Shown here: piece by piece, positions 1 through 48,555 of the stretch | Numbering within the stretch: position 1 is the stretch's first letter | How the letters are laid out: each line of letters starts with the position of its first letter | Source: Anaerolineales bacterium | GTDB lineage: Bacteria; Chloroflexota; Anaerolineae; Anaerolineales; Villigracilaceae | Direction of reading: 5' to 3' | Assembly (NCBI GenBank): GCA_020060625.1 | Contig: JAGUZU010000036.1 | Span: forward strand, 1 to 48,555 | Length of the DNA stretch: 48,555 nt | Translations under genes and position numbers: made by a program | The notes under the pieces: generated by a model | The model's database searches: none | The model's input: only the letters and a program-made list of their open reading frames with translations | What the model was told of the DNA's origin: nothing

Positions 1-98
1 ATAGCGCGGCAAGCCGCAGCCAAAGTAAGTCGGATTGGCAATCCGACCTACGCGCAAAATCTTCGCGGTAGGCATAGTTTTTACAGAGCAATACTATA
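1..98. repeat. Palindromic intergenic repeat, copy 1
   Basis: This is a 98-bp element with a second copy at 38324-38417. The first 24 bases of the two copies are identical, and the right-hand part (an aaaatcttcgcgg block through to a terminal atactata) is nearly so. The centre is a hairpin (25-36 pairing with 40-51, one mismatch) whose arm sequence is unrelated to the arm in copy 2. The element ends at an in-frame stop (97-99) directly ahead of a GxxExxY gene remnant. The left boundary may lie outside the window. Confidence 0.75.
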
Positions 99-99
99 G

Positions 100-252
100 A
101 TTGCTCATAGCGCCCAACTCTTGAACTATCTTAAGGCAACAGAGATTGAAGTTGGTCTTTTATTGAACTTCGGACGTGAAGCCGAATTTCGACGTAAAAT
201 ATATGATAACCCTAAGAAAGGTTCATTGACTTGGATCACCCCCAACCCGTAA
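100..252 (+). pseudogene. C-terminal remnant of a GxxExxY family protein
   Basis: The plus frame ending at the TAA at 250-252 encodes about 50 residues that align closely with the last 50 residues of the intact GxxExxY protein at 3811-4227. Both share AQLLNYL, then EVGLLLNFG, then an RK.YDN block. The frame is closed upstream by a stop at 97-99 that belongs to the palindromic repeat. The catalytic PD-(D/E)XK part and the GxxExxY motif are absent, so this fragment cannot be functional. Whether the repeat inserted into the gene or a deletion joined the two cannot be told, because the left flank is missing. Confidence 0.75.
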
Positions 253-258
253 CCATTA

Positions 259-297
259 AGCTCTTTCCGTGAATTCCGTGTCACTCCGTGTACAAAA
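259..297. repeat. 3' arm of GxxExxY cassette
   Basis: Three spaced ccgtg blocks follow the remnant's stop codon. The stretch matches about 20 of 29 positions of the arm after the intact GxxExxY gene (4229-4260). Both arms end only a few bases before the next start codon. Confidence 0.5.
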
Positions 298-300
298 ATC

Positions 301-1056
301 ATGACCAAAACAATCCTCATCACTGGCGCGGCGGGCGGTATCGGACGCGCCTCCGTTGCCCTTTTCGCTGAAAAAGGCTGGCGAGTCATCGGCGTGGATC
401 GCAACGAATTTGGCGAAGATTTCCCCAAAAACGGACTCTTCATCCAATCCGACATTGCCCGCCCCGAAGATATGGAATCCATCTTCGAGAAAGCCAAAGC
501 CTTCACCGATTCGCTCGATGCGTTGGTCAACAATGCCGCGTTGCAAGTGGCAAAACCACTTGTGGAAACAACCGTCGATGAGTGGGATGCGGTCATGGCG
601 GCAAATCTGCGCTCGGTATTCCTCGGCGTCAAACTGGCGCATCCGCTTCTCAAAGCTGGGAATGGCGGCGCCATCGTGAACGTCTCCTCCGTCCATGCCG
701 TGCAGACTTCCGCCAACATCGCCGCCTACGCCGCCTCCAAAGGCGGGTTGCTCGCGCTAACCCGCGCCATGGCAATCGAATTCGCGCCGGAAAACATCCG
801 CGTCAATGCCGTTCTGCCCGGCGCGGTGGATACGCCCATGCTGCGTGCCGGTCTTGGGCGCGGACACGTCGGCGGCGGCGATGTGCAGGAACGCCTGGAT
901 AACCTCGCCCGCAAAACCGTCAACGGGCGCGTGGGCACACCCGCTGAAATTGCCCATGCCATTTACTTCCTCGCCGATAACGAGCAATCCTCCTTCATGA
1001 CCGGTCAAGCCATGATCGTGGACGGCGGCGCGACGGCGAGACTCAGCACGGAGTAA
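301..1056 (+). CDS. SDR family NAD(P)-dependent oxidoreductase
   Basis: This is a classical short-chain dehydrogenase/reductase of 251 residues, the usual length. The Rossmann cofactor loop TGAAGGIG is at residues 8-15, the NNAA motif near 78-81, the catalytic serine at 129/130, and the YxxxK pair at Tyr143 and Lys147. D33 at the end of the second strand suggests a preference for NAD(H). The C-terminal segment has the common ending in which an IVDGG motif closes the fold. The substrate cannot be read from sequence. It is the first gene of a plus-strand run of envelope and glycan genes, so a sugar or polyketide-like alcohol is possible, but this is only context. The ATG lies just after a GxxExxY cassette arm, with no obvious Shine-Dalgarno sequence, so its transcription may start within or near that repeat. 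Confidence 0.9.
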   Translation: MTKTILITGAAGGIGRASVALFAEKGWRVIGVDRNEFGEDFPKNGLFIQSDIARPEDMESIFEKAKAFTDSLDALVNNAALQVAKPLVETTVDEWDAVMAANLRSVFLGVKLAHPLLKAGNGGAIVNVSSVHAVQTSANIAAYAASKGGLLALTRAMAIEFAPENIRVNAVLPGAVDTPMLRAGLGRGHVGGGDVQERLDNLARKTVNGRVGTPAEIAHAIYFLADNEQSSFMTGQAMIVDGGATARLSTE

Positions 1057-1059
1057 AAA

Positions 1060-1407
1060 ATGAAAACCTCAACCATTGCTCGTTATTTAATCCTGTTGAT
1101 CTCAGCCGCCCTGACCATTCTTGGCATTGGCTCGTTCATCCGCATCGGTGAAAGCCCGAATATGGCAGCCTGGTATGCCTTTTATTCTCTTGCAATGTTC
1201 ATCGAAGCGGGAATCCTGCTGTTTTGTTATTTCCGCCTGAAAGCCAGAAGCAAAGCTATTTATTGGCTGGCTTTTATCATCCTTCTGCTTAATATCATCC
1301 TCACCATCTTCGATCAGGTTGGGTTTGTTGATATTCTCTTTATGCTTGTAAGTCTGGTCGCCCTCGTCACACTCCACTTCTCCCGAAAAGACTTCCTTCC
1401 TGAATGA
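1060..1407 (+). CDS. Small four-helix membrane protein
   Basis: This 115-residue hydrophobic protein has four predicted membrane segments: about 9-27, 40-60, 67-86 and 90-107. Short charged links (RLKAR after helix 2) suggest that loop faces the cytoplasm. No family is recognised. It starts three bases after the SDR stop codon, and its own stop overlaps the next gene's start by four bases (ATGA), so it is co-translated with its neighbours. It could help anchor or assist glycan export, but nothing in the sequence proves a role. Confidence 0.8.
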   Translation: MKTSTIARYLILLISAALTILGIGSFIRIGESPNMAAWYAFYSLAMFIEAGILLFCYFRLKARSKAIYWLAFIILLLNIILTIFDQVGFVDILFMLVSLVALVTLHFSRKDFLPE

Positions 1408-2219
1408 AACAAACCCTCAAATCATTTATCCCGCAGCCGCTTTGGCAGTTCGCGCGCGACACCTACGACGGCGTCCGCCGCATCCCTCAACTTCCAGCGG
1501 TTTATTTCCACCCGTGGCGGCGTGAGAGTATCAAACGTCTCGCCGCGTTGAAAGACATCCACAAAGGCAAACGCGCCTTCATCATCGGCAACGGACCGTC
1601 GCTGAAGCAGACCGATCTCAGCAAACTCAAGAACGAGATCACCTTTGGCATGAATCGCTTTTATCTCGCCTTTCCCGAACTTGGTTTCACCACTTCATAT
1701 ATTTGCGTTACCAACGACCTCGTCATCGAACAATTCGTCAATGACTTCCTCGCGCTTCAAGTTCCGCAATTCATCGCCTGGCGTTCCCACCGCCACTACC
1801 CACCCAACCTACCAGTTCCCAATTTGCCAACCTTCGTCTACACCTCCTACACCGGACCCAAATTCTCCACCGACGTTCGCAATCGCGTCTGGGAAGGTGC
1901 CACTGTCACCAACCTCGCATTACAACTCGCTTATCACATGGGCATCGAGCAAGCTATCATGATCGGCGTGGATCACAACTTCACCTCCAAAGGAGACGCC
2001 AACAAAACCGTCGTCTCCGAAGGTGATGACCCGAATCACTTCATGCCAAATTATTTTGGCAAAGGCGTCAAATGGCAGCTCCCCGATCTTGATACCTCCG
2101 AGGTCGGTTACATCATGGCGCGTGAAGCCTACGCCAAAGCCGGTCGTCAAGTTGTGGATGCAACCATCGGCGGCAAACTGACCGTCTTTCCCAAAGTGGA
2201 CTACAATTCGCTCTTCTAA
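1404..2219 (+). CDS. MptE-like / DUF115 domain protein
   Basis: This 271-residue protein contains the 6-hydroxymethylpterin pyrophosphokinase MptE-like (DUF115) fold. The characteristic IIGNGPSL loop is near residues 60-67, followed by the FGMNR segment and a conserved VTND. In archaea MptE acts in pterin synthesis. In bacteria DUF115 domains are mostly found in surface glycan loci, for example the Maf motility-associated factors that handle nonulosonate sugars. The neighbouring GT39 and GT2 genes favour a glycan role here. Its start overlaps the preceding stop by four bases. A heptanucleotide tract separates it from the next gene. The family assignment is fairly secure; the substrate is unknown. 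Confidence 0.8.
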   Translation: MKQTLKSFIPQPLWQFARDTYDGVRRIPQLPAVYFHPWRRESIKRLAALKDIHKGKRAFIIGNGPSLKQTDLSKLKNEITFGMNRFYLAFPELGFTTSYICVTNDLVIEQFVNDFLALQVPQFIAWRSHRHYPPNLPVPNLPTFVYTSYTGPKFSTDVRNRVWEGATVTNLALQLAYHMGIEQAIMIGVDHNFTSKGDANKTVVSEGDDPNHFMPNYFGKGVKWQLPDLDTSEVGYIMAREAYAKAGRQVVDATIGGKLTVFPKVDYNSLF

Positions 2220-2222
2220 TAA

Positions 2223-2243
2223 TTTGACTTTTGACCTTTGACT
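2223..2243. repeat. Heptanucleotide tandem repeat before GT39 start
   Basis: Three 7-bp units (tttgact, tttgacc, tttgact) end five bases before the ATG at 2249 and occupy the place where a Shine-Dalgarno sequence would be. One of several 7-bp arrays of different sequence in this window. Confidence 0.7.
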
Positions 2244-2248
2244 CCTCA

Positions 2249-3772
2249 ATGACCCTTTCGCTTCTTTCCCGTACCAAAACCTGGTCTGTCCTCTTCATCC
2301 TTCTCCTCGCCCTGGGCGGACTCCTGCGACTCCTCGACCTCACCGACCCTCCGCTTGACTTTCACACTTCTCGTCAACTTCGTAATTCCCTCGTTGCGCG
2401 TGAAATCTATTACAACGCCTTACCTTCTGCCACCGAAGAACAACGTCAACTTGCCACATCGTTTGCCAACTCAGTTGGCAAATACGAACCACCCGTCATT
2501 GAAACCATCGTTGGCTACTCCTACTTCCTAACTGGCGGCGAGACCATTGCCGTCGCTCGCGTGTGGGAGACCTTCTTTTGGCTCGCGGCTGGAGTTGCCC
2601 TCTTCGACCTGATGCGTCGTGCGGCAAATCCGTGGGCGGCATTGATCGCGATGGCGTATTACTTCGTCCTGCCCTTCTCCGTCGAAGTCAGCCGTTCCTT
2701 CCAACCCGACCCGTTGATGACCTCAGCCTTTATCATCGGCATTTATTTCCTCTACCGTTGGAGTGAAGACTCCCTTCTCCCTCTGGGAGAAGGGTTGGGG
2801 ATGAGGGTGAGGGAGACCTGGAAGTGGGCAATCCTCGCCGCTGTCTTCCTCGGTTTTGCCACCTTCGTAAAAATTGTCATCGCATTCTTTGTAGGCGCTG
2901 CTGCAATCTCTTTAGTATTCTTCACTCTCGGCAAAGATTTCTGGAAGTCCAAACAGGTTTGGGCGATGGCTGCCATTATGGTCGTCCCTGCATTGTTGTA
3001 TTACGTTGTTCTCAATCAGGGACGCTCGACGGAATACTTCTTCTCATGGACCGTCGCGCTGATGAAGCTCATTACCAGCACGGACTTCTACACCAAATGG
3101 CTGGCATTTCTTGGCACGCTTTTCGGTCTAACCATCCTCTTCCTCAGCATCGCAGGCGCGCTCATTGCCCCGTCTCGTATGCGTTGGCTGTTGGTCAGTT
3201 TGTGGATTGGCTATCTGATGTACGGGCTCACGTTGCCTTTCCAGATGTATACGCACAGTTACTATCACATTCAACTCATCCCGCTCATTGCGCTGGGACT
3301 GGCTGTGGTGTTGCATCCGCTCACTGAAAGTGTGGCAGGCATGGGCGGAGTCCGAGCCGCGGGTTTCATCGCTCTGGCGGCGGCTGTGATCGGATATCAA
3401 GCCTACGTTTCCCGCTCTGTCCTCGTCGCGGAAAGTTTTCGTCATGAACCCGCATTTTGGAATCATGTGGGGGATGCCTTCCCTTCGGATGCGAAAGTCA
3501 TCGCGCTGACGCAGGATTACGGCTATCGCTTGATGCTGTATGGCTGGCGCAAAGTGGACTTGTGGCCCCTCGCCACCGAGTTGAGCGCCACCCGCAACCC
3601 GGATAAAGATAACGCCGCGCAGTTCGACGAATTGACCGCAGGGAAAGATTATTTTCTTGTGACCGCATTTGGGCAATTGGATAAACAACCTGGTCTGAAA
3701 AAAATATTGGATACATATCCCATTGCCATTCAAGGTGAAGGGTATGTTCTTTACGATCTAAGGGCTAAATAG
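2249..3772 (+). CDS. GT39-family (ArnT/PMT-like) membrane glycosyltransferase
   Basis: This polytopic GT-C type glycosyltransferase has about ten to twelve membrane segments and a soluble C-terminal domain. After the first helix comes the acidic loop DLTDPPLDFHTSRQ, the position of the catalytic aspartate in ArnT/PMT enzymes, which move sugars from polyprenyl-phosphate carriers on the outer face of the membrane. It is a clear paralogue of the minus-strand gene at 17325-18848; both share the TRQ loop and the C-terminal LTQDYG..L..WGW segment. The ATG at 2249 gives 507 residues, exactly the paralogue's length. An upstream TTG at 2231 would start inside the heptad repeat and is rejected. A loop near residue 180 is encoded by a read-through hairpin repeat (2771-2812). 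The stop codon merges with the 5' arm of the GxxExxY cassette. Confidence 0.85.
   Translation: MTLSLLSRTKTWSVLFILLLALGGLLRLLDLTDPPLDFHTSRQLRNSLVAREIYYNALPSATEEQRQLATSFANSVGKYEPPVIETIVGYSYFLTGGETIAVARVWETFFWLAAGVALFDLMRRAANPWAALIAMAYYFVLPFSVEVSRSFQPDPLMTSAFIIGIYFLYRWSEDSLLPLGEGLGMRVRETWKWAILAAVFLGFATFVKIVIAFFVGAAAISLVFFTLGKDFWKSKQVWAMAAIMVVPALLYYVVLNQGRSTEYFFSWTVALMKLITSTDFYTKWLAFLGTLFGLTILFLSIAGALIAPSRMRWLLVSLWIGYLMYGLTLPFQMYTHSYYHIQLIPLIALGLAVVLHPLTESVAGMGGVRAAGFIALAAAVIGYQAYVSRSVLVAESFRHEPAFWNHVGDAFPSDAKVIALTQDYGYRLMLYGWRKVDLWPLATELSATRNPDKDNAAQFDELTAGKDYFLVTAFGQLDKQPGLKKILDTYPIAIQGEGYVLYDLRAK
2771..2812. repeat. Hairpin repeat read through in GT39 gene
   Basis: A perfect 10-bp inverted repeat (cccttctccc / gggagaaggg, loop tct) is followed by a G-rich ttggggatgaggg tail, resembling common palindromic intergenic repeats. 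It is in frame and encodes LLPLGEGLGMRVRE in a loop where the 17.3-kb paralogue has a shorter, unrelated sequence. Confidence 0.7.
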
Positions 3773-3802
3773 GACGCTGACGAGCGCGGATGGACGCGGA
3801 GG
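3771..3802. repeat. 5' inverted arm of GxxExxY cassette
   Basis: The arm starts with ggacgctgac and ends with gacgcggagg. It begins within the GT39 stop codon and is an imperfect inverted match to 4229-4260, sharing ggacgc and the inner acgcgga block. It belongs to the same repeat type as the arms near 25.8, 26.0 and 27.1-27.2 kb. Confidence 0.55.
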
Positions 3803-3810
3803 TTTTTGTG

Positions 3811-4227
3811 ATGAATAACCAAGTAGACTTGAAACACAAAGATGTAACTGAAAAAATCTTGCACGCTTTCTACAAGATCGTTTATCCCCAGCTTGGCTAT
3901 GGCTTTCTTGAGAAAGTATACGAAAATGCCATGGCTGTTGCTCTTACTTCAATGGGTTTAAAAGTGGAGCCGCAAGTTGAAATTCTTGTATATTTTCAAA
4001 ATCAGGTTGTTGGCGAACACTTTGCCGATTTGGTTGTTAACGAGGCTGTAATTGTTGAGTTGAAAGCAGCATCGCGACTTTCGCCAGAACATGAAGCCCA
4101 ATTGTTAAACTATCTTCGTGCAACTCCTTATGAAGTAGGACTGTTGTTAAATTTTGGACCTAAGCCAGATTTCAAACGCAAGGCATACGATAATTACCGC
4201 AAGACTCACACATGGAAACCGAATTAA
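3811..4227 (+). CDS. GxxExxY protein (PD-(D/E)XK nuclease-like)
   Basis: This small protein of 138 residues from the ATG at 3811 belongs to the GxxExxY family. The signature GFLEKVY lies near residue 31. It is followed by a PD-(D/E)XK-like core: an aspartate in FADLVV, then VELKA carrying the E.K pair. The conserved C-terminal AQLLNYL and VGLLLNFG blocks follow. The fold implies a nuclease, but no substrate or biological role is established for the family. An ATG at 3790 would start inside the 5' repeat arm, so 3811 is preferred. The gene sits between GT39 and GT2 genes with repeat arms on both sides. Its base composition is more A+T rich than its neighbours, which suggests it is an insertion into a pre-existing operon. 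Related fragments lie at 100-252 and 25844-25969. Confidence 0.85.
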   Translation: MNNQVDLKHKDVTEKILHAFYKIVYPQLGYGFLEKVYENAMAVALTSMGLKVEPQVEILVYFQNQVVGEHFADLVVNEAVIVELKAASRLSPEHEAQLLNYLRATPYEVGLLLNFGPKPDFKRKAYDNYRKTHTWKPN

Positions 4228-4228
4228 A

Positions 4229-4260
4229 AATCCGCGTTTTCAGTGTTTATCCGCGTCCCT
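4229..4260. repeat. 3' inverted arm of GxxExxY cassette
   Basis: The arm starts with atccgcg and ends with atccgcgtccc. Its reverse complement matches the general pattern of the 5' arm at 3771-3802 and of the element at 27139-27203. It ends about six bases before the GT2 start codon. Confidence 0.55.
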
Positions 4261-4266
4261 TTTAAA

Positions 4267-5196
4267 ATGACCCTTGTCTCGATAATCACCCCCTCCTATA
4301 ACCAGGCGAAATATCTTGAGCAGACGATTCTTTCTGTACTGAATCAAGATTATCCACGCATCGAATACATCGTCATGGACGGCGCGTCTACGGACGGAAG
4401 CGTTGACATCATCAAGAAATATGCTGCGAAATTGGCATATTGGGAATCGGTAAAAGATAAAGGACAGGCGGATGCCATCAACAAAGGATTTGCCCGCGCC
4501 TCCGGCGACATCGTTGCCTGGCTCAACTCCGACGATTATTATCTCCCCGGAGCAGTCAGTGCGGCGGTAAAGGTCTTTGAAGAAAACCCTGATGTTGCTC
4601 TGCTTTATGGAAATATGCTCGCAGTGGATGAACATGGCGCAACCTTCAACACGCTCACCTACAAGCAGCTCGCGCTTGAAGAATTGCTTTGTTTTCAAAT
4701 CATCGGTCAGCCCGCTGTCTTCATGCGCCGCTCTGCTTTGCAAAAAACAAGCGGACTTGACCTCACGTTTCATTTTTTACTCGATCACTTGCTATGGATA
4801 AAAATTGCCAAACAAGGAAAACTTTTGCATGTGGACCAAACCTGGGCGGCTGCGCGTTATCATGCCGAGGCGAAGAATGTCGCCAAAGCCACCGAGTTCG
4901 GGCGCGAAGCCTTCCGCATTTTGGAGACCATTGCACAGGATAAAGACCTAGCAAAATCGTTGTTAGACGTTGACCGTCGCGCACACGCCTCCGCCTTCCG
5001 TGTGGATGCGCGTTATCTGCTCGATGGCGGGCTTCCCGCCCGGGCGTTACGCGCATGGTTCCGCGCGTTGACCATCCATCCGCCGACAGCGCTGGCGCGG
5101 ACAAATCTTTTCATTTCAGCGATTTTGAATTTGCTGGGGTTGGGGAGGTTGCGAGAAGAGGTATTGAGAATGCGGGAAAGCCGCTACCAAAAGTGA
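4267..5196 (+). CDS. Glycosyltransferase family 2
   Basis: This GT-A fold inverting glycosyltransferase has 309 residues from the ATG at 4267. The N-terminal VSIITPSYNQ strand-loop binds the nucleotide. The block DGASTDGS follows near residue 40, and the metal-binding SDD (in WLNSDDYY) is near residue 90. It lacks membrane helices apart from a hydrophobic C-terminal patch and so acts at the cytoplasmic face. It is a close paralogue of the GT2 at 14112-14888; the first 100 residues are largely shared, including the DYPRIEYIV segment. An ATG at 4243 lies inside the repeat arm and is rejected as the start. It is probably the last gene of the 0.3-5.2 kb operon, since a terminator follows immediately. 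Donor and acceptor are unknown. Confidence 0.88.
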   Translation: MTLVSIITPSYNQAKYLEQTILSVLNQDYPRIEYIVMDGASTDGSVDIIKKYAAKLAYWESVKDKGQADAINKGFARASGDIVAWLNSDDYYLPGAVSAAVKVFEENPDVALLYGNMLAVDEHGATFNTLTYKQLALEELLCFQIIGQPAVFMRRSALQKTSGLDLTFHFLLDHLLWIKIAKQGKLLHVDQTWAAARYHAEAKNVAKATEFGREAFRILETIAQDKDLAKSLLDVDRRAHASAFRVDARYLLDGGLPARALRAWFRALTIHPPTALARTNLFISAILNLLGLGRLREEVLRMRESRYQK

Positions 5197-5228
5197 CAGC
5201 CGCCTCACAGGCGGCCGTCACTTTTTTA
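5189..5228. terminator. Bidirectional intrinsic terminator
   Basis: The stem gtgacagccgcc / ggcggccgtcac (one unpaired position) has an A-run on its left and six Ts on its right. It therefore serves the plus-strand GT2 gene and the convergent minus-strand methyltransferase region. Confidence 0.85.
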
Positions 5229-5245
5229 AGAGAGTTTTATAAAGA

Positions 5246-5452
5246 TTATGGCGCAACCCCCAAAATCAAAACAGGAATGTCAATATCCGACACGCCGCGT
5301 TGTTCCAAATCCCAAACAAATTGTTCAAAATATGAAACGCCCGAAGACATATCTTCAGCCAGCTCTTTCACGGGAACAATTTCAATACCAACTTCCGTAT
5401 TCTCCTTTGTCGTCAAGCAGATTTCTTTGTTCGTAGGTTTCTTTCCATTCAT
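5246..5452 (-). pseudogene. C-terminal fragment, possible restriction endonuclease remnant
   Basis: Minus-strand frame reading past the methyltransferase in a different phase. From the ATG at 5452 it encodes 68 residues, the last 60 of which look like a natural protein end (GIEIVPVKELAED, then YFEQFVWDLEQRG and DIDIPVLILGVAP). It overlaps the last 71 bases of the methyltransferase and has no room for a complete enzyme. Gene order (methyltransferase then this fragment, same strand) fits a type II restriction partner that lost its N-terminal part by deletion. This identity is an inference; the fragment could also be an uncharacterised small protein. It ends at the shared terminator. Confidence 0.4.
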
Positions 5453-6380
5453 CGGGAATCCGCGAGACCTTATCCCTGCCCGTTGGCTGATATACGGGCG
5501 TTCCAAGCTGGCGATAACCAAGCGTCCCGTTGAAATAAGAAAGAATCCGATCTCGCGCCAGATCAACATATTCCTTTTCCTTATCGCTCCCCACAGCGCG
5601 GCGGTTATTTTTGATAGCAGCAATAAGCGCGGAACCTACACCTGCAAACGGGTCAAAAACCCAATCGCCCTCATTGGAAAATGCAAGAACACATCGTTCC
5701 ACCAGTTCGATTGGGTATTGACAGGGATGTTCCGTTTTTTCAGGGTGATTGGCTTTTACGTTTGGGATATCCCAAATTTCCTGCTCCCAATCCTGTAAAA
5801 CGACTTCCCATACATCAGACGGATTCTTTCCCAATGGATTACCGGAAAGTTGTCCCTTTTTTTCCCCTTTGAAATGACGCTTCCCAGGATATTTCGATGG
5901 GACACGAACGCGATCAAGATTAAATAGATATTTGTCGCTTTTTGTAAACCACAAAATAGTCTCATATCTTCCTGAAAAACGCTTTGATGCGTGGAGCCCG
6001 TGACCAAAACGCCAAATAATCCGGTTTCGCAAGCGCAAATCAAATTTTTTAAATATTCCATAATACAAAATATCCAGAGGGTAAACTTCGCCATTTTCAA
6101 CAAAGTTACCCACCTGCCAACATAAACTGCCCGTGTTTTTCAAAACACGATAAAGTTCGCCAATAATTTCAGATTGCTGTTCGAGATAATGCTCAATCTC
6201 AACTTTACTTTCATAATCTTTGCCAAGATTGTAAGGCGGGGACGTGATGATTAACTGAATGGAATTATCCGGAATTTCGGCGAGCAAGTCTTTGGTATCG
6301 CCGTTAAATAAGACAATATCGGCGTTTTCGGTAAAATGATCATTGAGCGGTTTGGGTAGTTGAAACAAGGGTAAACTCAT
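5382..6380 (-). CDS. DNA methyltransferase (beta-class, N4-cytosine or N6-adenine)
   Basis: This 332-residue site-specific DNA methyltransferase transfers a methyl group from AdoMet to an exocyclic amino group. The catalytic motif IV is TSPPYNLGKDY (residues 46-56); SPPY is more common in N4-cytosine enzymes but does not settle the base. The AdoMet-binding motif DPFAGVGS comes later, near residue 240, giving the motif IV-target domain-motif I order of the beta class. The C-terminal TGRDKVSRIPDEW is a usual family ending, after which about 18 extra residues run out of frame into the downstream fragment. No intact restriction gene is present, so it is likely a solitary methylase. A TAAAAT hexamer 7 bases before the ATG and no Shine-Dalgarno sequence suggest a nearly leaderless transcript. 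It is flanked on both sides by glycan genes. Confidence 0.88.
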   Translation of the reverse strand: MSLPLFQLPKPLNDHFTENADIVLFNGDTKDLLAEIPDNSIQLIITSPPYNLGKDYESKVEIEHYLEQQSEIIGELYRVLKNTGSLCWQVGNFVENGEVYPLDILYYGIFKKFDLRLRNRIIWRFGHGLHASKRFSGRYETILWFTKSDKYLFNLDRVRVPSKYPGKRHFKGEKKGQLSGNPLGKNPSDVWEVVLQDWEQEIWDIPNVKANHPEKTEHPCQYPIELVERCVLAFSNEGDWVFDPFAGVGSALIAAIKNNRRAVGSDKEKEYVDLARDRILSYFNGTLGYRQLGTPVYQPTGRDKVSRIPDEWKETYEQRNLLDDKGEYGSWY

Positions 6381-6386
6381 GCGGTA

Positions 6387-6392
6387 ATTTTA
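6387..6392 (-). promoter_or_regulatory. Candidate -10 box of the methyltransferase gene
   Basis: TAAAAT on the minus strand ends 6 bases before the ATG (6380), with no Shine-Dalgarno sequence between them. No clear -35 box is seen. Confidence 0.35.
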
Positions 6393-6476
6393 CTCTATTC
6401 CTCTTCCCGCTTTTCCATGTAAAGTCCGCGTTACAATCTCTCCTTCTCTCCCTGCGTCTGTTTTCACAGCATACCG

Positions 6477-6482
6477 TATAAT
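6477..6482 (+). promoter_or_regulatory. Candidate -10 box (TATAAT) of the capsule-type gene
   Basis: A perfect TATAAT ends 12 bases before the ATG at 6495, leaving a 5' untranslated region of only a few bases and no ribosome-binding site. No convincing -35 hexamer is seen. Confidence 0.5.
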
Positions 6483-6494
6483 ATCAACCCTATC

Positions 6495-8093
6495 ATGAAG
6501 CGACTGCGAGAATTCTACACACAACGCATCAAGCGCGGACTTGTCCGCAGGCTCAATAATTTGAAGATCGCATCGGCGGCGCGCGAAGTGGCGCGGACGG
6601 AACCAAAGCCAAGCGGCGCGCCGGTCGTTTTCTTCAAGGCATCCACAGGCATTGACGATCTTTCGTGGAACGCGGGCTTTCATTTGCTTGCGTCCTGGGC
6701 GTTTCGGCTGCAGGGAATCCCGGTCGCGTATTTCGCCTGCCATGCAGGCATGAGCCGCTGCGTGCTGGGCACGAACCGCGACGATCCGCACAGGGAGCCG
6801 CCATGCAAATCCTGTACCCATCAATCGCGCGCGCTTTACACGGGGGCAAGTCCGCGCTGGTTCCGTTATCAGCGTGATGAAAAACTTGCCGAAGCAGTGG
6901 CAGGCTTATCGGTCGAAGAGATGATGCGTTTCGTTTGGGAGGGAATTCCGCTCGGGGCGTTGAGTCTTCCCGGTCTGCGATGGATACTGCGAGTCCATCA
7001 TCTTCTGGATGATGAGGACACGCGCTTTCTTTATCGGGAATATATTTTGTCCGCGTGGAACGTGGCGCGTGAATTTGAATCCTTTCTCGATCAGACCCAG
7101 CCGCGGGCTGTTCTGGTTTTCAACGGGCAGTTCTTCCCCGAAGCGACTGCCCGCTGGGTGGCGCGGAAACGCGGACTGCGCGTCATCACGCATGAAGTTG
7201 GTTTGCAGCCCGCCTCGGCATTCTTCACGGACGGCGAAGCGACGGCATACCCGATCCACATCCCCGATGAATTTGAATTGAACAGCGACCAAAACGCGAG
7301 GCTCGACGCCTATCTTGCGCGGCGTTTTCAAGGCGACTTTACGATGGCGGGCATCAAGTTTTGGGCGGATATGAAAGGGCTGGACGAATCGTTTTTACGC
7401 AGGGCGGCGGAGTTCAAACAGATCGTGCCTGTCTTTACCAACGTCATCTTCGATACCAGCCAGCCGCACGCCAACACCGTTTTCGAAGACATGTTCGACT
7501 GGCTCGACATGGCGCTGGAAGTCATCCGCGCGCACCCGGAGACGTTGTTCGTCATCCGCGCGCACCCCGACGAACTGCGCGCGCGCAAAGCCAGCCGAGA
7601 AACAGTCGGCGGATGGGTGGAGGCACGCCGCGCGGCAGACCTGCCCAATGTCGTTTACGTCGCGCCGAACGAAACGCTCAGTTCGTATGAATTGATTCAA
7701 AAATCCAAGTTTGTGATGGTCTACAACTCGACCATCGGTTTGGAGGCTTCGATCATGGGCGCGCCCGTGTTGTGCGCGGGCAAAGCGAGGTTCACGCAAT
7801 ATCCCACTGTGTTCTTCCCGCAAACTGCGAAGGCAATACAGGAAAAGATGGAGGAATTTTTAACGGCGGAAACCATCGAAGTCCCGCCCGAATTCAAACG
7901 AAACGCGCGCCGCTTTTTATATTATCAGTTGTTCAGGACATCGCTTCCATTCGGCGATTTCCTCGATCCATCCGTGCGCACGACGCAGACAAAGCTAAAG
8001 TCGTTTGCGCTGAAAGATTTGGTTGAATCTGACGCGGTCAAAGTCATCACAAAAGGCGTGACGGACGGCGGCGATTTCCTTTTGAAAGGGTGA
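6495..8093 (+). CDS. Capsule polysaccharide synthesis-type protein with Cys cluster
   Basis: This 532-residue soluble protein resembles capsule polysaccharide synthesis/modification proteins (a GT-B-like, KpsC/KpsS-related fold). The C-terminal half has VIRAHPDELR, the block VYVAPNETLSSYELI, and a conserved YNSTIGLEASIMGAPV segment in which the donor-binding E and G residues of such enzymes usually lie. The N-terminal part carries four closely placed cysteines (C82, C89, C104, C107; CX6CX14CX2C) and nearby histidines, which would suit a zinc or Fe-S site and are not part of the usual capsule fold. It starts a short plus-strand pair with the XTP pyrophosphatase. The substrate is unknown; the glycan genes on either side support a role in surface polysaccharide assembly. 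Confidence 0.7.
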   Translation: MKRLREFYTQRIKRGLVRRLNNLKIASAAREVARTEPKPSGAPVVFFKASTGIDDLSWNAGFHLLASWAFRLQGIPVAYFACHAGMSRCVLGTNRDDPHREPPCKSCTHQSRALYTGASPRWFRYQRDEKLAEAVAGLSVEEMMRFVWEGIPLGALSLPGLRWILRVHHLLDDEDTRFLYREYILSAWNVAREFESFLDQTQPRAVLVFNGQFFPEATARWVARKRGLRVITHEVGLQPASAFFTDGEATAYPIHIPDEFELNSDQNARLDAYLARRFQGDFTMAGIKFWADMKGLDESFLRRAAEFKQIVPVFTNVIFDTSQPHANTVFEDMFDWLDMALEVIRAHPETLFVIRAHPDELRARKASRETVGGWVEARRAADLPNVVYVAPNETLSSYELIQKSKFVMVYNSTIGLEASIMGAPVLCAGKARFTQYPTVFFPQTAKAIQEKMEEFLTAETIEVPPEFKRNARRFLYYQLFRTSLPFGDFLDPSVRTTQTKLKSFALKDLVESDAVKVITKGVTDGGDFLLKG

Positions 8094-8098
8094 AGCAA

Positions 8099-8698
8099 AT
8101 GAAGAGACTGCTGATCGCAACGAACAACGTATACAAGGTCGAAGAATTGCAGGACTTATTAAAGGACACCGGGCTTGAACTCGTCACCCCGCTTCAAATT
8201 GACCTGAATCTTGATGTGCCGGAAGACGGCTCCACCTACGCCGAAAACGCTTCGAAGAAAGCCGCCGCTTTCGCGCAAGCCAGCGGATTGACCTCCCTCG
8301 CCGATGATTCTGGCTTGGAAGTGGACGCGCTCGATGGCGCGCCGGGCTTGTATTCCGCAAGATACTCTCCCAAGCCGGGAGCCAGCGACGCAGACCGCCG
8401 CGCCCTTTTGCTGGAAAATCTCAACGGAAAGCCGCGCCCGTGGAAGGCGCATTTCCATGCAACGATTGCGATTGCCGTCCCTGCGGGGGCGGTGGAACTT
8501 GCCGAGGGCAACTGCTGCGGCGAGATCATCTCCGAAGAGCGCGGGACGGGCGGCTTTGGTTATGACCCTATTTTTCTCTTCCCTGAATTGGGCAGGACGA
8601 TGGCGGAACTCGACATGGACGAAAAGAATCGGCTCAGTCACCGCGCGCGGGCGGTGATGGCGTCCATGCCGGTCTTGAAGAAACTGTTTGGGTTGTAG
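8099..8698 (+). CDS. rdgB: XTP/dITP diphosphatase (RdgB/HAM1 family)
   Basis: This non-canonical purine NTP pyrophosphatase hydrolyses XTP, ITP and dITP to monophosphates and keeps deaminated bases out of DNA and RNA. The 199-residue length is typical. Recognition points are the N-terminal IATNNVYK substrate loop (usually TxNxxK), the ADDSGLEVDAL block with the catalytic aspartates, the Y.SARYS segment, and GFGYDPIF near residue 155. The ATG at 8099 is preferred to the GTG at 8090, because it places the IATNN strand at the usual distance from the N-terminus. It begins just after the capsule-type gene and is probably co-transcribed. The convergent hydrolase gene ends only 13 bases downstream, and no terminator hairpin is seen between them. 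Confidence 0.93.
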   Translation: MKRLLIATNNVYKVEELQDLLKDTGLELVTPLQIDLNLDVPEDGSTYAENASKKAAAFAQASGLTSLADDSGLEVDALDGAPGLYSARYSPKPGASDADRRALLLENLNGKPRPWKAHFHATIAIAVPAGAVELAEGNCCGEIISEERGTGGFGYDPIFLFPELGRTMAELDMDEKNRLSHRARAVMASMPVLKKLFGL

Positions 8699-8711
8699 GA
8701 GCAGGCTTGGG

Positions 8712-9485
8712 TTAAGTCCGAGGCGGGATGTCATCCATGAAGCGTTTCAGGGAATCCGCAACCGCGTCCGGCTGTTCGAGCGTAAGCATGTGACCGGCGC
8801 GTTTCACAATTTGAAGGCGGGCGTTGGGGAGGTTATCCCGCAGCGACTCGGAAAATTTGGGTGGCATCATTTTATCTTCCGCGCCGCATAGAATGAGGAC
8901 GGGAACGTTAATGGCGGAGAGTTGACCGGTGAGATCGAATTGATTACACGCAAGAAAATCTCCCAGCAGAACGGACGGATCTGTTTTCAATAAAATCTGT
9001 TTCGAGAGACGAAGCAAATCCTGCGGCGCGTTCGCGCTGAAGCAGCTCGTGTTGATCATTTCAACGGCTGCCTCGAACGTATCGGAGTTTCCCACGGAAT
9101 CGAGAATGGATTTTGCCACGCGCATTTTCGCGCCGCCGCCAATTAACATCAGACCTGCAACCTTTTCGGGATGATTCACCGCCAGCGTCAGCGAGATGGC
9201 GCTTCCCATTGAAATCCCGCCGAGGACGGCTTTTTGAATCTTCTGTTCATTTATAAATTTGAGAACATCCCCGGCGTATTCCTTAATGGAATTTCGCCCC
9301 GCGCCTTCGGATTCTCCATGCCCAGGCAGATCGAGCGCGTAGATGGTTTCGCCCGCAAGCCGCCGGATGTACGGATGCCAGGTCAGACGATTACCGCCCG
9401 CGCCATGAATGAGGATGATGGGCGGGCGTTCGGGGTTTCCCTCCGTCCGATGGATGGAATAATGGATTCCAACAGGGGCGCGCAT
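8712..9485 (-). CDS. Alpha/beta hydrolase
   Basis: This 257-residue alpha/beta-hydrolase-fold enzyme has a complete catalytic triad: Ser92 in the nucleophile elbow GGISMG, Asp204 in CGAED and His232 in RAGHM. The oxyanion-hole motif HGAGG is at residues 27-31, and the LDLPGHGESE strand follows at 51-60. A cap region of about 60 residues lies between the nucleophile and the aspartate. No signal peptide is seen, so it is cytoplasmic. The substrate cannot be deduced (esterase, lactonase and C-C hydrolase are all possible). It starts on the last base of the upstream kinase gene, so the two are translationally linked. Confidence 0.9.
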   Translation of the reverse strand: MRAPVGIHYSIHRTEGNPERPPIILIHGAGGNRLTWHPYIRRLAGETIYALDLPGHGESEGAGRNSIKEYAGDVLKFINEQKIQKAVLGGISMGSAISLTLAVNHPEKVAGLMLIGGGAKMRVAKSILDSVGNSDTFEAAVEMINTSCFSANAPQDLLRLSKQILLKTDPSVLLGDFLACNQFDLTGQLSAINVPVLILCGAEDKMMPPKFSESLRDNLPNARLQIVKRAGHMLTLEQPDAVADSLKRFMDDIPPRT

Positions 9486-11248
9486 TATTTACTTTTTTTC
9501 GCGGGGTGGTGCAGGCGGTCTGCGGCTTCTTCTGTGATTGGGATGTACACCTGCACTTTGGTGCCTTTCCCCTTTGCGGAGTCGATCTGCAAAAGCCCGT
9601 TGACGAGCTCCGTCCGTTCGCGCAGGTTAATCATGCCGAGGCTGCTGCTGGCGCGTTTGTCGTACGTTTCCGAGACGGCTTTGACATCGAACCCAACGCC
9701 GTTGTCAGTAATTTGCAGGAGGATGACCCCGGTATCCATTTGATCGAGTTTCACCTTGATGGTTTCCGCGGCGGCGTGTTTGCGGGCGTTGTTGACCGCC
9801 TCCTCGATGATGTAGAAAATGACGCCCTGTTTGCCCATTTCCAGCTGAGCCGCCGCCTGTTCATCAATATTCACTTCGACCCTTTGGGAAAAGGTCTCCA
9901 TCATTTTATCCGCCATGGCTCGAACGGCGGCGTCAAGTCCCTGCGATTCGAGGATGAGCGGGCGCAGGGTAAAGAGCATGTGACGAATCTCTTTGGTGGT
10001 GCGATGCGCAAGGTCTTCGAGTTTGACCAGTTCCTCCGCGGCGGATTTGGTGTCTTTTGTCATCATGCGCCGGGCGATATTCAACCGCATCGCCATCGCC
10101 GCCACAGATTGGGTGGGACCATCGTGCAGGTCGCGCGCCAGTTTCTTGCGCGCCTCTTCATGGACCTCCACCATGCGTTCCTTTTCCTCGACCAGGTCCT
10201 GGTAGAGACGCGCGTTTTGAATCGCGATCACAGCCTGCCTGCCGATGATATCCAGCAGGTTGAGGCGTTCGGGATTGAAATAGTCCGGGTCGGGGTGGGC
10301 AAACAGCAGCACGCCGTACACGTTCAAGCCGCTTCGGAGGGGGAAGCAATAGCCGCTGGTGCAGTTGCGGAGGGCAATGACGCGCCCAAGTTCGGGATCG
10401 TAGCCGACGTCCTTGAAGAGGATCGGCTCGCCTTCATCCAATGCTCTGGTTAGGATGCCCTCGGCTCCGTCGAAGGTAACCCTCATGTCCGCGGTGGTGA
10501 AACGCCGCGCCGAACCGATGCGCAATTTCCCGCCGTTGAACAGCATCACCGCCCCAACCAGAGGGTCGCTGATCGGCTCTTCGGGGTCGGTATCCGGGTT
10601 CAGCGCCGCGGCGCTCATATCCAGCGCGGAATCCAGCACGCGCTTGTAACTCAATGTGGAGGAAAGAGTCGAAGTCAATTCGTAAATGGCGCGCATGCGC
10701 TCGTTTTGGATGGCGCGTTTCTTTTCTTCGCTATCCAGCCATAAGGCGCGGTTCTTTCGCATGTGCGCCATGAGCCGCCGCCCCAAAAAGCCGAAAACGA
10801 CTCCAAGCGCCGCCAATATCCCCGCCACCATCAATGAGAGCGATGTGTCCCCTTCCAGTTTTGCGCCCGTGTAGTATACGAACCCTGCAAACAGCAGCGC
10901 GCTGGTCAACGCGCCGGGAAATTCAAAAAAGATCGAACCGGTCAGGATGGGTAACAAACCCGCCCAAAATGCGGGTCCGCGCACGCCGCCCTGCACCCAG
11001 AAAAATGCGCCCGCAAGGACAAGGTCAACTAGGATGCTGATGCGGCGGTGATACGTCATGCGAACGTTCATGCCCGCCAGCGCGGTCATCCCCAGATTCC
11101 AGACGATCATCAAGCCCAGCGGCCATGTGGAGATGATATCCAGTTTTTGCGTAAGTCCAGGCGATACGATCAATCCCACCAGCATGATCCAGCGTAATGA
11201 AATGGCAAACCAATCTGCCATGTAGGGTGTGTCAAATCTGCGCATCAT
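9485..11248 (-). CDS. Sensor histidine kinase, membrane-bound, with GAF domain
   Basis: This two-component sensor of the NarL/DesK class (HisKA_3) has about 587 residues. It has an N-terminal bundle of about five or six membrane helices (residues 10-165), a GAF domain (about 200-355), then a dimerisation helix with the phospho-acceptor histidine in LARDLHDGPTQ (His375) and an HATPase domain with the N-box EEAVNNARKHA and the G-box DNGVGFD. DLHDG is typical of kinases that pair with NarL-type regulators. No regulator gene adjoins it; the nearest NarL-type one is at 45.7 kb. The ATG at 11248 with GGAG upstream is preferred to the GTG at 11251. It follows the glycan block on the same strand, so it may be co-expressed with it. 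Confidence 0.9.
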   Translation of the reverse strand: MMRRFDTPYMADWFAISLRWIMLVGLIVSPGLTQKLDIISTWPLGLMIVWNLGMTALAGMNVRMTYHRRISILVDLVLAGAFFWVQGGVRGPAFWAGLLPILTGSIFFEFPGALTSALLFAGFVYYTGAKLEGDTSLSLMVAGILAALGVVFGFLGRRLMAHMRKNRALWLDSEEKKRAIQNERMRAIYELTSTLSSTLSYKRVLDSALDMSAAALNPDTDPEEPISDPLVGAVMLFNGGKLRIGSARRFTTADMRVTFDGAEGILTRALDEGEPILFKDVGYDPELGRVIALRNCTSGYCFPLRSGLNVYGVLLFAHPDPDYFNPERLNLLDIIGRQAVIAIQNARLYQDLVEEKERMVEVHEEARKKLARDLHDGPTQSVAAMAMRLNIARRMMTKDTKSAAEELVKLEDLAHRTTKEIRHMLFTLRPLILESQGLDAAVRAMADKMMETFSQRVEVNIDEQAAAQLEMGKQGVIFYIIEEAVNNARKHAAAETIKVKLDQMDTGVILLQITDNGVGFDVKAVSETYDKRASSSLGMINLRERTELVNGLLQIDSAKGKGTKVQVYIPITEEAADRLHHPAKKSK

Positions 11249-11314
11249 CACCGCTCCATCATAATGAAAAACAAGGGGTTCGGCAACTTCCAGGAGATTA
11301 CAACTGGATTACGG

Positions 11315-12043
11315 TTATATCGCGTACCCCATGCTCGCCAGCGTTTCTCCGAGCCTGGACTCCAGAATCCCCTTTTGCCCGGCGTCGTAAAATTCGCGGA
11401 ATCTGCCGATCTTTCCCCTGTAAAAATGCAAACCTTGCTGGTCGTCATTCGCGCCGGGGCGGTATTGTTCAATCACTGCGCTGACCTCGGGATTGCTCCC
11501 GTCCAGTTTGAGATGATCCACCAGCCGGGCGGATTCTTCGTCATAGTTCATGAGCAGGTCTTCGTAGCGGGCGACCAACACATTTTTCTCTTTCACCCAC
11601 TTTTCCCAGATCTGCACGTACTCCATGACAAAGTCCAGGCTTTTTTCAAAGTCAGAGAGATGGGAAAAGGCATTGGGACGCCCCTTCGCAAGCGCGCGCT
11701 GACCGAATTCGTATGCCGAGAGCATGGCATCGCGTGGGTCGCGGTAAATGTATGTGATGCGAAGCAAGCCCAGGGTCGAGAGAAGACGCGAAGCAGTCGT
11801 CGGCGAGGAATGGGCTTTGATGACGAAGGTATTTCCCGCCAGCGCGGGCAGGGTCACCATGGCGAGTCTGCGCCACGAAAGCACGCCGATGTTACAGTTC
11901 ACTTCGGTCAGGATTTTCTGCAAACGATATTTCTCGCGAATCTCGCGCGCATCGGCACAGCCGGTTGTTTTCATCAAGTCATGAATAAGGTTGTAATGCC
12001 AGCCCGATCCCGCGCGCGGCATCCCAACGGAAAGAACGATCAT
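11315..12043 (-). CDS. Sulfotransferase domain protein (first copy)
   Basis: This 242-residue PAPS-dependent sulfotransferase-like protein has the P-loop-type 5'-phosphosulfate-binding motif GMPRAGSGW at residues 7-15. The 3'-phosphate-binding segment YRDPRDAMLSAYEFG lies near residue 98. These are the two canonical cofactor motifs, but the catalytic His or Lys cannot be fixed by eye. It would transfer sulfate to a hydroxyl of a glycan or lipid. Its start overlaps the stop of the O-antigen ligase gene by four bases, tying it to polysaccharide assembly. The other sulfotransferase, at 14889-15812, is only distantly similar and longer. No PAPS-synthesis genes are in the window. Confidence 0.82.
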   Translation of the reverse strand: MIVLSVGMPRAGSGWHYNLIHDLMKTTGCADAREIREKYRLQKILTEVNCNIGVLSWRRLAMVTLPALAGNTFVIKAHSSPTTASRLLSTLGLLRITYIYRDPRDAMLSAYEFGQRALAKGRPNAFSHLSDFEKSLDFVMEYVQIWEKWVKEKNVLVARYEDLLMNYDEESARLVDHLKLDGSNPEVSAVIEQYRPGANDDQQGLHFYRGKIGRFREFYDAGQKGILESRLGETLASMGYAI

Positions 12044-13491
12044 TTGATTTCCTTACGTACCGAGTTTGCAGACAGCCCCACCACAATACCCGAAACCAGC
12101 CAGATATTTGGCGTTGTGAGGGAATCCTGGGTGAAATTATAAAAGGTGATTGCCAGCCATGCAAATACTCCGGCGGTGGCGGCAAAACGCGCCCAGGCTT
12201 CGTTCCGTTTCAAAAGCGAAAGCGCATCGCCCAGAACATGGAGTTGAAATGCAAGGAAGAGGATGAAGCCGATCAGACCCGTTTCCGCAAGCAGGCGGAG
12301 ATAAAGATTCTTCGGGTTTGGATACAAACGATTTTCAGGACTCAACTGCCTTGCAATCTCCGGCACGGTCGTCAGCGACCAATCCGGCAGGTTTTGGTAG
12401 ATGTAGAACCCGCTCGCGCCCAAGCCGACACCTGTGAGCGGATGATCCTCGAACGTTTCATACGCCGCGGCAGAGTACGCTCCGCGCGCCCCGGCGCTGA
12501 TATTGACCATGTAATCGCTCAAGTCATCGGCTTCAAAGTTGAGCAAACTGCGGAAGTATTCCCGCTGACCGAGAAACAGCAATGCGCCTGTCAACGCGCC
12601 GAAAACGACGGCGATCATCCCAAGTCGAATCAGGAGGTTGAACATCCCTTTGCGGAAGCCGTTGATAAACCACGACCAAATGCTGCGGGTAACATTCCGC
12701 CCGAAAAACAGGAACGTCAAGCCTGCGGCAGCGACGGTGGTCAAGAGCCCGCCGCGAGAGTAGGTGGCTAACACTACGAGCAGGGATAAAGCCAGAAGGG
12801 CAGGTTCCAGCCACTTCATGCGAGTGATGCGGAAATTCGTCAGGACGGCGGCAAACAAGAATGGGATGAAGATCGTCGCAAACTGACCCGCCAGCCATGC
12901 CGGTTCATACGCGAGACCGGAGATGCGGTTCGTGCGGACAAGTTCGCGCATGGAAAACGCCAACTGCCAATGCGTCACGGTTTCTTTTTCGAGCAAGCCT
13001 GTGTAAAACGTGACCGCCTGCAAACCGCTCCAGGCAAGGTCGAGGATGAGTCCGGCAAAAATCCATATGACGGAAAAACGCAGGTCGGCTTCGTTCCTGT
13101 TCATCCACACCGCGCTGACGAAGAACGAAACGCCGATGAAAAGCGTTATCAACGCGCGGATGACGCGCCCGCCGTAGGTTTGTCCGCGCAGGGGAATGGG
13201 ATCGAGCAATGAACCGGCAATGCCGGAGAACAGGACGAATAAGACGAACGCGCCAAGCGCAAGAAAAGCGCCCGCCCAAAACAATTTGACCTTCCTGCGC
13301 CATGCCTGAATGAAAAGCAGGAGAAAAAGAAACGCAAGCGGATACAACGCCAGCGGACGGACCAATGTCCCTTCGCCAAGACCGGGGAACCAACGAAAAC
13401 TGGTGACAGGCAGGGCGAGCAATGCCAACCCCCAGAACAGGTAGGTGAGTTTCTCCAAATTGCTCACCGCAGAGAACACGGAGGATTTCAT
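12040..13491 (-). CDS. O-antigen ligase / Wzy-like polymerase
   Basis: This 483-residue integral membrane protein has about 11-12 helices and the large periplasmic loop typical of the O-antigen ligase (WaaL/Wzy) family. In that loop are the conserved YETFEDHPLTGVGLGASGF segment (about residues 345-363) and the NLYLRLLAETGLIGF motif (about 398-412). Such proteins either polymerise undecaprenyl-linked repeat units or ligate polymer to an acceptor; sequence alone does not decide which. It overlaps the downstream sulfotransferase and the upstream Wzz-like gene by four bases each, so the three form a tightly coupled module. In a Chloroflexota-type cell the acceptor would not be classical LPS. Confidence 0.88.
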   Translation of the reverse strand: MKSSVFSAVSNLEKLTYLFWGLALLALPVTSFRWFPGLGEGTLVRPLALYPLAFLFLLLFIQAWRRKVKLFWAGAFLALGAFVLFVLFSGIAGSLLDPIPLRGQTYGGRVIRALITLFIGVSFFVSAVWMNRNEADLRFSVIWIFAGLILDLAWSGLQAVTFYTGLLEKETVTHWQLAFSMRELVRTNRISGLAYEPAWLAGQFATIFIPFLFAAVLTNFRITRMKWLEPALLALSLLVVLATYSRGGLLTTVAAAGLTFLFFGRNVTRSIWSWFINGFRKGMFNLLIRLGMIAVVFGALTGALLFLGQREYFRSLLNFEADDLSDYMVNISAGARGAYSAAAYETFEDHPLTGVGLGASGFYIYQNLPDWSLTTVPEIARQLSPENRLYPNPKNLYLRLLAETGLIGFILFLAFQLHVLGDALSLLKRNEAWARFAATAGVFAWLAITFYNFTQDSLTTPNIWLVSGIVVGLSANSVRKEIK

Positions 13492-14090
13492 TTTGTTTTT
13501 GGCTTGATGAACAACACGGCAAATGCCGCCAGCAAAAGAAAAGCGCTTGTGCCAGCCAGCAAAAACGCGCCCAACGGAAGGCTCCGTTCCTTCGGCAGTT
13601 TCGCGGATTGGGTTACTTCGAGCCGGATGAATTCGTTAAGGTTGCCCGCTTCGATCTCCGTTTGTGCCTTCTCCACAAAAGCATTCGCCCATGCGGAAGC
13701 AAGCGTTTCCGCCACCTGTGGGTCGCGGTCATCGGCGTAGAAGCGCCAGCCTGCCTCGGCAGGTTGACTTAATTGCAGCTTTCCATCGCGCAACTCGTCC
13801 AGCGGGTAATCGAGTTGGGCAAGCACATCGTCCGACCAGGCGAGTTCCACCATCTTGCGGGCTTCGCGTTCGAGATAGTAAAAATGCTGGCGGTCAGTTT
13901 CCAGCGGGAGCGCTTGTTCGAGATTGAAATCCACATTGACAGTAGCGCGGGCGCGGTATGGCGGCGGAGCGACGAAATACACAGCCGCGCCGATCAACAT
14001 GCCAATGATCCCGCCCAGCGCCCAAAAGCGCCAGGCGCGCAGCAGGCGGATGAAGTCATCGAGAGAGGGGGAGGAGAAGAGATAATTCAT
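13488..14090 (-). CDS. Wzz-like polysaccharide chain-length protein
   Basis: This 200-residue protein has two membrane helices, near residues 24-44 and 172-193, that frame an extracytoplasmic domain. That is the topology of Wzz/PCP polysaccharide co-polymerases. The region after the first helix carries the PPPYRARATVNVD segment usual in the family. It is short for a Wzz protein and has no cytoplasmic tyrosine-kinase part. Such proteins set polymer length together with a Wzy polymerase, and the next gene (four-base overlap) is of that kind. Five heptanucleotide units lie directly ahead of its ATG, where a ribosome-binding site would be expected. Confidence 0.75.
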   Translation of the reverse strand: MNYLFSSPSLDDFIRLLRAWRFWALGGIIGMLIGAAVYFVAPPPYRARATVNVDFNLEQALPLETDRQHFYYLEREARKMVELAWSDDVLAQLDYPLDELRDGKLQLSQPAEAGWRFYADDRDPQVAETLASAWANAFVEKAQTEIEAGNLNEFIRLEVTQSAKLPKERSLPLGAFLLAGTSAFLLLAAFAVLFIKPKTK

Positions 14091-14093
14091 TTT

Positions 14094-14128
14094 CGATTTA
14101 CGATTACCGATTTATGATTTCTTGATTC
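14094..14128. repeat. Heptanucleotide array between GT2 and wzz-like genes
   Basis: Read on the plus strand there are five consecutive 7-bp units: cgattta, cgattac, cgattta, tgatttc, ttgattc. It covers the last codons and the stop of the GT2 gene and ends three bases before the ATG of the wzz-like gene. Confidence 0.75.
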
Positions 14129-14888
14129 GCCACTTCCAAAGCGGACCGATGATTTTTCTCGTGTAATACTTCGCAACAATCGGCGTGAAGAACGAGCCGC
14201 CGTCACGGTAATGCACGCGCAGCATTTCCTTCCAGCCGCGCTCGTCATTCACATTGGTCTTGCTGGATGTGTGAATGCGAAAGTTTGCCCACGTCCTGCC
14301 GGGCAGGTATTTTATCGGCGCATGTTTGGCAATCCGCACCCACAGGTCGTAATCCATCGCAAAATAAAATGATGGATCGAGCGGTCCAAGTTCCTTCCAA
14401 TACTTTGCGCGAAAGAACATCGTCTGCTGCGGGATATGAACGTAGCCGCGCCGCAGTTTTTGGTAATCCGTCTGGCGCGACGCGAACTTGCCGATCACCT
14501 CTCCCCGCTCGTTGATGAAATTGCAATCCGCGTACACCATTGCCACATCGGGATGCTCCATCAAATATGAAACCGCTTCACCAACCGCTTTGGGATGGTA
14601 GGTATCGTCCGAGTTGATCCAGGCAAGGATGTCGCCGCTGGCGCGATTGAACCCTTTGTTGATCGCATCGGTCTGACCCTTATCCTGCTCGCTGACCCAG
14701 AACGCGAGTCTACTCTGATACTTTTTGATCACGTCCACGCTGCCGTCGGTTGAGCCGCCGTCAATGACGATGTACTCAATGCGTGGATAATCCTGCCCCA
14801 AAACAGACTTGATCGTTTCCTCCAAAAATGAAGCCTGGTTGAACGAAGGCGTGACGATGGAGACAAGAGGCAGGGCGGTTGGTTTCAT
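14112..14888 (-). CDS. Glycosyltransferase family 2 (paralogue)
   Basis: This 258-residue GT-A glycosyltransferase has the nucleotide-binding start LVSIVTPSFNQ, the DGGSTDGSVDVI block near residue 47 and the metal-binding SDD in WINSDDTY near residue 95. It shares much of its first 110 residues with the GT2 at 4267-5196, so the two arose by duplication; the acceptor-side halves differ (this one has a PQQTMFFRAKYW segment). It is cytoplasmic, with no membrane helix. It is separated by one base from the sulfotransferase upstream. Its last residues (RIKKS) are encoded within a heptad array. Confidence 0.88.
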   Translation of the reverse strand: MKPTALPLVSIVTPSFNQASFLEETIKSVLGQDYPRIEYIVIDGGSTDGSVDVIKKYQSRLAFWVSEQDKGQTDAINKGFNRASGDILAWINSDDTYHPKAVGEAVSYLMEHPDVAMVYADCNFINERGEVIGKFASRQTDYQKLRRGYVHIPQQTMFFRAKYWKELGPLDPSFYFAMDYDLWVRIAKHAPIKYLPGRTWANFRIHTSSKTNVNDERGWKEMLRVHYRDGGSFFTPIVAKYYTRKIIGPLWKWRIKKS

Positions 14889-15812
14889 TTAGTTCCACTC
14901 ATCATCCGAATAGAAATGCTCAGAAACGCCCTCGGTCATTTTGCGGACGCGGGTCACTTCATCGGGCGTGAGGATTTTCTTCCAATTATCGAGGCTGGCG
15001 CGGCTGTCCAGTTTTATAGAATGGGTCTTATTCTTGGCTAATTTGGCGGGGTTTTCAGAATTGCTGGAGTTGAGGATGGTCTGCCGGACTCTTTCAGTGA
15101 AATCCAAATTCAAAGAGGCGTACAAGGCTTGGAAACCGGGGATCGGGTCACGGGAGAGGTCTTCGTGGCGGATAATGTTGAATCGCGGGAACAGGCTGCG
15201 GGTCGAATGAACGAAGCGATGGATATACTTCCAAAGCAATGCCGCCTGACCAACGATGTCATCCGGTAGGATCGATTCCATTTCGCGGCGGTCATTTTCA
15301 AGCAGATCGCGCATAAGAAGGGGCTGGTCGAGCAGGTTGCGGAAATCGTAATTCCATCCCAGACGTTTGAGGCTGCTCGCAAACGCCGCAGGATGCCGGA
15401 CTGTGACGACAATTTCACAACCCAACCGCCGGGCAAACCAAACGATGGAAAAAACGGCGAAGGGGTCTTTGATGAGAGCGCGCTGTCCTTTCATGCTGCC
15501 GTCGAAGAAAATGCGAAAGTCGCGCCCCATGCGTAGAAAGTCCTTGACAGAGCGGAGGGACTTGAGTTCGAGCAATGTGTGGTATTGGAAATTGAGCAAT
15601 TCATGAAAAGCGGGGAGATATTCGTTTTCGTTCTCTTCGGTGATGTAGGTGTACCAATGTTTGACCGGCGCGCGGAACACGCCGGGGCGGTGAAGCACAT
15701 TGAGCGGCTCGCTGATGTAGGCGGTGTCCGCGTCGGCGGCGAGTATTTTGCCGACCCAGGTTGTGCCGCTGCGATGCGTGCCGGTGACGAGAATGGGGGA
15801 TCGATTATTCAT
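14889..15812 (-). CDS. Sulfotransferase family protein (second copy)
   Basis: This 307-residue protein has the PAPS-binding loop TGTHRSGTTWVGKIL at about residues 10-24 and a VRHPAAFASSLKRLGW segment that serves as the 3'-phosphate-binding region. The SEPLN motif after the P-loop is common in bacterial sulfotransferases acting on carbohydrates. It begins eight bases before the DUF6056-like gene ends, and is followed after one base by the GT2 gene, so it belongs to one transcription unit with them. Two different sulfotransferases in one glycan locus suggest sulfation at two positions or at two stages. Confidence 0.82.
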   Translation of the reverse strand: MNNRSPILVTGTHRSGTTWVGKILAADADTAYISEPLNVLHRPGVFRAPVKHWYTYITEENENEYLPAFHELLNFQYHTLLELKSLRSVKDFLRMGRDFRIFFDGSMKGQRALIKDPFAVFSIVWFARRLGCEIVVTVRHPAAFASSLKRLGWNYDFRNLLDQPLLMRDLLENDRREMESILPDDIVGQAALLWKYIHRFVHSTRSLFPRFNIIRHEDLSRDPIPGFQALYASLNLDFTERVRQTILNSSNSENPAKLAKNKTHSIKLDSRASLDNWKKILTPDEVTRVRKMTEGVSEHFYSDDEWN

Positions 15813-17295
15813 TCAAAAATTCCAGGAGGTTTTCATCAGGCACACTGACGGCGCGGATCGAATCCACGCCGTAATACTGCGCGGCGCAAAGGTTGACCCA
15901 GTGATCGGGATTGTTATCCAATTCCTTGACATGATACACGCCCGAAAAGCCGGGAATGACAATGTCCTTCTCGCCTGCTTCCGCATGACGGATGATGTAA
16001 TCCTCGCGAAGGTCCCACAATTCGGCGCGTTCGCGGTATTCGGGAACTTCGGACTTATACAAGTTCACCGCCGCCCGCAGCGGATAGACGATGGCAATCA
16101 AAGCGAACACGACCATGACGACCCATTGCCCCAAGACTTTGTTCGATTTGAATTGAATATGCTCCGATAATAAGCCAAACAAAGCGCCTTCCAACATAAA
16201 CGCGGCGATCAGGATGGATCGGGCGAGGAAACGCGCGCGTTCCACGGGAAAGCCCTGTCCATAAACACTGGGCGAAAACCCGGCGGCGATCAACAGCCAA
16301 GCCAGAAATGGAATGGCAAAAATGATAACCCAGATCACGCGCTTTTGTCCCTGTGACAATTCGGACGGTTTCATTTGTCTGTGCAGCCAAATCAGTAAAA
16401 GGGGAATGAGAACGGAAACAAGGATTGGAAGCGGCTGGGTTTTTAGAGTGTCAATAATGAAAAGATAGCCGTAATAAAATGATGTTGCCAGAAGGTCAAT
16501 GATGTTCAAGGTCTTTTCCCGCGCCACACCTGCCAGTGCAGGAGAAAAGATCATTGCCAGAAAGCCAAGAACAACTCCGGCAAACGTCCACGCCAGTGGG
16601 GCAAGGAATTTCTTTCGCCCAACGGGAGACTTGGTAAAAGCCCAGACGACAATCATGAGCAACGGCAGGATTGTGAGCAGGGTTGTCGTGGGCGGTTCGG
16701 AAAACCCTGCAATGAAAAACGCCGCAACCAAAATAAACAGGGACACCGGCAGGGAAAGCGGTTTATCCTCAGAGCGCCGGACCTGCCGCATGACAAAGGC
16801 AAACAACAGCGAGCCGAACACGAGCGGCGCAAAATGGGTCATCATGGACGAGCGCCAGTACACCGTTTGAAACAAGCTTGGCGCCTGCAAGAAACTGAAA
16901 AAGCCAAACGCCAATCCAATGAACAGGTCGGTCTCAAAGACCCAGTTCATTTTCAGCAATTTCCCGACCTCGCGCGCGCTCCACGTCAAGCCGACAAGCC
17001 ACAGCAGAGACATGGAAGCGATGGCAAAAGGCATATTATTCCCACCCAGAGACTCGCTCACGCCGACAAAGAGCAGATTCGAATATCGGTTCGCCGCCCG
17101 CCATGCGCCAACGGAATACCTGTCGAGGACCGCTTGAACAGGGGAAGCGCTTGTCACCCGCACGGCTTCGCAGTAATCATCTGCAATATAGCGCGAGAAC
17201 GTGCCAAGATACACGTATATCAGGGTCACGGAGAGCAGGGCAAGCACAGATATGGTCATTACGTAGCGAAAAAAAACGGTTTCAAATTTCTGCAT
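15805..17295 (-). CDS. DUF6056-like polytopic membrane protein
   Basis: This protein of about 496 residues has roughly ten to eleven membrane helices. The first extracytoplasmic loop contains SRYIADDYCEA. An acidic pair there is the hallmark of GT-C-type glycosyltransferases and of the DUF6056 family, so a polyprenyl-phosphosugar-dependent transferase is plausible. A soluble C-terminal tail of about 100 residues includes a VIPGFSGVYHVKELD segment. The start used is the ATG at 17295 (MQKFETVFF); a TTG at 17319 would only add eight residues. It lies between the GT39 gene and a sulfotransferase gene on the same strand. Function is inferred from fold type and context only. Confidence 0.65.
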   Translation of the reverse strand: MQKFETVFFRYVMTISVLALLSVTLIYVYLGTFSRYIADDYCEAVRVTSASPVQAVLDRYSVGAWRAANRYSNLLFVGVSESLGGNNMPFAIASMSLLWLVGLTWSAREVGKLLKMNWVFETDLFIGLAFGFFSFLQAPSLFQTVYWRSSMMTHFAPLVFGSLLFAFVMRQVRRSEDKPLSLPVSLFILVAAFFIAGFSEPPTTTLLTILPLLMIVVWAFTKSPVGRKKFLAPLAWTFAGVVLGFLAMIFSPALAGVAREKTLNIIDLLATSFYYGYLFIIDTLKTQPLPILVSVLIPLLLIWLHRQMKPSELSQGQKRVIWVIIFAIPFLAWLLIAAGFSPSVYGQGFPVERARFLARSILIAAFMLEGALFGLLSEHIQFKSNKVLGQWVVMVVFALIAIVYPLRAAVNLYKSEVPEYRERAELWDLREDYIIRHAEAGEKDIVIPGFSGVYHVKELDNNPDHWVNLCAAQYYGVDSIRAVSVPDENLLEFLNE

Positions 17296-17324
17296 CTTTG
17301 GTAAGAGTTCCCTTTGCAAGACGG

Positions 17325-18848
17325 TTACTGCCTGAGTTGGTAAATAATATACCCGTCGCCTTCCGCGAAAAGGGGATAATTTTCCAGTCTGGTTTTGAGG
17401 AAGGGCTGAAGGTCGAGGTCGTTGAAATCGGTGACGATGAAAAGGTGCTTCTTGGCGATAGTCCCAGTGAATAGTTCTTCGAAATCGCGTTCACGCTGGG
17501 AGCCGCGCAGACCATCGCGATAGAGCAAGTCGCCGTAGGTGGGCCAGGAGGTGATGTTCTTCCAGCCCCAGTAGGCAAGGCGTGACCCGTAATCCTGCGT
17601 CAGCCCAGCCAGATTATAACCGTCCACTTTCTGGCTGATCTCCGCCCACATCGCGGCTTCGGAACGATAGTCCACGGCGTTGAGGGTGTTGCGGGTGTTC
17701 CAAACGGAAGCGAAGAGTCCAAAAAGCAGAAGGCAGAAGGCGGAAAAGCGTAAAAATTTCGTGTTGGAAAGTTGGGCGAGTTTCTCAAGGAAAAAACCCG
17801 CGAGTGGTGCAAGCGAAAGCGCTGCGATGGGAATCAACGGCAGGGAGTAATAGTCGTGGGTGGAAATGTGATAGTTAAAGTAAAGCCCAAAGATGGCGTA
17901 CCCGGTCCAAAGTCCAAGAAGGAAGCGGCGTTTTTTGTCATCGAAGAAAAACAACCCAAGCAGGGCAAGCGTCAAAACGACTCCGCCCGTCACAAGGTTG
18001 AGCATGTTCATCCAGCCGAGATAATATGACGGGCTGAGATAAAGCGAGGGGATGAAACGTCCGCTGAACTGCTGACCGAGATAGCCTGCGACGTAGATGC
18101 CATAAACGAGATACGCCGCCCCCGGCAGGACGCCAAGCAACGCCATGACGTATACCTGTGGATTTCTCAACGCCTCCTTCACCGACCCGCGACTGAGCAC
18201 CGCTCCCAAACCTCCAGCCGCCACAAAGAACGCCGCCGGGAATTTGATGTAAATGGCAAGCCCGCCGGACACCCCGGCAAGGATGGCAAAAAGCCAAGGA
18301 GACTTGACGTTCGTGGCATCTGCCGAAATAACCCACTCCCAAACCGCCCATAAAAACACGACGATAAGCATCGTCATCAACGGGTCGGGTTGAAAACTGC
18401 GGCTGGCAAGGACGGCATACGGCAGGAAAAGATACAGGGCTGTTGCCGCGACGGCTCCATCGTCGGATGTGAGGCGCCGGGCCAGCAGATAAAGAAACCC
18501 CCCGCCGACCATCCAAAACGCAGACGAGTAGATGCGCGCAATCCAAACCTGCTCGCCGGTGAATTGATACGTCCACGCGACGATGCGCTCGAAAAACTCC
18601 GGCTCCACCGAAGCGCGATACTTCCATTGCTGAATGGCAAACGCGCGTTCTTCCGCGGAAACATCGGTTCGGGTTTCGTAATACATGCCGCGCGTCTTCA
18701 ACGCCGAAAGCATCTGCCGCGTGGAATGGAACTCGAGCGGCAGGTCAGTGAGGTCGTAAAGACGGATTCCCAAACCGAGGATAAACAGCACAAACAGGGC
18801 AAACGTCCGCGCCGCACGGGAGGCAAAAAAGGATGTATTGTCTTCCAT
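17325..18848 (-). CDS. GT39-family membrane glycosyltransferase (paralogue)
   Basis: This 507-residue GT-C protein is paralogous to the enzyme at 2249-3772. It shares the post-helix-1 loop (here LTDLPLEFHSTRQML), about ten membrane helices, and the C-terminal soluble domain with LTQDYGSRLAYWGWKN. It would transfer a sugar from a lipid-phosphate donor on the outer face of the membrane. It is the first gene of the minus-strand glycan block. Part of one helix (FLRFSAFCLLLFGL) is encoded by a 7-bp tandem repeat at 17726-17753, which the paralogue lacks. The divergent oxidoreductase gene starts 114 bases away, so this intergenic space should hold both promoters. Confidence 0.85.
   Translation of the reverse strand: MEDNTSFFASRAARTFALFVLFILGLGIRLYDLTDLPLEFHSTRQMLSALKTRGMYYETRTDVSAEERAFAIQQWKYRASVEPEFFERIVAWTYQFTGEQVWIARIYSSAFWMVGGGFLYLLARRLTSDDGAVAATALYLFLPYAVLASRSFQPDPLMTMLIVVFLWAVWEWVISADATNVKSPWLFAILAGVSGGLAIYIKFPAAFFVAAGGLGAVLSRGSVKEALRNPQVYVMALLGVLPGAAYLVYGIYVAGYLGQQFSGRFIPSLYLSPSYYLGWMNMLNLVTGGVVLTLALLGLFFFDDKKRRFLLGLWTGYAIFGLYFNYHISTHDYYSLPLIPIAALSLAPLAGFFLEKLAQLSNTKFLRFSAFCLLLFGLFASVWNTRNTLNAVDYRSEAAMWAEISQKVDGYNLAGLTQDYGSRLAYWGWKNITSWPTYGDLLYRDGLRGSQRERDFEELFTGTIAKKHLFIVTDFNDLDLQPFLKTRLENYPLFAEGDGYIIYQLRQ
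17726..17753. repeat. Heptanucleotide array inside GT39 paralogue
   Basis: Plus-strand units are gcagaag, gcagaag, gcggaaa and agcgtaa. It is translated on the minus strand as part of a membrane helix (RFSAFCLLLF). Confidence 0.65.
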
Positions 18849-18901
18849 AAAGGCGGTGTCTATTGTAACGTAGATTCCAACGCGAAAGTTGAGAGCGGGC
18901 T

Positions 18902-18933
18902 TATAATCCGCGCGAAACCCGAGCGGTTATAAT
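18902..18933 (+). promoter_or_regulatory. Two TATAAT boxes ahead of FAD oxidoreductase
   Basis: Perfect TATAAT hexamers occur at 18902-18907 and 18928-18933. The second is 29 bases ahead of the ATG at 18963 and leaves room for the GGAG ribosome-binding site. No strong -35 match was found for either. Confidence 0.45.
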
Positions 18934-18962
18934 TCCAGCCATTGCATACAAACGGAGAATTC

Positions 18963-20465
18963 ATGGAACAATACGACGTCATCATCATCGGCGCGGGACA
19001 CAATGGTTTGACCGCCGCCGCTTATCTTGCCAAAGCCAAAAAGCGCGTACTCGTTCTGGAACGCCGTCCGATTGCAGGCGGCTCGGTTGTCACAGAATCG
19101 TTCGGGGATGGGTTCGAGGCGGATGCCGTCTGGACGGGCGGACAACTGCGCCCGGACATCGTCAAGGATTTAGACCTCACCCGCTTCGGGCTGGACCCGC
19201 AGCCTGCTTCCGTCAAACCAGCCTTGATCTCCCTCCAGCCTGATTCCAATCACCTCATCCTCGAGGCTGATCCTGCAAAAGCAGCCCAGTCCATCAAACG
19301 CTTTTCCGGGCGGGACGCATCCCGCTGGAATGAGTTTGTCCGTTTTATGGACAAGGCGGCGCATATCCTCGATACCGCCTATTACACGCTCATGCCGCGT
19401 TTGCCGAAGAGCCTCAACCTTCGCGAAGGATACGGTTTGCTCGAATTGGGCTTGGAACTTCGCCTCGCCGGTCGCAAAGACATGCTCAACTTCATCCGCG
19501 CGCTCCCAATGACGGCGGAAGAATTGCTCGAAGAATATTTCGAATCGGATGCGGTGAGAGGCGCGGTCGCAGCGGTTGCCATCCATGCCTCCACGCTTGG
19601 ACCAATGGAAGCGGGAACAGGTTATACCCTGATCCATAACTGGATGAATCGCGGCGGCTTGGCAAATGTCAATGTGGGCAGGGCGGGAGAGATCACCGCC
19701 GCATTATCCAATGCTGTGAAATCATTCGGCGGTGAAATCCGCACCGAAGCAGAAGTGGCAAATATCAAGATCGAAAATCAAATTGCCAAGGGTGTTGTTC
19801 TTGCCAACGGCGAAGAGATTTCCGCGAAGACAATTCTCTCCTCTGCCGACCCGAAACACACCCTGCTCGATCTCGTCGGCGCGCGCGAACTGCCGCCGGA
19901 GTTCGTCTGGCATACCCAGTCCATCAAGATGCGCGGGTCGGTGGCGAAAGTCCATTTGCAAACGAACGGCGCTCATGGAATCCCAGGCGGGACGATTGTC
20001 CTTGCTCCATCCATCAAGTATCTCGAACGCGCCTACGACGCGGCAAAGTACGGCGAAATTTCCGAAAAGCCGTATCTCGAAATCACTACATCCGGGAATA
20101 TGGTGTCCATCCACTTCCAGTTCGCGCCGTTTTCTTTGAGAAACAGTGAGTGGAAAGTGGAAGGTGAGAATATTTATAAATTGGCAATGGCTACACTTGC
20201 CGACTACTTCCCCAATCTCCAATCACTAATTACCAATTACCATGTCATCACACCCCAAGATTTGGAAGAAACCTACGGTCTCACCGAAGGCGACCTCAAT
20301 CACGGTCAACTCATGCTCGACCAGTTCCTGTTTATGCGTCCGATGCCGGGGTGGTCGAACCATAAAACGCCGATTGACAACCTGTATCTCTGCGGGAGCG
20401 GCGTCCACGGCGGCGGGGGTGTCAGCGGCGCGGCGGGACGGAATGTAGTCAGGGCATTAACGTAG
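18963..20465 (+). CDS. PYROXD2/phytoene desaturase-like FAD oxidoreductase
   Basis: This 500-residue flavoprotein of the carotenoid desaturase-like amine oxidase superfamily is closest in layout to PYROXD2-type proteins. The N-terminal dinucleotide-binding motif IIGAGHNGLTAAAYLA (residues 8-23) is followed by LERR and the GG motif of FAD enzymes. The C-terminal FAD-contact block is LCGSGVHGGGGVSGAAGRN. No other carotenoid gene is nearby, so a carotenoid substrate is not supported. The ATG at 18963 has GGAG seven bases upstream and is preferred to 18942. Two short stretches (20138-20172 and 20212-20239) are heptanucleotide arrays read in frame; they encode LRNSEWKVEGENI and PNLQSLITNYHV. Confidence 0.85.
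   Translation: MEQYDVIIIGAGHNGLTAAAYLAKAKKRVLVLERRPIAGGSVVTESFGDGFEADAVWTGGQLRPDIVKDLDLTRFGLDPQPASVKPALISLQPDSNHLILEADPAKAAQSIKRFSGRDASRWNEFVRFMDKAAHILDTAYYTLMPRLPKSLNLREGYGLLELGLELRLAGRKDMLNFIRALPMTAEELLEEYFESDAVRGAVAAVAIHASTLGPMEAGTGYTLIHNWMNRGGLANVNVGRAGEITAALSNAVKSFGGEIRTEAEVANIKIENQIAKGVVLANGEEISAKTILSSADPKHTLLDLVGARELPPEFVWHTQSIKMRGSVAKVHLQTNGAHGIPGGTIVLAPSIKYLERAYDAAKYGEISEKPYLEITTSGNMVSIHFQFAPFSLRNSEWKVEGENIYKLAMATLADYFPNLQSLITNYHVITPQDLEETYGLTEGDLNHGQLMLDQFLFMRPMPGWSNHKTPIDNLYLCGSGVHGGGGVSGAAGRNVVRALT
20138..20172. repeat. Heptanucleotide array inside FAD oxidoreductase gene (1)
   Basis: Units in 7-bp phase are gagaaac, agtgagt, ggaaagt, ggaaggt, gagaata. The array is translated in frame. 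Confidence 0.55.
20212..20239. repeat. Heptanucleotide array inside FAD oxidoreductase gene (2)
   Basis: Units in 7-bp phase are ccaatct, ccaatca, ctaatta, ccaatta. Translated in frame, only 39 bases downstream of the first array. Confidence 0.65.
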
Positions 20466-20490
20466 TATGGATATATTCAAATCTTTTGTG

Positions 20491-20496
20491 TATAAT
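20491..20496 (+). promoter_or_regulatory. -10 box of tRNA-Arg gene
   Basis: A perfect TATAAT nine bases before the first base of the tRNA. The -35 region (around 20468) is weak. Confidence 0.6.
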
Positions 20497-20505
20497 TCCA
20501 TCGTC

Positions 20506-20577
20506 GCCCTGATAGTTCAATGGACAGAACAAGGCACTCCTAAGGCTTAGATGTAGGTTCGATTCCTACTCAGGGCA
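20506..20577 (+). tRNA. tRNA-Arg (anticodon CCT)
   Basis: The 72-nt cloverleaf has acceptor GCCCTGA/TCAGGGC, D-arm GTTC/GAAC with the loop AATGGACA, anticodon loop CTCCTAA (anticodon CCT, reads AGG), a four-base variable loop and T-arm GTAGG-TTCGATT-CCTAC. The discriminator base is A, and CCA is not encoded. The anticodon stem AGGCA/GGCTT has an A31-G39 mismatch and one G-T pair. This may be tolerated or may indicate a sequence error. Confidence 0.9.
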
Positions 20578-20650
20578 CTTACAAATTTATTAAGATTTTT
20601 CTTATCTAAAGATCTTGCTTTTTTTTGAAACCCATAGTAATATTACAACC

Positions 20651-20689
20651 GTTGACCGCTAGGGTGCCCCCCTCACCCTGGCGGTCAAC
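20651..20689. repeat. 16-bp-stem hairpin downstream of tRNA-Arg
   Basis: Stem 20651-20666 pairs with 20674-20689 (15 Watson-Crick pairs and one G-T) around the C-rich loop cccccct. No T-run follows, so it is not a typical intrinsic terminator. A weaker aagat/atctt hairpin with eight Ts (about 20590-20625) lies between it and the tRNA and may end the tRNA transcript. Confidence 0.65.
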
Positions 20690-20715
20690 ATTTAATCTCG
20701 CAGCGAAAACAAAAT

Positions 20716-20748
20716 AAAAAAAAGCGGATGCCGCGGCGTCCGTTTTTT
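20716..20748. terminator. Bidirectional intrinsic terminator (recN end)
   Basis: The stem CGGATGCC/GGCGTCCG (one G-T pair) lies between a run of eight As and a run of six Ts, immediately after the recN stop codon on the minus strand. Confidence 0.85.
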
Positions 20749-20752
20749 GATT

Positions 20753-22489
20753 CTATTTTTTCGCGCCTTTTATCATTTGCCGGGCTGTCTGAAGCAATTC
20801 ATGGGCGGATCGCAGGGTTCCCTCGCCCACTTCGCCCAGCATTTGCGAAAGTTCCAACAGGCGCGATTCGCCTTCCAATTGCTCCACGCGGGTAAGAGTG
20901 CGCCCCTTATCCACCAGTTTTTGAACCTGATAATGTTGGTCGCCAAAGACGGCAAGTTGGGGGAGGTGCGTCACACAAAAGACCTGGTGACTGCGCGAAA
21001 GATTCCACAGTTTCTGCCCGACCACCATACCCACACGCCCGCCGATGCCCTGGTCAATTTCATCAAAGATGAGGGATGGCACTTCGTCGGCGCGCGCCAT
21101 GACGTTCTTCAAACCGAGCATCAGGCGCGAGGTCTCGCCGCCGGAGGCGATCTTCGCCAGCGGCTTGAGTCCTTCGCCGGGGTTCGGGGCGACGAGAAAT
21201 TCCACGCGGTCAAATCCGCTTTGGTCGAATGCGATGCGGGTTCCATCTGCGAGAGGCGCGCCGTTTGGGTCCTGCTTGATTTGGAAATCCACGCCAAATT
21301 TAGCGGAAGCCATCCGCAGGTCATCCAGTTCCAATTCGATGCCTTTGCCCATCTCGCCCGCCGCGGACTTGCGCTTTTCGGTAAGCGCGCTTCCCTGTTT
21401 GCCGAGTTTCTCCAAGAGATTGGCTTCCTGCAATTCCAATTCTGTAATGCGATCCGCCGCGCCGGTGATGGTCTCCAACTGTCTGCGCGCGTCCTCACCA
21501 TAAGCGATGACCGCGGGGATATTCCCACCGTACTTGCGTATGAGGGAGTGGAGCAGGTCCAGCCGCTCCTCGACATCGTCCAATCGCTTCGGATTGAACT
21601 CGATCTCCTCCAGATAATTCCGCAGGTTGTGAATGACATCGGACATCGTATCGAGCATGACCTCCGCCTGATTCGCCAATTCGATCTGACCTTCATCGAT
21701 CTTTGCCAGCGCGGCAAGCGCCTGCGCCGCCTGCCCGACGAGATCGGTTGCAGCAGGAGTATCCGGCGTGCCTTCCTCCAGAACCGCCAGCGCCTCCTGC
21801 GCATTCTTCGCCAGCGACTCGGCATTTGCAAGCCTGTCGCGCTCCTTGCGAAGTTCGTCGTCCTCGCCCGGCTTGAGTTTGGCGGCTTCGATCTCCTCGG
21901 CTTGATACGTGAGCATCTCGATGCGCCGGTCGGCATCCGCCTGCGCCTTCCGCAGCTCGGCTAACTCATGCCGCAAACCGAGCAAGGTATGATAGGTCTG
22001 ACGATATTCATTCAGCGGCTTGGACACTTCCGCATAGCGGTCGAGCAGACCCAGATGCGCGCGCGGATCGAGCAGGGAAAGATGTTCCGCCTGCCCGTGA
22101 ATGTCAATCAGAAACGCGCCCAACTCCTTGAGCAAACCCACATTCACCGTCCGCCCGTTGACGCGCGCCACGCTCCGCCCTTCCTTGCGGACTTCGCGCA
22201 TCAGCGTGACGTAATCGGGATCGTCCAGCAACTCTTCGCGCTTGAGGATTTCATGCACCGCCTCTTTTTCCGGACCTTTGAGCTGGAACACACCCTCGAC
22301 AAATGCCGCGTCCGAATCCGTGCGGACGAAGGTCGTATCCGCCTTCCCGCCGATGAGCATGACCACGGCGTCGAGGATAATGGACTTGCCCGCGCCCGTC
22401 TCACCGGTGAGGATGATCAACCCGGGACCGAAGCGCAGGTCGAGTTTGTCTATGATCGCGAAATTCTGGATGTGGAGTTCGGTAAGCAT
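20753..22489 (-). CDS. recN: DNA repair protein RecN
   Basis: This SMC-like ATPase acts early in double-strand break repair by holding broken ends together. The 578 residues cover the whole family. The Walker A motif GETGAGKS is at 29-36, central coiled-coil arms span roughly 150-370, the ABC signature is ASGGETSRLMLGL, and the Walker B motif is PSLIFDEIDQGIGGR in the C-terminal lobe. It is the last gene of a minus-strand unit nadK, zinc-binding membrane protein, recN. The nadK-recN pairing recurs in several bacterial phyla. A strong terminator follows. Confidence 0.95.
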   Translation of the reverse strand: MLTELHIQNFAIIDKLDLRFGPGLIILTGETGAGKSIILDAVVMLIGGKADTTFVRTDSDAAFVEGVFQLKGPEKEAVHEILKREELLDDPDYVTLMREVRKEGRSVARVNGRTVNVGLLKELGAFLIDIHGQAEHLSLLDPRAHLGLLDRYAEVSKPLNEYRQTYHTLLGLRHELAELRKAQADADRRIEMLTYQAEEIEAAKLKPGEDDELRKERDRLANAESLAKNAQEALAVLEEGTPDTPAATDLVGQAAQALAALAKIDEGQIELANQAEVMLDTMSDVIHNLRNYLEEIEFNPKRLDDVEERLDLLHSLIRKYGGNIPAVIAYGEDARRQLETITGAADRITELELQEANLLEKLGKQGSALTEKRKSAAGEMGKGIELELDDLRMASAKFGVDFQIKQDPNGAPLADGTRIAFDQSGFDRVEFLVAPNPGEGLKPLAKIASGGETSRLMLGLKNVMARADEVPSLIFDEIDQGIGGRVGMVVGQKLWNLSRSHQVFCVTHLPQLAVFGDQHYQVQKLVDKGRTLTRVEQLEGESRLLELSQMLGEVGEGTLRSAHELLQTARQMIKGAKK

Positions 22490-22492
22490 ACG

Positions 22493-23011
22493 TTAGAGTC
22501 GAATCCCTGAAATGCGAGAGTACACCATCGGTGTTGCGATGACGAGATAAATGACGACCCCGATGACGCCGTAGATATTTCCCGTGAAAAACAAGGCAAG
22601 GACGGCGGGCAATCCTCCAAGTACAACGCCCGCCGCGCAGGTGAGGAATAACGCCCGTGAGCGGCGTTTGTTGAGCGCGCGCAGGGTCAGGTTCGAGATC
22701 AACGTCCCCGCGCCGCCACCGATGCCTGCCGCAAGGAAGAACATGAAAAAGCCAATGAACGAGCCAATGAAAGCGATCAACAGGCTGGCAAGCAGCGAAA
22801 GAATGGATGTGACCGCCAAGCCGACAATATAGTCATACCAGACCGCCGTCTCGAATGCCTTTTGGTGGGCGCGGGCGCACTCCTTGCAAATATAGCCCGT
22901 CGGCGTGCGGACGGCGCAGGACGTGCAAATGGGGCGTTCGCACCGTTTGCACCGCAGGCTGGTTTCGCGTGTTGGATGGATGTAGCAATAGAGCGTTGTA
23001 GTTTCGGTCAT
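22493..23011 (-). CDS. B-box-like zinc-binding membrane protein
   Basis: This 172-residue protein has an N-terminal treble-clef or B-box-type zinc site, CxxH...CxxC....CxxC........CxxC (residues 9-44), ahead of three or four membrane helices (about 60-80, 82-102, 122-142 and 143-163). The cytoplasmic zinc domain plus membrane bundle resembles proteins annotated as B-box zinc finger or rhomboid-associated, but without catalytic residues. Its start overlaps the nadK stop by four bases, and recN follows three bases after its end. Its role is unknown; the tight packing with recN suggests co-expression rather than a proven link to repair. Confidence 0.75.
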   Translation of the reverse strand: MTETTTLYCYIHPTRETSLRCKRCERPICTSCAVRTPTGYICKECARAHQKAFETAVWYDYIVGLAVTSILSLLASLLIAFIGSFIGFFMFFLAAGIGGGAGTLISNLTLRALNKRRSRALFLTCAAGVVLGGLPAVLALFFTGNIYGVIGVVIYLVIATPMVYSRISGIRL

Positions 23012-23868
23012 CGTGGAAGTCCTAAAGAGTTTTCATTCATGTGCGCTGTTAGATTGCGGTAAAAATACCCCGGGTCTCCAAAGCGGACGAATTGCGCGGT
23101 TACGTCAGCCGCAGTGACCATCACCTGGTCATCCTCCATCAGCGGCGTGGGCGGCTGACCGTCCACGCTCAGCACGGCATTCTCGCTCTTGACAACAATG
23201 CTGACCGAAGAGCCTTCCGAAAGGACAACCGCCCGGTCAACGGAGAGATGAGGCGCGATCGGCACGAGCAAAATATTCCGCAATTCCGGCGGCAGGATCG
23301 GACCGCCCGCCGCGAGGGCGTACGCCGTCGAACCCGTCGCAGTGGAGGCGATCAAGCCGTCCGCCACGTAACTGGTCAATTGGCGGGTATCCACAAACGC
23401 AGTCAGGCGCACGGGGCGAAGGTTTTGTCCGCGCCCAACCACCACTTCGTTCAAAGCGTTCGAGCCGCCAAGCCGCTCCCCCGCGCGGATATGCTCCGCA
23501 TGAAGCATCATGCGGTTTTCGATCCACGCCTCGCCGTTGAAAAGTTTTTCGAAGTGTTCGCGCCATTCCCTGCGGTCTATCTGGATTAGAAACCCAAGCC
23601 TGCCGAGGTTCACGCCTAAAATGGGAACGCCGCAGGGAGCGCATAAATGCCCGGCTCTCAAAACGCTTCCATCACCGCCGACGGCGATCAGCATGTCGAA
23701 TTCGCCGCTCTTCACCCGCCTGCGGATATCCTCGTCATACAACGAACCGACAGGCGCGTCCATGCCCTTTTCCTTCAAAAAGGCAGACATGGCTTCCCCT
23801 TCTGCAAAGGCTTCCGGCATCTTCGGGTATGCCGTTACCACCGGGCGCTTTGGGATAAATGCGGACAT
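23008..23868 (-). CDS. nadK: NAD kinase
   Basis: NAD kinase phosphorylates NAD to NADP. The 286 residues include the ATP/NAD site GGDGS at 64-68, the NE pair (N140, E141) in LNEVVVGRG, and the conserved DG and TATGSTAYALAAGG segment (170-189). The C-terminal half has the usual LSVDGQ. It is the first gene of the nadK, zinc-binding protein, recN unit. It lies 48 bases downstream of the Cas4-like gene pair on the same strand, so all five genes may be on one transcript. Confidence 0.94.
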   Translation of the reverse strand: MSAFIPKRPVVTAYPKMPEAFAEGEAMSAFLKEKGMDAPVGSLYDEDIRRRVKSGEFDMLIAVGGDGSVLRAGHLCAPCGVPILGVNLGRLGFLIQIDRREWREHFEKLFNGEAWIENRMMLHAEHIRAGERLGGSNALNEVVVGRGQNLRPVRLTAFVDTRQLTSYVADGLIASTATGSTAYALAAGGPILPPELRNILLVPIAPHLSVDRAVVLSEGSSVSIVVKSENAVLSVDGQPPTPLMEDDQVMVTAADVTAQFVRFGDPGYFYRNLTAHMNENSLGLPR

Positions 23869-23916
23869 GGGGGAGATTATACCTTTTGTCTGTTGCGGAC
23901 TTTCAACATCCTGGGG

Positions 23917-24429
23917 TCATGCCAGTTTTTCGTCACAGACATTGCGGTAGCCGCATCGTTTACAACGGGACGCCTGTTCATGCGAGCGAGGGACATTGCG
24001 CCTCACGTCGTCCCGGCGCATGTCTGCCAGCAGTTCGATCAGCGCGGATTCCAGTTCGCGCGTGTAATCAATTGCGAAATCGCGGTTCTCGTAATGGATG
24101 ATGCCATACGGCGGACGTTTGCGATACGTCTTTTCGACCAGCAGGCAATACGAAGCCAGTTGAAAAATATGCGAATCATACGGCGCTTCGGGCGCGCGCC
24201 CCGACTTCACCTCCACAGGGATGATCTGTCCGTTCTTTTCGATCAGGTAATCGGGCTTGCCCGTCAGACCGAGCGCGGCATGAAAAAGCGGCTTCTCCAC
24301 TTTGCCCCAGCCGTCCGTGTCGGTGTAAATGACCCGCCCGCCGGGCAGACCCGCGGCTTTCTGCTGGCGGTTCGACAGCCAGAAAAAAATCAGCGCGAGC
24401 AAAAAAAGGAGAAGGACGACGTAGGTCAT
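23917..24429 (-). CDS. Membrane-anchored Cas4-like nuclease, C-terminal half
   Basis: This 170-residue protein begins with one membrane helix (residues 2-18) followed by NRQQK, which should be cytoplasmic. After it comes a RecB/Cas4-type PD-(D/E)XK core: GKPD with Asp60, VEVKSG with Glu73 and Lys75, and the QLASY (QxxxY) helix at 90-94. It ends with three cysteines, C156, C159 and C165 (CX2CX5C), spaced as in the Fe-S site of Cas4. The fourth Cas4 cysteine and the catalytic-site histidine are missing here and are found in the preceding gene, whose stop overlaps this start by four bases (ATGA). A complete active site would need both chains, or a single fused chain if a frameshift is present. 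No CRISPR or other cas gene is in the window; repair genes flank it. Confidence 0.75.
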   Translation of the reverse strand: MTYVVLLLFLLALIFFWLSNRQQKAAGLPGGRVIYTDTDGWGKVEKPLFHAALGLTGKPDYLIEKNGQIIPVEVKSGRAPEAPYDSHIFQLASYCLLVEKTYRKRPPYGIIHYENRDFAIDYTRELESALIELLADMRRDDVRRNVPRSHEQASRCKRCGYRNVCDEKLA

Positions 24430-24662
24430 AACCATTGAAAGGCGAGATATGCGACCAGTGTGAGAATCGCCGCCAGAAGCAGGATCAAGCCCAAAGTCCG
24501 GGTGAGAAGCGAGGCAAGCACCTGGCGCCCGTGTCTGCGATGGAGGTCCGTCCCGGCGGCAAGTTCGGTCTGATTCTCGGAAGGCGTCCCGGTTTTGCGA
24601 TACCACCACGCGCGGCGGCAGTAGAGGTAATTTCCGATTTCGGAAGAGCGGATCGCGCGCAT
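24426..24662 (-). CDS. Membrane-anchored Cas4-like protein, N-terminal half
   Basis: This 78-residue protein matches the N-terminal Cas4 region. SSEIGNYLYCRRAWWY carries Cys15, the position of the first Fe-S ligand. GTDLHRRHG carries His41 and His44, where Cas4 has its active-site histidine; the Cys-to-His distance (26-29) is close to that in characterised Cas4 proteins. The rest is one membrane helix (about 56-77) that ends at the stop codon. The ATG at 24662 is used; an extension to 24752 adds an unconserved hydrophobic leader. With the helix at its C-terminus the chain would have its N-terminal domain in the cytoplasm, opposite in direction to the next gene's helix, so the two halves would meet on the cytoplasmic side. 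Confidence 0.7.
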   Translation of the reverse strand: MRAIRSSEIGNYLYCRRAWWYRKTGTPSENQTELAAGTDLHRRHGRQVLASLLTRTLGLILLLAAILTLVAYLAFQWL

Positions 24663-24668
24663 GGGCGA

Positions 24669-24677
24669 AGTATAGCA
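24669..24677 (-). promoter_or_regulatory. Extended -10 promoter of the Cas4-like pair
   Basis: On the minus strand, TGC followed by TATACT ends six bases before the ATG at 24662, so the mRNA would be leaderless or nearly so. The same TGCTATAYT element precedes the genes at 30402 and 35287. Confidence 0.45.
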
Positions 24678-24790
24678 CAAATTTTCTATTCCATTATTTG
24701 CCGTTGCGAGCGCCCATGGAACCCAAAACAATAACATTGGCAAATGAATCATGATAAACTTTCAACGCAAAATTTCAACGGAGGAAAATC

Positions 24791-25342
24791 GTGTCCAAAC
24801 GTGAAACCTATTCGATTGACATTGCGGGCGTCAAACGCGAACTGCCCCTTTTCGAGATCAAACCCGGCTTGCGCATCGCCATTCTCAACATCCTCGGAGA
24901 TACGGAACTGGTGCAAGCCTGCGCGCGCGAACTTGCCAAAAAGATCAAAGATGTGGAATACGACATGCTGATCACCGCCGAGGCGAAATCCATTCCGCTG
25001 GCGCACGCGCTTTCGGTCGAAACCGGCAAACCCTATATCGTCCTTCGCAAATCCTATAAACCGTACATGGGCGACGCCATCCGCGCCGAAACGCTTTCCA
25101 TCACCACCGGTCAACCGCAGGTCTTGATCCTCGACGAAAAAGACCGTGAGATCATCAAAGGTAAAAAAGCGCTGGTGGTGGACGACGTCATCAGCACCGG
25201 CTCCACACTGCAAGGTATGCGCATGGTGCTGGACAAAGCCGAAGCGGTTATCGCCGCAGAGGCAGCCATCCTCACGGAAGGAGACCGCGCCCAATGGATG
25301 CACATCCATTCGCTTGGTCACCTGCCGCTGTTCACCGATTGA
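24791..25342 (+). CDS. Phosphoribosyltransferase (adenine PRT-like)
   Basis: This 183-residue type I phosphoribosyltransferase has the PRPP-binding motif ALVVDDVISTGST near residues 126-138 and the upstream LRKSYKP loop that precedes the flexible hood. A hydrophobic ITAEAKSIPLAHAL segment forms the first alpha/beta turn, as in adenine and xanthine PRTs. It would salvage a purine base to its nucleotide, but base specificity is not fixed by sequence; the family also includes PRPP-sensing regulators. It starts with GTG and has a strong GGAGG site seven bases upstream. It is followed six bases later by ruvC, suggesting co-transcription. Confidence 0.82.
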   Translation: MSKRETYSIDIAGVKRELPLFEIKPGLRIAILNILGDTELVQACARELAKKIKDVEYDMLITAEAKSIPLAHALSVETGKPYIVLRKSYKPYMGDAIRAETLSITTGQPQVLILDEKDREIIKGKKALVVDDVISTGSTLQGMRMVLDKAEAVIAAEAAILTEGDRAQWMHIHSLGHLPLFTD

Positions 25343-25347
25343 CGTGA

Positions 25348-25827
25348 ATGACTCTCGCCCTAGGAATTGACCCCGGAACCGCCACAACGGGATACGGTCT
25401 CGTGCGCCTCATGCCAGACGGGGAACTGGTTGCTGTTTCCTTCGGCATTTTCTCCACCCCGAAAGACGAAAGCCCGCCCGCGCGGCTCGAAATGCTTTTC
25501 AACAACTTGAACAAATTGTTGAAAAAGTACAAGCCCGAAACCGCCGCCGTGGAAAAATTGTTCTTTTCGCGCAACGTCACCACCGCCATTGCAGTGGGAC
25601 AGGCGCGCGGCGTGGTATTGCTGGCTTTGCAAAAGGCGGGAGTCGAAGCCTTCGAATACACCCCCAACGAAGTGAAACAAGCCGTGGCTGGTTACGGCAG
25701 CGCGGACAAACGTCAGGTGCAGGAGATGGTGCGCGCGCTGCTGCAATTGGAAAAAATCCCCAGACCCGACGACGCCGCCGACGCGCTGGCAATCGCCATC
25801 ACGCATTTGAATACGAATCGGTATTAA
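25348..25827 (+). CDS. ruvC: Holliday junction resolvase RuvC
   Basis: RuvC is an endonuclease that cuts Holliday junctions in symmetric fashion as part of RuvABC. The 159-residue length is normal. The RNase H-like active site is complete by eye: Asp8 in GIDPGT, Glu69 in AVEKLFF, and the acidic pair in PDDAADALAIAI (Asp142, Asp145). It overlaps a repeat at its stop codon: the TAA is also the start of an inverted-repeat arm. The usual partner ruvA lies 184 bases downstream, separated by a GxxExxY cassette remnant. ruvB is not in the window. Confidence 0.95.
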   Translation: MTLALGIDPGTATTGYGLVRLMPDGELVAVSFGIFSTPKDESPPARLEMLFNNLNKLLKKYKPETAAVEKLFFSRNVTTAIAVGQARGVVLLALQKAGVEAFEYTPNEVKQAVAGYGSADKRQVQEMVRALLQLEKIPRPDDAADALAIAITHLNTNRY

Positions 25828-25850
25828 CCGCAGATAAACGCGAATGAACC
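25824..25850. repeat. 5' arm of deleted GxxExxY cassette
   Basis: ttaaccgcagataaacgc, starting at the ruvC stop codon. It is an inverted match to 25987-26002 (ttaacc, cagat and aac are conserved), forming the ends of a 180-bp element. Confidence 0.6.
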
Positions 25851-25969
25851 ATTTGCGAGCCGCAGGCGCAAAAATCTGCCTGCTGATCAACTTCAGTACG
25901 ACAAAGGTTGAAATCAAGCGTCTTCGCCCCTCCCACCATAGGAAATCGCCCAACCATAATTCATCTTGA
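25844..25969 (+). pseudogene. Deleted GxxExxY gene remnant between ruvC and ruvA
   Basis: A 41-codon open frame (25844-25969). It encodes NHLRAAGAKICLLINF and then TTKVEIKRLRP, which correspond to the LNYLRAT...VGLLLNF C-terminal block of the intact GxxExxY protein at 3811-4227. The GxxExxY motif and the nuclease core are absent. The reading frame opens directly at the 5' repeat arm, as if an internal deletion joined the arm to the last third of the gene. The 3' arm follows at 25987-26004. It is probably not a functional protein, though a short peptide could still be made. Confidence 0.65.
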
Positions 25970-25986
25970 AAAATCCTTTTTATCTA

Positions 25987-26004
25987 TGTTCATCTGTGGT
26001 TAAA
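25987..26004. repeat. 3' arm of deleted GxxExxY cassette
   Basis: tgttcatctgtggttaaat, an inverted match to 25824-25850. It ends eight bases before the ruvA ATG, where no Shine-Dalgarno sequence is evident, so the cassette may alter ruvA expression. Confidence 0.6.
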
Positions 26005-26011
26005 TAGATTT

Positions 26012-26587
26012 ATGATATCAACCCTGCGCGGAGAAGTATCCCAAATCGAAGAGAACGCCCTGATCGTCGAAGTCGGCGGGGTGGGGCTGAGAGTCTTCGT
26101 CCCTGCGCCGTTGCGCGCGAATGCCGCAGCGGGAGAAATGATCTTTTTGTTCACCCATCTTGCAGTCCGGGAAGATGCGTTGACGTTGTACGGATTCGAA
26201 TCCCAGGCGGACCGCGACCTCTTCAACATCCTCCTCGGCGTGGACGGGGTCGGTCCCAAAGTGGCGCTTTCGGTTCTTTCCACGCTGACGCTGGATACCA
26301 TCCAGCGAGCCATCTTCGCCGACGAAGAAGACCTGTTGAGCAAGGTCCCCGGCGTGGGCAAGAAGACCGCGCAAAAAATGGCTTTGCATTTGAAGGACAA
26401 GCTCAAGCCAACGGATGCGCTTGCGAAAGTCGCCGCCATGGCGGATTACGACAGCGAAGTGCTCGCCGCATTGACCGCGTTGGGCTACTCGGTCGTCGAG
26501 GCGCAAGCCGCGATCCAGTCCATCCCGAAGGATGCGCCAAAAGATGTGGAGGAACGTCTGCGTATCGCGTTGCAGCATTTTCGGTAA
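26012..26587 (+). CDS. ruvA: Holliday junction branch-migration protein RuvA
   Basis: RuvA binds four-way junctions and loads the RuvB motor. The 191 residues show the three family domains: an N-terminal OB-fold (about 1-64, starting MISTLRGEVSQI), a helix-hairpin-helix domain with GVDGVGPKVALSVLS near residue 76 and VPGVGKKTAQKM near 112, and a C-terminal helical domain (ALTALGYSVVEAQ) that contacts RuvB. It overlaps the next gene's start by one base. It is separated from ruvC by a repeat-bounded GxxExxY remnant, so a formerly tight ruvC-ruvA pair appears to have been interrupted. Confidence 0.95.
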   Translation: MISTLRGEVSQIEENALIVEVGGVGLRVFVPAPLRANAAAGEMIFLFTHLAVREDALTLYGFESQADRDLFNILLGVDGVGPKVALSVLSTLTLDTIQRAIFADEEDLLSKVPGVGKKTAQKMALHLKDKLKPTDALAKVAAMADYDSEVLAALTALGYSVVEAQAAIQSIPKDAPKDVEERLRIALQHFR

Positions 26588-27075
26588 TGAAACCAGGAGA
26601 TCAAATTTCCGTCCACGCCTGCAAAGCAGACGGGAGCGTGTACCGAAGTTGGACCGCCGCAATCGAGTCTGCGAACCCAGACTCGATTGTTACAATTGGG
26701 AAGGCGGGCTCCCCCGTTCTCAATGCGGACGGTAAAATATTTCCCATCCAACACCATTTGCGGGCTTATTATTGGTTTGGTGAATTCTACAATTTGCTCG
26801 AGGTCTTTGAACCCGCAGGCAGATTGTTTGAAATCTATGTCAACATCGGCTCGCCTGTGAAAATCGAAAACGGCGTTTTGCAATTCGAAGATTATGAACT
26901 CGATGTATTGAAACGCCCGCCCAAACCCGCCGTGATCGTGGACGAAGACGAATTCGCCGAAGCCGTTCTGAAGTACAACTATTCGCGGGAATTTCAGGAA
27001 AGGATGTACGCCGTTGCGCGGGGGGCGCTCGCACTGGCGGAGAATTGGATGGCGGGACCCGCTCCCGTTTTTTAA
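26587..27075 (+). CDS. DUF402 domain protein (nucleotide phosphatase-like)
   Basis: This 162-residue protein is of the DUF402 (FomD/Ntdp-like) type. Characterised members hydrolyse nucleoside di- and triphosphates or CMP-linked intermediates. The recognisable core is FEIYVNIGSPVKIE, followed by the DYELDVLKRP segment and the VIVDEDEF acidic block, whose aspartates bind metal in the family. It is fused by a one-base overlap to ruvA, suggesting coupled expression. A 12-bp perfect palindrome (26660-26689) is read in frame and encodes IESANPDSIV. The last codons lie in a terminator hairpin. Confidence 0.75.
   Translation: MKPGDQISVHACKADGSVYRSWTAAIESANPDSIVTIGKAGSPVLNADGKIFPIQHHLRAYYWFGEFYNLLEVFEPAGRLFEIYVNIGSPVKIENGVLQFEDYELDVLKRPPKPAVIVDEDEFAEAVLKYNYSREFQERMYAVARGALALAENWMAGPAPVF
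26660..26689. repeat. Perfect 12-bp inverted repeat inside DUF402 gene
   Basis: caatcgagtctg pairs with cagactcgattg around the six-base loop cgaacc. It is translated in frame and similar in design to the intergenic palindromes at 25-51 and 38349-38375. Confidence 0.75.
27053..27073 (+). terminator. Intrinsic terminator overlapping the DUF402 stop codon
   Basis: The stem cggga/tcccg with a five-base loop (cccgc) is followed by six Ts; the last T belongs to the TAA stop. The stem is short, so strength is uncertain. Confidence 0.55.
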
Positions 27076-27096
27076 CGGGGGATGCGCCCCATCCTC

Positions 27097-27247
27097 GCAA
27101 AATGAGATTACCGATTTGATTACCTTACGCTTTGAGTTGGGACGCGGATAAACGCCGGGAACGCTGATTTTTTATCCGCGTATTCAGCGTTCATCTGCGT
27201 CCTGATTTTAAGGGTGTAAGGCAATCAGATTACCGATCTCATTTTGC
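27097..27247. repeat. 151-bp palindromic element (MITE-like), nested
   Basis: Terminal arms 27097-27128 and 27216-27247 (32 bases each, starting gcaaaatgag) are inverted copies at 25 of 32 positions. An attaccgat block inside them is in direct orientation. Within the element, 27139-27203 is a second inverted repeat (gacgcggataaacgc / gcgttcatctgcgtcc) of the type that bounds the GxxExxY gene. It contains no open frame and lies between the DUF402 and proC genes. Confidence 0.65.
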
Positions 27248-27305
27248 ATGATAAACTGCCTGAAATCTCCAATCCATCCCTGCCTTTAGCCCATAGGAGA
27301 ACCTA

Positions 27306-28148
27306 ATGCTCAGAAAAAAAATCGCATTTATCGGACCCGGCGTGATGGCGGAAGCCATGATTGCAGGACTTCTCAATCAGAAACTTGCCGATGCGAAAAA
27401 CATCACCGCCTCCGGTCCGCGCGAGGAACGGGGCGCGGAGTTGAAGAAGAAATACGGAATCAAAACGACAACGGATAACTCCGCCGCCAGTCACGAAGCG
27501 GACGTGGTGGTTTTGTCCGTCAAACCGCAAAGATTGTCCGAAGTCATGAAGGGGCTGAAAGGCGTCCGTTCGGATGCGCTGGTTCTGTCCATCATTGCGG
27601 GCGCGACTATCAAGAAGATCAGCGCGGGGTTGAAACACAAAGCCATCGTCCGCTCGATGCCGAATACGCCGGGTCAGATCGGGGAGGGAATCACGGTCTG
27701 GGCGGCTTCAAAGGAAGTGACCGAGGAACAGCAGGAGATGACTCGCGCCATTCTCGGCGCATTGGGCGAGGAAGTTTTCGTGGAAGACGAAGCCTACCTT
27801 GACATGGCAACCGCCCTCTCCGGGACAGGTCCCGCCTATGTTTTCCTCTTCACCGAAGCGTTGATAGACGCCGGAGTCCACATGGGGTTTCCGCGCCGCA
27901 TCGCCGAGCGACTTGTTTTGCAGACCATCAAAGGCTCCGCCTCATTCTACGAAAGCGCGGCGAGACATCCCGCCACGCTGCGGAATCAAGTCACTTCTCC
28001 GGGCGGAACTTCTGCCGAGGCGTTGTATTATCTGGAGAAGGCAGGCTTCCGCACGGCGATTTCGCGCGCGGTTTGGGCGGCGTATCAACGGTCATTGGAG
28101 TTGGGCAAGGAGAAGCCGGGTCATGTTGAGGTGGATGAAGAGAAATAA
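27306..28148 (+). CDS. proC: Pyrroline-5-carboxylate reductase
   Basis: ProC catalyses the last step of proline synthesis: NAD(P)H-dependent reduction of pyrroline-5-carboxylate. The 280 residues match the family. The Rossmann motif FIGPGVMAEAM is near residues 8-18, VLSVKPQ near 62-68, the RSMPNTPGQIGEG segment near 115-127, and the C-terminal dimer domain contains SGTGPAYVF and TSPGGTSAEAL, which hold substrate-binding residues. The ATG has an AGGAG site seven bases upstream. No other proline gene is nearby. A 7-bp array follows directly after the stop codon. Confidence 0.95.
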   Translation: MLRKKIAFIGPGVMAEAMIAGLLNQKLADAKNITASGPREERGAELKKKYGIKTTTDNSAASHEADVVVLSVKPQRLSEVMKGLKGVRSDALVLSIIAGATIKKISAGLKHKAIVRSMPNTPGQIGEGITVWAASKEVTEEQQEMTRAILGALGEEVFVEDEAYLDMATALSGTGPAYVFLFTEALIDAGVHMGFPRRIAERLVLQTIKGSASFYESAARHPATLRNQVTSPGGTSAEALYYLEKAGFRTAISRAVWAAYQRSLELGKEKPGHVEVDEEK

Positions 28149-28175
28149 ATTCGTAAATTGGGAATCGGGAATTGG
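28148..28175. repeat. Heptanucleotide array after proC
   Basis: Four units are aattcgt, aaattgg, gaatcgg and gaattgg, starting on the last base of the proC stop codon. A second array of different sequence follows at 28214. Confidence 0.6.
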
Positions 28176-28213
28176 CGCGGATGAGTTAAAATCCATCCGC
28201 GATTTTCTTTGTA

Positions 28214-28262
28214 CTATTCACTATTCACCATTCACCATTCACCATTCACTATTCACTATCAT
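28214..28262. repeat. Heptanucleotide array ending at the ABC-F start
   Basis: Seven consecutive 7-bp units are ctattca, ctattca, ccattca, ccattca, ccattca, ctattca and ctatcat. They fill the leader up to one base before the ATG at 28264, with no Shine-Dalgarno sequence. Unit-number changes would alter the leader without affecting the frame of the gene. Confidence 0.85.
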
Positions 28263-28263
28263 C

Positions 28264-30267
28264 ATGTCTCTCATCTCCGTTTCCAACCTCACCAAATCCT
28301 TCGGCGCGACCGACATCTTCGCGGGCATCACCTTTTCGGTTGCAAAGGGTTCGCGGCTGGGCATTGTCGGTCCGAACGGCGTCGGCAAGACCACGCTGCT
28401 GCGCATCCTTGCCGGGGAGGATGAATCCACTTCGGGGTCAGTCACCCGCTCACGGGGAGTCCGAAGCGGTTATCTCTCGCAGGAAGCCGATTTCAAAATG
28501 GAAGGCACGCTGTGGGACGCGTGTCATTCCGTCTTCGAAGATTTAATCCGCCAGCAAAACGAACTGCACCGCCTCGAAGAATTGATGGCGACGAATCACG
28601 ATGTCATCGAGCAATACGGAAAATTGCAGGAGGATTTCGAGCGCCGCGGCGGATACACCTATGAGACGCGCATCAAACAGGTGTTGACAGGCTTGGGATT
28701 CGAGGCATCAGATTATGGACTCTCGCTCGACCATCTCTCCGGCGGACAGCGCACCCGCGCCTTTTTAGCCCGCCTCCTTCTCTCGGACCCGGACCTGCTC
28801 CTGCTCGATGAGCCGACCAACCACCTCGACATCCGCGCTGTGGAATGGCTGGAAGGTTATCTCAATCAATGGGACGGCGCGGTGGTGATCGTTTCACACG
28901 ACCGCTATTTTTTGGATAAGGTCAGCAATGTGGTCTTTGAAATGCTGCCCGGCGCGTATGAGATTTACAACGGGAATTACACGGCGTATTTGAAACAACG
29001 CGAAGAACGCATCGCGCGCAGGCAGGAGACGTTCGAAAGCGAGAAGGAAAAACTTCTCAAAGAGATCGAATACATCAAACGTAATATTTCGGGACAGAAC
29101 ACCCTGCAAGCCAAAGGAAAGTTGAAGCGGCTTTCACGTGTCGTTCAAGCCATCGAGCAGATCGGTTTCGACGCCGCGTTGAATCAAAAGTGGAGCGAAA
29201 CCGCCGAGGAAGTGAACATCACCACCTCGCATTTCGGGGTGGAAGAAGCCGAGCGCCGCGTACGGGCGTTGAGGTCGCCTGTGCGTATCCTGCCGCATCT
29301 ACATTTGCGTTTAGGGTCAGAGAAGCGCTCCGGCGATCTGGTCATTCGCACAAAGGACTTGCAAGTCGGCTTTCCCGATAAATATTTATTCAAATCGCCT
29401 GACATCGAATTACGAAGGCAGGACTGCGCCGCGTTGATCGGACCGAACGGCGCGGGCAAGTCCACGTTTTTGAAGACGATTCTCGGTCAGCTGGAGCCGT
29501 TGTCCGGCGAAGTCATCCTCGGCGCGAGTCTGCACATCGGCTATTTCGCGCAGGCGCACGAAGGATTGAATCCTGAAAACACGCTGTTGCAGGAAATTGA
29601 TTCGGTCATGCCGAACTGGCTTCCGGGGCAGATCCGCGATTACCTCGGCAAGTATCTCTTCAGCGGCGATGACGTGCTTAAGAAAGTATCCATGCTTTCC
29701 GGCGGCGAGCGCGGACGTCTGGCGTTGGCAAAGCTCGCCTTGCAGGATACCAACCTCCTGTTATTGGATGAGCCGACCAACCATCTCGACATCCCTTCGC
29801 AGGAAGTGCTGGAATCTGTGTTGGAAGATTACACGGGAACCATCCTGCTCATTTCACATGATCGTTATCTCGTGGATGCGCTCGCAACTCAAATCTGGGA
29901 GGTTGACCCGGACGAACAGAACCTGATCGCCTTCAAGGGAACGTATTCCGAGTTACGAGCCGAACGCGAGCAAAAGGAATACGAAGCGTTTATGGCGGCA
30001 AATCAGTCGAAATCTGCGGGTCGAAAATCGAAGGTTGAAAGCCCGAAGTCAAAGACTGATGCGAAAGAGGAAAGAAGAAAGATTGCGCGACTTCAGGAAC
30101 TGGAGAACAAGATTGCCGAATTGGAGTCCACGCTGGCGAATTTAGGTTCGCAGTTGGAAAGTCCGCTGGTGAAGCCGGATGAGGTTGCAGTCATTGGCAG
30201 GGAGTATGAGCGCGTGCAGAAAGAAATGGATGGGAATCTGGCGGAGTGGGAGAAGATGCAAAGCTAA
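28264..30267 (+). CDS. ABC-F family ATPase
   Basis: This soluble twin-ATPase of the ABC-F family (translation-associated, no membrane domain) has 667 residues from the ATG at 28264. First cassette: Walker A GPNGVGKT (36-43), signature LSGGQ (158-162), Walker B LLLLDEPTNHLD (178-189). Then comes the interdomain linker with arginine- and lysine-rich helices that reaches the ribosomal P-site region in this family. Second cassette: GPNGAGKS (393-400) and LSGGE (478-482), followed by a C-terminal coiled coil (about 600-667). Members relieve ribosome stalling or give antibiotic resistance; which one cannot be decided. The segment before the coiled coil (KSAGRKSKVESPKSK) is encoded by a heptad array. 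The longer upstream frame (from 27913) overlaps proC and is rejected. Confidence 0.9.
   Translation: MSLISVSNLTKSFGATDIFAGITFSVAKGSRLGIVGPNGVGKTTLLRILAGEDESTSGSVTRSRGVRSGYLSQEADFKMEGTLWDACHSVFEDLIRQQNELHRLEELMATNHDVIEQYGKLQEDFERRGGYTYETRIKQVLTGLGFEASDYGLSLDHLSGGQRTRAFLARLLLSDPDLLLLDEPTNHLDIRAVEWLEGYLNQWDGAVVIVSHDRYFLDKVSNVVFEMLPGAYEIYNGNYTAYLKQREERIARRQETFESEKEKLLKEIEYIKRNISGQNTLQAKGKLKRLSRVVQAIEQIGFDAALNQKWSETAEEVNITTSHFGVEEAERRVRALRSPVRILPHLHLRLGSEKRSGDLVIRTKDLQVGFPDKYLFKSPDIELRRQDCAALIGPNGAGKSTFLKTILGQLEPLSGEVILGASLHIGYFAQAHEGLNPENTLLQEIDSVMPNWLPGQIRDYLGKYLFSGDDVLKKVSMLSGGERGRLALAKLALQDTNLLLLDEPTNHLDIPSQEVLESVLEDYTGTILLISHDRYLVDALATQIWEVDPDEQNLIAFKGTYSELRAEREQKEYEAFMAANQSKSAGRKSKVESPKSKTDAKEERRKIARLQELENKIAELESTLANLGSQLESPLVKPDEVAVIGREYERVQKEMDGNLAEWEKMQS
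30006..30061. repeat. Heptanucleotide array inside the ABC-F gene
   Basis: Eight units in unbroken 7-bp phase are gtcgaaa, tctgcgg, gtcgaaa, atcgaag, gttgaaa, gcccgaa, gtcaaag and actgatg. It encodes the lysine/serine-rich linker ahead of the C-terminal coiled coil. Confidence 0.75.
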
Positions 30268-30327
30268 ACAAAACACCTTCCGATGTGCATCGCATTGGAA
30301 TGTGTGGCAATTCAACCGCAAACGTGC

Positions 30328-30333
30328 TATATT
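30328..30333 (+). promoter_or_regulatory. Candidate extended -10 box of the toroid gene
   Basis: TGC followed by TATATT. The coding start lies 69 bases downstream with a GGAGGG ribosome-binding site five bases before it. Confidence 0.35.
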
Positions 30334-30401
30334 GATTCCAAGAAGACTGTGCGGTCTGCCTGGTTGCCGGAAGAGAAACAAAGGCTCCGGCGGGAGGGAA
30401 T

Positions 30402-31421
30402 ATGTCGTGGAAGGATCAGTTGAGGGCGGATTCTGAAGCGTGGCTTTTGGAGAACGATTCACCCGGAGTCCGTTATCTGGCGCTCCGCGATCTGGCGGGG
30501 CTTGCGGGCGAGGATGCAGAATTGAAGTCTGCGCGAAGGCGGGCGCATAAAGAGGGTCCCATTGCGGAAGTGTTGTCGCATATCGAGAAGGCGGGTTATT
30601 TTGTCAAAGCGGGTCCCGGATACAGCCCGAAATACCGCTCCACCGTCTGGTCTATTGTTTTGCTTGCCCAGCTTGGCGCGTCTGCCGATGAAGACAAGCG
30701 GATCGCGCAGGCGTGCAAGTACCTGATGGATCATGCCCTGACGGAAGGCGGTCAATTCACGGCGGTTTCATCCGCCTCACCCTCCGGGACGGCTGATTGC
30801 CTGCAAGGGAATCTTTGCTGGTCGCTGATGGAGTTGGGCTACGATCATCCGCGCCTGAGATCGGCTTACGAATGGATGGCGCGGACGGTCACCGGCGACG
30901 GGATCGCTCCGATGAAAGAGAAGGATGCCCCAGTCCGGTATTATGCCGGGAAGTGTGGACCTCTCTTCGCCTGCGGATCGAACAACAAACTTCCCTGCGC
31001 CTGGGGCGGATGCAAGGTGATGATGGCTTTCGGCAAGTGGAATGTAAACCGAAGGACGCCGTTGATCCGAAAAGCCATTCGACAAGGCGCGGAATTCTTC
31101 CTGAAGGCGGACCCCGCGACTGCGGATTATCCCAACGGCTACGCGGAAAAACCCAGCGGCAATTGGTGGAAGTTCGGTTTCCCTGTTTTCTATGTCTCCG
31201 ATATTCTCCAGATCGCCGAAGCATTGACCGGGCTGGGCTACGGAAACGACAAACGATTGGCGAACACCATCAACCTCATCCGCGAAAAACAGGATAAAAA
31301 CGGACGCTGGCAACTGGATTATGACTACAAAGACAAGACTTGGGTGGATTTTGGCGCGAGAAAGAAACCAAACAAGTGGGTGACCCTGCGGGCGTTACGA
31401 GTGTTGAAACATACCGTTTGA
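30402..31421 (+). CDS. Alpha/alpha-toroid protein (prenyltransferase/terpene cyclase-like repeats)
   Basis: This soluble protein of 339 residues is built from helical repeats of the squalene cyclase and prenyltransferase type. Visible markers are spaced W/G-rich helix pairs such as YRSTVWSIVLLAQLG, GNLCWSLMELGYD, and the C-terminal QDKNGRWQLDYDYKDKTWVD repeat with a QxxxGxW-like core. Several cysteines (GKCGPLFACGS, PCAWGGCKV) lie in the middle. It lacks the full repeat set and the acid motif of a cyclase, so its activity is unknown. Homologues are sometimes misnamed nitrogen fixation proteins; nothing here supports that. It is followed 13 bases later by a lipoprotein gene. Confidence 0.55.
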   Translation: MSWKDQLRADSEAWLLENDSPGVRYLALRDLAGLAGEDAELKSARRRAHKEGPIAEVLSHIEKAGYFVKAGPGYSPKYRSTVWSIVLLAQLGASADEDKRIAQACKYLMDHALTEGGQFTAVSSASPSGTADCLQGNLCWSLMELGYDHPRLRSAYEWMARTVTGDGIAPMKEKDAPVRYYAGKCGPLFACGSNNKLPCAWGGCKVMMAFGKWNVNRRTPLIRKAIRQGAEFFLKADPATADYPNGYAEKPSGNWWKFGFPVFYVSDILQIAEALTGLGYGNDKRLANTINLIREKQDKNGRWQLDYDYKDKTWVDFGARKKPNKWVTLRALRVLKHTV

Positions 31422-31434
31422 AAGGAAGAAAAAA

Positions 31435-32256
31435 ATGAACAGAAAACTTTTGCTCATCCTTGCGGCGCTTTTGGGCATGAGTCTGATGTTGGGAGCCTGC
31501 GGCAGACCCGAAACCGCCGTACCTGTTGCTGGTACTTTTGAGCCTGCCGGGGGTCCCCCGCCAGTGGAAGAGACTCCTGCGCCCTCAAGCGATGATGAAG
31601 GGATTCCCTTGGGCGTGAAAATTGTGATAGGGATTGCTGTCATCCTGGTTTTATGGTCCTGGCTGAGCGGCGGCGGGAACGTTCAATGGCAGAGCCAGGC
31701 AAGCGACAAGAAACCGCCCACCACATGTCAGGAGGGGACGTATTACGTCCATCGGGAAAGCGTATCCATCAAAGCGGGGCTTTGGAAACTGACCGCGCTT
31801 AACATCATCATTGATCCCGCCTCTTCGCAGCCAGCCGCCTACATCGCGCCAGCCAACCTTATCAACCAGATCAATCAATCCGCGCGGAACAAAAGGCTGG
31901 GAGGCAAGCCCGCAGAGATAAAAAAACAGACGGTGAAAATCGGAAAAGGGCTGACTCCATTGGTGGTTTCGTGCCAAACGGCAGCGAATACCAAAAAGCG
32001 TGATTTTTCCCTTGAAGCGCGCTTTGAAGGCGGGGAGGCTTCCGCCAAGTTTGCGCGGTATCGCTGCATGGGGACGCCCGGCAGTTGGCAAAAAGAAAGC
32101 GAATGGACGGCAACGCTTAAGACAGTGGACAGCCTGCGGAAGACCTTCCGAAATCAACAATCCGGTGAAACCAAAAAAGAATACAAAATGTTCCTCGATG
32201 ACCGCCTGAGCAGTTATGTTCTGGATGTGATCGAAGAGGCGGCGAAAATCCTCTAG
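31435..32256 (+). CDS. Lipoprotein with an internal membrane helix
   Basis: This 273-residue protein has a lipoprotein signal: charged start MNRK, a hydrophobic stretch and the lipobox LGAC with Cys22. A proline/threonine-rich spacer follows, then a hydrophobic helix near residues 62-80 (VKIVIGIAVILVLWSWL), and a hydrophilic C-terminal domain. If both signals are used, the C-terminal domain would be cytoplasmic; if only the lipobox is used, it would be outside. No family is recognised. AAGGAA lies a suitable distance before the ATG. It is likely co-transcribed with the toroid gene. Confidence 0.7.
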   Translation: MNRKLLLILAALLGMSLMLGACGRPETAVPVAGTFEPAGGPPPVEETPAPSSDDEGIPLGVKIVIGIAVILVLWSWLSGGGNVQWQSQASDKKPPTTCQEGTYYVHRESVSIKAGLWKLTALNIIIDPASSQPAAYIAPANLINQINQSARNKRLGGKPAEIKKQTVKIGKGLTPLVVSCQTAANTKKRDFSLEARFEGGEASAKFARYRCMGTPGSWQKESEWTATLKTVDSLRKTFRNQQSGETKKEYKMFLDDRLSSYVLDVIEEAAKIL

Positions 32257-32268
32257 TGGAACCTCGAA

Positions 32269-32307
32269 AAAAATCTCCGATGAGGACCTCATCGGAGATT
32301 TTTCGTT
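32269..32307. terminator. Bidirectional intrinsic terminator
   Basis: A perfect 16-bp stem (32269-32284 with 32288-32303) around the loop gac has an A-run on the left and TTTTTCGTTTT on the right. It serves the lipoprotein gene and the convergent DUF4332 gene. Confidence 0.9.
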
Positions 32308-32715
32308 TTAGTATTCCACCGCCCGTTTCATGGACTTGGCTTTCTTGACCCAGGCTCGCACCTGACTCAAGCCCGGCAATTGCCTGACGAGTCTTTTCTT
32401 CCCGGAATTCGCCTTCGCAAACGCTTCAAGCAAAGCCTCAGGCTTGCGCTTCGCAAGTTCCATTACCGTATCCACGCCGGCGGCTTCGAGCAGATCGGAG
32501 TATTGCGCGCCGATGCCTTTGATGCGGAACAAATCCGCGCGGTTGACCCATTCAAGGATGGTCTTCGGGGCGAAGCCTGTCGCTTCCGCAAGATCCTTGC
32601 GTCCTTTTTTCGTGCCGCCCATTTTCAACAACGCTTCCGTTGTGCGGACACCCGCCTTGCGAAGTTTGGCGGCGTACGCGCCACCGATGCCTTCAATATC
32701 TGTGATCGTTGCCAT
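32308..32715 (-). CDS. DUF4332 domain protein
   Basis: This 135-residue protein matches DUF4332 (helix-hairpin-helix-like). It has an N-terminal IEGIGGAYAAKLRKAGV motif, a second one (IKGIGAQYSDLLEAAGV) near residue 65, and connecting helices rich in lysine. Helix-hairpin-helix pairs usually bind DNA without sequence specificity, but the function of DUF4332 proteins is not known. No membrane segment is present. It stands alone on the minus strand and shares the terminator with the convergent lipoprotein gene. Confidence 0.85.
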   Translation of the reverse strand: MATITDIEGIGGAYAAKLRKAGVRTTEALLKMGGTKKGRKDLAEATGFAPKTILEWVNRADLFRIKGIGAQYSDLLEAAGVDTVMELAKRKPEALLEAFAKANSGKKRLVRQLPGLSQVRAWVKKAKSMKRAVEY

Positions 32716-32846
32716 TTTCTTCTCCTTTTGTAACGCACTTTCATCTTATAACAAAACAATCGGATTTCAATACTTTTATACCATAATTTATCATGAACAA
32801 AAAACGAACATGCTAAAATACACTAACGATTTGCAAGGAGCGCAAA

Positions 32847-33323
32847 ATGACGAATATCACGTTTAATGGGAAAACCTATAACAGCCTGAATGAAATGTCC
32901 GCCAACGAACGCCAGGCGTATGAGCAGATGATGAACATCTTAGTGGATAAGAACGGCAACGGCATTCCCGATTTCCTGGAAGGCGACATGGTGCAAAACG
33001 TGATGAAAGCCCATTCCGCAAATATCGGCGTGGACGGCAATGCCTCCCAAACCATCAATGACCTGTCTCCTGAAACCCGTGAAAACGTGCGGACCGCGCT
33101 CAAGATTCTTGCGCGGCTCGGCATTCTCCCCAGGGACATTCCCGCATCCCTCTACGAACCCACCCCGGCAATCAGCCGCGAACCGCAATTCGTGTCGCGC
33201 GAATTCAATCCCACCATTCAGGAAGAGAAAAGCAACACATCGTTGATCGTCGTGCTGGTCAGCCTGATTGCGCTGCTTTGCATCGGCGTAGCAGTGGCGC
33301 TCGCCTTCCTGTTCCCCGGATAA
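32847..33323 (+). CDS. Tail-anchored protein with EF-hand-like loop
   Basis: This 158-residue protein of unknown function has an acidic N-terminal region with a DKNGNGIPD loop near residues 33-41 (the DxNxxGxxD pattern of calcium-binding dockerin- or EF-hand-like loops). A helical middle part ends LKILARLGILPRDIP, a low-complexity spacer follows, and a single C-terminal helix spans 133-155. There is no signal peptide, so the N-terminal part should face the cytoplasm. An AAGGAGCG ribosome-binding site precedes the ATG. No domain name can be given with confidence. Confidence 0.65.
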   Translation: MTNITFNGKTYNSLNEMSANERQAYEQMMNILVDKNGNGIPDFLEGDMVQNVMKAHSANIGVDGNASQTINDLSPETRENVRTALKILARLGILPRDIPASLYEPTPAISREPQFVSREFNPTIQEEKSNTSLIVVLVSLIALLCIGVAVALAFLFPG

Positions 33324-33358
33324 AAACCATCTGGCGCGTCATGATCCACAGCAAACCG

Positions 33359-34090
33359 TCACGGCACAGGCGGAACCTTCAAAAGCACGCCGACTAAATA
33401 TCCCGCCATCGCGCTGACAATCCCGATCACCATCATCTCAAGCCCGCTGCGCATCGGCTTGCCCACCGTCACCCGCGCCTTGTATATGCCAATGCCGAAC
33501 AACACCATCGCCGTGAACAGCACGGACGTCCACATGCTCGTCGCAACGGACAAAAAAATAAACGGCGCAATCGGCACCAGCGACCCGATGATCGCAGAAA
33601 GCCCCACCACCCACGCGGCTTTCAACGCCGTCTTACGGTCCACCGGCGAGAGCTGATGCTCCTCCGCCATCATCACCGCCACCCACACATCCTTGTTCGC
33701 CGTAATCGTCTGCACAATGCGCTCCAGCAAATCCCCCTTGAACCCCTTGCTTTCATAAATATCGCGGATCTCTTTCGTTTCGAGAGCCGGCGCTTCGACG
33801 ATGTGCCGGTACTCGCGCTCACGCTCGCTCTGGTACAAATCCGCATCGGCGAGCGTGGTCGTGTACGCCACCGCGCCCATCGAAATGGATTCGGCAAACG
33901 TCGTTGCCAGTCCCGCCACCAGCACCACGCGGACATCATTCGTCGCGGCGGCAATTCCCAGAACCACGCCGAGGACGTTGACCAGCCCGTCTTGCGCGCC
34001 CAGGATAAAGTCCGAGAGACCCGAACCTTGTTTATGCGGATCGGTACGGTTGTGATGGATCATCTCTTCGTGAAAAGTTTTTGCAGTCAT
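33359..34090 (-). CDS. VIT1/CCC1-family transporter
   Basis: This membrane protein of about 243 residues is of the VIT/CCC1 family, which exports iron or manganese from the cytoplasm. The N-terminal helix carries LSDFILGAQDGLVNVLGVVLG, with the conserved aspartate and glutamine, and a second helix has the GLATTFAESISMGAVAY motif. About five membrane helices are seen, and a hydrophilic cytosolic segment between helices 2 and 3 holds several E and H residues suited to metal binding. Start choice is uncertain: the ATGs at 34099 and 34102 and a TTG at 34114 also fit. The lipoprotein gene starting at 34134 diverges from it. Confidence 0.85.
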   Translation of the reverse strand: MTAKTFHEEMIHHNRTDPHKQGSGLSDFILGAQDGLVNVLGVVLGIAAATNDVRVVLVAGLATTFAESISMGAVAYTTTLADADLYQSEREREYRHIVEAPALETKEIRDIYESKGFKGDLLERIVQTITANKDVWVAVMMAEEHQLSPVDRKTALKAAWVVGLSAIIGSLVPIAPFIFLSVATSMWTSVLFTAMVLFGIGIYKARVTVGKPMRSGLEMMVIGIVSAMAGYLVGVLLKVPPVP

Positions 34091-34121
34091 GCCTTCCATC
34101 ATACAACCGCGCAAAAAAATT

Positions 34122-34127
34122 TATAAT
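34122..34127 (+). promoter_or_regulatory. Candidate -10 box (TATAAT), likely leaderless transcript
   Basis: TATAAT ends six bases before the ATG at 34134, and no ribosome-binding site is seen. Transcription from it would start at or very near the start codon. Confidence 0.55.
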
Positions 34128-34133
34128 GGATGA

Positions 34134-35117
34134 ATGTCACAAACCCGCGTCTTCTTCCTGCTCGCCTGCATCCTCCTTGCCGCCTGCCAATCAGCCGCCA
34201 TAATCGAAACAGCGACTCCCATTCCAACTTCAACTGCGACGCTCGTCTCTACTGCCACTCCAACCCTCGAGCCGACTCTCACCCCGGCGCCCCCGCCTCT
34301 CGCCCGCCGCGTGCTGGTTCTATCCATCGACGGTCTCCGCCCCGACGCCATTCCGCTCGCGCCCATGCCCAACCTGATGGCATGGATGCAAAGCGCCGCC
34401 TACTCCCTCTCCGCGCAGACGGTCCACCCCAGCGCCACGCTGCCCGCGCACGTTTCCATGCTCAGCGGACAATGCCCCGACAAACACGGCGTGAACTGGA
34501 ACGACTACATCCCCGAAAACGGCTTCGCGCCAGTCACCGATATTTTTGACCTCGCCCACGCCGCAGGCATGAAGACCGTCATGTACGTCGGCAAGGAAAA
34601 ATTGCGGCAAGTCACCGAACCCGAAAGCACGGACATCTTTGAATTCATCAACGACCGCGACCTGGTCGTCGCCGAAAGGCTGATCGAAAACTTTCCCGCC
34701 GATTTTGGTTTGATGTTTGTCCACTTTGCCACCACCGACGACATGGGGCACGTCTACGGCTGGCTTTCGGGCGAGCAATTGAGCGTGATCTTCCGCGCCG
34801 ATCAGGCGCTTGGCAATCTTTTGGCGGAACTCGATTCGCGCGGCATCCGCGAAGAGACTTTGGTTATCGTCACCTCCGATCACGGCGGGCATGAGGACTT
34901 CCACGGCTCCCGCCTGCCCGAAGACATGACCGTCCCCTGGATCGCGTTTGGCGCGGGCATCCAGCCTGCCGCGTTGACATCCAAAATCACCGCCACCGAT
35001 ACTGCGGCAACCATCGCCTACGCGTTGAATTTGCCCATCCCATCTGAGTGGGACGGCGTGCCAATTTATGAAGCGTTTGGTTTACCGGCTGAGGAAGCGG
35101 CAAGAGGGTGCGATTAA
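34134..35117 (+). CDS. Lipoprotein phosphodiesterase (alkaline phosphatase superfamily)
   Basis: This 327-residue protein is of the type I phosphodiesterase / nucleotide pyrophosphatase family. It has a lipoprotein signal ending in LAAC, then a threonine/proline-rich linker (about 23-55). The enzyme domain follows: SIDGLRPD (first metal ligand), the nucleophile threonine in HPSATLPAHVSM near residue 102, DDMGH, and the SDHGGHEDFHG histidine/aspartate cluster near residue 245. This is a complete set of two-metal ligands. It is likely anchored outside the cell and cleaves phosphodiesters or phosphate esters; the substrate is unknown. The start used is the ATG right after a TATAAT box. Confidence 0.85.
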   Translation: MSQTRVFFLLACILLAACQSAAIIETATPIPTSTATLVSTATPTLEPTLTPAPPPLARRVLVLSIDGLRPDAIPLAPMPNLMAWMQSAAYSLSAQTVHPSATLPAHVSMLSGQCPDKHGVNWNDYIPENGFAPVTDIFDLAHAAGMKTVMYVGKEKLRQVTEPESTDIFEFINDRDLVVAERLIENFPADFGLMFVHFATTDDMGHVYGWLSGEQLSVIFRADQALGNLLAELDSRGIREETLVIVTSDHGGHEDFHGSRLPEDMTVPWIAFGAGIQPAALTSKITATDTAATIAYALNLPIPSEWDGVPIYEAFGLPAEEAARGCD

Positions 35118-35229
35118 AAAGACATTCGCCCTTCCGTTTTTGTGATTCCTTCCATTCAAGGCGGAAAAACTTCTTTGGGCGTTTACAAATTTACAAGGAA
35201 GATGATATTTTCTTCCCATGCGGAAATGC

Positions 35230-35235
35230 TATACT
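35230..35235 (+). promoter_or_regulatory. Candidate extended -10 box of the 919-residue kinase gene
   Basis: TGC followed by TATACT, 52 bases upstream of the ATG at 35287. No -35 match is obvious. Confidence 0.35.
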
Positions 35236-35286
35236 GAACGTGTTGATTCCTTGCTTAATCGCACCTGACACCCTGATTGCGCAAAT

Positions 35287-38046
35287 ATGAAACCGCGGAA
35301 AAACGCGCTGCCATTTCGAACCGCCCTCACCTATGCGTTATTTGGAATCCTGTGGATTCTAATTTCGGACCTGGTCGTGGAACAGGGCATACCGGGCGCG
35401 TCCCTTTCCCACTTTTTCGCCCAAACGACCAAGGGCTTATTGTTCGTGCTGGCGAGCTCGGCGCTGATTTATTTTCTCCTGAATGCCTATGTTTCGAGAT
35501 ATAAAGCGGAGGAGGAAAAATTAAAGCGAAGCGAAAGCAGCCTGGCAGACGCGCAGGAAATCTCGAACCTGGGCAGTTGGGAATTGGATGTGGAGACCCG
35601 GCAGGGATACTGGTCGAGAAAAATGTTCCAGATGTTCGGCTTCGAACAAGCCGACTCCCCGCCCGATTTCGACGCCTACCTCGACCGCATTCACCCGGAA
35701 GACCGTCCCGCCGTTTTGGATGCGCTGGAAAAGATGACAAGGGGCGAGCCGCCTGTCGCCCGCGAATTCCGCAGCAACCCCGAACGACTGCCCCTCCGCT
35801 ATCTCCAGCCGACCTGGCGCGTGATCCGGGATCAAAACGGCAAGCCGGTCAAGTTTCAAGGGACTGTGCTGGATATTACCGAAAGGAAAACCAACGAGCA
35901 GCGCATCCGGTATCTGACCCGGCTGTACGCCACCTTGAGCCAGGTCAACCAGACGATTGTGCGCGTCAAAACGCGGGAGGAGTTGTTCGACAGCATCTGC
36001 AAGGTCGCCGTGGAGTTTGGGGAATTCCGCCTCGCATGGGTCGGGTGGATGGATCACGAAACAGGCCGCGTCGCACAGACAGCCATGCGCTATTCAGCCC
36101 AATCCCGCCTGCCCTTTCAGGAAATCAACGTCCGCGAAGCGCCGTTCAAGGGCGGGCTGATCGGCAAAGCCGCCGCCTCGGGGCTGGTGGAAGTCAGCAA
36201 CGACATCCAGACAGACCCCGCCATGGCGCACTGGCATGATACCGCCCTGCAAAACAACTACCATTCCGCCGCGGCGATCCCCATCCGGCAGGGTGGGCGG
36301 ATCGTCGCCATGCTCAACCTGTACGCCGCCGACATCGGCTTCTTCGAGATCGAAGAGGAAAAGAAACTGCTCGAAGAAATGGGGCTGGATATTTCCTTCG
36401 CGTTGGAAAATTTTCAACGCGAAGCGGACCGCATCCAAGCCGAGAACGCGCTGCGCCAATCGGAGGAGCGGTTTTACAAGGCGTTCCATTCCAGCCCGGT
36501 AGGCATGTACATCTCGCGCGCCGCGGATAACGTTTGCATAGACATCAACGAGGCATTCTGCGCGCTCACAGGCTACAACCGGCAGGAACTTCTTGGGCAT
36601 ACGTCGCTTGAGCTGGGGGTTGTGTCACCGGAGCAGAACCAGGAATACACAAGTCTGATGCGCGGCGAGGGTGTCATCCGCAACCATGAAATGGACATCC
36701 GCAAAAAATCGGGCGAGATCCGCGCCGTCCTCGGCTCCATGGAAATGATCGAACTGGATGGTCAGACCTGCGTGCTTTCCACCGCCATTGACATCACCGA
36801 CCGCAGGCAGGCGCAAAGGGAATTGAAGGAAGCGCGCGACCGCCTCGAAGAACGCGTGCGGACGCGCACCGAAGAACTGCATGCCGCCAACCTTGCGCTC
36901 GAAAAGGCGTCCAAACAAAAGGATGAATTCCTCGCGGGCATGAGCCACGAACTGCGCACCCCGCTCAACGCCGTCATCAACCTGAGCGAATCGCTCAAGG
37001 AAGGCGTCTATGGAGCGTTACCCGGGCGGCAGGAAAAGATCGTAGACCTCATCGGCGAAAGCGGGCGGCACCTGCTCGAACTCATCAACGACGTCCTCGA
37101 CCTCTCCAAGATCGAAGCCGGAAAACTCGAACTGCAATACGAAACCGTCTCGCTGAAAAATATTTGCGAAGCCGCCCTGCGCATGATCCGCGAAGACGCT
37201 CTAAAAAAAGAATTGCAAATTTCCACGTCCATCGAAGGCGCGCTCGAAACCATCCAGGCGGACCAAAGGCGGCTGCGTCAGATGCTGGTCAACCTGCTGA
37301 GTAACGCTGTCAAGTTCACGTCGAAGGGTGGAAGCGTGGGGCTGGAAGTCGTCCGCGAACATGAAGACGCCGTCCGCTTCACCGTCTGGGATACCGGCAT
37401 CGGAATCCCGGACGATCAACTCCGCCTGCTTTTCACCCCCTTCACGCAGTTGGACAGCGCGCTCTCCAAAAAATACAACGGCACGGGGCTGGGGCTGGCG
37501 CTCGTCCGGCAGTTGGCTGAAATGCACAATGGCAGCGTCGGGGTCGAGAGCGAGCCGGGCAGGGGCAGCCGCTTCTACTTCATCATCCCCGCCCGCGGCG
37601 GGCAAAGCGGGCAGGCTCCAAAAGTACGCGAAGCCGCCGAGCCGCCGTCCGCCCCCGCCATCGTCTCCCACGCCGCCGTCCTGCTGGTCGAAGACAATCC
37701 GGTCAACCGGATGGTGACAAACGACTACCTCGCCGCCAAAGGCTACAATGTTGTCACGGCGAACGACGGTTTTGAAGCCATCGAACAGGCGGAAACCCGC
37801 AAACCGGATTTAATCATCATGGACATCCAAATGCCCGGCATAGATGGACTCGAAACCATCCGCCGCCTCCGCGCCGCGCCGGAATTTGCCTCTGTTCCCA
37901 TAATCGCCCTCACCGCCTTAGCCATGCCCGGCGACCGGGAGCGCTGCCTCGAAGCCGGCGCCGACGAATACCTCGCAAAACCCGCCAGTCCGCGCAGTTT
38001 GATCGTCCTGATGGAACGCCTGCTCGCCCGATCCCGCCCCAACTGA
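35287..38046 (+). CDS. Hybrid sensor histidine kinase (2 TM, PAS, GAF, PAS, HK, REC)
   Basis: This 919-residue membrane sensor has two helices (about 14-32 and 48-66) around a short outer loop. Behind them are a PAS domain (about 80-200), a GAF domain (about 215-380), a second PAS (about 395-510) and a coiled coil. The HisKA domain has His554 in AGMSHELRTPLNA, the HATPase domain has its G-boxes (DTGIGIPDDQ, GTGLGLALV), and a receiver domain near 795-915 has the phospho-acceptor Asp846 in IIMDIQMP. Phosphate would pass from the histidine to its own receiver, and further only through a separate Hpt protein not seen in this window. The gene starts the signalling island. Confidence 0.92.
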   Translation: MKPRKNALPFRTALTYALFGILWILISDLVVEQGIPGASLSHFFAQTTKGLLFVLASSALIYFLLNAYVSRYKAEEEKLKRSESSLADAQEISNLGSWELDVETRQGYWSRKMFQMFGFEQADSPPDFDAYLDRIHPEDRPAVLDALEKMTRGEPPVAREFRSNPERLPLRYLQPTWRVIRDQNGKPVKFQGTVLDITERKTNEQRIRYLTRLYATLSQVNQTIVRVKTREELFDSICKVAVEFGEFRLAWVGWMDHETGRVAQTAMRYSAQSRLPFQEINVREAPFKGGLIGKAAASGLVEVSNDIQTDPAMAHWHDTALQNNYHSAAAIPIRQGGRIVAMLNLYAADIGFFEIEEEKKLLEEMGLDISFALENFQREADRIQAENALRQSEERFYKAFHSSPVGMYISRAADNVCIDINEAFCALTGYNRQELLGHTSLELGVVSPEQNQEYTSLMRGEGVIRNHEMDIRKKSGEIRAVLGSMEMIELDGQTCVLSTAIDITDRRQAQRELKEARDRLEERVRTRTEELHAANLALEKASKQKDEFLAGMSHELRTPLNAVINLSESLKEGVYGALPGRQEKIVDLIGESGRHLLELINDVLDLSKIEAGKLELQYETVSLKNICEAALRMIREDALKKELQISTSIEGALETIQADQRRLRQMLVNLLSNAVKFTSKGGSVGLEVVREHEDAVRFTVWDTGIGIPDDQLRLLFTPFTQLDSALSKKYNGTGLGLALVRQLAEMHNGSVGVESEPGRGSRFYFIIPARGGQSGQAPKVREAAEPPSAPAIVSHAAVLLVEDNPVNRMVTNDYLAAKGYNVVTANDGFEAIEQAETRKPDLIIMDIQMPGIDGLETIRRLRAAPEFASVPIIALTALAMPGDRERCLEAGADEYLAKPASPRSLIVLMERLLARSRPN

Positions 38047-38065
38047 CGCACATCCTTGCTGTCTT

Positions 38066-38107
38066 ATCCAATTTTCACCGCAGAGCCGCTGAGAACGCAG
38101 AGAAAAT
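38066..38107. repeat. 42-bp direct repeat, copy A (with palindromic partner arm)
   Basis: Starts atccaattttcaccgcagag. Identical to 38213-38254. The segment after it (38120-38146, gcgccctctgcgcctcggcggt) is an imperfect inverted match to its cagagccgctgagaacgcag part. Confidence 0.85.
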
Positions 38108-38212
38108 CATGAAAAATTCCGCGCCCTCTGCGCCTCGGCGGTCCAAAACAGGCGAATCTCCTCTTTCTTTTGAAGGTGGCAACTTGCGTTAATTAACCCA
38201 AATTGCCGCCCC

Positions 38213-38254
38213 ATCCAATTTTCACCGCAGAGCCGCTGAGAACGCAGAGAAAAT
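38213..38254. repeat. 42-bp direct repeat, copy B
   Basis: Exact copy of 38066-38107. It is followed at once by gcggtccaa, which in copy A occurs 30 bases further on, so copy B looks like a deletion derivative lacking 38108-38137. Confidence 0.85.
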
Positions 38255-38323
38255 GCGGTCCAACAAGGCAGATTACTTGTTCCTTTTTTGACAGTGTCCA
38301 CTTGCATTCCATATTTCAATTTC
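38255..38323. other. Intergenic stretch, nothing recognised
   Basis: Together with 38147-38212, this part of the 477-bp gap between the two large kinase genes shows no open frame, hairpin or promoter that can be supported. Confidence 0.6.
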
Positions 38324-38417
38324 ATAGCGCGGCAAGCCGCAGCCAAACGTAGCGCAAGTCTGAGACTTGCGCTACAAAATCTTCGCGGCGGCATGGTTTT
38401 CACAGAGTAATACTATA
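38324..38417. repeat. Palindromic intergenic repeat, copy 2
   Basis: Same flanks as the element at 1-98 (24 identical leading bases and a near-identical right part), but its central hairpin (38349-38375, 12-bp perfect stem around tga) has a different arm sequence. Confidence 0.8.
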
Positions 38418-38523
38418 ATTCAGTCGTTGAGGTAGGGAAATCACCCATACAGCCCCCCCTGCTTTCATGTGAAAATGAGGGTAGATCAATACGGCTTGTC
38501 TTGATCGTCGAAAGGATGAACGA

Positions 38524-41500
38524 ATGATCAAAAAAAGCGCGCCAAAAAGCCGGGCAAAGAATACAGATTCCTTCCAATTGTTGTTCAAGCATCACTCCCT
38601 GCCCATGTGGATCTACGACCTGGAGACGCTGGCTTTTTTGGATGTGAATGACACCGCGACAAAAAAATACGGCTACACGCGCAGGGAATTCCTGGGCATG
38701 ACCATCAAGGACATCCGCCCGAAGGAAGACATCCCCCGGCTGCTCAAGGACGTGGAAAGCCGCCGCCCGCCCTGGCAGTTTTCGGGAGGATGGCGGCATC
38801 AACTCAAGAACGGGAAAATCATAGATGTGGAGATCACGTCTCATACGCTTGAATACAACGGACGGCAAGCTGCGCTGGTAATGATTCAGGATGTGACGGA
38901 ACGCAGGCAGATGGAAGAAGCCCTGCGAACCAGCGAAGACCGCTACCGCGACCTGGTGGAAAACAGCCAGATCTTGATGTGTACGCACGACCTCGAAGGA
39001 AATCTTCTTTCCGTCAACGATTTCGCCGTAAAACTGACGGGGTATTCGCGCAAAGCCCTGCTGAGCGCAAATATTCAGGATTTTCTCGCGCCGGAACATC
39101 GGGACAGGTTCGACGCCTACCTGGAAGAGATCAAAGCAAAAGGGCGGGCGCGGGGCGAAATGTCCTTCCGAACGGCAAAAGGAGAGACCCGCATTTGGGA
39201 GTTCAATAATTCCCTGCGGGTGGAGGACGTGGAGACGCCAATCGCGCGCGGCATTGCGCGCGACATCACCGAACAAAAAAAGGCGAAACGCGCCCTGCGC
39301 GACAGCGAAAAACGCTTCCGCGCACTGATCCAAAACGGATTGGATAACATCTCCCTGCTTGCGCCGGATGGCACCCTTCTTTGGGAAAGCCCGTCGTCCA
39401 TAAACTTATTGGGCTATAAAGATGATGAATTTATCGGACGCGATATTTTCGAACTAATGCACCCCGACGACCAGGGTTGGACAAGCGAGTTATTCAAGCA
39501 GATGGTTGATAAGCCGGGCGAAAGCCAGCGGGAAATCTTTCGGCTGCGGCACAAAAACGGCGAATGGCTCTGGGTCGAAGCCATCGCTACCAACATGCTG
39601 AGCGAACCGGCAGTCGAAGCCATCGTCATCAACTACCGCGACATCACGGAGAAGAAAAAAGCGCAGGAGCAAATGACCTTGCAGGCGACTGCGTTGAACG
39701 CCGCATCGAACGCCGTTGTAATCCAGGATCGCGACGGTTTGATCGAATGGGTCAATCCGGCGTTCTGCCAGTTGACGGGTTATTCGGAGGCTGAAGCCAT
39801 TGGGAAAACCCTGCGCGAACTGGTCCGCTCCGGGCGGCATGATGAATCGTTCTACAAGGAGTTGTGGGATACCGTTATCGCCGGAAACGTGTGGCGCGGC
39901 GAAGTAACCAACCGCCGCAAGGACGGCAGTTTCTACGTCGAGGCGCAGGTGATTACACCCCTGATATCCCCGGATGGGACGATTACGCACGTAGTTGCCG
40001 TCAAAGAGGACATCACCGAACGCAAACGGGCGGAGGAGGCGATGCTTGAATCCAAGCAACTCTTCAAAAACGCCTTCCAACATTCCGCCATCGGCATGGC
40101 TCTCGTTTCCACCGAAGGACGCTGGCTGGAAGTCAACTCGAATCTGTGTTCGTTCCTCGGATATTCGGAAGAAGAACTTCTCGCAAAAACGTTCCAGGAT
40201 ATTACCCACCCCGACGACCTGGACACCGATTTGAATTACGTCAAGAAAATGCTGAGCGGGGAGATCAAGACCTACAGCATGGAGAAACGGTACTTCCACA
40301 AAAACGGGGAGGTGGTTTGGGCGCTGCTGGCGGTGGCGCTGGTGAAAGACAACGAGGGAACTCCCCTGTATTTCATCTCCCAGATCGAGGACATTAACAA
40401 GCGCAAGAAGGCGGAATTAAAACTGCGGGAGAGCGAGGAGCGATACCGGATCATCGCGGAGGACATGCCCGCGATGGTGTGCCGGTTCAAGTCGGATGGA
40501 ACGCTGACCTTCATCAATTCCTTTTACTGCGACTATTTCCAAATGACGCGGGACGATCTTTTGGGAAGCAATCTCTATTCGTTGATCCCAAGTTCCGAAA
40601 AAGAACTTGTAAGAAAGAAAATCTCCCTCCTTAATAGGGAAACGCCCTTTATCACCTACGAGTACAAGACCTCCAAATCGAACGGCGGAGAGCGCTGGCA
40701 AAAGTGGACTGATCGCGCCCTGTTCGACGAGCGGGGGGAGGTCGTGGAGTACCAGTCCATTGGGGAGGATATTACGGCGTGGAAACAGATCGAAGAGTCC
40801 CTGCGGCGTTCGGAGGAGCGGTTCTCCACGGCGTTCCATGCCAGCCCCACCGCGCAGACCATCTCCACCCTCGAAGACAGCATCCTTGTGGACGTGAACG
40901 AGAGTTTCCTCCAGATGTTCGAATATGAACGGGATGACGTCATTGGAAAGAAGTCGCTGGAAGCGGATTTTTACGCCGCCTCCGACCAGCGCGGCGAGAT
41001 CAGCCGCCTGCTCGATGAAAAGGGAAAGGTGAAAAGCCGCGAACTGACGGGCGTCACCAAAACGGGGAAAACTTGCCATACCTTGTATTCCGCGGAGGTC
41101 ATCATCATTGGCGGGAGGAAACACATCCTCGCCACCATCATGGACGTCACCGAGCAAAAAGCGGCAAACGACGCCCGCAATGAAAGCGAGCGGCGGTATC
41201 GCAGCCTGTTCGAGGATTCGCCGATCTCGCTGTGGGAGGAGGATTTCTCCGGGTTGAAACAAAGGCTGGATGGGTTGAAACAGGCGGGGGTCACGGATTT
41301 CGAGGCGTATTTTTCGGAACATCCCGAAGTGGTGGCGGAGTGCATGTCCCTCGTCAAGGTTCTGGATGTCAACAAGGCGACCGTCGCGCTGTTCGGCGCG
41401 AAGAACAAGGCGGAACTGCAAACGAACCTGAGCGCGGTGTTTTCGGAACAAATCCCGAATTCATTCAGGCAGGAATTATCCTTCATTGCAAAAGGGCTGT

Positions 41501-44500
41501 TGAAATTCGAATGGGGAGGGGTGAATAAAAAACTGAACGGCGAGTTGATTGATATTGCGCTAATCTGGTCTGTTGTGCCGGGGCATGAGGAAGACCTCTC
41601 CAGGGTGATCGTCTCCATCACGAATATCACCGAGCGCAAACGGGCGGAAGGGGAAAGAAAACGCCTCATTCACGAACTGGGAGAGCGGGTGAAGGAACTG
41701 AACTTCCTGCAAAACATCTCGCGCATCTTCATGGATTACTCCCGCCCCGAAAGCGAGGCGCTGCAGGAGATGGCGGATACCATACCCGCCGCATGGCAGT
41801 ATCCCGAGATCACCGCCGCCCGCGTCGGGTACAACGGGCATCAGTTCGCCACGCCCAATTTCAAAGAGACCGAATGGATGCAAAGCCGGTTCTTCGAACT
41901 GCCGGACGATACGCTCGGTTTTGTTCAAGTCGCCTACCTCGAAGAAAGACCCGCCAGGGACGAGGGTCCCTTCCTGGAAGAGGAGCGTTTCCTGCTGGAA
42001 GCCGCCGCCGAAAGACTGCAAACCTACCTGCGCGGCGTGTGGGCGGACCACGCGCTCAAACGGCACAACGAGGAATTGCGCCTGCTGGTGGAAGCGGGGC
42101 GGGAATTGAGCAACACGCTCGAACTTCAGAAGGTCTTCGAGATCGCCCATAAATACGCCCTCCAGCACATGTCATGCGACCAATTCCGGGTCTATTCCTA
42201 TGACGCCGATTCGCGCATGCTCCACTGTGAATTTGCGCGCGCTGCGGGGGAGGAAGCAGACATTATGAGCCTCCCTGCCTTTCGGCTCGAGCCGGAGAGG
42301 CGGGATGCCGTCAGCGCCGTCATTCGGACGGGAAAACCGCAGGTCCTGCCAAGCTACGCCGAGACCAACCCCAACGACCCGCCTGGGCGCAGCCGGGAAG
42401 ACCGCAAGTCCGCCATTTTCGCGCCGATCATCTCGCAGGGGCGGGTGGATGGGGTCTTGCAGATTTTTCACCGCGATCTGAACGCGTATGACGAAGAGCA
42501 TTTGCACTTCGTCGAATCGCTCGCCTTCCGCATTTCGGCGTCCATGTCCAACGCCCGGCTGTTCAATGAATTGCAGACCGAGTTGATCCAAAGGCGGCTG
42601 GTCGAGGATGAGATCCGCCAGTTGAACGCAGAACTGGAGGACCGCGTTCGGGAACGCACCGAGCAGACCGAGGCGGCGAAACGGAGGCTCGAACTGGCAA
42701 CCCACGCCGGTCAGATCGGCGTTTGGGAATACATCCCGCGCGAAAACCGCATCCTTTGGGACGAACGCATGTACGTCATCCACCACATCCGCCGGGAGGA
42801 TTTCGACGGGACCGCCGAGGGTTGGGCAAAATTCCTCCACCCGGATGATCTCAAACGATCCGGCGTCAACACCCAGCTGGCTCTCACTCAAAACCTGCTT
42901 TTGAACAACGAGTACCGCATCGTTTGGCTCGATGGCAGCGTCCGCCACATCGCCAACAGCGCCGTCACCATTTTTGCGGAGGACGGCACGCCGGACCGCA
43001 TCGTCGGCATCAGCATGGATGTGACCGAGCGGAAACAGATCGAACAGTCTCTGCGCGAGAGCGAAACCTACGCCCGCCTCCTGTTCGAGGCGTCGCCGGA
43101 TCCCGTTTTTGTAATGGATGTGAACGGCACGATGCTGGACGCCAATAAATTCTTCGAGGAGCTGCACAATATCAAGCGGGAGGAACTCAACGGCAGGAAT
43201 ATTTCGGAGATGGGCATCTTCCCGCCCGACGAACTGTCGAAGATCAAACAATACATCGCCGCCATTTCGGAAAGCGGCGAATCGCAGCCGTTTGAAATCA
43301 AATTCCGCACGCCCACAAGCGAACTGCACACGCTGGAACTGCGCTCCTACCTTATCGATATCAACGGGCGACAACTCATCCTGAGCGCCAGCCGCGACAT
43401 CACCGCGCACAAGAATCTCGAACAGGCGCTCAAACTCGCCAACGCGGAGATGGAGGATGCCCTGCGCGTGAAGGATGAATTCCTCGCCAACATGAGCCAC
43501 GAACTGCGCACGCCGCTGAACGCCATTCTCGGCATCTCCGAAAGCCTGGAGGAGCAGATCGTCGGCAGTTTGAACGACAAACAATTGAAGTACGTTCAAA
43601 TCGTCAAGGAAAGCGGACGCCACCTGCTCGAACTCATCAACGATATATTGGATGTCTCCAAGATCGAAGCCGGGCGGATGGAACTCGACTTCCGTTTCAT
43701 CTCCGTCGAAAAACTGTGCCAGTCCAGCCTGCGCATGATCAAGGAACTCGCCCAGAAGAAATCCATCAACGTATCGTTCACCGTTCGCGGCGGCGTCAAG
43801 GTCGTGCGCGGCGACGAGCGCCGCCTGAAACAATCGCTCGTCAACCTGCTCAGCAATGCCGTCAAATTCACCGAGGAGGGAAAACAGATCGGGCTGGAGG
43901 TAACCGGCTCCCCGGAACGGAACGAGATCACGTTCACCGTGTGGGATACGGGCATTGGCATTGCAAAGGAAGACCTCAAACATCTATTCAAACCGTTCAC
44001 GCAATTGAATGCCGGGCTGGCGCGCGAGTTTCAGGGAACCGGGCTTGGGCTGGCGCTTGTGGCGCAGATGATCCGCCTGCACGGCGGGCGCGTCAGCGCG
44101 GAGAGCAAACTGGGAAAGGGAAGCCGTTTCACCATTGCCCTGCCCTGGCAGGTGGAGGAGCAAACCGCCCAACCGAAAGGCACCGGCGAACTTCAGCCGC
44201 CCGGGCATGAAGTCCGAGCAAAGCACAAAGGCAAGGTTCTGATCGTCGAGGATACCGACATCATTGTTTCGCTCTTAAAGGAATACCTGGGGTACAAGGG
44301 ATACCAGGTGTTCGTTGCCCGCAACGGCAGGGAGGGAATCGCGGCGGCGCAGCAGGAACGCCCGGACATCATCCTGATGGATGTGATGATGCCCATCATG
44401 GACGGCATCGAAGCCACAAGGCACATCCGTAAGGAGGAGGCGCTGCAAGACACCCCGATCATTGCCCTGACCGCGCTTGCCATGCCCGGCGACCGCGAGC

Positions 44501-44610
44501 GCTGCCTCGCCGCAGGCATGACCGACTACATGAGCAAGCCCGTGAAGATGGACGAGCTCGAGCGAAAACTCGAACAATACCTGTTGAGGGAGACATCGGA
44601 TGCAGAGTAA
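38524..44610 (+). CDS. Giant hybrid sensor histidine kinase (10 PAS, 2 GAF, HK, REC)
   Basis: This 2028-residue protein has no membrane helix, so it is a cytoplasmic sensor. Eight PAS domains run from about residue 20 to 1045, with junctions marked by the typical DITE.K or DVTER.Q ends. Two GAF-type domains follow (about 1050-1185 and 1190-1375), then two more PAS domains (about 1400-1505 and 1510-1640). HisKA has His1659 in ANMSHELRTPLNA, followed by an HATPase domain (DTGIGIAKED, GTGLGLALV) and a receiver domain from about 1900 with Asp1953 in IILMDVMMP. An AGGA site precedes the ATG. It overlaps the next gene by 11 bases and is therefore translationally linked to it. The catalytic core is closely similar to that of the 919-residue kinase. 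Ligands are unknown. Confidence 0.92.
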   Translation: MIKKSAPKSRAKNTDSFQLLFKHHSLPMWIYDLETLAFLDVNDTATKKYGYTRREFLGMTIKDIRPKEDIPRLLKDVESRRPPWQFSGGWRHQLKNGKIIDVEITSHTLEYNGRQAALVMIQDVTERRQMEEALRTSEDRYRDLVENSQILMCTHDLEGNLLSVNDFAVKLTGYSRKALLSANIQDFLAPEHRDRFDAYLEEIKAKGRARGEMSFRTAKGETRIWEFNNSLRVEDVETPIARGIARDITEQKKAKRALRDSEKRFRALIQNGLDNISLLAPDGTLLWESPSSINLLGYKDDEFIGRDIFELMHPDDQGWTSELFKQMVDKPGESQREIFRLRHKNGEWLWVEAIATNMLSEPAVEAIVINYRDITEKKKAQEQMTLQATALNAASNAVVIQDRDGLIEWVNPAFCQLTGYSEAEAIGKTLRELVRSGRHDESFYKELWDTVIAGNVWRGEVTNRRKDGSFYVEAQVITPLISPDGTITHVVAVKEDITERKRAEEAMLESKQLFKNAFQHSAIGMALVSTEGRWLEVNSNLCSFLGYSEEELLAKTFQDITHPDDLDTDLNYVKKMLSGEIKTYSMEKRYFHKNGEVVWALLAVALVKDNEGTPLYFISQIEDINKRKKAELKLRESEERYRIIAEDMPAMVCRFKSDGTLTFINSFYCDYFQMTRDDLLGSNLYSLIPSSEKELVRKKISLLNRETPFITYEYKTSKSNGGERWQKWTDRALFDERGEVVEYQSIGEDITAWKQIEESLRRSEERFSTAFHASPTAQTISTLEDSILVDVNESFLQMFEYERDDVIGKKSLEADFYAASDQRGEISRLLDEKGKVKSRELTGVTKTGKTCHTLYSAEVIIIGGRKHILATIMDVTEQKAANDARNESERRYRSLFEDSPISLWEEDFSGLKQRLDGLKQAGVTDFEAYFSEHPEVVAECMSLVKVLDVNKATVALFGAKNKAELQTNLSAVFSEQIPNSFRQELSFIAKGLLKFEWGGVNKKLNGELIDIALIWSVVPGHEEDLSRVIVSITNITERKRAEGERKRLIHELGERVKELNFLQNISRIFMDYSRPESEALQEMADTIPAAWQYPEITAARVGYNGHQFATPNFKETEWMQSRFFELPDDTLGFVQVAYLEERPARDEGPFLEEERFLLEAAAERLQTYLRGVWADHALKRHNEELRLLVEAGRELSNTLELQKVFEIAHKYALQHMSCDQFRVYSYDADSRMLHCEFARAAGEEADIMSLPAFRLEPERRDAVSAVIRTGKPQVLPSYAETNPNDPPGRSREDRKSAIFAPIISQGRVDGVLQIFHRDLNAYDEEHLHFVESLAFRISASMSNARLFNELQTELIQRRLVEDEIRQLNAELEDRVRERTEQTEAAKRRLELATHAGQIGVWEYIPRENRILWDERMYVIHHIRREDFDGTAEGWAKFLHPDDLKRSGVNTQLALTQNLLLNNEYRIVWLDGSVRHIANSAVTIFAEDGTPDRIVGISMDVTERKQIEQSLRESETYARLLFEASPDPVFVMDVNGTMLDANKFFEELHNIKREELNGRNISEMGIFPPDELSKIKQYIAAISESGESQPFEIKFRTPTSELHTLELRSYLIDINGRQLILSASRDITAHKNLEQALKLANAEMEDALRVKDEFLANMSHELRTPLNAILGISESLEEQIVGSLNDKQLKYVQIVKESGRHLLELINDILDVSKIEAGRMELDFRFISVEKLCQSSLRMIKELAQKKSINVSFTVRGGVKVVRGDERRLKQSLVNLLSNAVKFTEEGKQIGLEVTGSPERNEITFTVWDTGIGIAKEDLKHLFKPFTQLNAGLAREFQGTGLGLALVAQMIRLHGGRVSAESKLGKGSRFTIALPWQVEEQTAQPKGTGELQPPGHEVRAKHKGKVLIVEDTDIIVSLLKEYLGYKGYQVFVARNGREGIAAAQQERPDIILMDVMMPIMDGIEATRHIRKEEALQDTPIIALTALAMPGDRERCLAAGMTDYMSKPVKMDELERKLEQYLLRETSDAE

Positions 44611-45667
44611 GATATTAATCGTGGATGACGACCCGCACAGCGTCGTCACCCTCGAATCGATTCTGAATGGGCAGGGATATCAGATTCTCTCCGCGGAAAG
44701 CGGCGCCTCCGCGCTCGAAAAAGCGGAGGGAATCATGCCCGACTTGATCCTGCTGGACGTGATGATGCCCGGCATGGACGGCTTCGAGGTCTGCCGACGC
44801 CTCCGCGCCACGCCGAAACTTGCGGAGGCGCCCATCATCCTTCTCACCGCCCTGGATGATCGCGCCTCCCGTCTGCGCGGCATCGAAGCCGGCGCGGATG
44901 ACTTCCTCACCAAACCGGCAGACCGGCAGGAACTGCGCCTGAGGGTCAAGACCATCCTGCGGCTCGACCGCTACCGCACCCTGCTTACCCAGCGCGAAAG
45001 CCTGCGCCAGATGGCGGAACGGGTGGTCACCGCCCAGGAGGAGGAGCGCAAGCGTCTCTCGCGCGAACTGCACGACGACCTGGGGCAGGCGTTGATCGCG
45101 CACTCCCTGCGCCTGCGACATTTGCAAATGGAACTGCCCATGCAAACCGAAGCGTTGAACGGGGAATTGGAGGCGTTGGTGGCGGATACCAACCGGATCA
45201 TAGACAAGATGCGGCAGATTGCGCAGGACATCCGCCCCACCCTGCTGGATACGCTCGGTCTGCGTTCGGCGCTGGAAACGCACACCCGCGAATTCGGTCT
45301 GCGGACCAACCTGCCCGTCGTGTTCGAGGCGGATGGGGAAATCCCCCAAATAGCGGATGTACATTCCATCACGTTGTATCGTATCCTCCAGGAAACCCTG
45401 ACGAACGTGATCAAACATTCAAAGGCAAGTCAGGTGTGGGTCGAGTTGTCGGTGGATGGGCGAAACATCGTGTTGACCGTTCAGGATAACGGCGCGGGGT
45501 TCTCCGAAACGGGAGAGCCGTCCAAAGGCATGGGCATTGCAAGCCTGCGCGAACGGCTGGCGCTGGTGGGCGGCGAGTTGACCATCCACTCGTCCGCGGG
45601 GAGAGGCACGATCATCTCAGCCAAACTGCCGCTGGATGAGCCGCGCCAGACGGGAGAATCGGCATGA
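44600..45667 (+). CDS. Response regulator-histidine kinase fusion (REC-HisKA_3-HATPase)
   Basis: This 355-residue protein has an N-terminal receiver domain (Asp53 in LILLDVMMPGMDG; the conserved lysine in FLTKP) joined to a NarL-type kinase module. His158 is in LSRELHDDLGQALIAH, and an HATPase domain has LTNVIKHSKAS and DNGAGFSE. The layout (receiver first, kinase second) lets a phosphorylated upstream kinase gate this one. The next gene, overlapping by four bases, is a NarL-type regulator and the likely target. Its receiver and the following RLDRYRTLL linker are closely similar to those of the HD-GYP protein at 46365. Confidence 0.9.
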   Translation: MQSKILIVDDDPHSVVTLESILNGQGYQILSAESGASALEKAEGIMPDLILLDVMMPGMDGFEVCRRLRATPKLAEAPIILLTALDDRASRLRGIEAGADDFLTKPADRQELRLRVKTILRLDRYRTLLTQRESLRQMAERVVTAQEEERKRLSRELHDDLGQALIAHSLRLRHLQMELPMQTEALNGELEALVADTNRIIDKMRQIAQDIRPTLLDTLGLRSALETHTREFGLRTNLPVVFEADGEIPQIADVHSITLYRILQETLTNVIKHSKASQVWVELSVDGRNIVLTVQDNGAGFSETGEPSKGMGIASLRERLALVGGELTIHSSAGRGTIISAKLPLDEPRQTGESA

Positions 45668-46314
45668 TTCGCGTGCTGCTTGCAGAAGACCACTCGATGG
45701 TGCGGGCGGGTTTGCGCGCCCTGCTCGAACGCGCGCAGGATATTCTCGTCGTTGGCGAGGCTTCGCACGGGCAGGAAGCGATTGATCTGGCAATGGAACG
45801 CAAACCGGACGTTCTTGTGATGGACATCATGATGCCGCGTTTGAACGGCATTCAAGCCGCGGAACAAGTCCGTAATTTGAAATTACCGGTGAACATCCTG
45901 TACCTTTCCATGTATTCGGATGTGGGGCTGGTGCGCCAGGCGCTTCAGAGCGGGGCAAAGGGGTATGTGCTGAAGACCTCGGCGGGCGAGGAACTGCTGG
46001 AAGCCATCCGCGCCGTTGCCAGGAACGAAACGTATTTGAGCGCGGCGATCTCTTCGATTGTCACGGAAAATGGATTCCGCCCGAAAGCCCGGCAAAACGA
46101 CAATCCGCTGGACGACCTTTCGCCCCGCGAAAAAGAGGTGCTGCAATTGATCGCGGAGGAACATACCAGCGGCGAGATCAGCAATATTCTGTCCATCAGC
46201 GAGAAGACGGTGGAGAAACACCGCGCAAGCATCATGGAAAAACTGCGCGTGAAAAACCTGGCGGGCTTGGTGCGCCTCGCGGTCAAATACGGCGTTGTGG
46301 ATAAGGACCGCTAG
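45664..46314 (+). CDS. NarL/FixJ-family response regulator
   Basis: This 216-residue DNA-binding regulator has a receiver domain with Asp54 (VLVMDIMMPRL) and a Thr/Ser-Lys switch near residue 104. A LuxR-type helix-turn-helix follows (about 148-212), with LSPREKEVLQLIAEE and the recognition segment SEKTVEKHRASIMEKL. It is encoded directly after, and overlapping by four bases, the REC-kinase fusion, which is the obvious phosphodonor. Targets are unknown. It could also serve the orphan kinase at 9485-11248. Confidence 0.92.
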   Translation: MIRVLLAEDHSMVRAGLRALLERAQDILVVGEASHGQEAIDLAMERKPDVLVMDIMMPRLNGIQAAEQVRNLKLPVNILYLSMYSDVGLVRQALQSGAKGYVLKTSAGEELLEAIRAVARNETYLSAAISSIVTENGFRPKARQNDNPLDDLSPREKEVLQLIAEEHTSGEISNILSISEKTVEKHRASIMEKLRVKNLAGLVRLAVKYGVVDKDR

Positions 46315-46364
46315 CCAGGAAATCAAATGAATTTGCAAACCTTATCATGGAGAAAGGGAGAAGC

Positions 46365-47357
46365 ATGTCCAGTATCATCTTAATCGTCGACGACGAAGCT
46401 TCCGGACGGCAAACGCTGGAGTCCATTTTGGAGGGGCAGGGATACCAGATCGAACTGGCGGAGAACGGGGCGCAAGCCCTGGAAAAAGCGAACCGGATAC
46501 TGCCGGATGTGATTCTGCTGGATGTGATGATGCCCGGCATGGACGGCTTTGAGGTGTGCCGCCGCATCCGAAAGGACCCGAAACTTGCCGAGATCCCGAT
46601 CCTCATACTCACCGCCCTGGACGACCGCAAATCCCTGATTACCGGCTTGGAATCCGGCGCGGACGATTACATCACGAAGCCGTACGACCGCTACGAACTG
46701 CGGGCGCGGCTGCTCGGCATCACCCGCCTGAACCGCTACCGCAAACTCGTGGAGGAACGGGCGAACATAGACGCGGCTCACGAAAAACTGCTCTCCGCGT
46801 ACGACGCCACCATCGAAGGCTGGTCGCGCGCCATGGACCTGCGCGACAAGGAAACCGAAGGTCATACCCTGCGCGTGACAGACTTGACGATAAAACTGGC
46901 TCGCATGATGGGCGTGAACGAAGGCGAACTGGTCTTTTACAAACGCGGCGCGCTCCTGCACGACATCGGCAAGCTCGGCGTGCCGGATGGAATCCTGCAC
47001 AAAGCGGATAAATTAACCGACGAGGAATGGGCGGTCATGCGCCAGCATCCACAATTCGCGTACGACATGCTGTATCCCATCGAATACCTGCGTCCGGCTT
47101 TGGATATCCCCTATTGTCATCATGAAAAATGGGACGGGAGCGGCTATCCGCGCGGGTTGAAAGAAACGGAAACTCCGCTCGCCGCGCGCATTTTCGCCAT
47201 CGTCGATGTGTGGGACGCGTTGATATCCGACCGCCCCTATCGTCCTGCCTGGGAAAAACAAAAGGCGCTGGACTATATCAACGAGCAATCGGGCAGGCAT
47301 TTCGACCCCAAGGTTGTAAAGTATTTCAACGAATTGGCAAAAGTGGAGGGGTTTTAA
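46365..47357 (+). CDS. Response regulator with HD-GYP phosphodiesterase domain
   Basis: This protein of about 330 residues has a receiver domain (Asp53 in VILLDVMMPGMDG) and a linker helix, followed by an HD-GYP output domain. Metal-binding HD is in LLHDIGKLGV, the second histidine block is PYCHHEKWDGSGYPRGL (GYP signature), and the C-terminal helices include DVWDALISDRPYR. HD-GYP proteins hydrolyse cyclic di-GMP; here phosphorylation should control that activity. The ATG at 46365 with GGGAG upstream is preferred to 46347. It is the last gene of the signalling run. Confidence 0.92.
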   Translation: MSSIILIVDDEASGRQTLESILEGQGYQIELAENGAQALEKANRILPDVILLDVMMPGMDGFEVCRRIRKDPKLAEIPILILTALDDRKSLITGLESGADDYITKPYDRYELRARLLGITRLNRYRKLVEERANIDAAHEKLLSAYDATIEGWSRAMDLRDKETEGHTLRVTDLTIKLARMMGVNEGELVFYKRGALLHDIGKLGVPDGILHKADKLTDEEWAVMRQHPQFAYDMLYPIEYLRPALDIPYCHHEKWDGSGYPRGLKETETPLAARIFAIVDVWDALISDRPYRPAWEKQKALDYINEQSGRHFDPKVVKYFNELAKVEGF

Positions 47358-47378
47358 GAAAACCCATGATTTCCTGGA

Positions 47379-47403
47379 ATCCCGAAGTTCTACTTCGGAT
47401 TCC
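47379..47403. repeat. Palindromic hairpin downstream of HD-GYP gene
   Basis: ggaatcccgaagt pairs with acttcggattcc around tct, with one unpaired C. No T-run follows. The rest of the gap (47404-47560) holds A/T-rich repeats of cgcgaat and gcgaaa units but no open frame. Confidence 0.6.
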
Positions 47404-47570
47404 CCGCCCAAAAAACAGACTTGTTAGACGTTTTCTTAGAGAACTTCCATGCAACAGCGCGCAAGTGAACGGCAAGGGTAAAAATCTTAACGCGAATGGC
47501 GCGAATTTAACGAATTCCGCGAAAAAATTCGCGTTTCGCTTTTCGCGCTGAATCTACACAAGAGCCAAAG

Positions 47571-47590
47571 ATGGAGCGCGTCGCGCCATC
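47571..47590 (-). terminator. Weak hairpin at the end of the SMP-30 gene
   Basis: A stem gatgg..cgcg/cgcg..ccatc overlaps the stop codon of the minus-strand gene, with no good T-run, so terminator function is doubtful. Confidence 0.3.
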
Positions 47591-48437
47591 ACCCAAATTC
47601 AAACGTCGGCATCCCTTCGACACTGGTTTCCACCTTGAACAACCCGCCGGAAAGCGGGTATTTATTTAAGTCCGCTTCGCTCATGCCGATCCGCGCGGAT
47701 GTGACGTACAGTTCGTTCATGTCCCTGCCGCCGAAGACGCAGGAGGAGGTTTGCAGGGCGGGGATGGGAATCCGCTCCAGCAATTGACCTGTCTGCGGAT
47801 TCCATTTTGCGACCTGCGCGCCGCCCCACAGCGCGATCCATAGATTGCCCTGCATATCCGAGGTCATGCCATCGGGGAAGCCCATTGATTCCGGCACGCG
47901 GATTGCGACGCGCGGATTGGCGATCTGCCCGCTGTTTACGTCGTAATCGAAGGCTTTGACTTCGCGCGTGGGGGTATCAATGTAGTAGAACGTCTTGTGG
48001 TCGGGACTCCACGCCAAGCCGTTGGAGATGCGGATGCCATCCAGCAGGCGCGTCACGGATTTGCCGTCGAAGGAATAGAGCGAGCCGCTGGCTTCGTTCT
48101 CGTTCATGTCCATTGTGCCGGCGAGGAAACGCCCGGCGGGGTCGCATTTGCCGTCGTTGACGCGGTTGGTGGCGGATTCGGTCAGGGCGGCGAGAACGGT
48201 CTGCTGGGACGAATCAGGCGTAAAGTCCGCGAAGGAGGCGCGCATTCCCAAAATGAGATTCCCGTTTTTGCGCGGGGCAAGGCATCCGATGAAATCATCC
48301 AATTGCGCCAGGAGCTCCTTTCCCGCGTAGATGCGTTTTTCGAGGATGTCCACCCAGTAGAGGGTTTGGGTTTTCGCATCCCAGGCGGGACCTTCGCCCA
48401 GCGCGGCTTTGGCGTCGAGAAGCAGTTCGGGATTCAT
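47589..48437 (-). CDS. SMP-30/gluconolactonase family protein
   Basis: This six-bladed beta-propeller hydrolase of the SMP-30/gluconolaconase/LRE family has 282 residues from the ATG at 48437. Metal-site markers are visible: the glutamate in LGEGPAWD near residue 14, the asparagine in ISNGLAWSPD near the middle, and the aspartate in FPDGMTSDMQGN. The repeating W/Y-rich strands (LYWVDI, FYYIDTPT, LWIALWGG) fit the propeller. Members hydrolyse sugar lactones or similar esters. The upstream ATGs at 48449 and beyond place the start in or near a repeat element, so the shorter start is preferred. There is no signal peptide. Confidence 0.88.
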   Translation of the reverse strand: MNPELLLDAKAALGEGPAWDAKTQTLYWVDILEKRIYAGKELLAQLDDFIGCLAPRKNGNLILGMRASFADFTPDSSQQTVLAALTESATNRVNDGKCDPAGRFLAGTMDMNENEASGSLYSFDGKSVTRLLDGIRISNGLAWSPDHKTFYYIDTPTREVKAFDYDVNSGQIANPRVAIRVPESMGFPDGMTSDMQGNLWIALWGGAQVAKWNPQTGQLLERIPIPALQTSSCVFGGRDMNELYVTSARIGMSEADLNKYPLSGGLFKVETSVEGMPTFEFG

Positions 48438-48497
48438 AACGAAGACCATCCAAAGATTTTTGGCTCTTTGGTATTTGGTGGGGTTCCCTTTTTTTAC

Positions 48498-48555
48498 CAC
48501 AGAGATCACGGAATCCACAGAGAAAAACCTTTAAAAAATCTCCGTGCTCTCTGTG
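48498..48555. repeat. Palindromic element at the right edge
   Basis: Arms cacagagatcacgga (48498-48512) and tccgtgctctctgtg (48541-48555) are inverted copies at 14 of 15 positions. The window ends within or at the edge of it. Confidence 0.7.

Follow-up and report, generated by a model that had tools for sequence, protein, structure and literature searches.

The Fe–S nucleases Cas4, EXO5, and Dna2 act on ssDNA ends, and EXO5, Dna2, and AddB/AdnA use a cluster held by one plus three cysteines, with the nuclease domain in one chain, often together with a helicase, and no known membrane hairpin. A 2017 survey of Cas4 (Hudaiberdiev et al., PMC5704561) reported Cas4 proteins encoded outside CRISPR loci, the so-called solo-Cas4, from "many Chloroflexi", where they are monophyletic, and its abstract leaves their functions open. 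The window considered here, which is the whole stretch of 48,555 nucleotides that was analyzed, contains two overlapping genes, A and B, that divide the landmarks of a Cas4 between them. Their most plausible reading, to which a probability of about 0.72 is assigned in the absence of any binding, cluster, or nuclease data, is that A and B are two subunits of one membrane-anchored nuclease of the Cas4 family that acts on ssDNA. The features on which this reading rests are the following:

24426..24662, minus strand: gene A, 78 aa, with an N-terminal Cas4-type Cys/His module and a C-terminal membrane helix (ORF, TIGR00372, conserved upstream of B)
24618..24620, minus strand: Cys15 codon of A, predicted first Fe–S ligand (invariant in 44/44 A sequences)
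24540..24542, minus strand: His41 codon of A, the Cas4 motif histidine (invariant in 44/44)
24429..24500, minus strand: C-terminal membrane helix of A, about residues 55–78 (hydropathy and flanking charge)
24426..24429, minus strand: ATGA overlap of 4 nt, stop of A and start of B (sequence)
23917..24429, minus strand: gene B, 170 aa, with an N-terminal membrane helix, a PD-(D/E)XK core, and three cysteines (ORF, profiles, fold)
24352..24426, minus strand: N-terminal membrane helix of B, residues 2–26 in the model (hydropathy/charge, predicted fold)
24250..24252, minus strand: Asp60 codon of B, catalytic (D in 60/62)
24205..24213, minus strand: Glu73-x-Lys75 codons of B, catalytic (E in 58/62, K in 60/62)
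24148..24162, minus strand: Gln90-x3-Tyr94 codons of B, the QxxxY motif (Q in 60/62, Y in 58/62)
23935..23964, minus strand: Cys156-x2-Cys159-x5-Cys165 codons of B, predicted Fe–S ligands (each invariant in 62/62)

A preliminary description of this DNA had claimed two overlapping minus-strand frames joined by an ATGA, with the Cas4 landmarks distributed over both, and the frames, the overlap, and the distribution are all borne out. Gene A matches the Cas4 model TIGR00372 over positions 2–50 with 27 bits, under the 65-bit cut-off, and gene B over positions 58–178 with 77.3 bits, above it, so that the two genes cover complementary portions of one Cas4 model, with the motif residues conserved in each. 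Moreover, B exceeds the cut-off of PF01930 (39.9 bits against 22.7) and that of PF12705, while the relatives P0003, P0005, and P0007 reach 47–58 bits with TIGR00372, under its cut-off. The best matches in PADLOC are Cas4 models, followed by weaker ones to DruK, Cas1b/Cas1g, and PDC-S01, and a profile search of the own genome found no second Cas4 match above cut-off. Among the criteria of the Cas4 family, the RecB-type PD-(D/E)XK core with D, ExK, and QxxxY is met by B, and the four Cas4 cysteines, one N-terminal and three C-terminal, are present, yet spread over two chains, with cluster binding inferred. The usual form of Cas4, a single polypeptide without membrane helices, which the models do not demand, is not met. 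Thus, with two genes and two membrane helices conserved, the pair is filed as a Cas4 variant and not as a typical member.

The main alternative raised in the preliminary description was a frameshift, introduced in sequencing or assembly at 24426–24429, that splits an otherwise ordinary Cas4 gene, and the overlap of the two frames by just 4 nt and the one-chain form of ordinary Cas4, whose cysteine motif and core lie in one frame in 22/22 Chloroflexota comparison rows (judged by eye), could be taken in its favor. Comparison with Chloroflexota homologues speaks against it, since A and B are separate genes in relatives from many genera. Gene B is carried by 87/101 genomes of the own genus, family, and order, and its matches in those 87 start at residue 1–7 and contain no internal stops, which indicates that the membrane helix belongs to B. 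The two-gene arrangement is conserved, with both genes on the same strand and A upstream in 83/87 of these relatives, a figure made up of 81 called cases, one complete A in G048, and one A cut by the contig end in G066; one of the 81, L012, whose genome has two contigs and is 78% complete, loses its frame in the helix. In two of the 87 (G075 and G088) A is located elsewhere, and in the other two (G008 and G039) the contig ends near B and a profile search of the remaining assembly gave no convincing A. When the A profile was searched in 16 B-positive genomes lacking A near B, 14 of them carried A elsewhere at E 4.7e-19 or better, either far away or on another contig (for G282, G330, and G369 the distances are taken from match coordinates), and the two without A were the same G008 and G039, with contigs ending near B. 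In 21 B-negative genomes the same search found no convincing A, the best being a partial match in G098. In this genome, which lacks B, an apparent degraded remnant of A lies just behind the end, as read, of a translin-like gene (L199).

Presence and absence of the two genes also match. Across 400 Chloroflexota genomes, the set with a strong A and the set with a strong B are the same 94 genomes, at thresholds of E 4.7e-19 or better for A and 2.7e-34 or better for B that were chosen after viewing the lists; in 12 of these 94, the coordinates show A to be remote from B or to lie on another contig. With the threshold relaxed to E 0.001, A is found in 123 genomes, B in 155, and both in 115. The eight genomes with A only all belong to family f40, and their matches fall within frames of 475–1049 aa, while the 40 with B only include single-chain Cas4s and genomes of the f39 type, whose divergent A is missed by the profile (e.g., G116, G333, and G339) and is seen beside B, for instance in L157, L163, L164, and L176. 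In family f39 and in L160 (L153–L160, L163, and L176), gene A measures 125–144 aa as called and bears an insert between the cysteine and the helix.

The spacing between A and B was determined for 134 linked pairs, on the basis of the start codons called in the analysis: 37 pairs overlap, 24 of them by exactly 4 nt, 62 are separated by 0–110 nt, 3 by 111–250 nt, and 32 by more than 400 nt. When L012 is added, 33/135 linked pairs are interrupted, 29 of them by a HEAT-like gene and 4 by another insert. The HEAT-like gene (e.g., L008:822-1487) encodes about 200 aa and has PF20168 (PDS5) as its best Pfam match, a weak one (1.2e-3). A continuous frame in relatives, which had been named as a possible refutation, does exist in two cases, but those two sit among split genes in the tree. 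Between the conserved two-gene arrangement, the 14 genomes in which A is remote from B or sits on another contig, the 33 interrupted loci, the matching presence and absence, and the membrane helices that flank the break on both sides, the frameshift artifact is rejected with near certainty.

Both helices are general features of the pair. A strongly hydrophobic C-terminal segment is present in 134/134 A and an N-terminal hydrophobic helix in 154/154 B, 143 of the latter with starts as first called and 11 after extension to an upstream start. The charge of the flanks is higher on the N-terminal than on the C-terminal side of the A helix in 124/134 sequences (3 equal, 7 reversed), and higher after than before the B helix in 138/154 (7 equal, 9 reversed, the 11 short starts included). 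These charges favor a cytoplasmic location for the predicted soluble parts of both A and B, and the pattern fits the opposite helix orientation claimed in the preliminary description. The topology is based on hydropathy and charge, without a dedicated topology predictor. The charge and spacing counts omit duplicate loci, the single-chain or other genes of L170–L173 and L175, two fusions, and the partial B of L161 and L168, and L012 is left out of the A and spacing counts given that its A frame continues beyond the helix.

In two of the five genomes of one genus of family f39, presumably Ktedonobacteria, A and B form one frame with two helices between them. In the tree, the fused genes group with a split gene of the same genus within the f39 rows, and therefore the fusion is local; in both fusions the catalytic Asp and Glu are substituted. 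The AlphaFold model of a fusion, the best of five, has a pLDDT of 81 and a pTM of 0.64, the other four having a pLDDT of 61–64, and it was built on an alignment of 19 rows, 17 of which cover one half only. It matches the Cas4/Cas1 structure 7mi4 with a Z score of 15.2 and an rmsd of 3.6 over 160 residues, the model range 10..339 extending across both halves, followed by 8d3l (Z 13.6) and EXO5 7lwa (Z 12.6). Since the match to Cas4 covers both halves, A, the hairpin, and B are predicted to constitute one Cas4 fold into which the hairpin is inserted. Gene B of the window modeled alone has a pLDDT of 92.3 and matches 7mi4 with a Z score of 13.6 and an rmsd of 2.0 over 111 residues, and thus the criterion of a Cas4 fold is met by predicted models of both the fusion and B.

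These results make it very probable, as an inference, that A and B form one assembled fold; no Cys–Cys distances were obtained and the window pair was not co-folded. The claim that the chains assemble is strongly supported by the genomic evidence, including the natural fusion, the complementary coverage of the Cas4 model, and the cysteines conserved on both chains, while physical assembly has not been shown. That lack of demonstrated interaction, together with the genomes in which A and B are unlinked, would be compatible with the absence of a shared fold, in which case B would be completed in some other manner and A would be a small membrane partner or regulator derived from a Cas4 N-terminus. 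This explanation is improbable, given that presence and absence of A and B match, the natural fusion follows the collinear order of Cas4, C15 and H41 are conserved in A, and the fusion model matches Cas4 over both halves.

Conservation was assessed in alignments of 44 A and 62 B chosen representatives, the B set excluding the fusions and the A set excluding the divergent A of f39. The invariant columns of A are C15, R17, G37, and H41, with H44 kept in 40/44, and those of B are C156, C159, and C165. Absence of the first cysteine in homologues of the short gene had been put forward as a refutation; C15 is present in all 44 of these A representatives. Across Chloroflexota, Bacillota, and Planctomycetota, E8, C15, W19, G37, and H41 are kept in A (7 rows) and D60, E73, K75, Q90, and the three cysteines in B (6 rows, window numbering). 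Median dN/dS is 0.14 for A (45 pairs) and 0.07 for B (39 pairs) at 10 same-genus loci. In gene B of L157, L163, L167, and L174 (4/62), some of the D, E, and K residues are lost and all three cysteines are kept. These four, together with the fusions L164 and L178, are possible pseudonucleases that retain the three B cysteines.

With catalytic residues substituted in the fusions and missing in 4/62 B, nuclease activity is not universal in the family, and an ssDNA nuclease activity in most lineages is inferred as reasonably likely. The stronger conservation of the cysteines than of the D/ExK residues, along with the incomplete catalytic set of both natural fusions and of those four B genes, could also suggest a DNA-binding scaffold acting through the Fe–S module, for which nuclease activity would be dispensable. 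Nevertheless, D, E, K, Q, and Y are each kept in 58 to 60 of the 62 sequences and B of the window keeps them all, so that a scaffold is an unlikely explanation.

In the nuclease favored here, A would supply the N-terminal cysteine and the motif histidine and end in an outward-going helix, and B would begin with an inward-going helix and supply D/ExK, QxxxY, and the three other cysteines. The two helices could pair as a hairpin, allowing the soluble parts, both cytoplasmic, to dock into one Cas4 fold with a putative [4Fe-4S] cluster that draws a single ligand from A and the other three from B. With the ligands divided in this way, activity would depend on the assembly of both chains. The complex would most likely trim or degrade ssDNA at the inner face of the membrane, and may serve in housekeeping DNA repair or ssDNA processing for which CRISPR is not needed. 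The shared Fe–S cluster, the exonuclease activity, and the cellular role are all inferred.

The neighborhood offers some indications of this role. The genes that follow the pair in the window are:

23008..23868, minus strand: nadK, the downstream neighbor (NAD_kinase domains)
22493..23011, minus strand: small zinc finger protein of B-box-like type, with hydrophobic segments (PF00643 slightly under cut-off, conserved position, segments as judged from the sequence)
20753..22489, minus strand: recN, next in the cluster (RecF/RecN/SMC domain, conserved position)

Downstream of B, nadK is found in 30/30 loci L001–L030 and in 50/57 loci L036–L092, and it is mostly followed in them by the B-box-like gene and recN. 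The B-box-like zinc finger gene between nadK and recN is kept in many loci of the order. In other families the cluster extends further upstream: a translin-like gene occurs in 32/176 loci and is located near upstream of A in 31 of the 32, and ssb (PF00436) occurs in 27/176; the total of 176 includes duplicates and short loci. The translin assignment is weak, with PF01997 at E 3.5e-4 and NF011160 at 252 bits, both under cut-off; among NCBIfam models, those nearest to the gene bear the name "haloacid dehalogenase superfamily protein". In loci L062–L118, a cluster in the order ssb, translin-like gene, A, B, nadK, and recN is recurrent. The pair of Bacillus has a DinG/YoaA-type helicase and one small gene upstream (PF13307 above cut-off, the YoaA model below). 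Behind the pair on the Bacillus subtilis plasmid come hfq, a gene of the thermonuclease family, and one of the toprim type (L285:4445-6970). The surroundings are different in other classes, loci of the Roseiflexus/Chloroploca type having uppS-cdsA-rseP-like genes beside the pair, according to a reading of the sequence without a profile test. Taken together, ssb, the translin-like gene, and the DinG/YoaA-type helicase point to a link with ssDNA. As for the suggestion, based on the flanking nadK-recN and ruvC-ruvA genes, of DNA repair at the membrane, the nadK-recN linkage is conserved and ssb and the translin-like gene are added elsewhere, but ruvC is near the pair solely in the genus of the window (in loci of a few kb). 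A cellular role in repair or ssDNA processing therefore stays an inference, and a tentative one.

The absence of CRISPR nearby had also been claimed, and it agrees with the data of the window, whose genome gives no Cas1 match in a profile search and where the neighbors are nadK and recN. The criterion of an adaptation module, to be encoded with cas1/cas2, is thus not met by the pair, while that of a solo-Cas4, to lie outside a CRISPR-cas locus, is met on the evidence of Cas1 and Cas4 matches and neighbors, not of an array search. However, Cas1 is found in 157/400 Chloroflexota genomes, namely in 71 of the 94 AB-positive genomes and 86 of the 306 others (in the own class, in 32/52 AB-positive genomes), and this higher frequency speaks against a wholly CRISPR-blind reading. 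The association is confounded by lineage, yet a CRISPR link in trans remains possible. The corresponding explanation, an adaptation factor working in trans with Cas1–Cas2 encoded elsewhere, has only this association behind it. It is weakened by the 23/94 AB-positive genomes, that of the window included, without a Cas1 match; by the distance of 34 kb to the nearest Cas1 on the same contig (G097), among the matches listed and by eye; by the presence alongside the pair, in at least 11 genomes, of a single-chain Cas4 from the opposite side of the tree branch; and by the conserved neighbors nadK, recN, and ssb. Such a factor is, hence, quite improbable.

The pair is widespread in Chloroflexota and is not restricted to this phylum. 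Named carriers in Chloroflexota include Herpetosiphon giganteus, H. geysericola, Roseiflexus MAGs, Candidatus Chloroploca asiatica, and Oscillochloris. A contig scan across genomes confirmed 365 relatives, and the best 80 of the 365 are Chloroflexota or unnamed bacteria by title, so that phyla beyond Chloroflexota are seen via plasmids only. In 77 of these best 80 loci A was found, its cysteine being in view in 76 and L216 being cut by the contig end, and no A was found in the other three (L238, L264, and L282). Among plasmids, NZ_OX419581.1 of Bacillus subtilis carries the pair (P0004/P0005), and both genes are present, with at least 95% identity, in two further records. The pair is also found on plasmids of Paludisphaera borealis and Singulisphaera acidiphila, with an annotated overlap of 4 nt between A and B, and gene A is labeled "hypothetical protein" in the Bacillus and planctomycete plasmid records. 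Plasmid matches of B number 18, of which 13 are annotated as cas4, 8 of these in Thermus. In the plasmid of Planctomyces sp. SH-PL62 (L288), the annotation gives B as two frames that overlap, and the expected site of A is taken up by an IS701 transposase.

That plasmids of Bacillus and planctomycetes, one of which is typed conjugative, carry the pair, and that its predicted location is the membrane, could indicate a membrane nuclease for defense or entry control that acts on incoming ssDNA during conjugation, transformation, or phage infection. On the other hand, the pair is housed in a conserved nadK-recN cluster in the order of the window, and no relatives turned up among viral contigs or phage records at the sensitivity of the searches, and a defensive function is accordingly rather unlikely, without being negligible. 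A phage or viral origin was rejected on the same absence of relatives from viral contigs and phage records at that sensitivity. The viral structures that match the models belong generally to the PD-(D/E)XK or Cas4-like exonucleases.

In a tree of 67 split B and 22 single-chain rows, all split B, those of Bacillus and planctomycetes included, lie on one side of a branch with a support of 94/96 that appears in 92% of bootstrap trees, on few resolving columns. The Bacillus branch is long, with an unusual letter make-up, and its position is unsure. The halves of the proposed two-subunit nuclease are kept as separate genes across much of Chloroflexota, with examples in two other phyla. It is conceivable, as a more speculative extension, that the pair represents an undescribed membrane nuclease family of three phyla in which the catalytic fold and the 4Fe-4S cluster arise solely once the two separate chains come together, cluster assembly thereby acting as a redox or stoichiometry switch on ssDNA at the inner membrane, some lineages being nuclease-dead with the cluster kept.

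Literature on a split or membrane-anchored Cas4 was not found by titles and abstract openings, subscription papers being mostly outside the search. Likewise, in the main text of PMC5704561, the part of that source considered, neither "split" nor "transmembrane" occurs, and "membrane" appears a single time, as part of a gene name in a figure legend. Among the known systems, EXO5, Dna2, and the AddB/AdnA Fe–S nucleases belong to the same fold group as the pair. It would be unusual, if true, for a DNA nuclease to share one Fe–S cluster between two membrane chains. The Argonaute-associated Cas4 family protein ACE1 (PDB 9iab and 9iac), one of the structure matches, has, like the pair, a Cas4-family fold outside CRISPR, but is one chain of 266–269 residues and is linked to Argonaute by title. 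Solo-Cas4 of Chloroflexi and Thermoanaerobacteriales (PMC5704561, as far as the available part goes) is like the pair in being a Cas4 outside CRISPR loci, and the solo-Cas4 of many Chloroflexi described there probably corresponds, by inference, to gene B. The pair offers strong handles on solo-Cas4, namely a second subunit, its predicted placement at the membrane, and an ssDNA neighborhood that recurs, and makes the role of solo-Cas4 directly testable, for example on a Bacillus subtilis plasmid. From the single-chain Cas4 of Chloroflexota, split B is set apart by the one supported branch of the tree. Lastly, with Cas4 itself (COG1468/PF01930/TIGR00372), the CRISPR adaptation nuclease, the pair shares the motif set, the cysteine spacing, and the predicted fold, whereas it differs in consisting of two chains, in having two membrane helices, and in residing in a genome without a Cas1 match.
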